In this document: in pieces, positions 1 to 56,683 of the stretch
How positions within the stretch are numbered: position 1 is the stretch's first letter
Layout: the number at the start of each line of letters is the position of its first letter
Origin: Methylotenera sp. RIFCSPLOWO2_02_FULL_45_14
GTDB lineage: Bacteria; Pseudomonadota; Gammaproteobacteria; Burkholderiales; Methylophilaceae
Direction of reading: 5' to 3'
Length of the DNA stretch: 56,683 nt
Assembly (NCBI GenBank): GCA_001803395.1
Contig: MHBU01000017.1
Coordinates: 1 to 56,683, forward strand
Notes under the pieces: generated by a model
Told to the model about the DNA's origin: nothing
Database searches by the model: none
Seen by the model: the letters and a program-made list of their open reading frames with translations, nothing else
Translations under genes and position numbers: made by a program

Positions 1-1
1 G

Positions 2-334
2 AACGCATTGAGAGAAACTGGTATCCGCTTCTCATTGGATGATTTTGGCACAGGTTATTCGTCATTACAATACCTCAAACGCTTGCCGTTGTACCAGTTG
101 AAGATCGACCAATCATTCGTACGGGATATTGCCGTTGATAGTAGCGATCAAGCGATTGTGCACACTATTATTGCAATGGCGAACAGCCTGGAATTAAATG
201 TGATTGCTGAGGGTGTGGAAACGGAAGAGCAACGGCAGCTTCTTCTAAGCAATGGTTGCTACACCTATCAAGGATATCTGTTTGGCAGGCCAGTGCCGAT
301 TGAGCAGTTTGAAGCGTTGCTGAAGCAAAGCTAA
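2..334 (+). CDS. EAL-domain c-di-GMP phosphodiesterase, C-terminal part
   Basis: Only the last ~110 residues lie in the window; the frame is open to base 2, so the gene begins upstream. The visible part carries EAL-domain hallmarks in order: [10 protein letters not shown] (metal-binding DDFG loop), [10 protein letters not shown], the AEGVET motif, and a closing [13 protein letters not shown] domains hydrolyse cyclic di-GMP to pGpG at the membrane or in the cytoplasm. The DD pair and the glutamate of AEGVE that the family uses are present, so this half looks catalytically intact. The EAL signature itself and any sensor or GGDEF domain are outside the window, so the input signal cannot be judged. 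Confidence 0.93.
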
Positions 335-386
335 ATTTATTGGTCACGATAGCCGTAATACGCACCATTGATATGGCTCGCTGCAA

Positions 387-623
387 TCAAAGCTTAGAAT
401 GCGACCCATCACACAGCGGCTGGTTTTCGCTGTATTTACAGCCACAAAAATAAACCGTTTTGTTCTCTGTTGCGTCGTACTTTACTGGCGCAAAGCCTGT
501 GCCTTTATGTGAGCCATCGCACAATGGTTGGTTTTTACTTAGCCCGCAAGCGCACCAGTAATAACTCTCGCCCGCTTTTACTTCAACTGGGTATGGAGCT
601 TTTTGTGGGGCATGTGCAATCAT
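387..623 (-). CDS. CDGSH iron-sulfur domain protein (tandem CDGSH)
   Basis: A 78-residue protein with two mitoNEET-type zinc-finger-like motifs. The first is [18 protein letters not shown] and the second [16 protein letters not shown]. Each has the C-x-C...CDGSH pattern that binds a [2Fe-2S] cluster through three cysteines and one histidine. Bacterial tandem-CDGSH proteins are small soluble redox or cluster-transfer proteins of uncertain role. There is no signal peptide, so it should be cytoplasmic. It is convergent with the EAL gene and lies just downstream of smpB on the same strand. Confidence 0.9.
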
Positions 624-681
624 TGATTGTTCCTAATCGTTAAGTCTAGCCTGTTTACAAACAAGGAATTACTTAAGGGTA

Positions 682-1131
682 TTACTTATTATGCGCTCGC
701 ATAATGCGGCCTTTTTCACGTTCCCAATCTCGCTCTTTTTCGGTATCGCGTTTATCGTGTTGCTTTTTACCTTTGGCTAGCCCAATTTGCACTTTGACGC
801 GCCCTTTTGAAAAATGCAAATCAAGCGGCACAATGGTATAACCAGAGCGTTCAACTTTAGCAATCAATTTTATAATTTCTTCATTATGCAACAATAACTT
901 ACGTGTTCTTATTGCATCAGGTCTAATATGCGTAGAGGCAGCACCTAATGGCGTGATATGGCAACCGATTAGATAAATCTCGCCGCGTTGAATAATGACA
1001 TAAGCTTCTTTAATATTGACGCGGTTGTCTCGAATGGCTTTAACTTCCCAGCCCTCTAAAACGATACCAGCTTCGTATTTATCTTCAATAAAGTAATCAA
1101 AAAAGGCTTTTTTATTTTGTGCAATGCTCAT
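682..1131 (-). CDS. smpB: SsrA-binding protein SmpB
   Basis: SmpB binds tmRNA and delivers it with EF-Tu to stalled ribosomes for trans-translation. At 149 residues it has the usual length. It starts [21 protein letters not shown] and contains the conserved [15 protein letters not shown] segment ([11 protein letters not shown]). The basic C-terminal tail ([25 protein letters not shown]) is the part that folds in the decoding centre. It is divergent from ratA. The RNA partner ssrA is in the same window at 50008-50375. Confidence 0.97.
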
Positions 1132-1239
1132 AAAGCTAAATATTTCTTGGCGAATGACTTAAAATACCATTTTACTCTACTTTCTGCGCCAGTTCGCTTA
1201 CTACACTGGTGCAGATTTAGCTTGTCATTAAAGGGACGC

Positions 1240-1677
1240 ATGGCACAAGTTCAAAAATCAGTTCTCATCAATCATTCGGCTAGGCGCATGTACGCACTGG
1301 TGGATGATGTAAGCAAGTATCCTGAGTTTTTGCCTTGGTGCGGCGGTGTGGACTTAATTAAACAAGATGAAGTTTCGACCATTGCCACACTGCATATCGC
1401 TTACCACGGCTTGCATCAAAAATTTACCACCGAAAACCATAAAACTTACCCTAGCTTGATGGAAATTAAACTTAAAGACGGTCCATTTAAGCAGCTTGAA
1501 GGCGTATGGCGCTTTATAGAACTGAATGAAAATGCCTGTAAAGTTGAATTCATGCTTAATTATGAGTTTGCCAATAGCTTTTTAGAAAAAATCATTGCAC
1601 CAGTTTTTAGCCACATCGCCAATACCTTTGTTGATGGATTTGTGGCGCGTGCTGATGAAATATACGAACAAAAGTAG
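1240..1677 (+). CDS. ratA: RatA/Coq10-like START-domain protein
   Basis: A 145-residue single START/polyketide-cyclase-like domain (SRPBCC fold), beginning MAQVQKSVLINHSARRMYAL and containing the YPEFLPWCGG motif typical of RatA/Coq10. Homologues are annotated as ribosome association toxin RatA in E. coli or as ubiquinone-binding Coq10 proteins; the ubiquinone role is the better supported general one. A longer upstream reading frame exists, but the ATG at 1240 follows an AAAGGGA ribosome-binding site at a good distance and matches the family start. The ratB/rnfH gene follows after 17 nt, the usual pairing. Confidence 0.92.
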   Translation: MAQVQKSVLINHSARRMYALVDDVSKYPEFLPWCGGVDLIKQDEVSTIATLHIAYHGLHQKFTTENHKTYPSLMEIKLKDGPFKQLEGVWRFIELNENACKVEFMLNYEFANSFLEKIIAPVFSHIANTFVDGFVARADEIYEQK

Positions 1678-1694
1678 AAGTCAAAAGGATAACA

Positions 1695-2018
1695 ATGAAC
1701 AATCAAGCCGAAATTACCGTGGAAGTAGCATACGCATTGCCTACAGAGCAGTTGATTGTGCCAGTCAGAGTGCAAAGTGGTGTTTCTGCCGAGCAAGCCA
1801 TTCAAGCATCTGATATTTTGAGTAAATTTCCAGAAATTGATTTATCAGTGAATAAAATTGGTATTTTTGGAAAACTGGTTAAATTAGAGTCACCCTTGCG
1901 GCATTTAGATCGCGTGGAAATTTATCGCCCACTGATTGCCGATCCTAAAGAGGTTCGTAAACAACGTGCCGCTGACGGCAAAATAATGAAAAAAGGTGGT
2001 GGTGATTTACCTGCCTAA
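1695..2018 (+). CDS. ratB: RnfH family protein (RatB)
   Basis: A 107-residue beta-grasp (ubiquitin-like) protein of the RnfH/UPF0125 family. It contains VEVAYALPTEQ, VRVQSGVSAEQAI, IGIFGKLV and the C-terminal DRVEIYRPLIADPKEVRKQRA signature. The family is named for its link to Rnf electron-transport loci, but most members, like this one, sit next to ratA/smpB; the biochemical role is unknown. It is cotranscribed with ratA (AAAGGA ribosome-binding site in the gap). Confidence 0.92.
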   Translation: MNNQAEITVEVAYALPTEQLIVPVRVQSGVSAEQAIQASDILSKFPEIDLSVNKIGIFGKLVKLESPLRHLDRVEIYRPLIADPKEVRKQRAADGKIMKKGGGDLPA

Positions 2019-2023
2019 AAATG

Positions 2024-2058
2024 CATAAAGCAACCTAAAATATTGAGGTTGCTTTATG
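2024..2058. terminator. Bidirectional hairpin terminator between ratB and the DUF4124 gene
   Basis: A perfect 13-bp stem (2024-2036 with 2046-2058) and a 9-nt loop lies in the gap between two convergent genes. AAAGCAACCT pairs with AGGTTGCTTT. A-rich and T-rich edges are within the stem, which fits use on both strands. Confidence 0.7.
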
Positions 2059-2089
2059 GGAAGTTACTTTACTTACAAGGTGTTTTTAG

Positions 2090-2608
2090 TTAATCACAGT
2101 ATTTTTCAACATCTTTTTGCGCATCAAGTTTACCTTGGTTGATTTCATCATCACCTAAGTATGTACGCTCACCTTTTTCGTTCGTTTTGGCAATTCGGCC
2201 ACCATTCACATAGGTTGCTAAATTTGACTTAGAAACTTTGCAATTTTCTTGCTTCAGTTTTAACTCGGCTTCCTTTGCTTCATCCGCTTTCTTTTGCTCT
2301 TCAGCATCTTTAGCGCGCTTGGCTGCGGCTTCCTCTTTAGTAAGCGGTGTTTTGTCTGCTTTTTCTTTTGCAGTTGCCGCTTTGTCTCTATTGATAGCAG
2401 TGGTTACATCTCCTTCAACTGCCGTCAACGGTGCCTGACCTGTAGGTTTAGGTGTTCTTTTTCCCTGCATAGGCTCTTGCTTGACATTAGAAGCTGGCGG
2501 CACATCGCTATAACGCACGCTACCGTCTTTATCTTTCCATTTGTAAATTTCAGCATTTGCCAGCATAGGCAGCATTGCCAAACACAGTAATAACAAGCGA
2601 ATTTTCAT
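2090..2608 (-). CDS. DUF4124 domain-containing secreted protein
   Basis: A 172-residue protein with a clear signal peptide (MKIRLLLLCLAMLPMLANA, cut after ANA). A DUF4124 motif follows (EIYKWKDKDGSVRYSDVPP), then a long lysine/alanine/glutamate-rich charged region (~residues 70-125) likely to be helical. DUF4124 proteins are common periplasmic proteins of beta- and gammaproteobacteria with no assigned function. It is convergent with ratB and divergent from guaB. Confidence 0.88.
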   Translation of the reverse strand: MKIRLLLLCLAMLPMLANAEIYKWKDKDGSVRYSDVPPASNVKQEPMQGKRTPKPTGQAPLTAVEGDVTTAINRDKAATAKEKADKTPLTKEEAAAKRAKDAEEQKKADEAKEAELKLKQENCKVSKSNLATYVNGGRIAKTNEKGERTYLGDDEINQGKLDAQKDVEKYCD

Positions 2609-2757
2609 ACTAGATACCCCTTTGCATAGGTTTTATACATATTATTGCTTATCTCATTTACAAGCAAGTGCCATGCTGACCACTAAATTAAACGCCTGAC
2701 GCTCATTTATGTTTACAAAAAAATCATCCCACTCTCGCTAAGTTGCTCATAACTCTG

Positions 2758-4250
<1,493 letters not shown>

Positions 4251-4273
4251 TTTACTTAAATATTAACTCTAGC

Positions 4274-4327
4274 CACAGAGAACACAACATCAGAGAAATC
4301 AGAAACTCTGAGGCTGTGTTCTCTGTG
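4274..4327. repeat. Inverted repeat/hairpin between guaB and guaA
   Basis: A 13-bp perfect stem (4274-4286 with 4315-4327, CACAGAGAACACA/TGTGTTCTCTGTG) encloses a 28-nt loop with a smaller nested CAGAG/CTCTG stem. It ends 17 nt before the guaA ATG, which has only a weak ribosome-binding site. The sequence resembles the CACAGA-type elements around yajQ (48796-48896, 49423-49557), so it may be a dispersed repeat. Confidence 0.6.
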
Positions 4328-4344
4328 CATTTTGCGGCTAAAAA

Positions 4345-5952
4345 ATGTCTCATTCAAAAATCCTTATTCTCGACTTCGGTTCTCAAGTTACCCAACTTAT
4401 TGCACGCCGTGTGCGTGAGGCGCATGTGTATTGCGAAATTCATTCATGTGAAGTTTCTGACGACTTTGTACGCAACTTTGGTGCTGATGGCATTATTCTT
4501 TCAGGTAGCCATGCCAGCGTATATGAAGAAGAAACTGATAAAGCACCGCAAGCGGTATTTGAGTTAGGTGTGCCTGTGTTAGGCATTTGTTATGGTATGC
4601 AAACCATGGCGCAGCAACTCGGTGGCAAGGTGGAAGCTGGTCATAAACGTGAGTTTGGTTATGCAGCGGTGCGCGCGCAAGGCCACTCTGCCCTATTCCG
4701 CGATATACAAGACAGCACTAATGCTGAAGGTCACGGTTTGCTTGATGTGTGGATGAGTCACGGCGATAAAGTGACTGAATTGCCTGCTGGCTTTAAAATA
4801 ATTGCCAGTAACGAAACTACGCCTATCGCTGCAATGGCAGATGAAACACGCAAATTTTACGGCGTGCAATTTCACCCTGAAGTCACGCACACCAAGCAAG
4901 GTCAGGCGATGCTTAACCGCTTTGTATTAGACATTTGCCGCGCAAAACCAGACTGGATTATGGGCGATTACATTACTGAAGCTGTGGCTAAAATTAAAGC
5001 CCAAGTTGGTGATGAAGAAGTGATTTTAGGTTTATCTGGCGGCGTTGACTCTAGCGTTGCCGCAGCGCTTATTCATCGAGCTATTGGTGACCAACTCACT
5101 TGCGTATTTGTGGATCATGGTTTATTGCGCTTGAATGAAGGCGATATGGTGATGGATATGTTCGCAGGGCGTTTACATGTAAATGTCATTCGCGTGGACG
5201 CCACTGAACAATTTTTGGGGCATTTAGCAGGCGTGAGTGAACCTGAAGCCAAACGCAAAATTATCGGCCGCGAATTTGTAGAAGTATTCAAAGCCGAAGC
5301 CGCCAAACTTAAAGCTGGTACTGGCGGGCATAAGGGGGCGACTTATCTGGCGCAAGGCACGATTTACCCTGACGTGATTGAGTCTGGCGGCGCGAAATCC
5401 AAAAAAGCAGTCTCCATTAAAAGTCACCACAACGTGGGTGGGCTGCCTGAAACATTAGGCTTAAAACTGTTGGAACCACTACGCGACCTATTCAAAGACG
5501 AAGTGCGTGAGCTTGGTGTGGCGCTGGGCTTGCCACCTGACATGGTGTATCGCCACCCTTTCCCAGGCCCTGGTTTGGGGGTGCGTATTTTAGGTGAAGT
5601 TAAAAAAGACTTTGCCGATTTATTACGCCGTGCAGACGCAATTTTTATTGAAGAGCTACGCAACACCAAAGACGAAAAAACAGGTAAAACCTGGTATGAA
5701 CTTACCAGCCAGGCATTTACTGTATTCTTACCCGTTAAATCAGTAGGCGTAATGGGTGACGGCCGCACTTATGATTATGTGGTGGCATTACGCGCCGTAG
5801 TCACCAGCGACTTCATGACCGCACATTGGGCAGAATTGCCCTACGCCCTTTTAGGGCGTGTTTCTAATCGTATTATCAATGAAGTGCGCGGTATTAATCG
5901 TGTGGTTTATGACGTTTCTGGCAAGCCGCCAGCAACCATTGAGTGGGAATAA
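4345..5952 (+). CDS. guaA: GMP synthase (glutamine-hydrolysing)
   Basis: Converts XMP to GMP using ATP and glutamine. The 535 residues show a class I glutamine amidotransferase domain with nucleophile Cys82 (GICYGMQ) and the His177/Glu179 pair (FHPEVTH). The ATP pyrophosphatase P-loop LSGGVDSS follows, and the C-terminal dimerisation domain ends KPPATIEWE, the family's usual terminus. It is slightly longer than the usual ~525 because of insertions in the glutaminase and central parts. It is transcribed with guaB. Confidence 0.98.
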
Positions 5953-5965
5953 TTGGAGGTCATCT

Positions 5966-6469
5966 ATGAGCCGTGCATTTGTAAATGAAGAAAGATTTGA
6001 GCAAGCTGGCGATGATATCGTCGAGCGTCCCATTAGTGAGCATCCTAATTACGTGACGCCCACAGGCGCGCTTGAACTACAAACACTTGAGGAGTCACTG
6101 TTAGCACAACTAGAAACCTTAAAAAATGCTACAGATGATACCTTCGGCAAAGAAAAAATCGCTGAAATTGAACGTGACTTACGTTATGTACGTGCGCGGC
6201 TAGATTCAGCCTTATTGGTTGACCCCAAAGCTCAAAGCCACGAAACAGTGTTATTTGGCGCGACGATTGAGGTGAAGGATGGTGAAGGCACTCAGCATAA
6301 ATTTCACATCGTAGGTGAAGATGAGGCTGATGCCAGCATCAACAAAGTAAGCTGGGTTTCACCGCTAGCAAAATCTTTGCTTGGTCACAAAATTGGCGAC
6401 ACCGTCACTTGGCAACGCCCTGTTGGTGATATTACTTTAGAAATTTTGGATATTCACTACGAATCATGA
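5966..6469 (+). CDS. GreA/GreB-family protein lacking the acidic tip motif
   Basis: A 167-residue protein with a GreB-like opening (MSRAFVNEE) and YVTPTGALEL where Gre factors have YITPxGxxxL. A coiled-coil stretch (~45-85) is followed by an FKBP-like C-terminal domain (VLFGATIEVKDGEG, WVSPLAKSLLGHKIGDTVTW). Gre factors rescue backtracked RNA polymerase through an acidic tip in the coiled coil (GDRSENADY-type). Here that segment is replaced by a shorter TDDTFGKEKIAEIERDLRYV and the paired acidic residues are not in place. It could therefore compete for the polymerase secondary channel rather than cleave RNA. The start at 5966 follows GGAGG. It overlaps the next gene by 4 nt. Confidence 0.8.
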   Translation: MSRAFVNEERFEQAGDDIVERPISEHPNYVTPTGALELQTLEESLLAQLETLKNATDDTFGKEKIAEIERDLRYVRARLDSALLVDPKAQSHETVLFGATIEVKDGEGTQHKFHIVGEDEADASINKVSWVSPLAKSLLGHKIGDTVTWQRPVGDITLEILDIHYES

Positions 6470-7068
6470 ATGTTAGTCAAGCCATTATAGAGCGCCGCTC
6501 GGTTAAGGCGTATAACCCGCAACATAAAATGACTGAACAAGAAATAGCTAAACTCATGTCATTGGCGATGCTGTCTCCGACCGCTTTTAACATCCAAAAC
6601 TGGCGTTTTGTGGTAGTGACTGACCCTGAATTACGCAAAGAAATACGTAAAGTGAGTTGGGATCAAGCACAGGTTGAAGAGGCTTCTTTACTCATCGTGC
6701 TTACCGCAGATTTAAAAGCATGGGCAAAAAAACCTGAGCGCTATTGGGTAAATGCAGCAAAACCTGTGCAAGATTACTTGATTCCAGCCATTGGCCAATA
6801 TTATGAAGGGCACGAACAAGTACAACGCGATGAAGCGATGCGCTCATGCGGCATGGCAGCCATGAATATCATGTTGACTGCCAAGGAAATGGGCTACGAT
6901 ACCTGCCCAATGGACGGCTTTGACTTTGATGCCGTTGCTACACTGCTTAACTTACCAGCGGATCATACGCCAGCAATGTTTGTAGTAGTTGGCAAAGCAT
7001 TAAAACAAGCACCGCCGCGTGGCGGACAACTCACGATGGATGAAGTCGTGATTTATAATAAATTTTAG
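6466..7068 (+). CDS. Nitroreductase family flavoprotein
   Basis: A 200-residue FMN-dependent oxidoreductase of the nitroreductase fold. It has the N-terminal ERRSVKAY FMN-phosphate motif, the SPTAFNIQNWRF segment that stacks over the flavin, and the C-terminal MDGFD...VVGKA region. Such enzymes reduce nitro compounds, quinones or flavins with NAD(P)H; the substrate cannot be read from the sequence. It overlaps the Gre-like gene by ATGA, so the two are translationally coupled. Confidence 0.88.
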   Translation: MNVSQAIIERRSVKAYNPQHKMTEQEIAKLMSLAMLSPTAFNIQNWRFVVVTDPELRKEIRKVSWDQAQVEEASLLIVLTADLKAWAKKPERYWVNAAKPVQDYLIPAIGQYYEGHEQVQRDEAMRSCGMAAMNIMLTAKEMGYDTCPMDGFDFDAVATLLNLPADHTPAMFVVVGKALKQAPPRGGQLTMDEVVIYNKF

Positions 7069-7073
7069 TAATC

Positions 7074-7156
7074 TGTAGGCGCGCAATAAATTAGCAATAC
7101 TTGCCAGTTTACTGGCTTAGTAGTGCTTATCAGTTTATCCTGATTGCGCTCCTACA
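7074..7156 (+). promoter_or_regulatory. Strongly folded leader upstream of the ABC-F gene
   Basis: Outer arms TGTAGGCGCGCAAT (7074-7087) and ATTGCGCTCCTACA (7143-7156) pair over 14 positions with one mismatch. Inside them is a second stem-loop (GCCAG/CTGGC around 7103-7116, extended by AGCA/TGCT). The structure ends 21 nt before the TTG start of the ABC-F gene. It could be a leader RNA or a REP-type palindromic repeat; the sequence alone does not decide. Confidence 0.5.
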
Positions 7157-7177
7157 CAACAATTTTAAGGGTTCAAC

Positions 7178-8773
7178 TTGTTAATTAGCAACAATATCAC
7201 CGTGCAATTTGGCGCTAAGCCATTGTTTGAAAACGTTTCTGTTAAATTTGGCGATAATAATCGCTATGGTTTAATTGGCGCCAATGGCTGTGGTAAATCC
7301 ACCTATATGAAAGTGCTGGCTGGCGAATTAGTGCCAAGCGCTGGCAATATTTCGATCGATAGCCATGAGCGTATGGCGTTTCTTCACCAAGACCAGTTTG
7401 CTTACGAAGATCAACGTGTGCTCGATGTGGTCATGATGGGCCATGAAGAAATGTGGAAGGCGAATGTAGAAAAAAATGCGATCTATGCTAATTTAGAAGC
7501 GACTGAAGATGACTACATGCGTGCTGCCGAGCTAGAAGGTGTGTTTGCGGAATTTGACGGCTACACTGCCGAAGCGCGCGCTGGCGAGCTTTTAATGGGT
7601 GTAGGCATCCCGATTGAGCAGCACAACGGCCCAATGAGCGCAGTAGCACCTGGTTGGAAATTGCGCGTTTTGCTGGTACAAGCGCTATTCTCTAACCCGG
7701 ATATTTTGCTGCTAGATGAACCGACCAACAACTTGGACATTAACACCATCCGTTGGTTAGAAGATGTGCTGAATAATCGCGACTGCACCATGATTATCAT
7801 CTCGCATGACCGCCACTTTTTGAACCAGGTATGTACGCATACTTGCGATATGGATTATGGGAAAATTACAGTTTACCCAGGTAATTATGATGACTACATG
7901 GAGGCTAGCACCGCCGCCCGCGCGCAGGCAACCAAAGATAATGAAAAAGCTAAACAGCAAGTGGCTGAATTACAAGACTTTGTGCGCCGCTTCTCTGCCA
8001 ACGCTTCAAAAGCTAAGCAAGCGACCAGCCGTGCCAAGAAAATTGATAAAATTAAAATTGAAGAATTTAAGCCATCATCACGTCAATATCCGTTTATTCG
8101 TTTTGAATTTGACGAGCGCGATAAATTGTACCGCAATGCGGTTGAGTTAAAAAAACTCAGCCACGGCTTTGACAAGCCCTTGTTTAACGACGTTGATATG
8201 ATATTTGAAGCAGGCGAAAAAGTCGCAATTATTGGTGAAAACGGTGTTGGTAAAACCACATTTTTACGCTGCTTAGCACGAGACCTGCAACCTAATCACG
8301 GCGAAGTGAAATGGGCAGAGAAAGCCAACATCGGCTACTTTGCGCAAGATCACGAATATGAATTTGAAAATGGCGAAGACCTGTTTGAATGGATGTCACT
8401 TTATCGCCAACCAGGCGATGACGACCAGGTGGTGCGCAGCATGCTAGGGCGTTTATTATTCGGCGGTGACGATACTAAAAAATCCGTTAAAGTATTATCA
8501 GGTGGCGAAAAAGGCCGCATGCTATATGGAAAAATGATGCTGGCCAGAACCAATGTCATGCTTATGGATGAACCCACCAACCACATGGACATGGAATCTA
8601 TCGAGGCACTCAATATTGCCCTGGATAAATACAAAGGCACGCTGTTTTTTGTTAGCCACGACCGTGAATTTGTAAGCTCTATCGCCACACGTATTATCGA
8701 AATTAAGCCGGGTGGAATTATTGACTTTACCGGTAATTATGAAGACTACTTGGCGAGTCAAGGGGTTGAATAG
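7178..8773 (+). CDS. ybiT: ABC-F ATPase, YbiT-like
   Basis: A 531-residue protein with two ABC ATPase domains and no membrane segments, the ABC-F (ribosome-acting) architecture. Walker A is GANGCGKST (34-42) in domain 1 and GENGVGKTT (~350) in domain 2. The Walker B motifs are [12 protein letters not shown] and [12 protein letters not shown]. The linker between domains is basic and helical (~245-290). Domain 1 has APGWKLR instead of LSGGQ, which is normal for YbiT; domain 2 has [12 protein letters not shown] proteins act at the ribosomal E site. The start is TTG at 7178 behind AAGGG. Confidence 0.93.
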
Positions 8774-8797
8774 GTTTATCGGTTCTCTTTAACTATT

Positions 8798-10669
8798 TTG
8801 GCAAACTCATCGACACACTACTTCACGGCACATCAGTGCCTGCATGATGTTTTTGGTTTCACCACTTTTCGTGGTGAGCAGCAAGCCATTGTAGAACATG
8901 TGGTTGCAGGTGGCGATGCCCTAGTGTTGATGCCTACCGGCGGTGGCAAGTCACTGTGCTATCAATTGCCAGCCCTGTTACGCAATGGGGTTGGCATTGT
9001 AGTTTCGCCACTTATTGCGCTCATGCAAGACCAAGTTGATGCGTTGCAACAACTTGGGGTGCAAGCTGCATTTTTAAACTCCAGCTTAAACGCAGCAGAA
9101 GCCAGCGCAATTACGGCACAACTGATGCGCGGTGATTTACAAATTCTCTACGTAGCCCCTGAGCGTTTACTCATGCCTAGTTTTTTAACGTTGCTGGAAC
9201 AGATAGAAGGCAGCATAGGTATTGCCCTCTTCGCCATTGATGAGGCGCATTGCGTATCGCAATGGGGTCATGACTTTCGCCCAGAGTATCGCAAGCTCAC
9301 CGTTTTACATGAGCACTTTCCGCAAATACCACGTATTGCACTCACGGCAACGGCAGACGCACTTACGCGGGTGGAAATTGTAGAACGGCTCAAACTTGAA
9401 AATGCGCGCCAATTTGTTTCCAGTTTTGATCGCCCGAATATTCAATACCGTATCACGCAAAAAGCCAACGCACGCCAACAGCTGGAAGCCTTTCTTGAAG
9501 CTGAACATGCTAATGACGCGGGCATTGTCTATTGCTTATCGCGCCGTAAAGTTGAAGAAACAGCCGAGTGGCTGAAATCACGCGGATGGGATGCCCTACC
9601 CTACCATGCAGGTTTAGATGCCAGCGTACGCAATGCCAATCAGCGGAGATTTTTACGTGAAGAAGGTGTGATTATCGTGGCCACAGTTGCATTTGGCATG
9701 GGCATTGACAAACCCAATGTACGCTTTGTCGCACATCTCGATTTACCCAAAAGCATGGAAGGCTACTACCAGGAAACCGGGCGCGCTGGCAGAGATGGTT
9801 TGCCAGCCAATGCCTGGATGACCTACGGACTAGGCGATGTCGTCAGCATGCGCAAAATGCTAGACAGTGGCGATGCCTCAGAAGAACGCAAACATGTTGA
9901 GCGACAAAAACTGGATGCGTTATTAGGTTTTTGTGAATCCACCGCATGCCGCCACCAAATCATTTTGCGCTATTTTGGTGAACAGCATGAGGGTGATTGT
10001 GGTCAATGTGATAACTGCCTTACACCAATTGATACTTGGGATGCCACACAGCCTGCACAAATGGCGTTATCTAGCGTTTACCGCACCGGGCAGAGATTTG
10101 GTGTAGTACATCTAATTGATGTACTCCTTGGAAAAGCCACGCCCAAAGTTGAACAGTTCCGCCATCAGCAACTCAGCACTTTTGGCATTGGTAAAGCAAT
10201 CTCACCACAGCAATGGAGTAGTGTTTTTCGACAATTGGTCGCAGCTGGCTATTTAGAAACTGATATGGACGCTTTTGGCGGCCTCAAGCTTAGCGAGGCA
10301 TCACGCTCTGTATTACGTGGTGAAACTGAAGTTTGGCTACGTCAGGATACTGAAGTGTCCAAACGTAAAATTAGCAAAGTCGAACGCGGGTCACGTGCAA
10401 AAGAGGCTTATGCAGGGGTTAGTGATGACCCGTTATGGCATGCACTTAAAGCAAAACGTACCGAACTGGCTAAAGAACAAGGAGTGCCTCCTTACGTGAT
10501 ATTTCATGACAGCACGCTGCTTGAAATTCTTAACAGCCGTCCTGGCAACCTGACTGAATTAGGTCGAATTAGCGGTGTAGGTCAAGCTAAGCTAACACGT
10601 TATGGCGATGTTTTTTTGCAGGTGCTAAAAGATGCAGTAAATGGCATCGATTATTCATCTTATAACTAA
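8798..10669 (+). CDS. recQ: ATP-dependent DNA helicase RecQ
   Basis: A 3'-5' DNA helicase of recombination and replication-fork repair. The 623 residues show, in order, motif 0 (FRGEQQAI), Walker [13 protein letters not shown] (Lys51), DEAH at 148-151, the RecQ-specific loop [13 protein letters not shown], and motif [12 protein letters not shown]. The zinc-binding RecQ-Ct region follows (CESTACRHQ...CGQCDNC), then a winged helix and a C-terminal HRDC domain ([18 protein letters not shown]). The only reasonable start is TTG at 8798; no convincing ribosome-binding site precedes it. It lies 24 nt after the ABC-F gene. Confidence 0.96.
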
Positions 10670-10909
10670 AACTTTAGCCTAAAAACTATATTTGTTCACT
10701 AAATGGGGTAAGCAGGCATTTTACCGTAAGGTGAAAGCTCGCAAAAATACGAAAGACACAAAATATAAGTAAAGCATGATTTCTTTTTTTAACCTAGGCA
10801 ATCCACTACACCTTTTTTGATTTCATGATTCTAGGCGTAATAAAAGTTACACTTTGGATATAAATAATATAAACACACGGCTTAGCAGCTCTGAATTTGG
10901 TGGATAAAA

Positions 10910-11191
10910 TTGAAAGATTACTACGCAATTTTAGGTATTGCAGCTAATGCAACCTTAGCTGAAATAAAAACTACTTATCGCAAGATGGCGTCTCAATACC
11001 ATCCTGATAAAAACGCATCAAGTGAGGCCCCTGCAAAGTTTAGAAAAGTGCAGGAAGCTTATGAAGTACTTTCTGATGTTGATAAAAGAAAGGCATTTGA
11101 TGAAAACCGCAGGCGTAGTTTATTGGATAGTCCGATAGACACGGCACATGAAATTTGGCAGTACTACCTAGATGGAATATTAAAAAAATGA
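10910..11191 (+). CDS. J-domain-only protein (type III DnaJ-like)
   Basis: A 93-residue protein consisting of an N-terminal J domain (residues 2-67) with the HPD motif (YHPDKN) that stimulates DnaK ATPase, and a short charged tail. There are no Gly/Phe, zinc-finger or substrate-binding regions, so it probably recruits DnaK to a specific partner. Start TTG at 10910 follows GGTGGA. It overlaps the next gene by ATGA, and three unrecognised genes follow closely, pointing to a shared function. Confidence 0.85.
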   Translation: MKDYYAILGIAANATLAEIKTTYRKMASQYHPDKNASSEAPAKFRKVQEAYEVLSDVDKRKAFDENRRRSLLDSPIDTAHEIWQYYLDGILKK

Positions 11192-11679
11192 GAATATCGC
11201 GCTACTTTACCGACCTAATGGCTACTTATGTGGCAGATATTGATGATTTTAAAACTGATTCAGGCGGTGACGATGTACTGACTGATCGTCTTGTAGAAAA
11301 ACGTTCACAGATACCAGACTTAATGCCTATGATTAAAACTAACCCTGAGATGTTGGCGGTTATTTTTCATAGAAGTGTGACGGTGAAAAAACCAGAAATT
11401 ATCATGAGTTATCTTGATAAAGAACCAGCCAAGTTTCCAGCGTGGGATGCTATATCTCCGAGCGTTCAGTTTGCCCCTTGGGCAATCGGTCTGGTTGAAA
11501 AGCTAAAAGCTGAAGTAGGCGGCGAGCAGTTTTTATTAACCACCGTGATGCTCGAACATCTGTATGCGCTGTATGAGGTGAGTGAAGATGCGGCTGAAGA
11601 AATGGAATCAGAAGAATCAGACGACCTTGCTGAATCAGGTGGTGAATGGCTATCTGAGCATGGATTCGACAGCCATTAG
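11188..11679 (+). CDS. Hypothetical protein, J-domain operon gene 2
   Basis: A 163-residue protein that I do not recognise. It has no signal peptide or membrane segment. The N-terminal two thirds look helical (DLMPMIKTNPEMLAVIF, VEKLKAEVGG), and the C-terminus is very acidic (AAEEMESEESDDLAES). The ATG at 11188 overlaps the stop of the J-domain gene by ATGA, so translation is coupled. The acidic tail and the J-domain neighbour would suit a chaperone adaptor or client, but that is inference from context only. Confidence 0.7.
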   Translation: MRISRYFTDLMATYVADIDDFKTDSGGDDVLTDRLVEKRSQIPDLMPMIKTNPEMLAVIFHRSVTVKKPEIIMSYLDKEPAKFPAWDAISPSVQFAPWAIGLVEKLKAEVGGEQFLLTTVMLEHLYALYEVSEDAAEEMESEESDDLAESGGEWLSEHGFDSH

Positions 11680-11737
11680 AGTTCCCCATTAGTCGATTTT
11701 AGTAAAATAGCACCTCTATTTATTCAATAAGATAAAA

Positions 11738-12409
11738 ATGACAAATTTAATCGTTGTACAAGCAAGCAGCCTTATTCAATCTGGCGATATAGTGAGCGCA
11801 GAGGCTTTACTCACCGCTCTAGTGGAGACCGAGGGCGATCATGCACTGGTAGAAGTGCTTGATGAGATACCATCGAAAGACCTATTGGCGGTAATCCGCG
11901 AATATGACTCATCTAAACAGTCACTTTTGAATTTGTTGATCACACCTGAACAATTCGCACGAGCAGTTGTTTTAGATCGACTCTATAAAGATATGTCGCA
12001 TGAGCATCTGCGTGGCATGATCAATTCAGTTATCTTTCGTGAGGATGCCGATGCTAACGAGTTTATTGAAGCAATAGCCGAACTTGAATTTGGTTATGAG
12101 ACATTGGCAGATTATCTTTCAGATCATGCTGAAGAAGTGACGGGGGAAACTTTTGCGGCACTCGATACAGAAGATATCACACGCGCAGAAATTAGCGACC
12201 ATGACTGGAAAGAGCTCACTTGGTTGCTGCGTCATAACCATGCGGATATTTACAATATTGTTCATACCCTGTTGAAAGTTAAGCTTCAGGATAGGTTAAT
12301 CCCTGAAGTTGTGCATATTACTGAAGGTGAGGATGAAATCGTTGTGAATATGGATTCTGTAGCAAAAGTAACCAGGGGCGATGATGAGGACGAAGACTCT
12401 GCGATTTAG
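11738..12409 (+). CDS. Hypothetical protein, J-domain operon gene 3
   Basis: A 223-residue soluble, strongly acidic protein without recognised domains. The pattern LITPEQFARAVVLDRLYKD followed by ELEFGYETLADYLSDHAEEV faintly recalls the helical repeats of DUF6178/MgtE-N-type proteins (PEQ...LD...); this is a weak impression. The C-terminus is acidic (RGDDEDEDSAI). It begins 58 nt after gene 2 and is followed 45 nt later by gene 4, all on the same strand. Confidence 0.68.
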   Translation: MTNLIVVQASSLIQSGDIVSAEALLTALVETEGDHALVEVLDEIPSKDLLAVIREYDSSKQSLLNLLITPEQFARAVVLDRLYKDMSHEHLRGMINSVIFREDADANEFIEAIAELEFGYETLADYLSDHAEEVTGETFAALDTEDITRAEISDHDWKELTWLLRHNHADIYNIVHTLLKVKLQDRLIPEVVHITEGEDEIVVNMDSVAKVTRGDDEDEDSAI

Positions 12410-12454
12410 GTAATGTCCTTTATACGCAACCTTTTCATCATTGAATAGCCACTT

Positions 12455-13702
12455 ATGACCTCTGCTAAAAATACACAATCTATTGCAGCTTATGACAATG
12501 CGCCTTTCTTTGAAAAGGCGTTTAGACATGCCGTTCAGCACAGCCTTATTGATCAGACACGCATTGATGAAATTATCAATGAGGCTGCCACAGGGTCTAT
12601 TCAAATAGCGGAATATTTTGAAGAGTCGTCACACTTAAGAAAAAACCTGGAAGTGTCAATGAAGCGCATGGTGAGCCTGGTCAGCTTATATCTTGAAGAC
12701 ACGACCAGTGGTGAACTGGATAAAGCCGCACAGCTGTTAAAGGAAAAGCCATTCCGAGCACTTTCGCGCGGTGGATCGCAAATGCTAAAAGTGCTGTACA
12801 GCATGCCCGAAGATGATCACTTCGGCTCACCTCGACTTGATTCTGAGCGCGAGTTCCTTAAAAGATGTTTAAGCAAAAGCATGTCTGTAGCAAAATACAG
12901 GCAAACTTTTAAAGATTGTGAGCAGTTCAAAAGAAACGTTGATTTTGCTACATTGCTAGTCAAGAGGATTGGAACGCCTATCAATCAATTGAACGAACAC
13001 CATGCGTCGGCTGAACAAGTTATTCGCACCTCGTTGTTATCTTTGGCATATGGCACAAAGAAAGCGGGCGGCAATAAAACCAGTTTTCTTGATGAAGCTA
13101 GCTTATTTGAAATTTTTACCTCCATTCGCAAAGAGTATGGATTTTTGGGTGATGTGACCTGCAGAACCAGATTTATAGATGAAGTGCCGGTAGAATTTCA
13201 CGACTATGCAATGAACGTTCTCTCCAGCATCAAGAATGACGATGTTCCAAAAATAATCAATCAATCCGTAACGCTAGAATCTGTTTTCAGTGACCTGAAA
13301 GACCGGAGATATTTTTATTTGCATGACCAGTTAAATGAAGTGAGCCGATTCGATAAAATGTTTGCAGCAGACTGGTTTGCACTTACTGGAGGTACGGAGG
13401 ATGATTCGTTGCTTCTCACCCTACTCCTCTGCGCAGCAGCAGGCGTAGCTCAAAAGACAACGTTAAAAGTGAGTGAAGCTAGAAAAGCGGTATTCAGCAT
13501 TCGTGAAAATGGTCTTTTACAAAATGAAGTGCTTAATCTAATTAAAAAAGCGCCACATGATGAAATGGAGCAACTAAGGTCGTTATGGGGTGACTTTATT
13601 GAAGAAGCTACGCCGTTTCTGTTAGATCATTCAGATGAGAAGTTAAATGAGGTCATGACGTATTTAGCTGATCACTGCAATATTCAAAAACCACAGAAGT
13701 AA
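12455..13702 (+). CDS. Hypothetical protein, J-domain operon gene 4
   Basis: A 415-residue soluble, mainly helical protein that I do not recognise. It shows no signal peptide, membrane segments, Walker motifs or metal-binding clusters. Recurrent amphipathic helices (RKNLEVSMKRMVSLVSLYL, EQVIRTSLLSLAYG, DSLLLTLLLCAAAGVA) suggest an alpha-solenoid or helical-bundle scaffold. It is the last gene of the J-domain cluster and by far the longest. The ATG at 12455 has no strong ribosome-binding site. Confidence 0.68.
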   Translation: MTSAKNTQSIAAYDNAPFFEKAFRHAVQHSLIDQTRIDEIINEAATGSIQIAEYFEESSHLRKNLEVSMKRMVSLVSLYLEDTTSGELDKAAQLLKEKPFRALSRGGSQMLKVLYSMPEDDHFGSPRLDSEREFLKRCLSKSMSVAKYRQTFKDCEQFKRNVDFATLLVKRIGTPINQLNEHHASAEQVIRTSLLSLAYGTKKAGGNKTSFLDEASLFEIFTSIRKEYGFLGDVTCRTRFIDEVPVEFHDYAMNVLSSIKNDDVPKIINQSVTLESVFSDLKDRRYFYLHDQLNEVSRFDKMFAADWFALTGGTEDDSLLLTLLLCAAAGVAQKTTLKVSEARKAVFSIRENGLLQNEVLNLIKKAPHDEMEQLRSLWGDFIEEATPFLLDHSDEKLNEVMTYLADHCNIQKPQK

Positions 13703-13836
13703 CATTGCGATGGTGTGTTTGTAAACCCATAAAAAGCAGTTAACCACCGATGCACGCCGATAACTAGGTTTGAACTATTGCAGCTGTCAACGCAACCACG
13801 TGAACAAGATGTATCGCCGTATTTTTCAGGTCTAAA

Positions 13837-14151
13837 TTAACGGCGACCAATGAGCAAGCCAATGACAACACCAACGCTGGCTGCAAAGCCAATAGAACGC
13901 CATGGGTTTTCATGCACATAAACATCGGTCACTTTGGCGGCTGCTTTAGTTTTGGCAAGCATTTCATCTTGCGCATCAGCTAGCTTGGCTTTTGCAATGT
14001 TTAGTGATTTTTCTGCTTTGGCGCGCACCTCGGCTATTTTTTCGCCACTAGTATTTGCAGTGGCTTTCAGCAATGCCTCCGCATCAGAAACCACCTCTTT
14101 AAACTCGTTGATGAGTTGATCTTTATTGAATTGATCAGAAAATTTGTTCAT
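13837..14151 (-). CDS. DUF883 (ElaB/YqjD) family membrane-anchored protein
   Basis: A 104-residue protein: a long charged helix (~residues 10-75, rich in Lys/Glu/Ala) followed by PWRSIGFAASVGVVIGLLIGRR, the C-terminal membrane anchor typical of ElaB/YqjD. In E. coli YqjD attaches to ribosomes in stationary phase at the inner membrane. The ATG at 14151 is preferred over one four codons upstream, because the upstream ATG overlaps the GGAGAAAA ribosome-binding site. It belongs to a run of small stress-type membrane proteins. Confidence 0.88.
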   Translation of the reverse strand: MNKFSDQFNKDQLINEFKEVVSDAEALLKATANTSGEKIAEVRAKAEKSLNIAKAKLADAQDEMLAKTKAAAKVTDVYVHENPWRSIGFAASVGVVIGLLIGRR

Positions 14152-14194
14152 GCTTTTCTCCATTGATGTCTAATATTTATTGATGCCGAACTGT

Positions 14195-14232
14195 TTTAAC
14201 CCAAGTTACTTACTTTAACCCAAGTTACTTGC
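14195..14232. repeat. Tandem duplication of a 19-bp unit
   Basis: Two adjacent copies of TTTAACCCAAGTTACTTRC, at 14195-14213 and 14214-14232. The second overlaps the end of the small membrane protein gene; the first is an exact extra copy of that 3' end apart from one base. A short local duplication is the simplest explanation. Confidence 0.75.
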
Positions 14233-14437
14233 GAGCAAGTAACAAAAATGCTCCAGCCACCATTGCGGCCACACCAGCCCATACTGGAATATTAACGGTT
14301 TCCTTATCTTTAATAGATAGCTCTATCGGGCCAATTTTCGCTTGATGCGTATCTTTAGTGTAAGTAAATCCACCATATGTCAACGCTAGGCCACCGGCCA
14401 CAATCAGTATAATTGCCAACATTTTAGTTGCATTCAT
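14225..14437 (-). CDS. Small two-helix membrane protein
   Basis: A 70-residue protein with two transmembrane helices (about 5-24, MLAIILIVAGGLALTYGG, and 50-67, VPVWAGVAAMVAGAFLLL-like). They are separated by a loop containing AKIGPIELSIKDKETVNIP. I know similar small proteins in betaproteobacteria without function. It lies between a DUF883 and a DUF5670-like gene. AGGAGGATAAGGAAA upstream gives a good ribosome-binding site for the ATG. Confidence 0.75.
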   Translation of the reverse strand: MNATKMLAIILIVAGGLALTYGGFTYTKDTHQAKIGPIELSIKDKETVNIPVWAGVAAMVAGAFLLLARK

Positions 14438-14465
14438 TTTCCTTATCCTCCTGTAGACATAAAAT

Positions 14466-14485
14466 TTACCTTCATATGAAGGTAA
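14466..14485. repeat. 20-bp perfect palindrome in an intergenic gap
   Basis: TTACCTTCATATGAAGGTAA reads identically on both strands. It lies upstream of the two-helix membrane gene and downstream of the 48-residue membrane protein. It could be an operator or a short terminator stem with a short A/T tract on either side. Confidence 0.55.
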
Positions 14486-14554
14486 CCAATAAAAAAACTA
14501 AAGTAGCCGTATTTTTAATGAGTCGCCCTGCTACAAATACAATCAAAAAGCTTG

Positions 14555-14701
14555 TTAAAGTCGTCGTCCCTGAATCACTCGCACTAATATCACCACGATC
14601 GCAATGACCAATAACATGTGAATTAACCCACCCATAGTGTATGACGAAACTAAACCAAGTACCCAAAGAATAATTAAAATAACGGCAATAGTTTCAAGCA
14701 T
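14555..14701 (-). CDS. DUF5670/Lmo0937-like 48-residue membrane protein
   Basis: A 48-residue protein starting MLETIAVILIILWVLGLVSS, followed by YTMGGLIHMLLVIAIVVILV and ending RVIQGRRL. It has two short hydrophobic helices with the glycine-rich GGLIH turn. This matches the Lmo0937/DUF5670 small membrane protein pattern, widespread and often linked to stress response, function unknown. An AGGAG ribosome-binding site sits 7 nt before the ATG. Confidence 0.82.
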   Translation of the reverse strand: MLETIAVILIILWVLGLVSSYTMGGLIHMLLVIAIVVILVRVIQGRRL

Positions 14702-14835
14702 TTTTATACTCCTGAAAAGTTACAAACCATTTTGTACGCTAATGAACATATTAGGCATGCTTTTTTGATAACAACTCACGTTACGATTCAGAAAAACTCG
14801 TACGAATATTAAAAAAGTCATGCGCTCCATGTTCT

Positions 14836-15282
14836 TTAGTGCCTATCCCCACGACCTTTACTATTTTTCTGGCGGTTATTATCATGGGATCCTCTGCGGT
14901 CATCGTTGTAATCATAATGCCCATTACCACGATTACGTTGTCTCTCCTGATAATGTGGAACGTATTCGCGTTGATACCAGCTGTCTTGCACAAAATAAAC
15001 GCGCTCGCCACAGGCATTATATCTACGGCAGTGTTTACCCCAGTTTTTAGCGTGGCCTGGAGGTACGCGCAAATAGATTGGCTCTCTTTCTATATATGCA
15101 CGCTCTACTACTCTTGGTTGCCTGTATATCACCCGAGGCTGCGGGTAAGGGTAATCACCAATATCAATACGACCATAAAAGCCGGGCTGGCCAATGCTGA
15201 CAGAAACACCTACGTCAGCAGCGGTTGCTGGAATGCTAATTACTGCAGAAATAATAGCAGTTGCAATTACAAAACGTTTCAT
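14836..15282 (-). CDS. Secreted basic low-complexity protein
   Basis: A 148-residue exported protein: signal peptide from MKRFVIATAIISAVISIPATA, then a Tyr/Pro/Arg-rich mature part (PQPRVIYRQPRVVERAYIE). The C-terminus is very hydrophilic (Arg/Asn/Asp/Gly-rich). Two cysteines (HCRRYNACGERV) may form a disulfide. Similar short YXH-type envelope proteins occur widely in betaproteobacteria without known role. The ATG at 15282 has AGGAG at 8 nt; an upstream extension lacks this. A 16-bp palindrome lies about 80 nt upstream. Confidence 0.78.
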   Translation of the reverse strand: MKRFVIATAIISAVISIPATAADVGVSVSIGQPGFYGRIDIGDYPYPQPRVIYRQPRVVERAYIEREPIYLRVPPGHAKNWGKHCRRYNACGERVYFVQDSWYQREYVPHYQERQRNRGNGHYDYNDDRRGSHDNNRQKNSKGRGDRH

Positions 15283-15360
15283 CTTAAATCTCCTTGTGTC
15301 AGTTAACTCTAGTTTGAAAAACCTACATTTTGCAATATACACAGTCTAAAATAAAGCTTC

Positions 15361-15376
15361 TGTGCGATATCGCACA
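15361..15376. promoter_or_regulatory. 16-bp perfect palindrome, operator-like
   Basis: TGTGCGATATCGCACA lies 79-94 nt upstream of the minus-strand gene starting at 15282. Its TGTGC-N6-GCACA form resembles a site for a dimeric helix-turn-helix regulator. A related imperfect site, GTGCGAgatagTCGCAC, lies near 50728-50744. Confidence 0.45.
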
Positions 15377-15422
15377 TAACACTTACAAGCGCATGGTTAC
15401 TAAGAAAACACCTAAATGTACG

Positions 15423-15621
15423 CTAATGCATAGATAAAAAACGCTGGGTGCTATATTGATCACCGTTCTCACCAATCAGGTCTTCTGGCTTTTTATAATC
15501 GAAAAGCAGGCTATCAATTAAATCGTTGGGTAAAGCTTTCGGTAAAGTCATTTTTTATCCATTTCTGAAAATAGCAGTTTCCTGCAAAATGACTATTCAC
15601 ACAAAATTTCTGACACCCTCC
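15423..15621 (-). mobile_element. IS256-family element remnant (left end and transposase N-terminus)
   Basis: On the minus strand from ATG 15551 a 42-codon frame reads MTLPKALPNDLIDSLL, then YKKPEDLIGENG. This is the conserved N-terminus of IS256-family transposases; it then runs into unrelated codons and a stop. Upstream of this start, the minus strand reads GGAGGGTGTCAGAAATTTTG (from ~15622), which looks like an IS256-type terminal repeat. No other end or catalytic region is present, so this is an internally deleted fossil. It abuts the broken gene at 15626. Confidence 0.6.
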
Positions 15622-15625
15622 AATA

Positions 15626-16173
15626 TTGAGCGTTAATATCGGCAAAAAAGATGATCAGCTATTAGCGGATACTTATCAAGTTAACTTTAATTATCATCAA
15701 TCAATTTTAAGCCCTGATTATTTCAGTATAGACCTCAATGCAGAGGACGGTCCATTAAGCACTCAAAACTATCGCATTCAAATAGAAGCCACACCGTTGA
15801 AAGATGGAAAAATCTTTATACATTTTTCTTACGCCTATGCATTTGGTTTAACCGGTCGCTTGGCAATGCAAGGCTGTTTAGCCACCATTGCCAGAGATAA
15901 AGTTGGCTTTACCGTAGCTCAACAAGCTAACGGGAAAAATGCTTACATCAAGGCATACGTGGCTTGGTGGAACGCAATACCATGCGCTACTACCTAGCCA
16001 TAGATGCCTATCTTTCTGCATTAAACGCACTAGATGGTAATCAGCTAATACAACGCTTACGGCAATGGCATCAGTCAACTGACGAATACAGTCGGCAACT
16101 GCATGAAGGTAAGCTGGACGATTACCTTGTCATGAAGCTCAGTGAATATCAACGTCAACAGGTATTTAGATAG
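15626..16173 (+). pseudogene. Truncated and frameshifted gene of a conserved betaproteobacterial family
   Basis: The first frame reads MSVNIGKKDDQLLADTYQV through FIHFSYAYAFGLTGRLAMQG to about 15960. The second frame continues with VERNTMRYYLAIDAYLSALN and ends LVMKLSEYQRQQVFR. The pieces join into one protein if a single base was lost near 15955-15965. The first part also begins mid-domain, where an IS256 remnant abuts, so the N-terminal portion with the signal peptide is gone. I know the combined pattern from uncharacterised betaproteobacterial proteins. It is probably non-functional. Confidence 0.65.
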
Positions 16174-16288
16174 GCCAAACTACAATTTTTAGCGTAAGTC
16201 AATTTTGACTTATCGCCTCGTATATGCCACCATCTATACGCTTTAAAAAATTGTAATTTACAGACTTCTAAAGACCTTCTAAGACTTC

Positions 16289-18745
16289 ATGCTTAAACAT
16301 TTCAACGTCATTATTATTGGTGCAGGGCCTAGCGGATTATCTGCTGCTATCCGAGCAGCCGAGCATGACGTTTCATACTTGCTGCTGGAGGCAACGCAAG
16401 CTGTAGCAAGCACTATTCGCAGCTATCAGCGCGGCAAGCTGGTGATGGCAGAGCCTCGTGGCTTGCCTCTGCGCAGTCCACTGCCGTTTACGGCGTCATT
16501 ACGTGAAACTGTGCTTGAAAATTGGGAAAAATCCATTTCGGAGCACAAAATTAATGTGCGCTACGACGCTAAGGTGGTTGCGATTTCGCGCCTTAAAAAT
16601 AAACTTGAAATCGAACTGGCAGACGGTGACAAACTCACGGCAAATCATGTAGTACTTGCCATTGGCGTGCAAGGTAATTTGCGTAGACTGGAAATTCCAG
16701 GGGGTGATTTACCGCAAGTACAATATCAACTGGATGACCCGGAAGCTTACCAAAATGAAACCATTGTTGTCGTAGGCGGTGGTGATAGTGGCGTAGAAAA
16801 TGCGCTGGCACTTACAAATAGAAATCAAGTCATCATACTGAACCGTGCTGAAGACTTTAGTAATTTGAAAGAAAGCAACCTGAGCCAACTAATGGAATCG
16901 CGGCAAAAGGGTGCCGTAGATTGGTTACTGGAAACAAAACCTCAATCCATTGAAAAAAATACCAAGGGTGAGTTTCCAATCACCCTATTTGCCAATACGC
17001 CAAAAGGTGTGGAACGCATTCCATGCCACCGCATCATTGCTCGACTTGGCGCACTGCCCTCGCGACCATTATTGGAGAGTTTCGGAATTGCTTTTCCGAC
17101 AGCAGATCTGGGTGCCCTTCCACTACTTTCTACCAGTTATGAATCAAATGTACCTGGTCTCTATATTATTGGTGCGCTTGCAGGCTACCCTTTAATTAAA
17201 CAAGGCATCAATCAAGGTTATGAGGTCATTGAGTATATTCTTGGCAATGATGTAGAACCTGCTGATACTGCATTGCTGCGTGAAAAGTTCTCAAACTTTT
17301 GCACCGATCGTGGTGTTGATGATGTTCTGTACAAAATTCAAAAAAACGTGCCAATTCTAGCCATGCTAAACACGCTACAGTTACGTGAACTGGTGTTGGA
17401 AAGTAATATTTTATTGTCAGAACCTAGCGATATTATCTTTAAACGCAACGATTACAGCACCACTTTCTTTTCAATTATTGAGGGTGAATTAGATGTTTTG
17501 ATTGATGAAGATAATGTGCCAGATGCTACATTAAAGGCAGGCGACTTTTTTGGCGAACTAGCCCTGGTCTCTGGTCGTCGCCGACCAGGCACAGTGCGCG
17601 CACGAACAAAATGCGTCATCATTGAAACGCCGCGGCGTGTGATGCAAAAACTGATAGGTTCGGTGCAAGCCATGCGCCGCATGCTGAACCAAGTTGCCAT
17701 TAAAAGTGTGGTCCAAGTCTGCATCGGGCTTTCATTAAGTGAAGAAGACCTCAATGATGTCGCCACTCACGCGACACTTAAAAGCTACAACGCAGGTGAA
17801 GACCTTTTTCATGAAGGTGATGAAGCAGATGGTTTGTACCTCATTCAAAGTGGCTCGGTTACCGTATCTCGCATGATAGGCGGCCGCGAGGTTGTGCTGT
17901 TTTATGTGGCTGCGGGTAACTATGTTGGAGAAATGTCACTCGTTTCTGGAGAGCCTCGTTATGCCACAGTGCGAGCAGCGGTGGCAACTGAAGCTGTTTT
18001 AATTAAAGCGGATCGTATGCGCGATATCATCGCGCGTAATCCTGAAATTCGTAGCGCACTTGATGCACGCTATCTTAACCATTTACAAGAGCAAGAAAAA
18101 CGTAAACAACTTGAAAGCGCCTCGGATGGCAGCGGTGCGTTTACTAGTCAATCCACGCAATCTAACTTAATCTCGTTCCTCATTCAACAAGGCGTTGGCG
18201 AGGCAACTGACGTATTGCTGATTGATGAGTCATTGTGCATTCGCTGTAATCACTGTGAACAAGCCTGTGCCGATACCCATGGCGGCGCAACGCGTTTAGA
18301 TCGTGACACGGGTCCAATTTTTGCCAACATTCGGGTTCCCACTTCATGTCGCCATTGCGAACATCCGCATTGCATGAAAGATTGTCCGCCAGACGCGATT
18401 CACCGTGCACCACATGGTGAAGTTTATATTGATGATAGCTGTATAGGTTGTGGCAATTGCCAGCAGAATTGTCCTTATGACGTTATTCAAATGGCGGTAA
18501 TTCAAGATCAGCCAGAGCGTAGCCTGTGGCAGATGCTACTTGGAATTCAGCCAGAATCATTACCCACAACCAATAGCGCCAAAGTTGCGGTTAAATGTGA
18601 TATGTGTAAAGACATCACCGACGGCCCTGTATGCGTACGCGCCTGCCCTGTAGGCGCTGCATTACGCGTAAATCCTGAAGGGCTGTTGGGTTATGCCAGC
18701 GGCACTTCTGGTGAAGTGGCTTTACTTAGCTCAGATGAAATTTAG
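16289..18745 (+). CDS. FAD oxidoreductase fused to two cNMP-binding domains and a 4x[4Fe-4S] ferredoxin
   Basis: An 818-residue fusion. Residues 1-320 form a thioredoxin-reductase-like flavoprotein: GAGPSG (11-16, FAD), GGGDSG (163-168, NAD(P)H) and PGLYIIGALAG (~289). It has no CxxC redox pair. Residues ~365-470 and ~490-600 are two cyclic-nucleotide-binding domains with phosphate-binding cassettes GELALVSGRRRPG and GEMSLVSGEPRYA. Residues ~640-800 have sixteen cysteines in four groups (650-660, 687-699, 718-728, 770-786) like DmsB/HycB subunits, enough for four [4Fe-4S] clusters. It has no membrane segment. It is followed by a cytochrome-b-like and a decaheme gene at 13 nt and 3 nt. Likely a cytoplasmic electron-input subunit gated by nucleotide binding. 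Confidence 0.88.
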   Translation: MLKHFNVIIIGAGPSGLSAAIRAAEHDVSYLLLEATQAVASTIRSYQRGKLVMAEPRGLPLRSPLPFTASLRETVLENWEKSISEHKINVRYDAKVVAISRLKNKLEIELADGDKLTANHVVLAIGVQGNLRRLEIPGGDLPQVQYQLDDPEAYQNETIVVVGGGDSGVENALALTNRNQVIILNRAEDFSNLKESNLSQLMESRQKGAVDWLLETKPQSIEKNTKGEFPITLFANTPKGVERIPCHRIIARLGALPSRPLLESFGIAFPTADLGALPLLSTSYESNVPGLYIIGALAGYPLIKQGINQGYEVIEYILGNDVEPADTALLREKFSNFCTDRGVDDVLYKIQKNVPILAMLNTLQLRELVLESNILLSEPSDIIFKRNDYSTTFFSIIEGELDVLIDEDNVPDATLKAGDFFGELALVSGRRRPGTVRARTKCVIIETPRRVMQKLIGSVQAMRRMLNQVAIKSVVQVCIGLSLSEEDLNDVATHATLKSYNAGEDLFHEGDEADGLYLIQSGSVTVSRMIGGREVVLFYVAAGNYVGEMSLVSGEPRYATVRAAVATEAVLIKADRMRDIIARNPEIRSALDARYLNHLQEQEKRKQLESASDGSGAFTSQSTQSNLISFLIQQGVGEATDVLLIDESLCIRCNHCEQACADTHGGATRLDRDTGPIFANIRVPTSCRHCEHPHCMKDCPPDAIHRAPHGEVYIDDSCIGCGNCQQNCPYDVIQMAVIQDQPERSLWQMLLGIQPESLPTTNSAKVAVKCDMCKDITDGPVCVRACPVGAALRVNPEGLLGYASGTSGEVALLSSDEI

Positions 18746-18758
18746 AAAGCACTAATGA

Positions 18759-19589
18759 ATGCAACGCAGTAACATTTTTGATTATAAAAACTATCGCTAT
18801 TTCAAACTGGCGGTTATTGTCATTCTCATCGCTTTTGTTGCTTATTTATTATTTGAGCCAGCAGTTGGGCATTATGGTGGCAGTTGGCTTGGGTATGGCC
18901 TTGGCACTATTTCCGCACTCATGGTGTTGTGGATGGCATGGTATGGGGTGCGCAAACGTCGTTATCGTGGCTCTGGCGCCACGCAAGGCTGGTTATCGGC
19001 GCACATCTACTTAGGAACAGCGCTCACCATCATGGTTACTTTGCACAGCGGTTTTCACTTTGGCTTGAACATTCATACGCTTGCCTACGCCATATTGTTA
19101 ATCGTGGTCATCAGTGGCTTTTTTGGCAACTATACCTATATGATTTACCCACGCCAAATGACCGAAAATATGGGCGAAGATAACTTGGACGGTTTACTGC
19201 TACGTATCGCAGAAGCCGATAAGCTAGCGCGGCAAATTGCGCTGCTGATGCCAGACCACATTAATAATGCCGTTGCACGCGCTTGCGGTGAAACTTCTAT
19301 CGGCATCGGGTTGCTAGAGCAACTTCGAGGATTTCAACCAAACTGCCCTTCTGCCATCGCGGTACAACAACTCTCGGTGATGGACAATACCCTGTCCACT
19401 GAGCAGCGTAAATTGTATCGAGATTTATATTCAATCATGGTGCGGCGCGAGTCCTTGGTAAAGCGCGCGCGCCAAGATTTAATGTATCGCGCTCGATTAG
19501 GTTTTTGGTTATATTTTCATGTGCCTTTCACCATCGCCTTACTGGTGGCGATGCTGGCACATGTGATTGCTATTTTTGCTTATTGGTAA
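18759..19589 (+). CDS. Membrane cytochrome-b-like protein
   Basis: A 276-residue integral membrane protein with helices near 16-35, 44-63, 80-100, 107-130 and 245-275. A soluble cytoplasmic or periplasmic segment lies between helices 4 and 5 (~135-240). Histidines lie within helices at 82, 96, 100 and 106 and again at 254 and 268, which could supply two bis-His heme b sites. I do not place it in a named family, but ferric-reductase/cytochrome b561-like topology is the nearest match. It is sandwiched between the flavo-ferredoxin gene and the decaheme gene, so it probably carries electrons between them. Confidence 0.75.
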   Translation: MQRSNIFDYKNYRYFKLAVIVILIAFVAYLLFEPAVGHYGGSWLGYGLGTISALMVLWMAWYGVRKRRYRGSGATQGWLSAHIYLGTALTIMVTLHSGFHFGLNIHTLAYAILLIVVISGFFGNYTYMIYPRQMTENMGEDNLDGLLLRIAEADKLARQIALLMPDHINNAVARACGETSIGIGLLEQLRGFQPNCPSAIAVQQLSVMDNTLSTEQRKLYRDLYSIMVRRESLVKRARQDLMYRARLGFWLYFHVPFTIALLVAMLAHVIAIFAYW

Positions 19590-19592
19590 CGC

Positions 19593-21242
19593 ATGATCAA
19601 TTGTCTCTTAATTAAAATCACCCAAAACTCACGTGGTTTACCTGTGCGTAGTTATCGCACATTGGCCGCCGAGGAACTCACGTTTGGCCGTGGTGCAGAG
19701 TGTACCATTCACTTGCCTGACCCACGCATTGCCATGCACCATGCTGTGATCAAACGCTGCGATGACGGTGAGTTGCATTTAATAGCGCTTAATGGCGAAC
19801 TAGAGATTGATTCTGCATCCAGACAAAACATTGAGCTCACACAAGGCACGCAAGTCATGGTGGGACCTTATCAGTTAACGGTAGAGCCAACGCCGCCTGA
19901 TGTCAATTTATCAATATCGCTCGCACTAGTACATCGCTTGCCTGATGATTTTCAAAACATCAAATCACGTACGCACGAACCGCTACCAGGGGCAACACAG
20001 TTTAAAAGACGCTTATCAATATGGATGGTGGCGTTGATTGCGCTACTGTTTTTAGTGTTACCAATGGCGCAAAATTTAATCCCACAATTACACGACACCA
20101 TGGCAGAGCTACCCTTTGGTTTCGATAGAGTGTGGAGCCCAGGACATATCTCGAATGCGCATCGGCATTTTGGTTCACAATGCGCCAATTGCCATCAAGC
20201 ATTAACACAGCAGGTAACTGACCAGGCTTGCATGCAGTGTCATCGCGATACTACACCACATATTACTGACCCCGCTTTGCAACATCATGCATTTGAAGCT
20301 AAACGCCAGTTTTTAGGCAGCACACGCTGCGGTGAATGTCACCGTGAACACAAAGCCCCCCACCCGTTAACACGGCAAGATAATGGTATGTGCGTAAAGT
20401 GTCATGGCAACATCAAGTCTATTGATGCCAATACTAAGCTATCAGATATTCATGATTTTGATAAAGACCACCCTGGATTTAAACTCACGTTCAAATCAGG
20501 TGACAACAATGAGAAGATTGAGCGAATCCCGCAAACTGAAAAAGCACGTTTGATCGAAAATTCCGGGCTGAATTTTCCGCATTCGCAACATATTGGAAAA
20601 GTGCAAGGGCCTAACGGTATGCGAGACGTGCGCGAGCTTTCATGTACGACTTGCCACCAGTCAGAAGGCAAAGAAATGCGGTTTAAACCTATCGCATATA
20701 AGCGCGATTGTCTCTCTTGTCATGCTAGTAAACTTGAGGTTGGCCCTGCTAATGCAAAGCTTAATGTGCCTCATGGCTCAGAACAAAATGTCATGAATAC
20801 GCTAAAACTTTTTGCGCCAAAAGCCTTTGAACTTCATTCAGAAACATTAAAAACAACAGGTTGTGCATACTGCCATGTGGTTGAATCATCTGTCAAAGGA
20901 GATGCGTTACCATGGCGCATCAAACCATTGCAAATTAACCAGGACTGGTTTAGTAAAGCGCGATTCAAACACGCATCGCATAGAACGCAACAATGTAACT
21001 CATGTCACCAAGTGGAGGAATCAGAAACCAGCGCAGATGTTGCCATGCCAGATCGGGATTCCTGCTTGCGCTGCCACTCTGGCAACAGCCCAAAATACAA
21101 ACGTATTGCCAGCGGATGTATGTCCTGCCACGATTTTCACAGTGTGCATGGGGCAGTCAATGCGCCCATTTCTAGTGAGAAACTCAACCCAGAAGAGCTT
21201 GATACCTTGCTTTCCATATCGAAACAACCGCCTAAAGAATAA
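19593..21242 (+). CDS. FHA-like domain / decaheme cytochrome c fusion
   Basis: A 549-residue protein. An N-terminal FHA-like domain (~25-100) has GRGAECTIHLPD, but the usual serine before the histidine is missing (RIAMHHAVI). A single membrane helix follows at ~142-160 after KRR. The rest is periplasmic with ten CxxCH heme-c sites, at 197, 213, 246, 267, 351, 373, 424, 468, 491 and 509. Extra histidines (HSQH, HHAF, HGS) can serve as distal ligands. The three-base gap from the cytochrome-b gene implies tight coupling. Probably an inner-membrane multiheme electron acceptor facing the periplasm. The FHA fold binds phosphothreonine in other proteins; here the loss of a key serine makes that uncertain. 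Confidence 0.85.
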   Translation: MINCLLIKITQNSRGLPVRSYRTLAAEELTFGRGAECTIHLPDPRIAMHHAVIKRCDDGELHLIALNGELEIDSASRQNIELTQGTQVMVGPYQLTVEPTPPDVNLSISLALVHRLPDDFQNIKSRTHEPLPGATQFKRRLSIWMVALIALLFLVLPMAQNLIPQLHDTMAELPFGFDRVWSPGHISNAHRHFGSQCANCHQALTQQVTDQACMQCHRDTTPHITDPALQHHAFEAKRQFLGSTRCGECHREHKAPHPLTRQDNGMCVKCHGNIKSIDANTKLSDIHDFDKDHPGFKLTFKSGDNNEKIERIPQTEKARLIENSGLNFPHSQHIGKVQGPNGMRDVRELSCTTCHQSEGKEMRFKPIAYKRDCLSCHASKLEVGPANAKLNVPHGSEQNVMNTLKLFAPKAFELHSETLKTTGCAYCHVVESSVKGDALPWRIKPLQINQDWFSKARFKHASHRTQQCNSCHQVEESETSADVAMPDRDSCLRCHSGNSPKYKRIASGCMSCHDFHSVHGAVNAPISSEKLNPEELDTLLSISKQPPKE

Positions 21243-21293
21243 GTGCCAAATCACAAGTAAATCTTGAGAATTGTTTTATAAAATACAAACCTT

Positions 21294-22775
21294 ATGACTG
21301 AAAAAAAAGTAGATGTTTTATTAGTCGGTAGCGGCATAATGAGCGCCACATTGGCTTCATTGTTATCTGAATTAGATAGCTCACTGAACATGATGATGAT
21401 AGAACGCTTACCTCATGTTGCCGCAGAAAGTACAGATGCCTGGAACAACGCAGGCACTGGGCACGCAGGCTATTGTGAATTAAATTACACGCCTATACGT
21501 GCTGATGGTGTTGTGGAAGTCGACCGCGCCTTAGCCATTAACGCTTCTTTTGAGGTTTCCCTACAATTTTGGTCTTACCTTGTTGAACAAAATACGCTAC
21601 CTACCCCCAAAAATTTCATAAACACCACTCCGCATTTAAGCTTTGTTTGGGGTGATGACAATGTTGAATTTTTACGTAAACGCTATCAGCGACTCAAAGT
21701 ACATCATTTATTTCAAGATATGGAATTTAGTGATGATATAGCACAACTTAAAAGCTGGATGCCGCTGATGATGCAACAACGCGATAATCATCAGAAAGTA
21801 GCGGCTACACGTGTAAGTTATGGATGTGACGTAGATTTTGGCGCATTAACACGTAGCTTAATCAAATCGTTAGCAACTAAAAGTAACTTTGACCTTAATC
21901 TCAATACTGAAGTACAAAGCTTAAAACAACTAAGCAACGGGCGTTGGCAGGTCAGCTTAAAAGACCTTACCAATAAACACACGACAACTATTGATGCTGG
22001 CTTTGTATTTTTAGGCGCAGGGGGTGGTGCATTAGCGCTATTACAAAAATCAGGTATCCCCGAAGGCAAAGGCTATGGCGGGTTTCCAGTCAGCGGTCAA
22101 TGGTTGGTATGCAGCAATCCTGACATCGTTGGGCAACATCACAGCAAAGTCTATGGTAAGGCCGCATTAGGCGCGCCACCAATGTCTGTGCCGCACTTAG
22201 ATACCCGCATTATCAATGGTAAACCCGCCCTGCTCTTTGGGCCTTATGCTGGGTTCACCACAAAATTTTTAAAGCAAGGTTCGTATTGGGATTTATTAAA
22301 ATCCATCAAACCTGACAACATAAAGGCCATGCTAGGTGCAGGTTGGCATAATCTGGATTTAACACGCTACCTAATGGGCGAAGCACTGCAATCACATGCT
22401 TCACGCGTGGAAACTTTACGCCAGTTTTACCCACAAGCGGTTGAGTCTGATTGGCAGTTAGCGCATGCTGGCAAGCGCGTTCAAGTGATCAAAAAGTGTG
22501 ATGAAAAAGGAGGCCGGCTTGAATTTGGCACTGAAATCGTCAGCACACAAGATGGCTCAATGGCTGCCCTGCTTGGCGCATCTCCTGGCGCATCAGTATC
22601 TGTACAAGCCATGATTAACGTCATTGAGCGTTGTTTCGCCACTCAAATGAAAAGTAATGGCTGGCAGCAAAAAATGAAAACTTTAGTGCCAAGTTATGGA
22701 GCGTCACTCATTGATGATGCTGGATTATTAAAAACAATTAGAACAAGAACTCTTAGCACTTTGCATCTGTTCTAA
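21294..22775 (+). CDS. mqo: Malate:quinone oxidoreductase
   Basis: Membrane-associated FAD enzyme that oxidises malate to oxaloacetate and passes electrons to quinone. The 493 residues match the family. Seen are GSGIMSATLASLL (FAD), WNNAGTGHAGYCELNYTP (family signature), FLGAGGGALALLQKSG, GKRVQVIKK and LLGASPGASVSV. It replaces NAD-dependent malate dehydrogenase or acts with it. It is 51 nt after the decaheme gene and could be in the same transcript, but nothing ties it to that module biochemically. Confidence 0.96.
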   Translation: MTEKKVDVLLVGSGIMSATLASLLSELDSSLNMMMIERLPHVAAESTDAWNNAGTGHAGYCELNYTPIRADGVVEVDRALAINASFEVSLQFWSYLVEQNTLPTPKNFINTTPHLSFVWGDDNVEFLRKRYQRLKVHHLFQDMEFSDDIAQLKSWMPLMMQQRDNHQKVAATRVSYGCDVDFGALTRSLIKSLATKSNFDLNLNTEVQSLKQLSNGRWQVSLKDLTNKHTTTIDAGFVFLGAGGGALALLQKSGIPEGKGYGGFPVSGQWLVCSNPDIVGQHHSKVYGKAALGAPPMSVPHLDTRIINGKPALLFGPYAGFTTKFLKQGSYWDLLKSIKPDNIKAMLGAGWHNLDLTRYLMGEALQSHASRVETLRQFYPQAVESDWQLAHAGKRVQVIKKCDEKGGRLEFGTEIVSTQDGSMAALLGASPGASVSVQAMINVIERCFATQMKSNGWQQKMKTLVPSYGASLIDDAGLLKTIRTRTLSTLHLF

Positions 22776-22897
22776 ACTCAAACAGACCTTTGCACGGTCA
22801 GTTTTTCTAACCAAAAAACCCCTGCAATTCCGTCATTCCGACAAAAGCATGCTCCATACTGCGATACCGGGTCGGAATCCAGTGACTTTGGTTTAAC

Positions 22898-22925
22898 GAT
22901 TATGACTATTTATACAGTCATAATC
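22898..22925. terminator. Hairpin between convergent mqo and rlmB
   Basis: GATTATGACT (22898-22907) pairs with AGTCATAATC (22916-22925) over an 8-nt loop. It lies in the gap between two convergent genes. The preceding ~80 bases resemble a dispersed repeat (CGTCATTCCGAC...GGGTCGGAATCCAGTG). Confidence 0.55.
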
Positions 22926-22934
22926 TTATCCAAT

Positions 22935-23702
22935 TTAAACAGCGAGTTTAGCGGCTATCAAACTGCGCTGACGGCGCACCTCATACAAACAAATGCCGCT
23001 GGCTACACTCACGTTTAAGCTTTCAACCGAGCCAAACATTGGAATTGTCACCAGTGCATCACAGGTTTCAGCCGTTAAGCGGCGTATGCCATCGCCCTCT
23101 GCGCCTAATACAAATGCAATCGGTCCATCTAGCTTGGTATTAAGCAAAGTGCTTGGCGCATCCATCGTGGTGCCTACCACAAAAACCCCGGCCTCTTTGA
23201 GTTCACGTATCGTTCTTGCTAGATTTGTGACTGCAATAAACGGTACGGTTTCTGCTGCGCCACAAGCCACTTTACGTACGGTTGCATTAAGCCCTACCGC
23301 TCTATCTTTAGGTGCAATCACCGCATGCACGCCCATAGCATCGGCTACACGCAAACAAGCGCCTAGGTTGTGTGGGTCTTCCACACCATCTAAAATCAAG
23401 AAAAATGCTGGTTCAGTTAAGTCAGACTCTAAAATATCGTGAATATCTTTATATGGAATTGGCGTATCCACTACGCGCGCAATCACGCCTTGGTGACGTC
23501 CATTCATGCCTGCCATGCCATCTAAGCGGCTGCGTTCAACTTCCATGGTGCGTACACCTGCAGATTCAGCCATTTTCAGCAAATCTTTCATGCGCGCATC
23601 AACACGGTCGCGGTCAATTAAAATCTCTTGTACGCTCGCGCTATGTTGGCGCAAACGGCTTAATACGGCATGAAAGCCAAATAAAATACGGGCATCACTC
23701 AT
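22935..23702 (-). CDS. rlmB: 23S rRNA (guanosine-2251-2'-O)-methyltransferase
   Basis: A SPOUT-class methyltransferase of 255 residues. An N-terminal substrate-binding domain starts [13 protein letters not shown]. The C-terminal trefoil knot carries the three SpoU motifs: [26 protein letters not shown] and [15 protein letters not shown]. It methylates Gm2251 in the peptidyl-transferase P loop. It overlaps rnr by 4 nt (ATGA), the classic rnr-rlmB pair. Confidence 0.97.
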
Positions 23703-26179
23703 TTTTTTACCTTACGTTTAGTAACTTTGGTAGTAGCTTTGGCCACTACTTTTTTGGGTTTACTGGTTTTATTTTGTTGTTTAGCTTTGCTTGAAGACGT
23801 TGGTTTTCCCGTTGATGGTTCAATTGACTTAGCTTTAGGCTTATGGCTAAACTTACCGCCAAATTTTATACTTTTGGACTTTGATCCTTCAAAATCAGGC
23901 GTGGATTTTACAGTAGATTTATCTCTGCCACCCGTTTTAATGTTAATGTTTCCTTTGTTATCACTCACATTAAGTTCAGAATCTACCTCATTGTTTTTAT
24001 TAACTAAAGTAAAGTCAATCTTAGTGGTTTCTAAATCAACACGCACTACTTTAATGATTAACCTATCGCCCAACTGGTAACGCACCCCAGTCCGTTCACC
24101 TGCCATTTCATGGCGTGCTTTGTCGTAATGGAAATAATCATTCCCAAGCTCGGTAACGTGCAACAAGCCTTCTACATACACGCCATCTAGCGCCACAAAT
24201 AAACCAAAGCTGGTCACACCTGCCACCGTGCCTTCAAACACTTCGCCAATTTTATCCTGCATGTAAAAGCATTTAAGCCAATTGGTCACATCACGCGTGG
24301 CATCATCGGCACGACGCTCAGTCATTGAGCATTGCATACCTAAATTATTCCAGTCCCCCGCTTTATAACGATCGCCATTTAATACCGCTTTAATCGCACG
24401 ATGAATGAGCAAATCTGGATAACGGCGTATAGGTGACGTAAAGTGAGCATAAGCCTCATACGCCAAACCAAAATGGCCTACGTTATCTGGGCTATACACG
24501 GCTTGCTGCATAGAGCGTAATAACACCGTTTGCAATAACTGCGCGTCAGGGCGCTCTCTAATTTTGTCTAATAACTTACCGTAGTCTTTAGCGTGCGGCT
24601 TATCCCCGCCACCCACGCCAAAGCCAAACTCACCCATAAACGTGCGTAGCAATTCTAATTTTTCAGGCGTTGGACCTTCATGAATCCGATACAAAGCAGG
24701 ATGCTCATGTTTTTTTAGAAACTCAGCCGCGCAAACATTGGCTGCCAGCATACATTCCTCAATCAGCTTATGCGCTTCATTGCGTGTACTTGGCTCAATA
24801 CGCTCAATTTTGCCATTATCATTAAAAATCATGATAGTTTCTGATGACTCAAATTCAATAGCACCGCGTTTTTCACGTTGCGTCTGCAGCAATTGATAAA
24901 CGCTATAGAGATCATTCAAATGCGGTACCAGCCAAGCGTATTCTTGCGCCAACTCACCTTGTGGATTTTGCAGTATTTCAAACACCTGAGTATAAGTCAT
25001 GCGTGCTTTTGAGCGCATCACAGATGGATAAAACTTAAATTGCTTCACAATGCCTGCGCCGTCAATTTGCATGTCACAGATCATGCACAAACGCTCAACA
25101 TCAGGGTTTAATGAACACAAGCCATTAGACAAAGCCTCTGGTAACATCGGGATGACGCGCCGTGGAAAATACACCGAATTGCCACGCTCAAACGCGCCTT
25201 TATCTAGAGCATCGTTTGGTTTTACATAAAAACTCACGTCAGCAATCGCCACCACTAATCGCCAACCTTTACCTTGTGGTTGGGCATATACAGCATCATC
25301 ATAGTCGCGTGCCGTTTCACCATCAATTGTAATCAACGGCATTTCACGGCAATCAATACGGCCTTTATAATCAGCCTCTTGTACTAACTTAGGATAAGAC
25401 TCTGCAAGCTTGACCGATTCAGCGCTAAATTCGTGTGGTAAATTGTGCTTGCGCAGCGCAATTTCAATTTCCATACCGCTATCGGCATAGTTACCTAAAA
25501 TCTCCACCACTTTGCCCATAGGCTTTGCGTGTGACGATGGCTGCTCTGTTAGCTCTACCATCACCACTTGCCCGGATTTTGCCCCCATATCTAAATGATA
25601 TGGAATCAATATATCAAGATTAATGCGCTTATCTTCAGCTGCCACCACGGTTACGCCGCTGGTTTGAATCACACGGCCTACCAGCTTTTGTGTGCGGCGT
25701 TCAAGTACCTCTACAATTTTGCCTTCTGGCCGGCCTCTCCTATCTAAACCACTCATGCGCACCATGGCACGGTCACCATGCATCACCTGCGACATTTCTT
25801 TAGGGCTTAAAAATAAATCTTCACCATTGCACTTGGTTTTATCGTCTGGAATTAAAAAGCCAAAACCATCAGGATGCCCCTGCACCACGCCCGCGATTAA
25901 ATCGAGCTTATCGGCAATGCACAAAGCGCCTTTTCTATTTTTAATGATTTGACCTTCACGCTCCATCGCGTTTAAACGCTTATTAAACACCTCACGCTCA
26001 GCATCGCTAATATCCAGCAACGCGTAGAGCTGCTCAACGCCCAATGGCACACCTTGGTCACTCATGGTGGTTAATATCAGTTCACGACTTGGCAGTGGCG
26101 TGTCATATCGGCTCGCTTCGCGCGCGGCGTGAGGGTCATTGCTTCTTTTACTTTTGTGACTATTTTTATGATTTGTCAT
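23699..26179 (-). CDS. rnr: Ribonuclease R
   Basis: A processive 3'-5' exoribonuclease that degrades structured RNA and works with trans-translation. The 826 residues show a helix-turn-helix N-terminus, cold-shock domains (~85-240), an RNB catalytic domain with [11 protein letters not shown], an S1 domain (~645-730), and a very basic C-terminal tail rich in Lys/Ser/Thr. The start ATG at 26179 is chosen over a TTG two codons upstream, because GGTGAG lies 8 nt before it. A tRNA-Leu gene follows on the opposite strand. Confidence 0.96.
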
Positions 26180-26251
26180 TGACAAAGCTCACCTTTAATA
26201 TAAAATTCAACGCCTTAATTGGCTGCCGTGTTTAAACCACGTAAGTTAAAT

Positions 26252-26336
26252 GCCCGGATGGCGGAATTGGTAGACGCGCATGGTTCAGGTCCATGTGCCT
26301 TAGGGTGTGGAGGTTCGAGTCCTCTTCCGGGCACCA
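26252..26336 (+). tRNA. tRNA-Leu (anticodon CAG)
   Basis: An 85-nt gene with encoded CCA. The acceptor stem is GCCCGGA/TCCGGGC. The anticodon loop is GGTTCAGGTCC, with CAG for CUG leucine codons. The long variable arm (TGCCTTAGGGTGTGG) is typical of class II tRNAs, and the T loop is GGTTCGAGTCC. Confidence 0.97.
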
Positions 26337-26469
26337 ATCAAATGCATATTCTACTCTATAGAGCGTAAAATATCGCTTATGGCTTAAATGTTAATCGATG
26401 GTAATTGGTAAGTTAGGCCGGTTAGGGCCTGTTTAACCCCGTTCACGTGTGCGATGAATGCGCTTACAG

Positions 26470-27282
26470 TTAGTGCGTTAAATTAAGTGCTTTGTAAGCT
26501 GATTTTGTTGATTTTAAATTGGCAAGCAAAGCAACAGCTTGCGCTCTCTTACCCACGTTTAATTTTTGAAATATGCGTTTAAGGTGACTTTTTACTGTGT
26601 TTTGGCTGATATTTAAGATCATGCCAATTTCTTGATTGGTTTTACCCGTTTTAATCCATTCAATCACCTCCCACTCGCGCGCGCTTAAACCAGACAGATT
26701 AACAACAGGCGAAAAGTTTTCTGAAATATCAGGCGGCTCAAGCGGCTGTATTTTTCTGAGTACATGGTCTATATGAGGCATGAGTAGCGACATTGCCAAG
26801 CCATTTACTTCAAAAGTTTTTTGCTTACCTAAAAACACATATAAGCACTCGTTTTCACCACGGCAATCAGTAACACCATAAACTAATATGGAATGAATTC
26901 CATTGAGTTGACTGGGAAATGCTGTTTTAAAATCACACTGACTAGCCACATCATCTAAATTATCAATCACATACCAATGACGGTGATTGTTGACCCATTG
27001 TGTATGCAAATGTGCGGCACAAATGCCAACCTCACCTAATGCCGTCCACAGAGCTCGTGTATTGATGCCTTCTACGTTAGAAGCAACATCATAATTTAAC
27101 CTTTCGCCTGTACTCTTATCGCTAAAATCACCCCAAGCGGCCACAAGTACATCATGCGGAATTACTGCTGCAACGCTGTTTTGCACCCACTTAAAAAAAT
27201 CGAGATGTGTTTTAATTTTATAAGAATGCTGTATGACAGATAAAATGTTTTTCCAAAGTTTATTATTAATTTCTATAACCAT
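26470..27282 (-). CDS. epsA: EpsA-type LuxR transcriptional regulator
   Basis: A 270-residue regulator with an N-terminal sensing domain (~20-180) and a C-terminal LuxR/GerE helix-turn-helix (LSAREWEVIEWIKTGKTNQE, NTVKSHLKRIFQKLNVGKR). The N-terminal part resembles the EpsA family described for XrtB/PEP-CTERM exopolysaccharide loci, in particular the WVNNHRHWYVI and LYVFLGKQ region. The ATG at 27282 is preferred over a TTG at 27309; neither has a strong ribosome-binding site. No exosortase or PEP-CTERM gene is in the window. A sugar-nucleotide dehydratase gene lies about 1.1 kb away on the same strand. Confidence 0.78.
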   Translation of the reverse strand: MVIEINNKLWKNILSVIQHSYKIKTHLDFFKWVQNSVAAVIPHDVLVAAWGDFSDKSTGERLNYDVASNVEGINTRALWTALGEVGICAAHLHTQWVNNHRHWYVIDNLDDVASQCDFKTAFPSQLNGIHSILVYGVTDCRGENECLYVFLGKQKTFEVNGLAMSLLMPHIDHVLRKIQPLEPPDISENFSPVVNLSGLSAREWEVIEWIKTGKTNQEIGMILNISQNTVKSHLKRIFQKLNVGKRAQAVALLANLKSTKSAYKALNLTH

Positions 27283-27479
27283 AATAATTAGGCACCGTAT
27301 GATGAGCAACTTTGCTCATATCTACTTCTAATGCATAATAAATGCCAGATATTAAATTCAATAAAGACAAAGACTTATGAATTTTACATGTGCAAAGCTA
27401 GATTTAAATGTTAACTAGTCAACTCTAGTGTCAGTTTTACAACAATGCACAAAAAATTCGTGCCAAAATTTGAAGGGGT

Positions 27480-28019
27480 TTAATTAAGTGCATAAATGGC
27501 AGGCAAATTACGCCACCAGCCGTAAACATCCATGCCATAACCAAATACATAGCGATTAGGCACTTCAAGCCCTACAAAATCCGCTTTAATTGGTTTGGGA
27601 TGTTCAAGTTTTTTTTCAATCAATACTGCAGACAATACTTGTACTGCACCGAGTGCTATACATTTATCTTGGATGGTTTTTAGGGTAATGCCTTCATCTA
27701 AAATATCATCCACCAATAACACGGTGCGACCAGATAAATCTAATTTGGGGAGCGATTTCCAATTGAGTGTTTTACCTACCGTTGCATTTTGGTAGCGAGT
27801 TGCATGAACGTAGTCCAGCTCTAGTGGAAATGTGAGTTGTGTTAATAATTGCCCTGCAAAAACAACACCTCCACCCATGACACAAATAGCAACCGGAGTT
27901 GTATTTTCGAGCGCTTCTGTAATTTCTTTACTTAACCTCACAATGGCTTCCGTAACGTCATCAGATGAATAAATAAGTTCAGATTGCGCGAGTAATTGTT
28001 GAGGATCAGTTGCATGCAT
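27480..28019 (-). CDS. hpt: Hypoxanthine-guanine phosphoribosyltransferase
   Basis: Salvages hypoxanthine or guanine with PRPP. About 179 residues of type I PRTase fold. It has the PRPP-binding motif VLLVDDILDEGITL, the aspartate-rich flexible loop region LDYVHATRYQ, and the base-binding C-terminus GLEVPNRYVFGYGMDVYGWWRN. A longer version from GTG 28061 is possible, but family N-termini start near HATDPQQLL, so the ATG at 28019 is favoured. The substrate is assigned by family similarity; guanine versus hypoxanthine preference is not visible. Confidence 0.9.
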   Translation of the reverse strand: MHATDPQQLLAQSELIYSSDDVTEAIVRLSKEITEALENTTPVAICVMGGGVVFAGQLLTQLTFPLELDYVHATRYQNATVGKTLNWKSLPKLDLSGRTVLLVDDILDEGITLKTIQDKCIALGAVQVLSAVLIEKKLEHPKPIKADFVGLEVPNRYVFGYGMDVYGWWRNLPAIYALN

Positions 28020-28378
28020 ATATTGGAGCCCATACTTTCCGTTATGACGCGGATATTGCACCGCAGATTATATTACCTAGTAAAATTTGTCACACTTTTA
28101 GACTTCAATTTACACGATTCAGCCTAGGTTTCCAAGTTCTAACCGACATGAAATAATAGAAATTTGTGTGATCTTTCTCGCTAAGTAATATGCTCAGAAA
28201 ACCAACCACTGACACTCATAACAAAGGATACAACCAATGCGAGATAAGCAGCCAATCGCGGATGAATCTGCCCTTGTGTGAGGTGGCAGGCCCTCCGCCA
28301 TTTCGACCTCAGGGAGAAATATCGCTTTGTGGGCGCACATTTCTTTCTAATGAAAAATCTCGGTTAATACAAAGTCAC
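28020..28378. other. Intergenic gap between hpt and the dehydratase gene
   Basis: About 360 bases without a clear gene. At 28237-28281 a 14-codon frame MRDKQPIADESALV has a decent AAAGGA ribosome-binding site, but it is too short to judge. Around 28300-28350 the sequence TTTCGACCTCAGGGAGAAAT resembles a dispersed intergenic repeat. I see no promoter of note. Confidence 0.4.
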
Positions 28379-30250
28379 CTATTCACTTAAAACTGAAGTG
28401 CGCATCTCTATGCCAGCCTGAATCTGCGGGCTGTATTCCTCAACCCACACGGCCAACTCCGTTTTTATAAGGCCTTCATTTGTGCTATGAGCACCTTCAA
28501 TCCATTTCAGCAGTTTATTTACCCATGCGGTATCCGCGGTTCTTGCTTGTGCAATACGCAGTTTTTCATGTGGCGTAGGCATGGTGTGCTCATCATCGGC
28601 TAATAACTCTTCATAAAGTTTCTCGCCAGGGCGCAAACCTACATATTCAATTTTAATTTCATCTAACTCTAAACCTGACAATCGAATCATATCCATGGCC
28701 AAATCAGTGATTTTAACGGGCTCACCCATATCCAGTACAAAAATCTCACCACCTTTTCCCATTAAGCCCGCCTGCATCACCAACTGTGCTGCCTCGGGAA
28801 TAGACATAAAGTAGCGCGTGATTTCAGGGTGGGTAATGGTGATAGGGCCACCCTTAGCAATTTGCTCGCGGAATTTAGGAATCACGCTACCACTGCTACC
28901 CAATACATTACCAAAGCGCACAATGACAAAGCGTGTTCCAGTGGAATCTTGCAAGCCTTGACACACCATCTCCGCCAAACGTTTACTTGCGCCCATCACA
29001 TTAGTTGGGTTAACGGCTTTATCAGTTGAAATCAACACAAACTTTTCTATCCCAGTTTCTTTGCAGGCTGAAGCCAGCGTATGAGTACCAATGACATTGT
29101 TCGACAACGCCTCCCACACGTTGCCATTTTCCATCATCGGCACATGCTTATAAGCCGCGGCATGAAACACCACTGCTGGCTGATATTGGGTTAATAAGTT
29201 TTTAATACGCACACTATTTTTTACATCACAAGTCATATATAACAACCTTGTTGGCAAGTGAAGCGTACTTAACTCCTGCTCTAACTGATACAGTGCAAAC
29301 TCTGAAATATCCAGACAAATTAACGTGCTTGGCTGATATTTCACAATTTGGCGACATAACTCAGAGCCAATTGAGCCCCCGGCCCCGCTCACAAATACGG
29401 TATGCCCAGCAATCAAATTTTGTAAACCAGAGTTATCAAGCTTTACCGCGTCTCGCCCCAGCAAGTCTTCTACGTCCACTTTTCGTATTTGTGAAATACT
29501 GACTTTTCCGCTCATTAAGTCATCAATCGCAGGCACTGTCAGCACCTCTAACCCCAACTGATTTGCAAGCTCAATCGCCTGACGACGATTTTGATGATAA
29601 GCAGAAGGCATCGCAACGATGACATGGCCAACACCCAAACGTTTACTTATGCCTTCTAACTTGTTTATTGAGCCCTGCACTTTCACGCCGAAAACTTCAC
29701 GCCCCAACATGGTTGCATCATCATCTAACAAAGCAACGACATGCCATTGCGTGCTACGCGCCAAGTCTTTAACCAAAGCGACTGCCGCATCACCTGCACC
29801 CAGTACGATCACCGGGTTACCCTGCCGTAAACTCACGCCATAAAGCTGGTGCTCTTTCCATGCGCGATAGGCAAAACGGCTACCCCCCATCATTAAAATA
29901 AGTAATAACGGATCAAGAATCAAAACTGAACGGGGCACCACCGTAGCAGTTTTCACCATAAACAAAACTGCCGCCACCAATACAGCAGCTGAACCAACCG
30001 CTAAAAATATACGTTTAAGATCAGGCACACTGGCAAAGCGCCACATGCCACGATACAAACCTAATGTAACGAACACAGCCGCTTGCAAAGCGATCACCCA
30101 CATTAGAGATTGCAGCATCTCCTGAAAATATGAATCAGGGATTGAGAAATTAAAGCGCAATAAGTAAGCCACAACCCAAGCAATTGCCGCCACTACGACA
30201 TCATGCAGCAAAGCAAAAAAAGTACGCGGGTTCAAAAGTGTTTTTTTCAT
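28379..30250 (-). CDS. CapD/WbpM-type UDP-sugar 4,6-dehydratase, membrane-bound
   Basis: A 623-residue protein. Four transmembrane helices occupy the first ~115 residues, followed by a CoA-binding-like Rossmann fold (VIVLGAGDAAVALV) and a second, catalytic one (VFVSGAGGSIGSEL). The SDR active site is STDKAVNPTNVMGASKR, where methionine replaces the usual tyrosine, as in WbpM/PglF. These enzymes make 4-keto-6-deoxy sugars from UDP-GlcNAc for surface polysaccharide or glycan synthesis. The start at 30250 (MKKTLLNPRTFF) is preferred over an upstream extension. Distance and strand suit a capsule or exopolysaccharide role alongside epsA, but no other glycan genes are present. Confidence 0.93.
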   Translation of the reverse strand: MKKTLLNPRTFFALLHDVVVAAIAWVVAYLLRFNFSIPDSYFQEMLQSLMWVIALQAAVFVTLGLYRGMWRFASVPDLKRIFLAVGSAAVLVAAVLFMVKTATVVPRSVLILDPLLLILMMGGSRFAYRAWKEHQLYGVSLRQGNPVIVLGAGDAAVALVKDLARSTQWHVVALLDDDATMLGREVFGVKVQGSINKLEGISKRLGVGHVIVAMPSAYHQNRRQAIELANQLGLEVLTVPAIDDLMSGKVSISQIRKVDVEDLLGRDAVKLDNSGLQNLIAGHTVFVSGAGGSIGSELCRQIVKYQPSTLICLDISEFALYQLEQELSTLHLPTRLLYMTCDVKNSVRIKNLLTQYQPAVVFHAAAYKHVPMMENGNVWEALSNNVIGTHTLASACKETGIEKFVLISTDKAVNPTNVMGASKRLAEMVCQGLQDSTGTRFVIVRFGNVLGSSGSVIPKFREQIAKGGPITITHPEITRYFMSIPEAAQLVMQAGLMGKGGEIFVLDMGEPVKITDLAMDMIRLSGLELDEIKIEYVGLRPGEKLYEELLADDEHTMPTPHEKLRIAQARTADTAWVNKLLKWIEGAHSTNEGLIKTELAVWVEEYSPQIQAGIEMRTSVLSE

Positions 30251-30376
30251 TGTATTGGGTATCAGTATTCCGTGTTTGATTGTGTATTTTGTCGTTGCAT
30301 CAGTATAGGCCAATCAAAATCAGCAAACCGACTAACAACAAGTCGCAAGCTTTAACTGTACAAAAGATAATCAGTC

Positions 30377-31561
30377 TTAAATTGCGAACACCAAATCTGC
30401 TTTTAAGTCTTCAATGTGTTCTAATCCCACGGCAATTCTCACTAAGCCATCGCTAATACCTGCCGTTGCGCGTGCTTCTGGCGTTACGCGACTATGTGTT
30501 GTAGTGGCTGGATGTGTAATCGTACTTTTTGCATCACCCAAGTTTGCAGTAATTGAAATCAATTGCGTCGCATCAATCAATGCCCAAGCAGCCTGTTGTG
30601 AAGTTTGATTCAAGTTAGGTTTAACTTCAAACGTCACAATGCCTCCGCCACTGCTTTGCTGACGCATGGCAAGTGCATGCTGTGGATGAGATTTTAAGCC
30701 AGGGTAATGCACACGTGCCACCTGTGGTTGCGCCTCTAGCCAAGTAGCTAACGCTAGTGCATTTTTGGCATGTGCTTCCATGCGGATATAAAGCGTTTCC
30801 AGTCCTTTCAAAAACACCCATGCATTAAATGCACTCATGGTGACACCTGCCGTGCGTAAAAAGCCATACACAGGTTCCATCAACGCTTTAGAACCCAACA
30901 CTGCGCCACCCAAGCACCTGCCCTGTCCATCAATATATTTTGTAGCTGAATGAATCACAATATCTGCGCCAAGTGCTAATGGCCGTTGAATCGCCGGTGT
31001 GCAAAAGCAATTATCCACCACTAAATGCGCGCCTGCCTGATGCGCAATATCCGCTAAAATTTTGATATCGCAAACCTCAGTTAGCGGGTTAGAAGGTGTT
31101 TCTACAAAAAATAGTTTAGTTTTTGACGTTACAGCTGCATGCCACTCATCTGGATTGGTCAATGAAACAAATGTCACCTCTAAACCCCAGCGTTTTAAAA
31201 TATTGCCAAATAACTGTACGGTGGTGCCAAAAATGCTGCGCGATGCGACAATATGGTCGCCAGCGCTACACAAGCCCATTACGCAGGCGAGAATCGCCGA
31301 CATACCGCTGGATGTTGCCACGCACTGCTCTGCACCCTCTAACGCAGCCAGCTTGTTTTGGAACATGGTGACGGTAGGGTTAGTGAAACGCGAGTAAATG
31401 TTTCCGGGCTCGGTTCCGCCAAAACGTGCGGCAGCTTGCGCGGCGCTGTTGAACCTAAAACTGGAGTTTAGAAACAAGGCTTCTGAGTTCTCGCCGAATT
31501 CAGTCATCTCGCTGCCTGCGCGTACTGATAATGTGTTTGGATGGTATTGTGGCTTATTCAT
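30377..31561 (-). CDS. metZ: O-succinylhomoserine sulfhydrylase
   Basis: A PLP enzyme of the Cys/Met metabolism family that makes homocysteine directly from O-succinylhomoserine and sulfide. The 394 residues show the PLP lysine motif HSATKYIDGQGR, the SGMSAILA phosphate-binding segment and TPSNPLTEVCDI. Placement next to purF is the usual betaproteobacterial arrangement. O-acetyl versus O-succinyl substrate cannot be told apart with certainty from sequence alone; metZ is based on synteny. Confidence 0.93.
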   Translation of the reverse strand: MNKPQYHPNTLSVRAGSEMTEFGENSEALFLNSSFRFNSAAQAAARFGGTEPGNIYSRFTNPTVTMFQNKLAALEGAEQCVATSSGMSAILACVMGLCSAGDHIVASRSIFGTTVQLFGNILKRWGLEVTFVSLTNPDEWHAAVTSKTKLFFVETPSNPLTEVCDIKILADIAHQAGAHLVVDNCFCTPAIQRPLALGADIVIHSATKYIDGQGRCLGGAVLGSKALMEPVYGFLRTAGVTMSAFNAWVFLKGLETLYIRMEAHAKNALALATWLEAQPQVARVHYPGLKSHPQHALAMRQQSSGGGIVTFEVKPNLNQTSQQAAWALIDATQLISITANLGDAKSTITHPATTTHSRVTPEARATAGISDGLVRIAVGLEHIEDLKADLVFAI

Positions 31562-31585
31562 AACGCTCTCAAATTCTAAAAATAA

Positions 31586-31621
31586 AAAACCCGTGATAGC
31601 AATGTGCTAAAACGGGTTTTT
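31586..31621 (-). terminator. Rho-independent terminator between purF and metZ
   Basis: On the minus strand AAAACCCGT pairs with ACGGGTTTT across a 17-nt loop and is followed by a T-rich run (TTTTTATTTTT). It lies downstream of purF and only ~25 nt before metZ, so it could terminate or attenuate transcription into metZ. Confidence 0.7.
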
Positions 31622-31780
31622 GGTTCTCGCTTTAGCAGAATTTATTATGCGCTCGCAAGCTGAGTAAGGCTTTGTTTAAAGTTGGCCACTCAAATCAGCG
31701 CAACTACATGGTATGCCCAACTTTTTACAACGTCAAGCGCCATTTTGTTTGTTTCTAGAACGCACAAATAATAAGCAGGC

Positions 31781-33304
31781 TTACTCTTGAGTATCAATCA
31801 AATTTAAATCCATTTGCGTACTGGAATTGGCTGGTTTTTGTACTTTATTGACATCTCCGCGTGCCGCCTCGATATTGGCCAAGTAAGCTTCGTCAATATC
31901 GCCGGTGATATATTTTCCATCAAAGCATGAGCAATCAAAATTCTCAATGGCGGGGTTGCTCAATTTAACGCCTTTAATCAGCGCGTCTAAATCTTGGTAA
32001 ATCAGTCCGTCCGCCCCGATTTCTTTACAGATTTCTTCATCGGTCCGATCCGTTGCCAACAGCTCGTCTCGGCTTGGCATATCAATACCATATACGTTGG
32101 GATAGCGAACTGGCGGCGCAGCCGAAGCAAAATAAACTTTATTAGCACCTGCATCACGTGCCATTTGTACAATTTGTTGTGATGTTGTTCCGCGCACAAT
32201 GGAGTCATCTACTAACAGTACATTTTTACCTTTGAATTCCACGCCAATCGGGTTGAGTTTTTGGCGCACAGATTTTTTACGTAACGCCTGCCCCGGCATA
32301 ATAAATGTGCGGCCAATGTAACGGTTTTTAATAAACCCTTCACGATAATCCAAGCCTAGACTAATGCCGACCTGCAGCGCACTCGGGCGGCTAGTATCTG
32401 GAATAGGTATCACAACGTCAATTTTTTTATCAGACCATTCACGCTTGATTTTTTCCGCAAGGCTGGTTCCCATGTCTAAACGAGTTTGATACACAGAAAT
32501 ACCATCAATCACAGAATCTGGTCGTGCCAAATAAACATACTCAAATATACAAGAGTTAAGCTTTGGATTTTTAGCACATTGACGGGAATAGAAGTTACCT
32601 TCCATGTCAATAAACACGGCTTCACCAGGCGCCACATCGCGCAGTATTTTAAAGCCTAACACATCTAAAGCAACGCTCTCAGACGCCACAATATACTCTG
32701 TGCCTTTTTCTGATTCTGCTTTGCCAATGATAAGCGGGCGAATGCCGTTAGGATCACGAAATGCAAGTAAGCCAAAATTGGCAATCATCGCCACCACGGC
32801 ATACGCACCCTTGCAACGTCTATGCACGCCTTCAACTGCATCAAACACCATGTCAGTATTAAGCACAGAATTGGGCGCGGTTTTTTCAATTTCATGCGCA
32901 AGCACATTAAGCAATACTTCAGAATCTGAAGTGGTATTGATATGACGCAGGTCTTGCTTGAACATTTCCTGTTTAAGCTGCACTGAGTTGGTTAGATTGC
33001 CATTGTGACCTAGCACAATACCAAAAGGAGAATTAACATAAAACGGCTGTGCTTCAGCCGCGCTAGAGGAACCTGCTGTAGGATAGCGCACATGGGCAAT
33101 ACCCACATTGCCCACCAGGTTACGCATGTGGCGCGTATGAAAAACATCTTTTACTAGCCCGTTATTTTTATGCATGTAAAAGGTATTACCATCGGCAGTG
33201 ACGATACCTGCGGCATCTTGTCCACGATGTTGCAACACCAGCAAACCATCGTATAACAATTGGTTGACTGGATTTTTACCTACAATGCCTATAATTCCGC
33301 ACAT
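31781..33304 (-). CDS. purF: Amidophosphoribosyltransferase
   Basis: First step of purine synthesis: PRPP plus glutamine to phosphoribosylamine. The 507 residues start MCGIIGIVG with the catalytic Cys2 (no propeptide) and carry the N-terminal glutaminase domain ([17 protein letters not shown]). The C-terminal PRTase domain has [18 protein letters not shown]. The motif set and length match the E. coli type, without the iron-sulfur cluster of the Bacillus type. It is cotranscribed with cvpA and followed by metZ. Confidence 0.98.
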
Positions 33305-33348
33305 GAATAACGCCTTAACTGGTTAATTTTGTAATTGAATGATGATTT

Positions 33349-33840
33349 TTAATCGTATTTAACATGCTTAGCGATATTTTCAGGTATCCACGGCAATATG
33401 CTAATAACAAGCGCTTCAATCGGCGCGCTAAACATCGCATTTCGCCAACGCGCATCTTGAGGAACACTGGTAAGTCCAGCTAAAAATACCAATACACATA
33501 CAATAAGTAATCCACGAATCACGCCAAACATGGCACCTAATAAACGGTTTAGCCAACCAAGGCCTACTTTTCTAATAATCGCTGAGAGTGCAATGCCCAA
33601 CAAACTCGTCAGTAATAACGTTGCTAAAAAAAGCACTAGAAATGCGGCTAACACACGCAATGATTCAGTAGGAATATCAACGGGCATCATAGGCAAAATT
33701 TGATCAGTGTAAGTTCTACCTACATAAAATGCAGCAACCCAACCTAAAATAGCCAACATCTCTCTCACCATACCACGCATCACACTAAATATGATGGATA
33801 AGCCTATGATGGTAAGCACTGCGTAATCAAAACTGGTCAT
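33349..33840 (-). CDS. cvpA: CvpA family membrane protein
   Basis: A 163-residue protein with four hydrophobic helices and the family opening FDYAVLTIIGLSIIFSVMRG (first positions after the Met-Thr-Ser). The short motif GWVAAFYVGR and the LNRLLGAMFGVIRG segment match CvpA. It is needed for colicin V production in E. coli and linked to envelope stress and bile resistance; the molecular role is unknown. It sits directly upstream of purF. Confidence 0.94.
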   Translation of the reverse strand: MTSFDYAVLTIIGLSIIFSVMRGMVREMLAILGWVAAFYVGRTYTDQILPMMPVDIPTESLRVLAAFLVLFLATLLLTSLLGIALSAIIRKVGLGWLNRLLGAMFGVIRGLLIVCVLVFLAGLTSVPQDARWRNAMFSAPIEALVISILPWIPENIAKHVKYD

Positions 33841-33899
33841 TACTTTATCCTAGCCAACCATTATGACTTATTAAATTCGCATGATGGCTAATTAACGAC

Positions 33900-34544
33900 T
33901 TACTCATTGCTGACAACGATTCCAGGCAAGCCTATTTCTTTTAGCCTTACTAATAAGTTTACTGCATCTTGACGTGATGTAAAGTTACCCGCTTTAAGGC
34001 GAATGTTTTCACCTTTGGGCGTGGTTATTTTTTCTGTATAGGCGCTGAATCCAGCTTGTTTTAATTGATCTTGTATTCGTTTCACATTGGCAACATCAGA
34101 ATACACGCCTACTTGCACCGTAAAATGCTCAGTTAACTTTTGAGGAGGTGTGGTTTCCGAAACATTAACTGTTGGCTTTTTAGGCTCAGTCACTTTATTT
34201 TCTCTGCCTTTGCTAGCGATTATGCTTTCAATAGTAGGTTCCGTATTGATAATAACCTCCGCCTTAATTGGTTCATCGCTAACAACAGCTTTTTGCTGTG
34301 GTGCCACTTCTTTACTCTGTTGAAATTCAATAGCGCTTTTATCAACATGCATAGGCTTAAACGTGCTGTTAGTATTAGGCATCGTAATTTTAATAGTCTC
34401 AAGCTGCGTCATTGCGGCACGATCTTGCAATACTTGCGGCAGAACAATCACCATCAACAGCACAAGTGCTATTGCACCTACCAGGCGCCGACGGGCGCGT
34501 TTTTTAAGGTTTAGGGCTTGCTCATTGGGTAGATCTGGGGGCAT
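33900..34544 (-). CDS. SPOR-domain cell-division protein (DedD-like)
   Basis: A 214-residue bitopic inner-membrane protein. It has a basic N-terminus, one transmembrane helix at ~20-40 (LVGAIALVLLMVIVLPQVL), a disordered Lys/Pro/Glu linker, and a C-terminal SPOR domain (~138-213, FTVQVGVYSDVANVKRI, LKAGNFTSRQDAVNLLVRL). SPOR domains bind denuded septal peptidoglycan. Its position between folC and cvpA is where dedD is normally found. Confidence 0.92.
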   Translation of the reverse strand: MPPDLPNEQALNLKKRARRRLVGAIALVLLMVIVLPQVLQDRAAMTQLETIKITMPNTNSTFKPMHVDKSAIEFQQSKEVAPQQKAVVSDEPIKAEVIINTEPTIESIIASKGRENKVTEPKKPTVNVSETTPPQKLTEHFTVQVGVYSDVANVKRIQDQLKQAGFSAYTEKITTPKGENIRLKAGNFTSRQDAVNLLVRLKEIGLPGIVVSNE

Positions 34545-34554
34545 TACTGCGTCC

Positions 34555-35916
34555 TTAAAGATGAGTATTTGCGTGTTGATTCAAATATTGCATTACATTT
34601 GCAACGGTAAAGAATGAACCAAACACAACTATTTTATCATTTTCATTTCTATCAATACAGGTTTCTGTATCGATACAAGCCTGCTCGTAAGCTTTAGCTG
34701 CTGTATCAAAACATTTGATGCCGGCATTAGGCATGATTTCCGCAATAATGGTAGCCAAGTCTGAGGCTAAGGCACCACGAACATGGTCAATATTGGCAAC
34801 ATACCAAGTGTCGATTTCATCCTTGAGTGCGTTCACAACGCCTTTCATATCTTTATCTGCCAACATTGCAAACACTGCCAAAGTTTTAGTGTGGGAGAGT
34901 TCTGTTAACTTTAACGCTGCCAGATTCTCAGCAAGCGCTTGCGCCGCATGTGGGTTATGCGCCACATCTAAAATTACCCAAGGCGCCTTAGACACTGTCT
35001 GAAAACGTCCAGCCAGTGACACTTGACGCATTGCATTAACAATAGATGTCGTTGTAACAGGTAAATATGCTTGTAACGACTCTACAGCCGCTACCGCACA
35101 TGCAGCATTATTGAGTTGATAACGGCCTTCCAACGCTGGCAATGGCAAAGTATGTATGACCTGCCCATGAGACAAATAACACCAATCTGTCGCTGACAAT
35201 GTATAGGTAAAATCACGATTGATGCACTTAAAATCAGCATGAATTTGTTCGGCATAGTTTATTAAACTAGCTGGAGGATGGTTATCCCCGCAAATGGCTG
35301 GTGTTGATTGACGATATACCCCGGCTTTTTCAAAGCCAATTTTCTCTCGTGTATCGCCCAAAAACTCTTGATGATCTAAATCGACACTGGTCACTATGGC
35401 GCAATTAGGCTCAAACGCGTTCACTGCATCTAATCTACCACCCAATCCAATTTCTAAAATCGCAACATCAATACCCATTTGCGCAAAATGCCACATTGCG
35501 GCTAATGTACCCACCTCAAAATACGTTAGCGCGATTGCATCTCCGCTCTGCCTTGCCGTCTCAACTGCAGAAAATGCTGCACACAGCGCCTCATCACTGA
35601 CCTCAACGCAGTTAACACGAACACGCTCGTTATAGCGCAGCAAGTGAGGCGAGGCATAACAACCCACAGAAAAATCTGCCTGCGTATAAATTTGCTCCAA
35701 CATTGCGCAAGTTGAACCTTTGCCATTGGTGCCAGCGACAGAGATAATTTTAAAGTTTGGCTGTAATTTTAAGCGCCAGATAACCTGTTTAACACGCTCT
35801 AATCCCATCGCGATAGATTTAGGATGCAGGCTTTCAATGTACCTTAGCCATGCATTTAAATCTTTAGGAACCAAGTCGGGGGGGGGTAAATCGTTAGTAA
35901 TCAAGTCGCTAGGCAT
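34555..35916 (-). CDS. folC: Bifunctional folylpolyglutamate/dihydrofolate synthase
   Basis: Adds glutamate to folates and couples dihydropteroate with glutamate. About 453 residues with the Mur-ligase-like motifs: P-loop VAGTNGKGSTCAML, the SPHLLRYNERVR segment, GLGGRLDAVN, and the C-terminal domain with DVAHNPHAAQAL. The start at 35916 (MPSDLITND) follows AAGGTG at 6 nt; GTG and ATG starts three and two codons upstream are less well placed. Part of the accD-folC-dedD-cvpA-purF run. Confidence 0.96.
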   Translation of the reverse strand: MPSDLITNDLPPPDLVPKDLNAWLRYIESLHPKSIAMGLERVKQVIWRLKLQPNFKIISVAGTNGKGSTCAMLEQIYTQADFSVGCYASPHLLRYNERVRVNCVEVSDEALCAAFSAVETARQSGDAIALTYFEVGTLAAMWHFAQMGIDVAILEIGLGGRLDAVNAFEPNCAIVTSVDLDHQEFLGDTREKIGFEKAGVYRQSTPAICGDNHPPASLINYAEQIHADFKCINRDFTYTLSATDWCYLSHGQVIHTLPLPALEGRYQLNNAACAVAAVESLQAYLPVTTTSIVNAMRQVSLAGRFQTVSKAPWVILDVAHNPHAAQALAENLAALKLTELSHTKTLAVFAMLADKDMKGVVNALKDEIDTWYVANIDHVRGALASDLATIIAEIMPNAGIKCFDTAAKAYEQACIDTETCIDRNENDKIVVFGSFFTVANVMQYLNQHANTHL

Positions 35917-35980
35917 CCACATCACCTTTAGGGTTCAGCGTCAATCTCAAGCTGAAAACAATGCAAAAACCATGTGTCAA

Positions 35981-36844
35981 TTAAGCAGCTACTGGCAAAC
36001 GCATTAAATTAGCTAACAATCCAGCTAACCTATTCCGCATTTCACGACGGTCAATAATCAAATCAATAGCGCCATGCTCTAACAAGAACTCTGCACGCTG
36101 GAAGCCATCTGGTAGCGTTTCACGCACGGTTTGTTCAATCACGCGTGGGCCTGCAAAACCAATCAATGCTTGCGGTTCAGCCACAATCACATCGCCTAGC
36201 ATAGCGAAGCTTGCTGAAACACCGCCCATGGTAGGGTCAGTCAGTACAGAGATGTAAGGCAATCCTGCCGCACTTAATTGCGTTAGTGCCGCACTGGTTT
36301 TTGCCATTTGCATCAGCGATAACAAACCTTCTTGCATACGCGCCCCACCGCTGGCCGCAATACAAACAAATGCCATTTTGTTGTCAATCGCTGTTTGTAC
36401 ACCACGCACAAAACGCTCCCCCACTACCGAGCCCATTGAGCCACCCATGAACTTAAACTCAAACACCGCCACTACTGCTGGCACAGATTTAATACTGCCT
36501 TGCATCACAATCAACGCATCTTTCTCGTTCACGGCTTTCTGCGACTCTTTAATGCGATCCGCATAGCTTTTGCTGTCTTTAAATTTGAGCGTATCTACTG
36601 GCTGTACGCCAGCACCGATCTCAAATTGACCTTCTGCATCCAACAATTGCGCTAAACGTGCGCGTGCGCCAATTCGGTTGTGATATGCACATTTTGGGCA
36701 AACCTCGGAATTATCTTCCAGGTCTTTACGATACAACACTGATTGACATGATGGGCACTTGCTCCACAGTCCTTCAGGTACGGTTTTTTTGTCGGCTCCG
36801 ACAACACGTTTAATTTTTTGTGGTAGTTTATTTAGCCAGCCCAT
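35981..36844 (-). CDS. accD: Acetyl-CoA carboxylase carboxyltransferase beta subunit
   Basis: The 287-residue subunit pairs with AccA to form malonyl-CoA for fatty acid synthesis. It has an N-terminal four-cysteine zinc ribbon (CPSC...CPKC, residues ~28-50) and the carboxyltransferase crotonase-like fold ([36 protein letters not shown]). It lies immediately downstream of trpA, as usual in betaproteobacteria. Confidence 0.97.
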
Positions 36845-36863
36845 AGTGCATCCTTTTTAACAA

Positions 36864-37664
36864 TTACGCAGCATCCACTGCCGTTTTTAACTCATCCATA
36901 AGCTTAGCAACGTTGCTAAGCAAGTTTTCATCCGTTGATGCTTCAATCACTTGCACCATGCGACTACCTACCACCACAGCATCTGCAATCGCAGCGGTTG
37001 CTTTTGCGGTGGCGGCATCACGTATGCCAAAACCAACCCCAATTGGCAGGCTTGTTTGTTGACGAATTGAAGCAACGCGGTTGGCAACTTCTACAATATC
37101 TAAATTAGCCGCACCGGTAACGCCTTTGAGCGACACGTAATAGACAAAACCACTGGCTTGATTCACAATCAAATCAATGCGTTTAGGTTCAGTGGTCGGT
37201 GACAATAAAAACACAGGGTCTATGTCGCGTGCACGAAGCTCTTTAACAAATTCGCCACATTCTTCTGGTGGGTAATCAACAGTAATCACACCATCTACAT
37301 CTGCCGCTTTCGCGCGATCTGCAAAAGCTATCGCGCCAATGGCTTCAATCGGATTAGCATACCCCATCAAGATAATCGGTGTGGTTTGGTTGGTTTGTCG
37401 AAACTCTTTCACCATAGCTAATACTGCAGTTAAGCCTACTTTATGTGCCAAAGCACGTTCACTTGCACGTTGAATGATAGGACCGTCGGCCATTGGGTCA
37501 GAAAATGGCACGCCAAGTTCGATCATATCAGCACCATGCTTAACCAGCGTGTGTAGTAAATTGACCGTATGTTTAGGATGCGGATCGCCTGCCGTGATGT
37601 AAGGGATTAAGGCGGTTTTGCCTTGTTGTTTAAGTGTTGCAAATACAGATTGAATACGGGACAT
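36864..37664 (-). CDS. trpA: Tryptophan synthase alpha chain
   Basis: Cleaves indole-glycerol phosphate to indole, which is channelled to TrpB. The 266-residue TIM barrel has the catalytic glutamate and aspartate motifs ([26 protein letters not shown]), the flexible loop VTGA, and the phosphate site GFGIRD/VVGSRMV. It is between accD and trpB in the trpFBA cluster. Confidence 0.97.
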
Positions 37665-37689
37665 AAAATACTTTTTAGAAAGTTATAAT

Positions 37690-38892
37690 TTATAAAGTGA
37701 TGTTGGCGAGCTTGGCTACTGTATTGATATCTTTATCGCCACGACCCGATAAATTCACCAAAATGATTTCATCTTTACGCATGGTTCTAGCCATTTTTTC
37801 AGCATATGCTAAGGCATGGCTAGACTCAAGCGCTGGGATAATACCTTCGGTGCGGCATAAATTATGAAATGCCGCCATGGCTTCGTCATCGGTGATCGCC
37901 ACATATTCAGCACGTTTAATGTCTTTTAGCCACGCATGCTCAGGGCCAACGCCAGGATAGTCTAACCCTGCTGAAATTGAATGTGTTTCAATAATGTTGC
38001 CATCGGCATCTTGCATTAAATAGGTACGGTTGCCATGCAACACCCCTACCGGGCTATTGGCTGTTAATGGCGCTGCATGTTGACCAGTTTCCATGCCTAG
38101 TCCTGCCGCCTCAACGCCAATCAAACGTACATTAGGCACGTCAATGTAAGGGTAAAAAATGCCCATGGCATTAGAGCCACCACCAACACATGCAACTATT
38201 GCATCCGGCTGACGACCCACCATTTCCATCATCTGTTCTTTAGCTTCAATACCAATCACCGCTTGAAAATCACGCACCATCATCGGATATGGATGCGGGC
38301 CTGCGACTGTACCGATAATATAGAACGTGTTGTGCACGTTGGTGACCCAATCACGCATCGCCTCATTCAGCGCGTCTTTGAGTGTTTTAGAACCACTTTC
38401 CACTGGCACGACGGTTGCGCCTAACAATTTCATTCTGAACACATTAGGTGCTTGACGCTTAACGTCTTCACTACCCATATACACCACACACTCCAACCCC
38501 AAACGTGCCGCGACGGTTGCCGTGGCAACACCGTGCTGACCGGCACCAGTTTCCGCAATGACTCTAGGCTTACCCATGCGCTTAGCAAGCAATGCCTGAC
38601 CAATAGTATTGTTAATTTTATGCGCACCCGTATGGTTCAAATCTTCACGTTTCAAATAGATTTGCGCACCACCCACTTTATCTGACAAGCGTTTTGCGTG
38701 ATAAATAGGGCTAGGACGGCCAACAAAGTGTTTTAAATCATACGCATATTCAGCTAAAAACTCAGGGTCATGACGATATTTTTCGTACATGACACGCAAC
38801 TCTTCTAGCGCCTCAACCAATGTTTCCGCGACGAAGGTACCACCAAATTGTCCAAAATGCCCGCGTGCATCTGGCATGTCATAAAGCTGCAT
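37690..38892 (-). CDS. trpB: Tryptophan synthase beta chain
   Basis: PLP enzyme joining indole and serine. The 400 residues have HTGAHKINN with the Schiff-base lysine, [10 protein letters not shown], the phosphate loop [10 protein letters not shown], and the C-terminal LSGRGDKD. It starts [18 protein letters not shown], the usual sequence. A 25-nt gap separates it from trpA. Confidence 0.98.
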
Positions 38893-38933
38893 TATTTACT
38901 CTCCACTTTAACTTATTTGCATCTTGAAACTTA

Positions 38934-39548
38934 CTACCTATAGACTTGTTGCATAAATGCAGCAATTTTTGCTGCATCTTTAATTCCTTTTGAAATTTCC
39001 ACGCCGCCACTTACATCCACGGCATAAGGTTTTACTTGTACGATGGCCTGCGCCACATTTTGTGCATTTAAACCACCAGCAAGAATCACAGGTTTTGCTA
39101 ATGTCGCTGGAATTAAATTCCAATCAAATACATGCCCGGTGCCACCTGCCACCCCCTCGCTATAAGTATCCAATAACAAGGCTTTAGATGCAGAAAAATC
39201 TTCCGCACATTGTACCAAATTTGTGTCTGACTTAACGCGAATTGCTTTGATAAAAGGCAGTCTGTAACGCGCACAGGCTTCAGGTGCTTCGTCACCATGA
39301 AATTGCAGTAAATCCAATTTTACTTGTGATATCACCTCTTCAATAAAGCTAGTTTCCGCATTCACAAATAAACCAACCACGCTCACAAAAGCAGGGATTT
39401 TATTTGCGATTTCAATGGCTTGGGCAATGCTGACACAACGAGGGCTATGGGCATAGAATACCAAGCCAATGGCATCTGCACCGTTAGCAACTGCGTCTAA
39501 AGCATCCTCCACACGTGTGATGCCACAAATTTTAACTCTAACTCTCAA
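38934..39548 (-). CDS. trpF: Phosphoribosylanthranilate isomerase
   Basis: Converts phosphoribosylanthranilate to CdRP in tryptophan synthesis. The 204-residue TIM barrel starts [14 protein letters not shown] with the catalytic cysteine. [30 protein letters not shown] (with the catalytic Asp), [10 protein letters not shown] and [15 protein letters not shown] follow. It is a monofunctional form, as in most betaproteobacteria, upstream of trpBA. Confidence 0.97.
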
Positions 39549-39626
39549 AGCGTTATCCTTAGTTTACGAGCTTTTTTACAACGTTCGCCGAACGATAGCA
39601 TCTAACAATAAAGCGCTATTGTACCG

Positions 39627-40412
39627 CTAAATAAGCACCTGCAAGCCATGTTGGGAACCTTGAGGCAGCCCCCATTTTTCATCATAACCGACACCCGTTA
39701 AATACAATCCACAAGGTGAGAAAGTTGGTGGCGACAAAGTTCGATCTCGCTTTTGCAGCAACTCTTTAATATAAGTAGGTGCATAATTTCCTTTACCCAC
39801 GTAAATCAAGGCACCGATCATATTGCGCACCTGATGCTGCAAAAAAGCGTTTGCAGAGAAGTCAAATACAAAATACGGCCCTGCCACACTGACATCCGCT
39901 TTAGTTAAATGTCGAATTGGTGATTTTGCCTGGCATTCAGAGGCTCTAAATGCGCTAAAATCATGCTGCCCCACCAGATAACTTGCAGCTTCACGCATGG
40001 CTGAAAAATCAAGCGGCAAATGAAACCAGCCCGCTTTATTTGCCATCAGCGCAGGCGCTACCGGTGCATTAACCAGCAAATACTGATAGCTACGACTAAA
40101 AGCTGAGAATCTAGCATGAAAGTCATCGGCTACTTGATGCGCCCACTCCACACGTACTGTTGGTGGCAAATGTGCATTCACTCCACGCACCCACGCAGAA
40201 ATCGGGCGTATAGCCTCTGTATTAAAATGTATGACTTGACCAAGTGCATGCACACCTGTATCAGTGCGCCCTGCGGCGTGCACTCTAACTGCATGTTGAG
40301 CGATGCTTGCAATGGCTGCCTCTAATGCATCTTGCACAGCACAAGCATTCGGCTGGCTTTGCCACCCACAAAAATGTGCACCATCATAAGACAGCCCTAA
40401 CGCATATTTCAT
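39627..40412 (-). CDS. truA: tRNA pseudouridine(38-40) synthase
   Basis: Makes pseudouridine in the anticodon arm. The 261 residues have the catalytic aspartate motif AAGRTDTGVHALGQVIHF, the SRSYQYLLVN region, and FLQHQVRNMIGALIYVG at the C-terminal domain. It starts KYALGLSYDGAHFCGWQ. It overlaps the membrane-protein gene upstream by 4 nt. Confidence 0.97.
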   Translation of the reverse strand: MKYALGLSYDGAHFCGWQSQPNACAVQDALEAAIASIAQHAVRVHAAGRTDTGVHALGQVIHFNTEAIRPISAWVRGVNAHLPPTVRVEWAHQVADDFHARFSAFSRSYQYLLVNAPVAPALMANKAGWFHLPLDFSAMREAASYLVGQHDFSAFRASECQAKSPIRHLTKADVSVAGPYFVFDFSANAFLQHQVRNMIGALIYVGKGNYAPTYIKELLQKRDRTLSPPTFSPCGLYLTGVGYDEKWGLPQGSQHGLQVLI

Positions 40413-41041
40413 GGCTGCAATCCTAAAATCAGTAAAATTAAAACAGTCATCATGAAAATTACGATCAATACTTTATCTAACGGATTAAAAGGTGTTTTAT
40501 TAAAAATAACCATTTTTTCAGTCGATAATCCATCCGCACTTAAATAAAGGTGATCGAATTGACTTAAGTTAAATGACTTGTGACGCTGCGTAGCAAAATC
40601 TTCCACATACTCGAGCGTTAAAAATAATCTTACAGCAAACCTTTCTATATTTAATCCTACATATTTAAGCGGGCTAAGTAACATATATAAACCAAGGATT
40701 AACGCTTGTTTTGAACCAGTAATAAATAATATATTAAGCGTAGCTAAGGCGATTGTTATTTTTTCAATGTGTAACAGCCCTAGCTGCAAACCATCAAAAG
40801 TAAGTGCAAAATCAAGAGGAATATGCGGTATCAATTCGCCAGGCGTGCCAAATCCATAAATAATCAATATCGAAATAAACAACCAACGCATGCGCATAAC
40901 GACGCGCACAAAGCTGCGTAATTGCAAACTCATTGCAAACACACAAATAACAATGAAAAGAAGGTGCAACAGCAAGTTACTCAAAAAACTCATGAGTGAC
41001 AGCGTCAAAATAAAATATAAAATTTTTACGAAGGGATGCAT
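40409..41041 (-). CDS. CbiQ/EcfT-like membrane protein
   Basis: A 210-residue membrane protein with about six hydrophobic helices. It has EcfT-like features: a long helical linker with FAVRLFLTLEYVEDF and a basic RHKSFNLSQ after it, in the place where EcfT proteins carry their coupling helices. Canonical A-R-G motifs of EcfT are not clear, so the transporter assignment is tentative. The start ATG at 41041 is chosen because an upstream reading frame would run back into the fimV terminator. It overlaps truA by 4 nt, so the two are likely cotranscribed. Confidence 0.7.
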   Translation of the reverse strand: MHPFVKILYFILTLSLMSFLSNLLLHLLFIVICVFAMSLQLRSFVRVVMRMRWLFISILIIYGFGTPGELIPHIPLDFALTFDGLQLGLLHIEKITIALATLNILFITGSKQALILGLYMLLSPLKYVGLNIERFAVRLFLTLEYVEDFATQRHKSFNLSQFDHLYLSADGLSTEKMVIFNKTPFNPLDKVLIVIFMMTVLILLILGLQP

Positions 41042-41145
41042 CAGTAAATGTGAGTCAATATTGAACTTAAAAAAAATTCCAGAAAAGGCAGTTGACCGGC
41101 GATTAAAAGCTATTTTAGATTTATGGCTTTTTAGTTGGATAAAAA

Positions 41146-41168
41146 AAGCCGAGCTTTTAGCTCGGCTT
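41146..41168 (-). terminator. Rho-independent terminator after fimV
   Basis: AAGCCGAGC (41146-41154) pairs with GCTCGGCTT (41160-41168) across a 5-nt loop; on the minus strand it is followed by a run of T. It lies 17 nt past the fimV stop and ahead of the CbiQ-like gene. Confidence 0.9.
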
Positions 41169-41184
41169 AATCTTGACAAAAACG

Positions 41185-44058
41185 TTACGCCAAACTTGTT
41201 AACAACTGCTCAGCACGCTGTTTCTGTTGTGGCCCACCCTCTTTAATCACTTCATCCAATAATTCACGAGCACCTTCTTTATCATCCATATCGATATAGG
41301 CTGCAACTAAATCAAGTTTAATATCAACATCTTGATTTTCAGATGCGGTTGGCGCAGCCAATTCAACAGATAATTCATCCGTAGCAAGCTCTGCGTCAGC
41401 TTTTACATCATCTTCACCTAAATCTAAACTAATTGCAGAAAAATCAAATACATTGGCATCAATTTTATTAGCAAGTGTTTCACTTTCAGTTTCAACAGTT
41501 AATACCTCATCATCAACTAACGGAAAATCAAAAGAAATTCCCTCAATCTCAGGCTCTTGAGCTACAGCAGCTACATCAGTTTCAACATTGGGCAAATCAA
41601 AACTCATTGTTTCAACTGGCTTTTCAGCTTCTGTCGGCAGATTTAAATTGGCTATTTGATCCTCATCAACCGTATTGGAAAATTCAAAAACCGGACCATC
41701 ATCAACCGTTGTAACAGCAACTGATTCAACTGGCACATCTTCTTTCATGTTGAAATCAGATAAATCAAAGTCCATCAAATTGTCAGAACTATGATCCAGA
41801 TCAAACTCATGGTTATCTGTATTTGCCAACTGATTAACAACAGCATCGGTCTGCGTTGTTATCTCAACTGAATCAATTTCAGGTAATTTAAGTTCAATCG
41901 AATCGCTGCCTTGCTCATCACTGCTCACAAAATTAGTATCGACTGAAGCAGGCTCTGCAAAGTCACCACTTGTAGCTTCATCAACACTACCCAAGTCAAA
42001 CGATTTATCCTGGTCTATGTTTTCTGCGGCCGCAAAACTTTGCATAACGACTGAATTAGCATCATCAACTACCGGCCGATTATCTGCAGACAGCTCTTCA
42101 TCCAATGAAAAATCGAGACCGTCTTCAATTGAAACTGCAACTTTATCAAGATCAGAAACATCAAGTTTTTCTGTTGCTAATGCACTAACACTCACTATGT
42201 TGCTGATGTCATACAGCGGATTCTCGGGCTCTACTGTTACGCCAAGCTCAGCTACCTTTGCCCATGTTGGATCGCCTGCACCTAATGTCGTGTAAAGTTC
42301 ACCAGCGATTGTTTCAAAAGCAGCAGCATCTTTACGGCCAGCATACATTTCGAGTAGTTTTAAATGTAACTCGTAACGTTTTGATTCTTTTAAAATTGCA
42401 TCTTTTAATATTTCCTCTGCTTGCGCATCACGCCCATACGCCATATAAACTTCGGCCTCAGCAATAGGGTCAACATCATTTGTGTCAATCATACTGCCGT
42501 CGGCACTTTGGGCAAAATCTGTTAAGAATGAAGTATCTGAGATACTGGCATTACCTGTGGTATTTCCGAACACAGTATTTGCGCGTAAACCACCTGAAGT
42601 TAAAATGCCACGTTCAAAGCTATCCAAATCTTTTCTGCGTTTATTACGTAAAAACATCCAGCCAGCACCCAGCAAAGTAACACCTGCGGCGCCACCTAGC
42701 AAAGTCATATCTACATCACCGAACAAACCTTCAAGAAATGAGGGTTCTGGTTCTGGCGCGACCTCAACAGGAGCCTTAGTTACTACTGGTACCTTCTTAG
42801 CTTTTGTCTCTAGCGCAACTTTATTTTCAGTAGGTGTTGTCTCTACCGCAATGTTTTCAGCATTTTTTTGCAAATCCGTCATGGATTGGTTTTTTAAAAC
42901 CAACAGCTTTTGCATATCTTCAATTTGTTTCTCTAAAGCACGAGTACGTTCTTGTGTCTCTTTTAATGCTTTTTCACGCGCTATCGCTTCTTCTTGTAAG
43001 GCTACAACTTTAGCATCAAAACCTTTAACGCCCTCTTTGCTGCTTTTTTCATCCTCTTTCTCGCCAGCCGATAACTTAACTACATCTTGCGTGCCAGCTT
43101 TAACTGGGGCGGCTTGATCAACAGCCGTAGCAATTTTTCCAGACGCAGATTGCTTTTGTTCGGCTTCTTCAGCGGTTGGTTTTGCACCAGCCAACGAGCT
43201 GCGATAGTCATTCCAGTTGGCCGAATGCACCTTCACCGCTTGCCTAGCTTCTTGTGGTTCAATAACGGTCAAACTTTCTTTTGAAGGCGATTTGATAATC
43301 TGCCCCACTTTAAGTCGGTTCATATTACCGTTAGTGAAAGCTTCTTTATTGTGTTCAAACAAACCAACCAGCATTTGATCCAAACTTACACCTTCAACTT
43401 GCATTTTTTTTGCAAGTGAATTTAAGGTATCCCCGCGCGTTGTGATCAATTGCTTAACATCTGCAGGTGCACCGACCTCACCTTGATCTTGCTGCTCCGT
43501 AGTTTGATTGCTTATTTTTTTTGATTTTTTGGAACGTTGTGGCACGCCATCAAATGTACTTGAATTAGCGTCACTAGAGATTGCACCTTTGTTTTGCTTG
43601 CTTGTTGCAGATGGAAGTGAAACAGTTGGCGCTGATGCGCTACTAATGATGTCTTTATAACCAGGAGGATCTAATAAAACAGTGTATTCGCGTAGTAAGC
43701 GACCCGACGCCCAATCCACTTGAATGAGCATATCTAAATATGGATCGCTAATAGGCTGATTTGAGTGCAACCTAAGAACAGGTGAACCATCTGCATTTTT
43801 AGCTAAATCTACTTTAATGTTGCTATGAATACCAAGACGAGTGATACCTTGAACGGCATAGGCTTCTTCAGAAGCAATGGTAGCAACCAATGTCGAAAGC
43901 TCTTCTGGCGTTACTGAAATAAGCGCTACTTCAGCCCTAAGTGGCTCGCCTAAACCTGAAGTCACATTCAGCTTCCCCAAACCTGCAGCAAAACCATAAA
44001 GCGGCATCAATGCCATGCAGACAGCTAACGAGATTTGCTTTACTTTTGATTTACACAC
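41185..44058 (-). CDS. fimV: FimV/HubP-family polar hub protein
   Basis: A ~957-residue inner-membrane protein that organises cell poles and type IV pili. A signal sequence (ISLAVCMALMPLYGFAAG) is followed by the N-terminal FimV domain (GLGKLNVTSGLGEPLRAEV). A LysM-like segment comes next (ITTRGDTLNSLAKKMQ, ~211-226 from GTG), then a coiled coil (~340-400), and one TM helix (~450-475, TLLGGAAGVTLLGAGWMFL). The cytoplasmic part has TPR-like repeats (EAEVYMAYGRDAQAEEIL), a very acidic Asp/Glu-rich region, and the C-terminal FimV motif (DIKLDLVAAYIDMDDKEGAR). The start GTG at 44058, after AAAGGT, is favoured over TTG 44076. Confidence 0.92.
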   Translation of the reverse strand: MCKSKVKQISLAVCMALMPLYGFAAGLGKLNVTSGLGEPLRAEVALISVTPEELSTLVATIASEEAYAVQGITRLGIHSNIKVDLAKNADGSPVLRLHSNQPISDPYLDMLIQVDWASGRLLREYTVLLDPPGYKDIISSASAPTVSLPSATSKQNKGAISSDANSSTFDGVPQRSKKSKKISNQTTEQQDQGEVGAPADVKQLITTRGDTLNSLAKKMQVEGVSLDQMLVGLFEHNKEAFTNGNMNRLKVGQIIKSPSKESLTVIEPQEARQAVKVHSANWNDYRSSLAGAKPTAEEAEQKQSASGKIATAVDQAAPVKAGTQDVVKLSAGEKEDEKSSKEGVKGFDAKVVALQEEAIAREKALKETQERTRALEKQIEDMQKLLVLKNQSMTDLQKNAENIAVETTPTENKVALETKAKKVPVVTKAPVEVAPEPEPSFLEGLFGDVDMTLLGGAAGVTLLGAGWMFLRNKRRKDLDSFERGILTSGGLRANTVFGNTTGNASISDTSFLTDFAQSADGSMIDTNDVDPIAEAEVYMAYGRDAQAEEILKDAILKESKRYELHLKLLEMYAGRKDAAAFETIAGELYTTLGAGDPTWAKVAELGVTVEPENPLYDISNIVSVSALATEKLDVSDLDKVAVSIEDGLDFSLDEELSADNRPVVDDANSVVMQSFAAAENIDQDKSFDLGSVDEATSGDFAEPASVDTNFVSSDEQGSDSIELKLPEIDSVEITTQTDAVVNQLANTDNHEFDLDHSSDNLMDFDLSDFNMKEDVPVESVAVTTVDDGPVFEFSNTVDEDQIANLNLPTEAEKPVETMSFDLPNVETDVAAVAQEPEIEGISFDFPLVDDEVLTVETESETLANKIDANVFDFSAISLDLGEDDVKADAELATDELSVELAAPTASENQDVDIKLDLVAAYIDMDDKEGARELLDEVIKEGGPQQKQRAEQLLTSLA

Positions 44059-44164
44059 ATTGCTACCTTTAATCAAACTAAAATTTGCAATATGAAAATA
44101 ACATCAAATAGTTAGCGATGCAAGCTCATAATGCACATTATATTCAACTACTATCTAGTTATGG

Positions 44165-44199
44165 GCCTTCATTGTTGTAAAAATGACAACAATGAAGGC
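44165..44199. terminator. 14-bp stem-loop between asd and fimV
   Basis: GCCTTCATTGTTGT (44165-44178) pairs perfectly with ACAACAATGAAGGC (44186-44199) over a 7-nt loop. It is just after the asd stop. There is no clear T-tract on either strand, so it may end transcription only partially or stabilise the asd 3' end. Confidence 0.55.
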
Positions 44200-44209
44200 G
44201 TAAACACCA

Positions 44210-45322
44210 TTATTTTTCTATTAAAATCCGCAACATACGGCGCAACGGTTCTGCAGCACCCCATAACAATTGATCACCTACTGTAAATGCAGATAAATAA
44301 TCGTTACCCATATTCAATTTACGCAAACGTCCGACTGGTGTAGTTAATGTGCCAGTCACCGCGGTTGGCGTAAGCTCACGCATACTGACCTCACGCTCAT
44401 TGGGAATTACCTTTGCCCATTGATTTGCCTCAGCTAACATTTGGTTGATTTCATCCAATGGCACATCTTTTGTAAGTTTGATTGTGAGAGCTTGGCTATG
44501 GCAACGCATTGCGCCGATGCGTACACAAAGACCGTCAATAATAATGGGATTCGATTCTCGACCTAAAATTTTATTAGTCTCAGCGCCGCCTTTCCACTCT
44601 TCTTTACTTTGACCGTTGCCAAGATCCTTATCAATCCATGGAATAAGACTTCCGGCCAGTGGCACTCCAAAATTTGCTATTGGAAAAGCGTCATCGCGTA
44701 GTGTACCCGCTACCGTACGGTCTATATCCAAAATCGCAGAGGCTGGATCAGCTAACAACTCGCTGGCTGCAAAGTGTGCCTCACCCATTTGCTTGAGTAA
44801 TTCACGCATATTCTGTGCACCAGCACCTGATGCTGCTTGATAGGTCATTGAGGTTGCCCACTCGACCAAATTCGCTTTGAACAAACCATTTAAAGCCATT
44901 AGCATGAGTGAAACAGTACAGTTACCGCCCACCCAGTTTTTATTGCCATGCGTATAAGCGTCTTGAATCACATGCATATTGACTGGATCAAGAATAATCA
45001 CAGCCTCTTTTTCCATACGCAGTGTTGAAGCAGCATCTATCCAATGGCCAGCCCAGCCATCTGCACGGAGTTTGGGGAATACTTCGCTAGTGTAATCGCC
45101 ACCTTGGCACGAGATAATCGCGTCCATTTGCGCTAGTTCCGCGATGTTCATCGCGTCTTTTAATGGTGCAGAATCTTTACCCACATTCGGTGCTTTACCA
45201 CCCACTTGAGACGTAGTGAAGAACTGCGGCTCAATGAGCGCAAAATCATTTTCTTCTATCATCCGCTGCATGAGTACTGACCCCACCATGCCGCGCCAAC
45301 CTACTAAGCCTACTTTAAGCAT
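44210..45322 (-). CDS. asd: Aspartate-semialdehyde dehydrogenase
   Basis: Reduces aspartyl phosphate to the semialdehyde for Lys, Thr, Met and cell-wall DAP. The 370 residues match the gammaproteobacterial type: the NADPH motif [12 protein letters not shown], active-site cysteine in GGNCTVSLM, and catalytic His in [13 protein letters not shown]. The ATG at 45322 is favoured over a TTG at 45328, because AGGG lies 7 nt upstream of it. It is between leuB and fimV, the betaproteobacterial order. Confidence 0.97.
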
Positions 45323-45339
45323 TTTCAAACCCTAGTTAA

Positions 45340-45425
45340 GAGCCCAAAGCCTAGAACTATAGAGCCTAGAGCAGATTGCAACTCAACGTCACTCTCGACT
45401 CTTGACTCCTGGCTCTTGACTCTAA
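45340..45425. repeat. Quasi-repeated CTCTTGACTC spacer between leuB and asd
   Basis: Between asd and leuB, CTCTCGACTC-TTGACTCCTGG-CTCTTGACTC and related TAGAGCCTAGAG units give a degenerate short repeat. No function is apparent; slippage-generated spacer is the simplest reading. Confidence 0.4.
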
Positions 45426-45432
45426 GCTAAAT

Positions 45433-46488
45433 TTACAAACTTGCCACCACGGCATCACCCATCTCTGCACAACCCACTTTATTGGTACCCTCTGTCCAGA
45501 TATCAGGGGTTCTAAACCCAAGCGCCAACGCTTTTTTAACGGCACTTTCAATACGTTGCGCATTAGCTTCGTCGTTAAAGGTATAACGTAACATCATGGC
45601 CGCAGATAAAATGGTTGCCAACGGATTTGCCACGTTTTTACCTGCGAGGTCAGGGGCTGAGCCATGACTAGGCTCATACATACCTTTGTTATTGGCATCC
45701 AGTGATGCTGAAGGCAACATGCCGATAGAGCCAGTAAGCATCGAAGCCTCATCGGATAAAATATCGCCAAAAATATTACCTGTCACCATCACATCAAACT
45801 GCTTAGGTGCGCGGATTAACTGCATGGCAGCGTTATCTACATACATGTGACTCAATTCAACTTCTGGATATTCTGCTGACAACTCAATCATAACTTGACG
45901 CCATAATTCAGTAGCTTCCAACACGTTTGCTTTATCTACTGAGCACACTTTTTTGTTACGCTTCATGGCGATATCAAAAGCCACGCGTCCAATACGACGA
46001 ATCTCAGATTCGTTATAACGCATGGTATTCACGCCTTCACGCTCGCCGTTTTCTAGCGTAGAAATACCGCGTGGCTGACCGAAGTAAATGTCACCCGTGA
46101 GCTCACGCACAATCATGATATCCAAACCTGAAACCACTTCAGGCTTTAATGTTGAAGCAGAAGCCAACTCAGGGTAAAGCAAGGCTGGGCGCAAGTTAGC
46201 GAATAAATTAAGTTCTTTACGAATACGCAATAAACCACGCTCAGGACGCAAATGACGTTCTAATTTGTCATACTTCCAGTCACCCACGGCACCTAACAAA
46301 ACCGCATCTGCGTCTTTGGCCAGTTGTAAAGTTGCATCGGGCAATGGATCGCCTGCCACTTCATAACCCGCGCCACCAATGGGCGCTTCAGTCATGCTGA
46401 TCTCTAAATTAAGCGCATTTAAAACTTTAACGGCTTGTGCGACGATTTCCGGACCAATGCCATCACCTGGCAATACTGCGATTTTCAT
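45433..46488 (-). CDS. leuB: 3-isopropylmalate dehydrogenase
   Basis: Oxidative decarboxylation of 3-isopropylmalate in leucine synthesis. The 351 residues carry [52 protein letters not shown] and the NAD-binding [18 protein letters not shown] region. It is in the leuC-leuD-leuB order with an 86-nt gap to leuD. Confidence 0.98.
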
Positions 46489-46574
46489 AGTTCACTTTCG
46501 GTTTTTAGTCGTTTGCTATTAGCCATTGGTTGTAGCGTAAAACTACCTACTAACAACTACTGCTAACGACTGAT

Positions 46575-47213
46575 CTAATTAAACAACCAGGGTTGAGCCT
46601 GTTGATGCTTTGCTTCAAACGCTTTAATTTTATCTTGCTGCTGCATAGTTAAACCAATATCATCCAAGCCATTTAGCAAATTGTGCTTACGCACTGCATC
46701 CACTTCAAACGCATGCACTTCGCCACTTGGCGTAGTCACAGTTTGCGCGGCCAAATCAATGTTGAGTTTATATCCTTCATTCGCAGCTACTTGATTAAAC
46801 AAGGTATTCACTACCTCTGCGCTTAGCACGATAGGCAACATGCCATTTTTAAAGCAATTATTGAAGAAAATATCAGCAAAACTAGAAGCAATCACCACTT
46901 TAAAGCCATAATCTTCTAACGCCCAAGGTGCATGCTCTCGGCTTGAACCACAGCCGAAGTTCTCACGTGTCAATAACACGCTCGCCCCTTGATAGCGCGC
47001 TTGATTCAACACAAAATCAGGGTTGATTTTGCGTTTGGAGTTGTCCATGCCTGGCTCACCGTGGTCAAGATAACGCCATTCATCAAAGGCGTTAGGCCCA
47101 AAGCCGCTACGCTTGATAGATTTGAGAAACTGCTTGGGAATAATGGCATCGGTATCGACATTGGCACGATCCAGCGGCGCCACTAACCCATCTAATTTAA
47201 TAAACGGTTTCAT
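46575..47213 (-). CDS. leuD: 3-isopropylmalate dehydratase small subunit
   Basis: Forms the isomerase with LeuC. The 212 residues show [16 protein letters not shown], the [14 protein letters not shown] signature and the [13 protein letters not shown] region. The start overlaps the entericidin-like gene by a single base (TAATG), so both are translated from one message. Confidence 0.97.
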
Positions 47214-47341
47214 TAGTTATTCGGCGACTTCTGAATTTTATCACCAGCGTTTTCTAAATCCTTACCAAAGCCATGCCAAGTGTTGCAACCCGTCAACACC
47301 AATGCAGCACCAAGTGCTACCAATACTAATAACTTATTCAT
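47213..47341 (-). CDS. Entericidin EcnA/B-like lipoprotein
   Basis: A 42-residue lipoprotein: [20 protein letters not shown] gives a lipobox (LTGC), followed by [20 protein letters not shown], the entericidin signature. Entericidins are small membrane lipoproteins of an antidote/toxin-like pair linked to stationary-phase lysis. A GAGTGAC-type ribosome-binding site precedes the ATG. It sits between leuC and leuD, sharing one base with leuD (TAATG). This insertion into the leu cluster recurs in betaproteobacteria. Confidence 0.85.
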
Positions 47342-47370
47342 TTGTCACTCCTAATAATGTTTATAAAAAA

Positions 47371-48783
47371 TCAAATAAATTGTCGAACATCAACAAAATG
47401 TCCGGCGACCGCAGCCGCAGCTGCCATTTGAGGGCTCACTAAATGCGTGCGGCCACCCTGCCCCTGACGCCCCTCAAAATTCCGATTTGAAGTAGAAGCG
47501 CAACGCTCACCAGGTTCAAGTCTATCTGCGTTCATCGCTAAACACATAGAGCACCCTGGTTCACGCCATTCAAAACCTGCTTCTGTAAAAATTTTATCCA
47601 ATCCCTCCAACTCCGCTTGTGCTTTCACCAAGCCAGAGCCAGGCACTACTAATGCCAATTTTACGTTAGGGGCAACATGCTTACCTTTTGCAATAGCCGC
47701 TGCCGCACGTAGGTCTTCAATACGTGAGTTAGTACATGAGCCAATAAATACTTTATCAATACTGATTTCGCTAATAGGTGTATTAGGCGTCAACCCCATG
47801 TAAGCATAGGCTCGCTCCCAATCCCCTCGCTGCACTTCATTTTTTGCAAGATCTAAACCAGGTACACGCCCATCAATATCCACGACCATTTCAGGTGAAG
47901 TACCCCAAGTCACTTGCGGCTGAATAAATGTCGCGTCTAAAGTTACTGTCGCATCAAATTTTGCACCTTCATCACTATGCAAGGTATGCCAATAGGCAAC
48001 TGCAGCATCCCACTGTTCTGCCTTTGGCGCAAATGGGCGACCTTTTACGTAATTGATCGTCGTATCATCAACCGCCACCATGCCAGCGCGCGCACCGGCT
48101 TCAATCGCCATATTGCACAAGGTCATACGACCTTCCATGCTTAAACTACGAATGGCAGAGCCCGCAAACTCAATCGCATAACCATTGCCACCTGCCGTGC
48201 CCGTTTTACCAATAATAGCAAGTGCTACATCTTTGGCAGTTACGCCACGACCTAACGTGCCATTCACAAGCACTTGCATGGTTTTAGACTTTTTTTGTAC
48301 CAAGCATTGTGTCGCCATCACATGCTCAACTTCTGAAGTACCAATACCATGCGCCAATGCGCCGAATGCACCATGGGTGCTGGTATGAGAATCGCCACAC
48401 ACCACTGTCATACCAGGCAAGGTCGCACCTTGCTCCGGACCAACCACATGCACAATACCTTGACGCGCATCCATAAACGGAAAATAGGCTTTTGCGCCAA
48501 ATTCCCGGATATTGTCACTCAACGTCTCTATCTGCAAACGAGCGACAGGGTCAGCAATGCCCGCCAACCCTTTATCCCAGCCGTTTGTGGGCGTGTTATG
48601 GTCAGCTGTTGCTACAATAGAAGATATGCGCCAAGGCTTACGTCCAGCCAAGCGTAAACCTTCAAAAGCCTGCGGACTGGTCACCTCATGCACTAAATGA
48701 CGATCAATATAGATTAACGCAGTGCCATTTTCTTCATGCACCACGTGGCTATCAAATAATTTATCGTATAACGTTTTTGCCAT
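47371..48783 (-). CDS. leuC: 3-isopropylmalate dehydratase large subunit
   Basis: The 470-residue [4Fe-4S] subunit. It begins [19 protein letters not shown], has [18 protein letters not shown], and the cluster cysteines in [12 protein letters not shown] and GCSMCLAMN. It is the first leu gene of the minus-strand run. Confidence 0.98.
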
Positions 48784-48795
48784 ATTTTTAAAACC

Positions 48796-48896
48796 TAATT
48801 TTGCCGCAGATGCACACAGATAAATGCAGATAAAATCAAAACCAAAAAAATTATATTTTAATAGGTCTTATCTGCGTTAATTAAGGTTTATCCTCG
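48796..48896. repeat. CAGATAAA-type intergenic repeat, copy 1
   Basis: Upstream of leuC. GCCGCAGATGCACACAGATA and TGCAGATAAAA are answered by TTATCTGCGTTAA, giving imperfect inverted arms. A related copy at 49423-49557 lies on the other side of yajQ. Confidence 0.5.
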
Positions 48897-48907
48897 ACTA
48901 ATAAAAA

Positions 48908-49402
48908 TCAATCTCTAAAATTACCAAACTGCAACGGGAAATCCGTTACATTCTTTTTCACAAATGCAATTGCATCTTGCAATAAATCACGCTTGGCACC
49001 ATTGACTCGCACAGTATCACCCTGAATACTCGCCTGCACTTTTAAGCCGGAATCTTTAATCAACTTACTAATGCGTTTGGCTAAATCGCTATCAATACCG
49101 TCTTTAATTTTAAGCACTTGCTTGACTTTATTGCCACCAACTTTTTGTACATCCTGGTGATCAAGTCGCTTAGATGAATCAGGCTCTTTTTTCTCCATGC
49201 CAGGCAACAAAATATCTTTAATTTGATCCAGCTGAAAATCATTATCGCCAAACAAAGTAATGAGGCTATCTTTCTCGTTCAGCTCAACCTTGGCTGAAGT
49301 ACCTTTGAAGTCATAACGGTTGGTGATTTGCTTACCCGCAGTATCAATCGCGTTTTTCAACGCTACCATATCAACTTCTGAACTAATATCAAATGAGGGC
49401 AT
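48908..49402 (-). CDS. yajQ: YajQ family nucleotide-binding protein
   Basis: A 164-residue UPF0234 protein: PSFDISSEVDMVALKNAIDT, TNRYDFKGTSAKVEL, ISKLIKDSGLKVQASIQGD and the C-terminal FVKKNVTDFPLQFGNFRD. In Xanthomonas the homologue XC_3703 binds cyclic di-GMP and acts in transcription; others are described as nucleotide-binding. The two flanking intergenic repeats bracket it. Confidence 0.93.
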   Translation of the reverse strand: MPSFDISSEVDMVALKNAIDTAGKQITNRYDFKGTSAKVELNEKDSLITLFGDNDFQLDQIKDILLPGMEKKEPDSSKRLDHQDVQKVGGNKVKQVLKIKDGIDSDLAKRISKLIKDSGLKVQASIQGDTVRVNGAKRDLLQDAIAFVKKNVTDFPLQFGNFRD

Positions 49403-49422
49403 AAAAATCCTTAAAAATCAAA

Positions 49423-49557
49423 TTAGCCGCAGACAGAAACAGATAAACGCCGATAAATTCAAAAACAATTGTTTGGATTAATGTATGCTAAAAAAAATAA
49501 ACATTAAATTTCAATATCAGATTTCATCTGTGTGAATCTGTGTTTATCTGTGGCTAA
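49423..49557. repeat. CAGATAAA-type inverted intergenic repeat, copy 2
   Basis: Starts TTAGCCGCAGACAGAAACAG and ends GTTTATCTGTGGCTAA, so the ends are imperfect inverted arms. It contains several CAGATAAA/TTTATCTG units in both orientations. It lies between yajQ and ppnP. Confidence 0.55.
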
Positions 49558-49560
49558 TAA

Positions 49561-49872
49561 TTACTCAAAATGACAAACGTAATCTAATGTTTCTACTGTT
49601 TCAATATCAAATGACGAGTTTCCTGGAACCGTAAACTTTTCACCTGCATTGTAAGTTTTCCAAGCATCCTCGCCCCTGAGACGCACTTTACAAACACCTG
49701 CATTAATTTCCATTAACTCAGGCGCAGCGGTATTAAATGTAAGTGTGCTAGGGAAAATCACACCAATGGTGCTACGCGTACCATTGGGAAACATAACGGT
49801 ATGACTAACACATTTACCGTCAAAATAAATGTTAGCTTTCTTTTTTACGCTGACATGATCAAATTGCGCCAT
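49561..49872 (-). CDS. ppnP: Pyrimidine/purine nucleoside phosphorylase PpnP
   Basis: A 103-residue cupin of the YaiE/DUF1255 family: [57 protein letters not shown]. coli PpnP phosphorolyses many nucleosides. It lies next to tmRNA on the same strand. Confidence 0.9.
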
Positions 49873-49971
49873 TTTATTTAGCTCCCATTAAAAAATCAAA
49901 ACATCATTATCTCAGAAAAGCCGCGCTGCTCCAATAAATGGCTAACGCACAACATATAAATCCATTGCTAC

Positions 49972-49998
49972 AAAATAAAAAACATCCTTTCGGATGTT
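49972..49998 (-). terminator. Rho-independent terminator of ssrA
   Basis: AACATCC (49981-49987) and GGATGTT (49992-49998) form a 7-bp stem with a TTTC/GAAA tetraloop. On the minus strand it is followed by TTTTATTTT. It begins 10 nt past the tmRNA 3' end. Confidence 0.9.
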
Positions 49999-50007
49999 GT
50001 TTATTTT

Positions 50008-50375
50008 TGGTGGAGCTGGGGGGAATCGAACCCCCGTCCGCAAATCCTCTACAGACAGTTCTACATACTTAGCCTTGTTGTTTAATTTAAGCTGCACCAC
50101 ACCAACAGACAAGCGGTGTACAGACGAGTTACCTTAAGGTTAATGAAGTGCTAAGTAACCCAACACAACACGTATCCCGTGTATATGACACTACGTATGG
50201 GTTTCCCCAATCCAACCCACGGGAGAGCTGGTGTAGCGTCCAACCGGTCTTAAGCGGCTAGAGAGTAAGTTTCGTCGTTTGCGACTATACTTGTTTCAGC
50301 TGTATTTACGAGGTAATCTGAGCCTCGGTATGCCCTGCACTGCTTTGTAACCCACGTCGAAACCTGGTCAGCCCC
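50008..50375 (-). ncRNA. ssrA: Transfer-messenger RNA
   Basis: A 368-nt tmRNA on the minus strand. The 5' end is GGGGCTGACCAGGTTTCGAC, and the 3' end carries the tRNA-like T arm (GGTTCGATTCC) and encoded CCA. The tag frame at 50282-50250 reads GCA (resume) then ANDETYSLAA and TAA. The tRNA-Ala-like acceptor pairs GGGGC-type 5' bases with the 3' end. SmpB, its partner, is encoded at 682-1131. Confidence 0.97.
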
Positions 50376-50430
50376 AAATCAGTATTGCTGTGACTAACAA
50401 AACTAAAAGTTAGTTCCATCAGCGAGCTGA

Positions 50431-50460
50431 ATTATACGCTTTTAAAATATAGATTGTTAA
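50431..50460 (-). promoter_or_regulatory. Sigma-70 promoter for ssrA
   Basis: On the minus strand TTAACA (50460-50455), an 18-nt spacer and TATAAT (50436-50431) place a start near 50424, about 50 nt before the mature 5' end. This fits a precursor cut by RNase P. Confidence 0.6.
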
Positions 50461-50796
50461 ATACAGTTTGCTTCGCAGCTTTATTTTTGGCTGGATTTCG
50501 TGTCTAGCACGTAATAATGGAATGGGGTACTCAGCGCGTAACCTCGATACAATGTAAGGGATTGATGACTATTGACTTGTGTAGCCCTTGATCCCGCTCT
50601 GCTTCGCTAGACCATTACAACAGTATGATGGAAATTCTATGCCTCATGCAAAGTGTGTGCGGTGTGTGCAATTGGGGTGAGTTTTTAGAGGCGCCCTAAT
50701 ATCAATGTGATTAAAGAAAATAATTCGTGCGAGATAGTCGCACTCAGTGTTTCCAGTGTAGCCGCCTAAACAAAATTTAAGCGGCTACCAGCTTAA
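50461..50796. other. Non-coding gap between ssrA and the Hsp15-like gene
   Basis: I see no gene here. It holds GTGCGAgatagTCGCAC near 50728-50744. A GTAGCCGC/GCGGCTAC stem lies at 50758-50789, a candidate hairpin after the Hsp15-like stop on the minus strand without a T-tract. Confidence 0.45.
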
Positions 50797-51189
50797 TTAA
50801 GCACCGCCAGTAAATTTTTTGATATCTCTTAGCTGCCTTTTAGTTGGGCGCCCTGCGCCGCGGTCACGTTGGGCAAATTCGTTTTCACCCGTAAGCTTGG
50901 CATTTTCACGCTTGATGATACTTGCTGGTGTTTCTCTGTATAGTAGCGCAGCTTCTGGCGCACCTTTACGAATATTTGACAGCGCCTGCACACTGACTTC
51001 AATTTCAAAATCCCGGTTACGAATATAGATAATTTGCCCAAGCCGCACTTCTTTAGCAGGTTTTGCACGGTCGCCATCCACATGCACCTTTCCCGTTTCT
51101 ATTGCTGCAGTTGCTAGGCTGCGAGTTTTGAAAAAACGCGCAGCCCATAGCCATTTATCTAGCCTGCATTTTGTGTCAAGTTCATTCAT
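50797..51189 (-). CDS. hslR: S4-domain RNA-binding protein, Hsp15-like
   Basis: A 130-residue protein with an N-terminal S4 RNA-binding domain (CRLDKWLWAARFFKTRSLAT, VHVDGDRAKPAKEVRLGQII) and a basic tail with GRPTKRQLRDIKKF. Hsp15 recognises free 50S subunits carrying a nascent chain. The ATG at 51189 fits the family N-terminus; an upstream ATG adds seven residues without a better ribosome-binding site. Confidence 0.9.
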   Translation of the reverse strand: MNELDTKCRLDKWLWAARFFKTRSLATAAIETGKVHVDGDRAKPAKEVRLGQIIYIRNRDFEIEVSVQALSNIRKGAPEAALLYRETPASIIKRENAKLTGENEFAQRDRGAGRPTKRQLRDIKKFTGGA

Positions 51190-51317
51190 GGGATTAAACG
51201 CTATAAACATTTCTCTAGGAGAGTTTGATTAATATACTTGATCATGGTCATCGACATTGACCAAAATAACATCCTCTACAATTAACTATAGATAAACCTT
51301 CCATAGAAACCATTCGC

Positions 51318-51323
51318 TATAAT
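51318..51323 (+). promoter_or_regulatory. -10 box ahead of the 6S-like RNA
   Basis: TATAAT lies immediately upstream of the folded region. There is no good -35. It is part of an 11-bp arm (CATTCGCTATA, 51311-51321) that is repeated inverted at 51351-51361. Confidence 0.35.
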
Positions 51324-51483
51324 GGAATCTTGCAGGAAAAACTGGCTGACTATAGCGAATGCTGAGCCCGTGACCTCCTCAATATGCTGGTAGGAAGGCA
51401 TGCTTAAGGCTGGCCAACAGAATCCCCATATAGAGCAGTATTCCCGGCCTAGTGGCCAGCTTCTATTTTCCTAATTTAATTCC
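51324..51483 (+). ncRNA. Candidate 6S-like structured RNA
   Basis: Nested pairing gives a long rod. GGAAT 51324-51328 pairs with ATTCC 51479-51483. GGAAAA 51335-51340 pairs with TTTTCC 51466-51471. CTGGC 51342-51346 pairs with GCCAG 51455-51459. An open bubble follows at about 51347-51356 and 51444-51454. Beyond it GAATGCTG 51357-51364 pairs with CAGTATTC 51436-51443, AGCC 51365-51368 with GGCT 51408-51411, and CCTCCT 51374-51379 with AGGAAGG 51392-51398. Closing stem, central bubble and terminal stem are the 6S plan and the length fits. Sequence homology to known 6S is not obvious to me, and the strand is not certain. Confidence 0.4.
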
Positions 51484-51766
51484 AGCAAGTTTGCCAGAAA
51501 ATATTTCTGTGCTGGAGAAAGGCCGAAAGCCTAATTCATAACTCAGAACATCCTATAAAACAAACGCCCCTGAATTATTAGATTCAGAGGCGTAACCATT
51601 TGCTTATACTAGATGTACTTCAGTTCTGAGTATCTGCCGATAAATATCATTAAGCCAAAAATGGCTTTTAACCGCCAATATACGCCCCACTGCAAAACAG
51701 TGGGGTTCCAAAGAACATGAAGCCTAAACCCAGCCTAGCAATGAGGTTTAGTAACCCACGTGAATA
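51484..51766. other. Hairpin-rich gap downstream of typA
   Basis: No gene is seen. Several inverted repeats occur. TCCAGCA/TGCTGGA lies near 51481-51516. CCCCACTG (51685-51692) pairs with CAGTGGGG (51698-51705). AAGCC/GGCTT lies near 51651-51668. Confidence 0.45.
51557..51592 (-). terminator. Rho-independent terminator on the minus strand
   Basis: CGCCCCTGAAT (51565-51575) and ATTCAGAGGCG (51582-51592) pair with one mismatch; the minus strand then reads TTTGTTTT. It would end transcripts from typA about 175 nt past the stop. Confidence 0.6.
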
Positions 51767-53575
51767 TTAAGCTTTAGTTGAACGCTTACGTTCATGCTCT
51801 AGCAAGTAACGTTTACGAATACGAATGGTTTTTGGTGTAATTTCCACTAATTCATCATCATCAATAAACTCTACTGCTGATTCTAGAGATATTGCGATTG
51901 GTGTAATTAAGCGCACCGCTTCATCCGTGCCTGAAGAACGCACGTTAGTTAATTGCTTACCTTTAATTGGGTTAACGACTAAGTCGTTATCGCGACTGTG
52001 AATACCAATCACCATGCCTTCATACAGCTTGTCACCCGGTACTGCAAACATTTTACCGCGATCTTGCAACTTCCAAAGTGCGTAAGCAACAGCTTCACCA
52101 TTTTCAGCTGAAATCAGCACGCCATTACGACGGCCCGGCATATCTGCTTTTACTGGGGCATATTCATCAAACACATGACCCATCAAGCCTGTACCGCGTG
52201 TCATGGTTAAAAATTCCCCTTGGAAGCCAATCAAGCCGCGTGCTGGAATTCTGTATTCCAAACGCGTACGGCCATTACCATCTGATTCCATATTTTGCAT
52301 TTCACCACGGCGGCGACCTAACTCTTCCATCGCAGCACCTTGGTGTTCATCTTCTAAGTCAACCGTTAAAATTTCATACGGTTCACATTTTTGACCATCA
52401 ATTTCACGGAACACTACTTTTGGCTTACCAACCGCCATTTCAAAGCCTTCACGGCGCATGTTTTCAAGCAAAATCGTTAAATGCAACTCACCACGGCCAG
52501 AAACGCGGAACACGTCGGCATCTTCAGTTTCATCAACACGCAACGCTACGTTTACTAAAAGTTCTTTAGTTAAACGATCGCGAATTTGGCGTGAAGTGAC
52601 AAATTTACCTTCAGTACCTGCCAATGGTGAAGTATTCACCATAAAGTCCATGGTCAAGGTTGGTTCATCTACGCCCAAATGCGGCAAGCCAACTGGGTTT
52701 TCACGGTCACAAACAGTAAAACCAATACCAATATCATCTAAACCAGAAATAATCACAATATCGCCGGCTTCAGCTTCTTCAACTGGCACGCGCTCTAAAC
52801 CACGGAAACCAAGCACTTGGTTGATTTTACCCGTAGCGATTTGTTTATTTTCGTTCATTACCGTCACGGCTTGACCAGGTTTGATTTTGCCGTTAGTGAT
52901 ACGACCAATGCCAAGGCGACCTGTATAAGTAGAATAATCCAGCGCTGAAATTTGTAATTGCAATGGCGCATTACTATCGCCCGCTGGAGGCGCCACATGG
53001 CTCAAAACGGTGTCAAATAAGGCACGCATATTGTCACTTGGTGTTTTCATATCTAACATGGCATAGCCATTGATCGCTGACGCATAGACTACTGGAAAGT
53101 CTAATTGCTCATCAGTAGCACCTAAGTTGGCAAACAAATCAAAGGTTTGGTTAACCACCCAATCAGTACGCGCACCTGGGCGATCCACCTTGTTAATCAC
53201 CACAATTGGTTTTAAACCAAGTGCCAAGGCTTTTTTCGTTACAAAACGTGTTTGCGGCATTGGGCCTTCAACCGCATCCACTAGCAGCACTACGCCATCC
53301 ACCATGCCTAAAACACGCTCAACCTCACCACCAAAGTCAGCATGGCCTGGAGTATCGACGATGTTAATGTGCGTGCCTTCGTAGGTAAGCGCTGTATTTT
53401 TAGCTAAAATGGTAATGCCACGTTCTTTTTCAATATCGCCACTGTCCATCACACGTTCAGAAACTGCTTGGTGCGATGAAAAGGCGCCAGATTGCTGTAG
53501 AAGTTTATCCACCATAGTGGTTTTGCCATGGTCAACGTGGGCGATAATTGCGATATTTCTTAAATTGCGAGACAT
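51767..53575 (-). CDS. typA: Translational GTPase TypA/BipA
   Basis: A ribosome-associated GTPase of 602 residues needed for 50S assembly at low temperature and for stress growth. G1 is [10 protein letters not shown]2 region [12 protein letters not shown]3 [12 protein letters not shown]4 NKVDRPGA, followed by EF-G-like domains and the TypA C-terminal domain ([15 protein letters not shown] segment [14 protein letters not shown]). It has a full family length. The adjacent 600-nt gap separates it from the divergent helicase gene. Confidence 0.97.
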
Positions 53576-53778
53576 TGTGTTGCTACCAGTTCATTGAAAG
53601 GCGGCGATTTTAACACACTTAAAGCTTAATTTAATTTGACATAGTCATTTAATTCATGGCAACCACGCCAACACAATCCGCATACAACCCGCAAAAGGCG
53701 TACTTAGTGACATAGTGCGTATAAGCAAAGGCTAATACGCGTACTATTATTGCTACTTAGTACCTCTAACAATTAAAT

Positions 53779-53806
53779 TTGACAATCTTATTTAAATAGT
53801 TATAAT
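53779..53806 (+). promoter_or_regulatory. Consensus sigma-70 promoter of the DEAD-box gene
   Basis: TTGACA (53779-53784), a 16-nt spacer and TATAAT (53801-53806) are an exact consensus pair. The predicted start near 53813 leaves a ~385-nt leader before the helicase start. Confidence 0.8.
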
Positions 53807-53812
53807 GCGCGC

Positions 53813-54197
53813 TTCATTCGTGACTTAATGAGTTTTTTAAGAAAATTATTTCTTATTTCTTGGAAATTATTTTAAGTTGCTTGAATCATTGCCCTGACCC
53901 TTCTGTTGCTCGTGAATTTTTGAAGCAACTATTCAAAGAATTAAATTTGCAAGAACTCGAATTTAATTTTTACTGGTTAGCGGCTGTGCCCGTGCGCTGG
54001 TAAAGATTATATTAGCTTGTTTAAATGATATTAAAACATAACGTCGATCATTCGGCTTTATGCTTGATTAAACTTAATCCAAATATTCTCTGCGTTTATA
54101 TTGCCCTTGCTCATAAGCTTAACTAAATTGCTTATGTGCAAATGATATGCCCGTTTTTACTTAGCGCCCTTTTTGTTATTTTTTGAAAGGGACTACT
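53813..54197 (+). promoter_or_regulatory. Long 5' leader of rhlE with alternative hairpins
   Basis: GTTGCTT at 53876-53882 and GTTGCT at 53905-53910 can each pair with the same AAGCAAC segment at 53923-53929. That makes two mutually exclusive stems. A 47-codon frame from TTG 53860 to 54003 also exists, without a good ribosome-binding site. Long leaders with temperature-dependent folding are common for cold-induced DEAD-box genes. Confidence 0.5.
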
Positions 54198-56021
54198 TTG
54201 TCTTTTGAATCGTTAAATCTTGACTCTGCCATTCTTCGTGCGATTGAGGAATCTGGCTACACCACTCCAACCGCTATCCAATCACAAGCCATTCCTGTTG
54301 TGACTGCAGGTCATGACCTGATGGCCTCTGCCCAAACCGGCACAGGTAAAACCGCAGCCTTTATGTTGCCAGCATTAAACTTACTCGCAACTCCGCACGA
54401 ATTAAAAAGCCGCGGTCCACGCATCTTAATATTAGTGCCAACTCGCGAACTTGCAACACAAGTCAATGAAGCAGCCCGTAAATACGGTAAATTCATCCGC
54501 GCACGTACCGTAAGTATCGTAGGTGGCATGCCTTACCCATTGCAAAATAAATTACTATCACAACCATTAGATATTCTAGTGGCAACGCCAGGCCGCTTGT
54601 TAGACCACATGGAACGTGGTCGTATTGATTTAAGCCGTTTGCAAATGTTAGTGTTAGATGAAGCTGACCGTATGTTAGACATGGGATTTTTACCTGATGT
54701 TGAGCGCATTTGTGAGCAACTATCTGCTGAACGTCAAACACTATTGTTCTCTGCAACACTTGATGGCGACATCGCACGTGTTGCTAGACAAATTCTTAAA
54801 AACCCAAAAACAATTCAAGTGGCTACGCAAAAAGAAAAACATGCCAACATTGAGCAACGCTTGCACTATGTAGATGACATGACGCATAAAAACAAATTGC
54901 TTGAGCATTTGTTGATTGCACCTGAAGTTAACCAAGTAATTATTTTTACCAGCACTAAACGTCATGCAGATGTATTGGCTGAAGACTTATACGCCGCTGG
55001 TCACAAAACAGCTGCTTTACATGGCGACATGACACAAGGTGCGCGTAACCGCACACTGACTAAATTGCGTCAAGGTGATGTAAAAGTATTAGTGGCAACT
55101 GACGTTGCTGCGCGTGGTATTGATGTGCAAGGTATTAGCCATGTCATTAACTACGACTTACCAAAATTTGCTGAAGATTACGTACATCGTATTGGCCGTA
55201 CCGGCCGTGCTGGCAAAACAGGGATTGCGATTTCGTTTGCATCAAATATGGATAGACATATTTTACGTAAAATTGAACAATTCACTGGTAACCGTATGGA
55301 ACCAGGCGTGGTTGAAGGCTTTGAGCCAAAGCGCGCCATGAAGATGGATGGCCCTAGTGGCCGTGGTGATCGCGGTGATATTCGCCGTGATGCGCACAAA
55401 CCAGGTGGTCGCGGTGGTTTTAAACCACGTGATGACCGTGGTGGTAATGACAGAGGTGGTTTTAATAACCGTAATAGTGAGCCACGTGGTGATCGCCCTA
55501 GTTTTAGTCGTGACAGCGAAAGTCGTGGTAATCGTGACTCAGCACCACGTGAAGCCAATGGCAATTCAGCGGGTTATGCAAGTCGTTCAGAAAGACCTTC
55601 TGGCGATCGCCCACGTAGTTTTGGTGACCGCTCAAATGGCGACCGCAGCCGTAGTGACCGTAGCTTTGGTGACCGTGCAAGTGCCGGCGCGCCTAACCGT
55701 AGTTTTGGTGATGCTGCTGCATTCGGTAAAAAACCTTTTTCACGTGATGGTGCAAGTGCGTCGCGTGGCGACAGTAACCGTGGTGACAGCCGTGGTAGCC
55801 GCCCAGATGCAAATCGTGGCGACAATCGCGTACTAAGCGCACGTTACGAAGGTCGCACTGATGCACCGCGTGGTGATCGTTCTGCTGCAGACCGTCCTTC
55901 TACTTCTGCACGACGTGACAGCAATGATAGCCGCCCTGCACGCTCTAACAGCGATTCACGCAGCTTTGGCAATACAAACGCTGGTAGCGGTGCACCACGC
56001 CGTCCACGTAGTTTTGCTTAA
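54198..56021 (+). CDS. rhlE: DEAD-box RNA helicase, RhlE-type, with a long RGD/RS-rich tail
   Basis: About 607 residues. The RecA-like core (~1-370) has the Q motif (GYTTPTAIQSQAIPVV), Walker [15 protein letters not shown] (VLDEADRML), SAT (LLFSATLDG) and HRIGRTGRAG. From ~390 the tail is low-complexity Arg/Gly/Asp/Ser (RGDRG, GDRSNGDRS, RDS), about 210 residues, likely disordered and RNA-binding. The start TTG at 54198 follows AAAGGGA; the TTG at 54183 overlaps that site. RhlE acts in ribosome maturation and cold adaptation. Confidence 0.94.
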   Translation: MSFESLNLDSAILRAIEESGYTTPTAIQSQAIPVVTAGHDLMASAQTGTGKTAAFMLPALNLLATPHELKSRGPRILILVPTRELATQVNEAARKYGKFIRARTVSIVGGMPYPLQNKLLSQPLDILVATPGRLLDHMERGRIDLSRLQMLVLDEADRMLDMGFLPDVERICEQLSAERQTLLFSATLDGDIARVARQILKNPKTIQVATQKEKHANIEQRLHYVDDMTHKNKLLEHLLIAPEVNQVIIFTSTKRHADVLAEDLYAAGHKTAALHGDMTQGARNRTLTKLRQGDVKVLVATDVAARGIDVQGISHVINYDLPKFAEDYVHRIGRTGRAGKTGIAISFASNMDRHILRKIEQFTGNRMEPGVVEGFEPKRAMKMDGPSGRGDRGDIRRDAHKPGGRGGFKPRDDRGGNDRGGFNNRNSEPRGDRPSFSRDSESRGNRDSAPREANGNSAGYASRSERPSGDRPRSFGDRSNGDRSRSDRSFGDRASAGAPNRSFGDAAAFGKKPFSRDGASASRGDSNRGDSRGSRPDANRGDNRVLSARYEGRTDAPRGDRSAADRPSTSARRDSNDSRPARSNSDSRSFGNTNAGSGAPRRPRSFA

Positions 56022-56030
56022 TGCATAACG

Positions 56031-56082
56031 CCCTTCGACGGGCTCAGAGAACATCAATACGTTCCCTGAGCTTATCGAAGGG
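56031..56082. repeat. CCCTTCGACGGGCTCAG-type palindromic repeat
   Basis: CCCTTCGACGGGCTCAG at the left and CTGAGCTTATCGAAGGG at the right form an imperfect inverted repeat with a short spacer. It lies just after rhlE and would fold as a stem-loop. The sequence resembles widely dispersed intergenic palindromic elements. Confidence 0.65.
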
Positions 56083-56129
56083 AAGTTAATTAAAGTTTTT
56101 ACAAACACAATGAAAACAGCACCCAACCA

Positions 56130-56683
56130 ATGACAGAAACCGCAATTTTTGAAACCAAAAATTTAGAAAATCCAAGCTTTGACAATTTAGGCTTGGCGCC
56201 CGAACTACTTAAAGCACTCACCGAGTCTGGTTACACTACGCCTACGCCAATTCAGGCACAAGCGATCCCTGTGGCGCTAGCTGGAATTGACTTAATGGCT
56301 GGGGCACAAACCGGTACAGGTAAAACTGCAGCCTTTGCGCTGCCTATACTACAAAAATTGCTACCTTTTGCCAGCAGCAGCACATCCCCTGCCAAGCACC
56401 CGGTGCGGGCGTTGATTTTAACGCCTACACGCGAGCTTGCAATACAAGTAGAAGAAAGCGTCAAAACGTATGCAAAACATACGCAACTGCGCTCACTGGT
56501 GGTGTATGGTGGTGTTGATATTAGAACGCAAACGCCGCATTTAAAAACGGGTGTTGAAGTACTGGTAGCCACACCTGGTCGTTTGTTGGATCACATTGAA
56601 CAAAAAACAGTACAGCTTAATCAAGTGCAAATGTTAGTGCTGGATGAAGCCGACAGAATGTTGGACATGGGCTTTATGCCTGA
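56130..56683 (+). CDS. DEAD-box RNA helicase, N-terminal part
   Basis: The window ends inside this gene. From ATG 56130: [20 protein letters not shown], then the Q motif ([15 protein letters not shown]), Walker [11 protein letters not shown], motif Ia PTRELAIQ and DEAD ([15 protein letters not shown]). It is a second RhlE-type helicase beside the first, separated by ~108 nt and a palindromic repeat. The closest resemblance is to RhlE itself; the two may be paralogues with different tails. Confidence 0.92.

Follow-up and report, generated by a model that had tools for sequence, protein, structure and literature searches.

The window, i.e., the entire 56,683-nt stretch of Methylotenera sp. RIFCSPLOWO2_02_FULL_45_14 (contig MHBU01000017.1) that was analyzed, contains three tightly spaced open reading frames, here named A, B and C. 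All three lie on the forward strand, with gaps of 13 nt between A and B and 3 nt between B and C, and the ORF check returned exactly the coordinates and spacing given in the initial annotation. The genes and their features are as follows.

16289..18745, + strand: gene A, FAD/NAD(P)H oxidoreductase, two cyclic-nucleotide-binding (CNB) domains and 4x[4Fe-4S] ferredoxin-like protein, 818 aa (ORF, profile matches)
16289..17263, + strand: A, FAD and NAD(P) Rossmann domains, aa 1-325, GxGxxG at 11-16 and 163-168, no CxxC
17366..17698, + strand: A, CNB domain 1, aa ~360-470, predicted ligand-contact residues G422, E423, R432
17726..18088, + strand: A, CNB domain 2, aa ~480-600, predicted ligand-contact residues G547, E548, R557
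18206..18688, + strand: A, 16-Cys ferredoxin-like domain, aa 640-800, four predicted [4Fe-4S] clusters, HycB/DmsB type
18759..19589, + strand: gene B, five-helix inner-membrane protein, predicted diheme cytochrome b, 276 aa (motifs, hydropathy)
18990..19046, + strand: B, WX3HX13H motif on TM3 (W78, H82, H96; aa 78-96)
19113..19127, + strand: B, SGXXG motif on TM4 (SGFFG, aa 119-123)
19506..19562, + strand: B, WX3HX13H motif on TM5 (W250, H254, H268; aa 250-268)
19593..21242, + strand: gene C, FHA, transmembrane segment and decaheme cytochrome c, 549 aa (ORF, profiles, motifs)
19680..19859, + strand: C, N-terminal FHA domain, predicted cytoplasmic, aa 30-89
20001..20090, + strand: C, single transmembrane anchor, aa ~137-166
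20181..21131, + strand: C, ten CxxCH heme sites, aa 197-513, predicted periplasmic

The domain make-up of A, B and C is not due to chance, since the cysteines, the CNB triads and the heme sites are invariant in relatives. Between the window and locus L006, dN/dS amounted to 0.039 for A, 0.042 for B and 0.099 for C. Two candidate features of the surroundings were dropped: a palindrome lying 94 nt ahead of gene A is present in the window and in none of 27 relatives, and a tRNA-linked insertion was considered, but L012 is the sole locus with a tRNA-Arg closely upstream of the trio, and tRNAs were seen in 2 of the 16 loci scanned.

The combination of an FAD/NAD(P)H reductase, two CNB domains and a 16-Cys ferredoxin in one reading frame was borne out by the cysteine count and by profile matches to Pyr_redox_3 (E 9e-30), two cNMP_binding domains (E 3.5e-37) and Fer4_11 (4Fe-4S; PF13247, E 2.5e-10). 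Further matches of A are to HycB3/HycB4 chains and to the DmsB model. The 16 cysteines fall within aa 650-786, and none of them varies among the A sequences compared (31 Methylotenera-type, 33 distant); the same holds for the G/E/R triads of both CNB domains. The phosphate-binding cassette motif G-E...R, which marks cAMP/cGMP-responsive CNB proteins, is intact in both domains (31 + 33 sequences). As to NAD(P)H, the putative substrate of A, only one of the three arginines with which thioredoxin reductase of E. coli holds the phosphate of NADPH seems to be kept, which speaks against this assignment.

B shows five hydrophobic segments (hydropathy), and its loops follow the positive-inside rule cleanly (K+R counts of 3/0/5/0/16/0). 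The helix histidines noticed initially form the two WX3HX13H motifs on TM3 and TM5; H82, H96, H254, H268, W78, W250, G120 and G123 are invariant in 26 aligned B sequences, down to 28% identity to the window. At E <= 0.1, 17 of these 26 match Pfam cytochrome b561 (PF01292; best E 5e-8), and eight match ferric reductase weakly (PF01794; best E 1.5e-4). The B of the window itself gave no significant Pfam match (nearest DUF2561, E 0.007, under its cut-off), its PDB profile search returned nothing below E 0.23, and its AlphaFold model was poor (pLDDT 60.9), with no Foldseek match of that model at E <= 0.001. B is most likely a diheme cytochrome b, because it carries exactly the inner-membrane signature published for PCC3 and PCC4, two putative porin-cytochrome clusters, PCC4 being a bioinformatic proposal (He et al. 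2017; PMC5566968, main text). This signature and the b561-type matches of the 17 sequences agree with the b-heme membrane step expected from the initial annotation.

For C, the expected succession of FHA domain, membrane anchor and decaheme cytochrome c was recovered as an FHA match (E 4.5e-6; 27.4 bits vs. a cut-off of 20.7), one transmembrane segment and ten CxxCH sites, and ten heme sites occur in all 31 Methylotenera-type C sequences. Arg, Ser and Asn are presumably the canonical FHA phosphothreonine contact residues. In the Methylotenera-type sequences, R33 is kept in 31/31 and N67 in 30/31, and the Ser position is Ala in 21/31 and Ser in 10/31. Among the distant sequences, the FHA domain is absent from C of the f2 genus (five loci). 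Although the Arg is conserved, the earlier idea that FHA acts as a switch appears weaker, since the Ser position is mostly Ala and the f2 proteins lack the domain.

Conservation of the trio and its outer-membrane neighbors

The closest records of the window are Methylotenera, in keeping with the presumed methylotroph host. B was found in 42 of 52 genomes of the genus, and in 32 of the 34 good ones. B adjoins the ten-heme C on the same strand in all 34 distant loci, and a 7- to 24-heme protein lies beside B in 6/6 loci of remote B relatives. In 18 of the 34 distant loci, A lies next to B or is fused to it. Among the 16 distant genomes without adjacent A, 15 carry A elsewhere, 11 of them on the same contig at a distance of 10-15 kb; G001, where A is split over contigs, is counted among the 15. 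Altogether, A is adjacent, fused or elsewhere in the genome for 33/34 distant loci, and in G003 B and C are present without a full A. A and B form a single ORF in L101 (1123 aa) and L102 (1118 aa), thus A and B are physically linked in two genomes. The co-occurrence search proposed initially therefore pointed to one co-inherited module, with B-C in 34/34 distant loci and A in 33/34 genomes. An Emticicia plasmid carries a B relative (26% identity, E 2e-6) close to a Fer4-Pyr_redox protein, in which no CNB match was found, and two annotated cytochrome c3 proteins. Since this locus keeps the chain without a CNB match, it suggests that the FAD-FeS-b-c chain is the core of the system.

The initial annotation had recommended looking for outer-membrane porin-cytochrome genes near other copies, and genes of this likeness are present: 25 of the 34 distant genomes contain a related porin-like protein and/or a large decaheme cytochrome, and both profiles match in G206. 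The large decaheme profile matched in 0/52 genomes of the genus. The porin-like profile (A4, the porin-like family of the related clusters, whose identity with the porin of He et al. is not established) had no match in the window genome and in eight of nine other genus genomes; the ninth gave one weak match of ~80 aa (E 1e-4). At the locus level, no porin-like match was obtained in 34 Methylotenera-type loci (3.9-16.8 kb each), and no tetraheme or large-decaheme match in L006-L039. This absence is defined by profiles of related clusters, which an unrelated porin could escape. PF14537, which does not capture every c-type cytochrome, found C as the sole multiheme cytochrome of the window genome; two weak matches (E > 0.08) in a DnaJ-like ORF were dismissed. 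TIGR03509 (MtrB/PioB, for a direct Mtr-type conduit) matched nothing in the window genome, and the control genomes were equally without match, so that this negative carries no weight.

In the tree, three Methylotenera-type sequences grouped with G115 and G332/G447 (support 95/94). Thus, Methylotenera and two other lineages without outer parts form one supported clade, the stand-alone form. L111 (G300), also without a porin-like or large-decaheme match, falls outside this clade on a very long branch. The metal or extracellular role considered initially is not supported for the Methylotenera copy, because the porin-like and outer cytochrome families of its relatives were not found in the genome.

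Proposed electron path and alternative readings

We lean towards A-B-C being an inner-membrane electron conduit from NAD(P)H to the periplasm, a stand-alone, porin-free PCC4-like inner part that is possibly tuned by cAMP. Cofactor binding, electron direction, gating and the physiological partner are deduced from sequence. A would dock at the cytoplasmic face, accept hydride from NAD(P)H on FAD and relay electrons via four [4Fe-4S] clusters to B. The two b hemes of B would be stacked across the membrane, with H82/H254 on the cytoplasmic and H96/H268 on the periplasmic side, and would pass electrons to the ten c hemes of C. Given the porin-free form, C of Methylotenera would most likely discharge into, or draw from, soluble periplasmic redox partners, and the trio may act as a valve for electron overflow or redox balancing. 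The CNB domains may tune the conduit to the cyclic nucleotide level, and the FHA domain is probably a docking element.

The direction of flow could be the reverse, with periplasmic donors feeding C, B and then the quinone pool or, via A, NAD(P)+; we regard this as rather doubtful. Relatives of the cytochrome b561 type are able to react with quinones. He et al. drew PCC4 in this direction, from an extracellular donor to the inner-membrane quinone pool, and several PCC4 hosts came from habitats where iron or manganese oxidation could offer a niche (PMC5566968, main text). Against it, B almost always has an FAD/NAD(P)H-FeS partner, with which it is fused in two genomes, and this speaks for the nicotinamide pool; in addition, NAD(P)+ reduction from high-potential periplasmic cytochromes would be uphill, with electrons moving against the membrane potential. 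It is unlikely, to a greater degree still, that the trio takes part in extracellular electron transfer in Methylotenera by connecting to an outer-membrane conduit encoded elsewhere, for instance PCC3 or Cyc2. A PCC3-type inner-membrane protein (E < 1e-57) does occur in 12/52 genomes of the genus, and Cyc2 and putative PCC genes were reported in some Methylotenera in a 2019 metagenome paper (PMC6344600), but 40/52 genomes and 31/42 B-bearing ones, the window genome included, have no strong PCC3 inner-membrane match, PCC3 has an inner-membrane protein of its own, and the PF14537 result, within its limits as a census, leaves C alone. Finally, A might belong to the thiol-disulfide reductases (thioredoxin reductase or YpdA type), with B-C forming a disulfide or peroxide system apart from it. 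YpdA is indeed the best NCBIfam model for A (E 1.9e-35), and PDB entry 7a7b, a putative bacillithiol disulfide reductase of the YpdA family, is matched with E 1.1e-19. The score of 122 is, however, far under the cut-off of 340 bits, a sequence scan found no CxxC in aa 1-330, so that the FAD is unlikely to feed a disulfide, and the 16-Cys ferredoxin part is invariant. Thiol-disulfide reductase identity was ruled out for A on the missing CxxC and the YpdA score, and the reading as a whole is very improbable.

Gating of A by its CNB domains is plausible. The window genome has two PF00211 cyclase matches above cut-off. A CpdA/SpdA-like phosphodiesterase gene occurs in 8/8 loci of the f84/f85 group and adjoins C in seven of them, and a CpdA-like gene follows C on Sphingobium megaplasmids. 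The case is circumstantial because cyclases are common and no phosphodiesterase-like gene of this family was found in Methylotenera-type loci. Only tentatively can the fuller version be put forward, in which cAMP/cGMP on two CNB domains inside the electron donor would switch, at the protein level, the flux from NAD(P)H over FAD, Fe-S clusters and b hemes to the periplasmic decaheme, the Methylotenera form having lost its outer-membrane conduit and turned into a self-contained redox valve. The chances are about even that the CNB and FHA domains are purely structural (oligomerisation or docking), with no cyclic-nucleotide control, which would be compatible with either flow direction. The f2 loci lacking FHA, the replaced Ser in most Methylotenera-type C sequences and the Emticicia relative fit such a role, but the ligand-contact residues of both CNB domains are invariant across very divergent A sequences, and the CpdA-like genes after C in one group and on Sphingobium plasmids also argue against it.

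If the CNB domains gate the NAD(P)H-to-periplasm conduit, they would link a second messenger directly to respiratory-type electron flow. The stand-alone clade is also a warning against deducing extracellular electron transfer in a methylotroph from multiheme and b-cytochrome genes alone.

Comparison with known systems

NADPH oxidases, ferric reductases and MsrQ-type heme proteins combine paired HX13H motifs on two helices with an electron path from a cytoplasmic flavin to transmembrane b hemes. B has the paired HX13H as well, the trio has the predicted path from cytoplasmic flavin to b hemes, and eight of 26 B sequences match PF01794 weakly. The trio differs by adding an Fe-S relay and a multiheme partner in place of O2, Fe3+ or MsrP, and the FAD domain of A is of the pyridine nucleotide-disulfide type, not the FNR type. 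Formate dehydrogenase-N and hydrogenases pass electrons from a 16-Cys, four-cluster beta subunit to a b561-type membrane subunit, similar to the predicted handover from the ferredoxin part of A (HycB/DmsB families) to B. In the trio, however, catalysis would fall to a flavin NAD(P)H domain accompanied by CNB domains, and on the far side a decaheme cytochrome takes the place of quinone.

PCC3 has the inner-membrane protein signature in common with B, and hhalign aligned B relatives with two PCC3-type proteins (probability 97.8%, E 1.1e-12, 99 columns). In the window genome, the PCC3 membrane-protein profile matched B alone, weakly (E 2e-10). PCC3 hosts include Gallionellaceae and Methylotenera versatilis 301 (PMC5566968, main text). 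In contrast to the trio, PCC3 comprises two very large cytochromes (periplasmic and extracellular) and a porin, none of which lies beside the trio in the window, and loci L114/L115 showed no FAD-FeS protein match beside B, with a separate FAD-type ORF on the opposite strand.

The closest counterpart is PCC4, described with a conserved inner-membrane protein and a 10-heme cytochrome; in Subgroup II, the gene of the membrane protein is preceded by one for an Fe-S protein (PF13247), and in one case the two were annotated as a single gene (PMC5566968, main text). B resembles this membrane protein in its five TM segments, two WX3HX13H motifs and SGXXG, C is a 10-heme cytochrome predicted to be periplasmic, and the PF13247-bearing A lies upstream of B as in Subgroup II. 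Loci L091-L093, with A, B, the 10-heme C, a 4-heme and a 5-heme cytochrome and a 528-aa protein without Pfam match (ending in Phe in L091), fit the gene content published for PCC4 (PMC5566968, main text). The Methylotenera trio differs in that no related porin and no 4- or 5-heme cytochromes were found with it. The statement of the initial annotation that no characterised system with this exact set is known needs correcting for the inner-membrane protein, its 10-heme partner and the Fe-S gene, already putative PCC4 parts. The FAD-CNB-CNB part of A and the FHA domain of C go unmentioned in the main text of PMC5566968, where neither FHA nor cyclic nucleotide occurs even once. Inner-membrane crossing in PCC3/PCC4-type bacteria has been a hypothesis on an unannotated membrane protein (PMC5566968, main text), for which the trio offers a concrete candidate: A would supply electrons from NAD(P)H, the A-B fusion lends itself to biochemistry, and three genes make up a minimal version without outer parts. 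The trio is best read as a stand-alone variant of an already described, itself putative, PCC4-like inner-membrane part.

Architecture of the trio and its signalling domains

The window sequence bears out the initial annotation on the three ORFs, on their positions and on the gaps of 13 and 3 nt between them:

16289..18745, + strand: A, FAD/NAD(P)H oxidoreductase with two cyclic-nucleotide-binding (CNB) domains and a ferredoxin-like domain
18759..19589, + strand: B, predicted diheme cytochrome b
19593..21242, + strand: C, FHA-TM-decaheme cytochrome c

In domain searches, A (818 aa) combined a Pyr_redox domain and two CNB domains with a ferredoxin-like domain for four clusters. For the membrane protein B (276 aa), hydropathy and charge pattern gave an N-in/C-out topology with a basic, cytoplasmic loop of about 120 aa between TM4 and TM5; one of its two WX3HX13H motifs lies on TM3, the other on TM5. 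C (549 aa) has the order FHA-TM-decaheme and, if its TM segment is a signal anchor, the hemes would be periplasmic and the FHA domain cytoplasmic. Purifying selection is strong on A and B and somewhat weaker on C (dN/dS of 0.039, 0.042 and 0.099, respectively, between the window and locus L006; two more pairs per gene were saturated).

A contig scan of genomes with B yielded 34 loci, termed Methylotenera-type. In all A sequences compared (31 Methylotenera-type, 33 distant), both CNB domains keep the Gly-Glu and Arg contact residues unchanged; the distant set includes two copies from genome G280 and shows gaps where short sequences miss the FAD part. The window genome gave two class III cyclase (PF00211) matches above cut-off. 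A phosphodiesterase-like gene was present in 8/8 loci of the related groups f84/f85, directly 3' of C on the same strand in seven of them; none of this type was found in the Methylotenera-type loci. NCBIfam scans of two of the eight proteins gave matches to the SpdA and CpdA models below cut-offs; the other proteins showed 38-53% identity to one of the two scanned. The order A-B-C-metallophosphoesterase was also found on plasmid pMSHV of Sphingobium herbicidovorans and on a TomTYG65 plasmid, where the last gene is annotated cpdA. On pMSHV, a megaplasmid typed conjugative in PLSDB, this complete set (L148:11443-27732) is accompanied by divergent tetraheme-type, HbpS-like, hypothetical (in the porin position) and LVIVD multiheme genes. 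An Emticicia B relative is accompanied by a Fer4-Pyr_redox protein in which no CNB domain was matched; the CNB pair would thus seem to be an add-on to a redox chain complete in itself. In the FHA domain of C, R33, D43, H50 and G68 were invariant in 31 Methylotenera-type sequences, whereas position 47 is split between Ala (21) and Ser (10); the domain was missing from C in all five loci of group f2.

Gene order and outer-membrane-type partners in distant relatives

Forty distant loci were read, 34 with a strong and six with a weak match to B. In all 34 strong-match loci, the same-strand neighbour of B was a ten-heme C homologue, a count that includes one CX4CH variant in L090, L101 and L102. 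In these three loci, which are sister to the Methylotenera form, it is the sixth heme site that reads CX4CH (CQQSxCH) in place of CX2CH. The six weak matches adjoin proteins with 7, 8, 8, 10, 24 and 24 hemes. A was adjacent or fused to B in 18/34 strong-match loci; profile searches of the remaining 16 genomes found A elsewhere in 15 (split over contigs in G001), while G003 was the sole one in which full A was not found. The co-occurrence of the genes across genomes, which the initial annotation proposed to check, was found here, with the B-C pair in 34/34 and A adjacent, fused or elsewhere in 33/34. A and B form a single ORF in two genomes of the same genus, with 1123 aa in one (L101:3052-6423) and 1118 aa in the other (L102:5850-9206), a construct handy for biochemistry.

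The full order on one contig was B - C - HbpS-like - porin-like - large decaheme - tetraheme - A, with a large decaheme protein of about 1250-1300 aa carrying LVIVD repeats. Contig C116 of G280 carries the seven-gene cluster twice (L135, L136), both copies complete and in opposite orientations. At L128:4940-8671 and in relatives, the large decaheme protein has its LVIVD repeats at the C-terminus and is encoded next to a porin-like protein. In L091-L093 the order was A - B - C - 4-heme - 5-heme - 528-aa protein. Remote B relatives occur in PCC3-like clusters, where they adjoin 24-heme and 62-heme cytochromes (L114:8727-15978, L115:8591-15697), and in a related cluster (L118:2794-8498) with a 709-aa ten-heme protein and a protein with three CNB stretches and Fer4, without a FAD match.

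The initial annotation had suggested looking for outer-membrane porin-cytochrome genes near other copies; a porin-like protein and/or large decaheme was found in 25/34 genomes when locus and genome searches were pooled. The nine others include the three PCC4-like loci L091-L093; L090, L101, L102 and L111 had neither gene, and L094 and L099 (a 4-kb contig) held an HbpS-like piece alone. SH3 families were matched by two of three examples of the porin-like protein scanned, and Phe or Tyr is the last residue in each of the eight C-termini inspected. Since outer-membrane barrels often end in this way, it is a putative porin. The large decaheme has some similarity to ExtM, a selenite/tellurite operon protein, but its score of 73 bits is far below the cut-off of 800.

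Spread and stand-alone form of the trio

Records named Methylotenera hold 23/34 Methylotenera-type loci; 11/34 are under other names (Methylophilaceae, uncultured proteobacterium, Sulfuritalea and similar). By tblastn, A and B were found in 34/34, some A being truncated at contig edges; C was found in 33/34, the exception (L011) ending 91 nt past B. B was present in 42/52 genomes of the genus sample and in 32/34 genus genomes with completeness of 90% or more and contamination of 5% or less, and in 0/8 listed genomes from other genera of the family. The order and phylum samples gave 25/300 and 18/398 genomes, figures that take in the window genome and a handful of weak or incomplete matches. 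As in the window, mqo lies downstream in 12/34 Methylotenera-type loci, though some of the 34 stop too soon to show it; with so few, the trio seems to be placed at more than one site. B relatives also occur on 13 plasmid records (12 Sphingobium, 1 Emticicia). The patchy distribution, the plasmid copies and the B tree suggest horizontal spread.

Porin-like, HbpS-like, large decaheme and tetraheme proteins had no match in the 34 Methylotenera-type loci. Genome-wide, the large decaheme profile matched 0/52 genus genomes. Within the genus, the porin-like profile was run on the window genome and on nine of the 51 others; it matched neither the former nor eight of the nine, and G671 gave one weak match of about 80 aa (E 1e-4). 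In genome searches, both proteins were missing from G115, G332, G447 and G300, and G206, G543, G504, G668 and G624 were positive for both. In a 28-row B tree, three Methylotenera-type rows, G115 and G332/G447 formed one clade (95/94), yet the fused G332/G447 and the window genome have the phylum alone in common. We read this as a porin-free A-B-C unit that would have arisen once and then been transferred. Counter to a single origin, all seven stand-alone rows were explained by a single change in no more than 18% of bootstrap trees; this low figure was put down to L111 (G300), which lies outside the clade on a long branch.

Proposed electron path and comparison with PCC3 and PCC4

In the simplest reading, electrons would pass from nicotinamide via FAD, [4Fe-4S] clusters and b hemes to c hemes, since the flavin-FeS protein can form a single chain with the trans-membrane b cytochrome, and the gene of this cytochrome adjoined a decaheme gene in 34/34 loci. 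For PCC4, one of the putative porin-cytochrome clusters (PCC), He et al. 2017 (PMC5566968) assumed inward flow to quinone. Outward flow would be favoured here because of thermodynamics and the nicotinamide-type flavin domain.

The PCC membrane-protein signature described there comprises five helices, two WX3HX13H motifs and SGXXG, from which two b hemes were inferred (PMC5566968); B matches it exactly. W78, H82, H96, G120, G123, W250, H254 and H268 were invariant in 26/26 alignment rows, and S119 was kept in at least 90%. Pfam searches (E <= 0.1) matched cytochrome b561 in 17/26 rows and ferric reductase in 8/26; window B alone matched neither. PCC3-type membrane proteins are detectably related to B (hhalign 97.8%, E 1e-12). 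Signature, invariant residues and this relatedness together place B in the PCC membrane-protein kind. Strong PCC3-type membrane-protein matches occurred in 12/52 genus genomes, 11 of which also carry B, and were missing from 40/52; the window genome is among the latter, and the trio is thus independent of PCC3.

PCC4 is described as combining a porin with cytochromes of 4, 5 and 10 hemes, a protein of the inner membrane and further redox genes; in Subgroup II, an Fe-S gene (PF13247) lies upstream of the membrane-protein gene (PMC5566968). L091-L093 have this gene content, provided that the 528-aa protein is a porin. Strictly, the window trio is no PCC4, as neither a porin nor the smaller cytochromes turned up. 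A literature search on combinations of FHA, CNB, multiheme and Methylotenera, covering few subscription journals, found no paper; the architecture of A may already be shown in the supplements of He et al. The trio would thus be a variant form of the known PCC kind, itself a bioinformatic proposal in the account of He et al. (PMC5566968).
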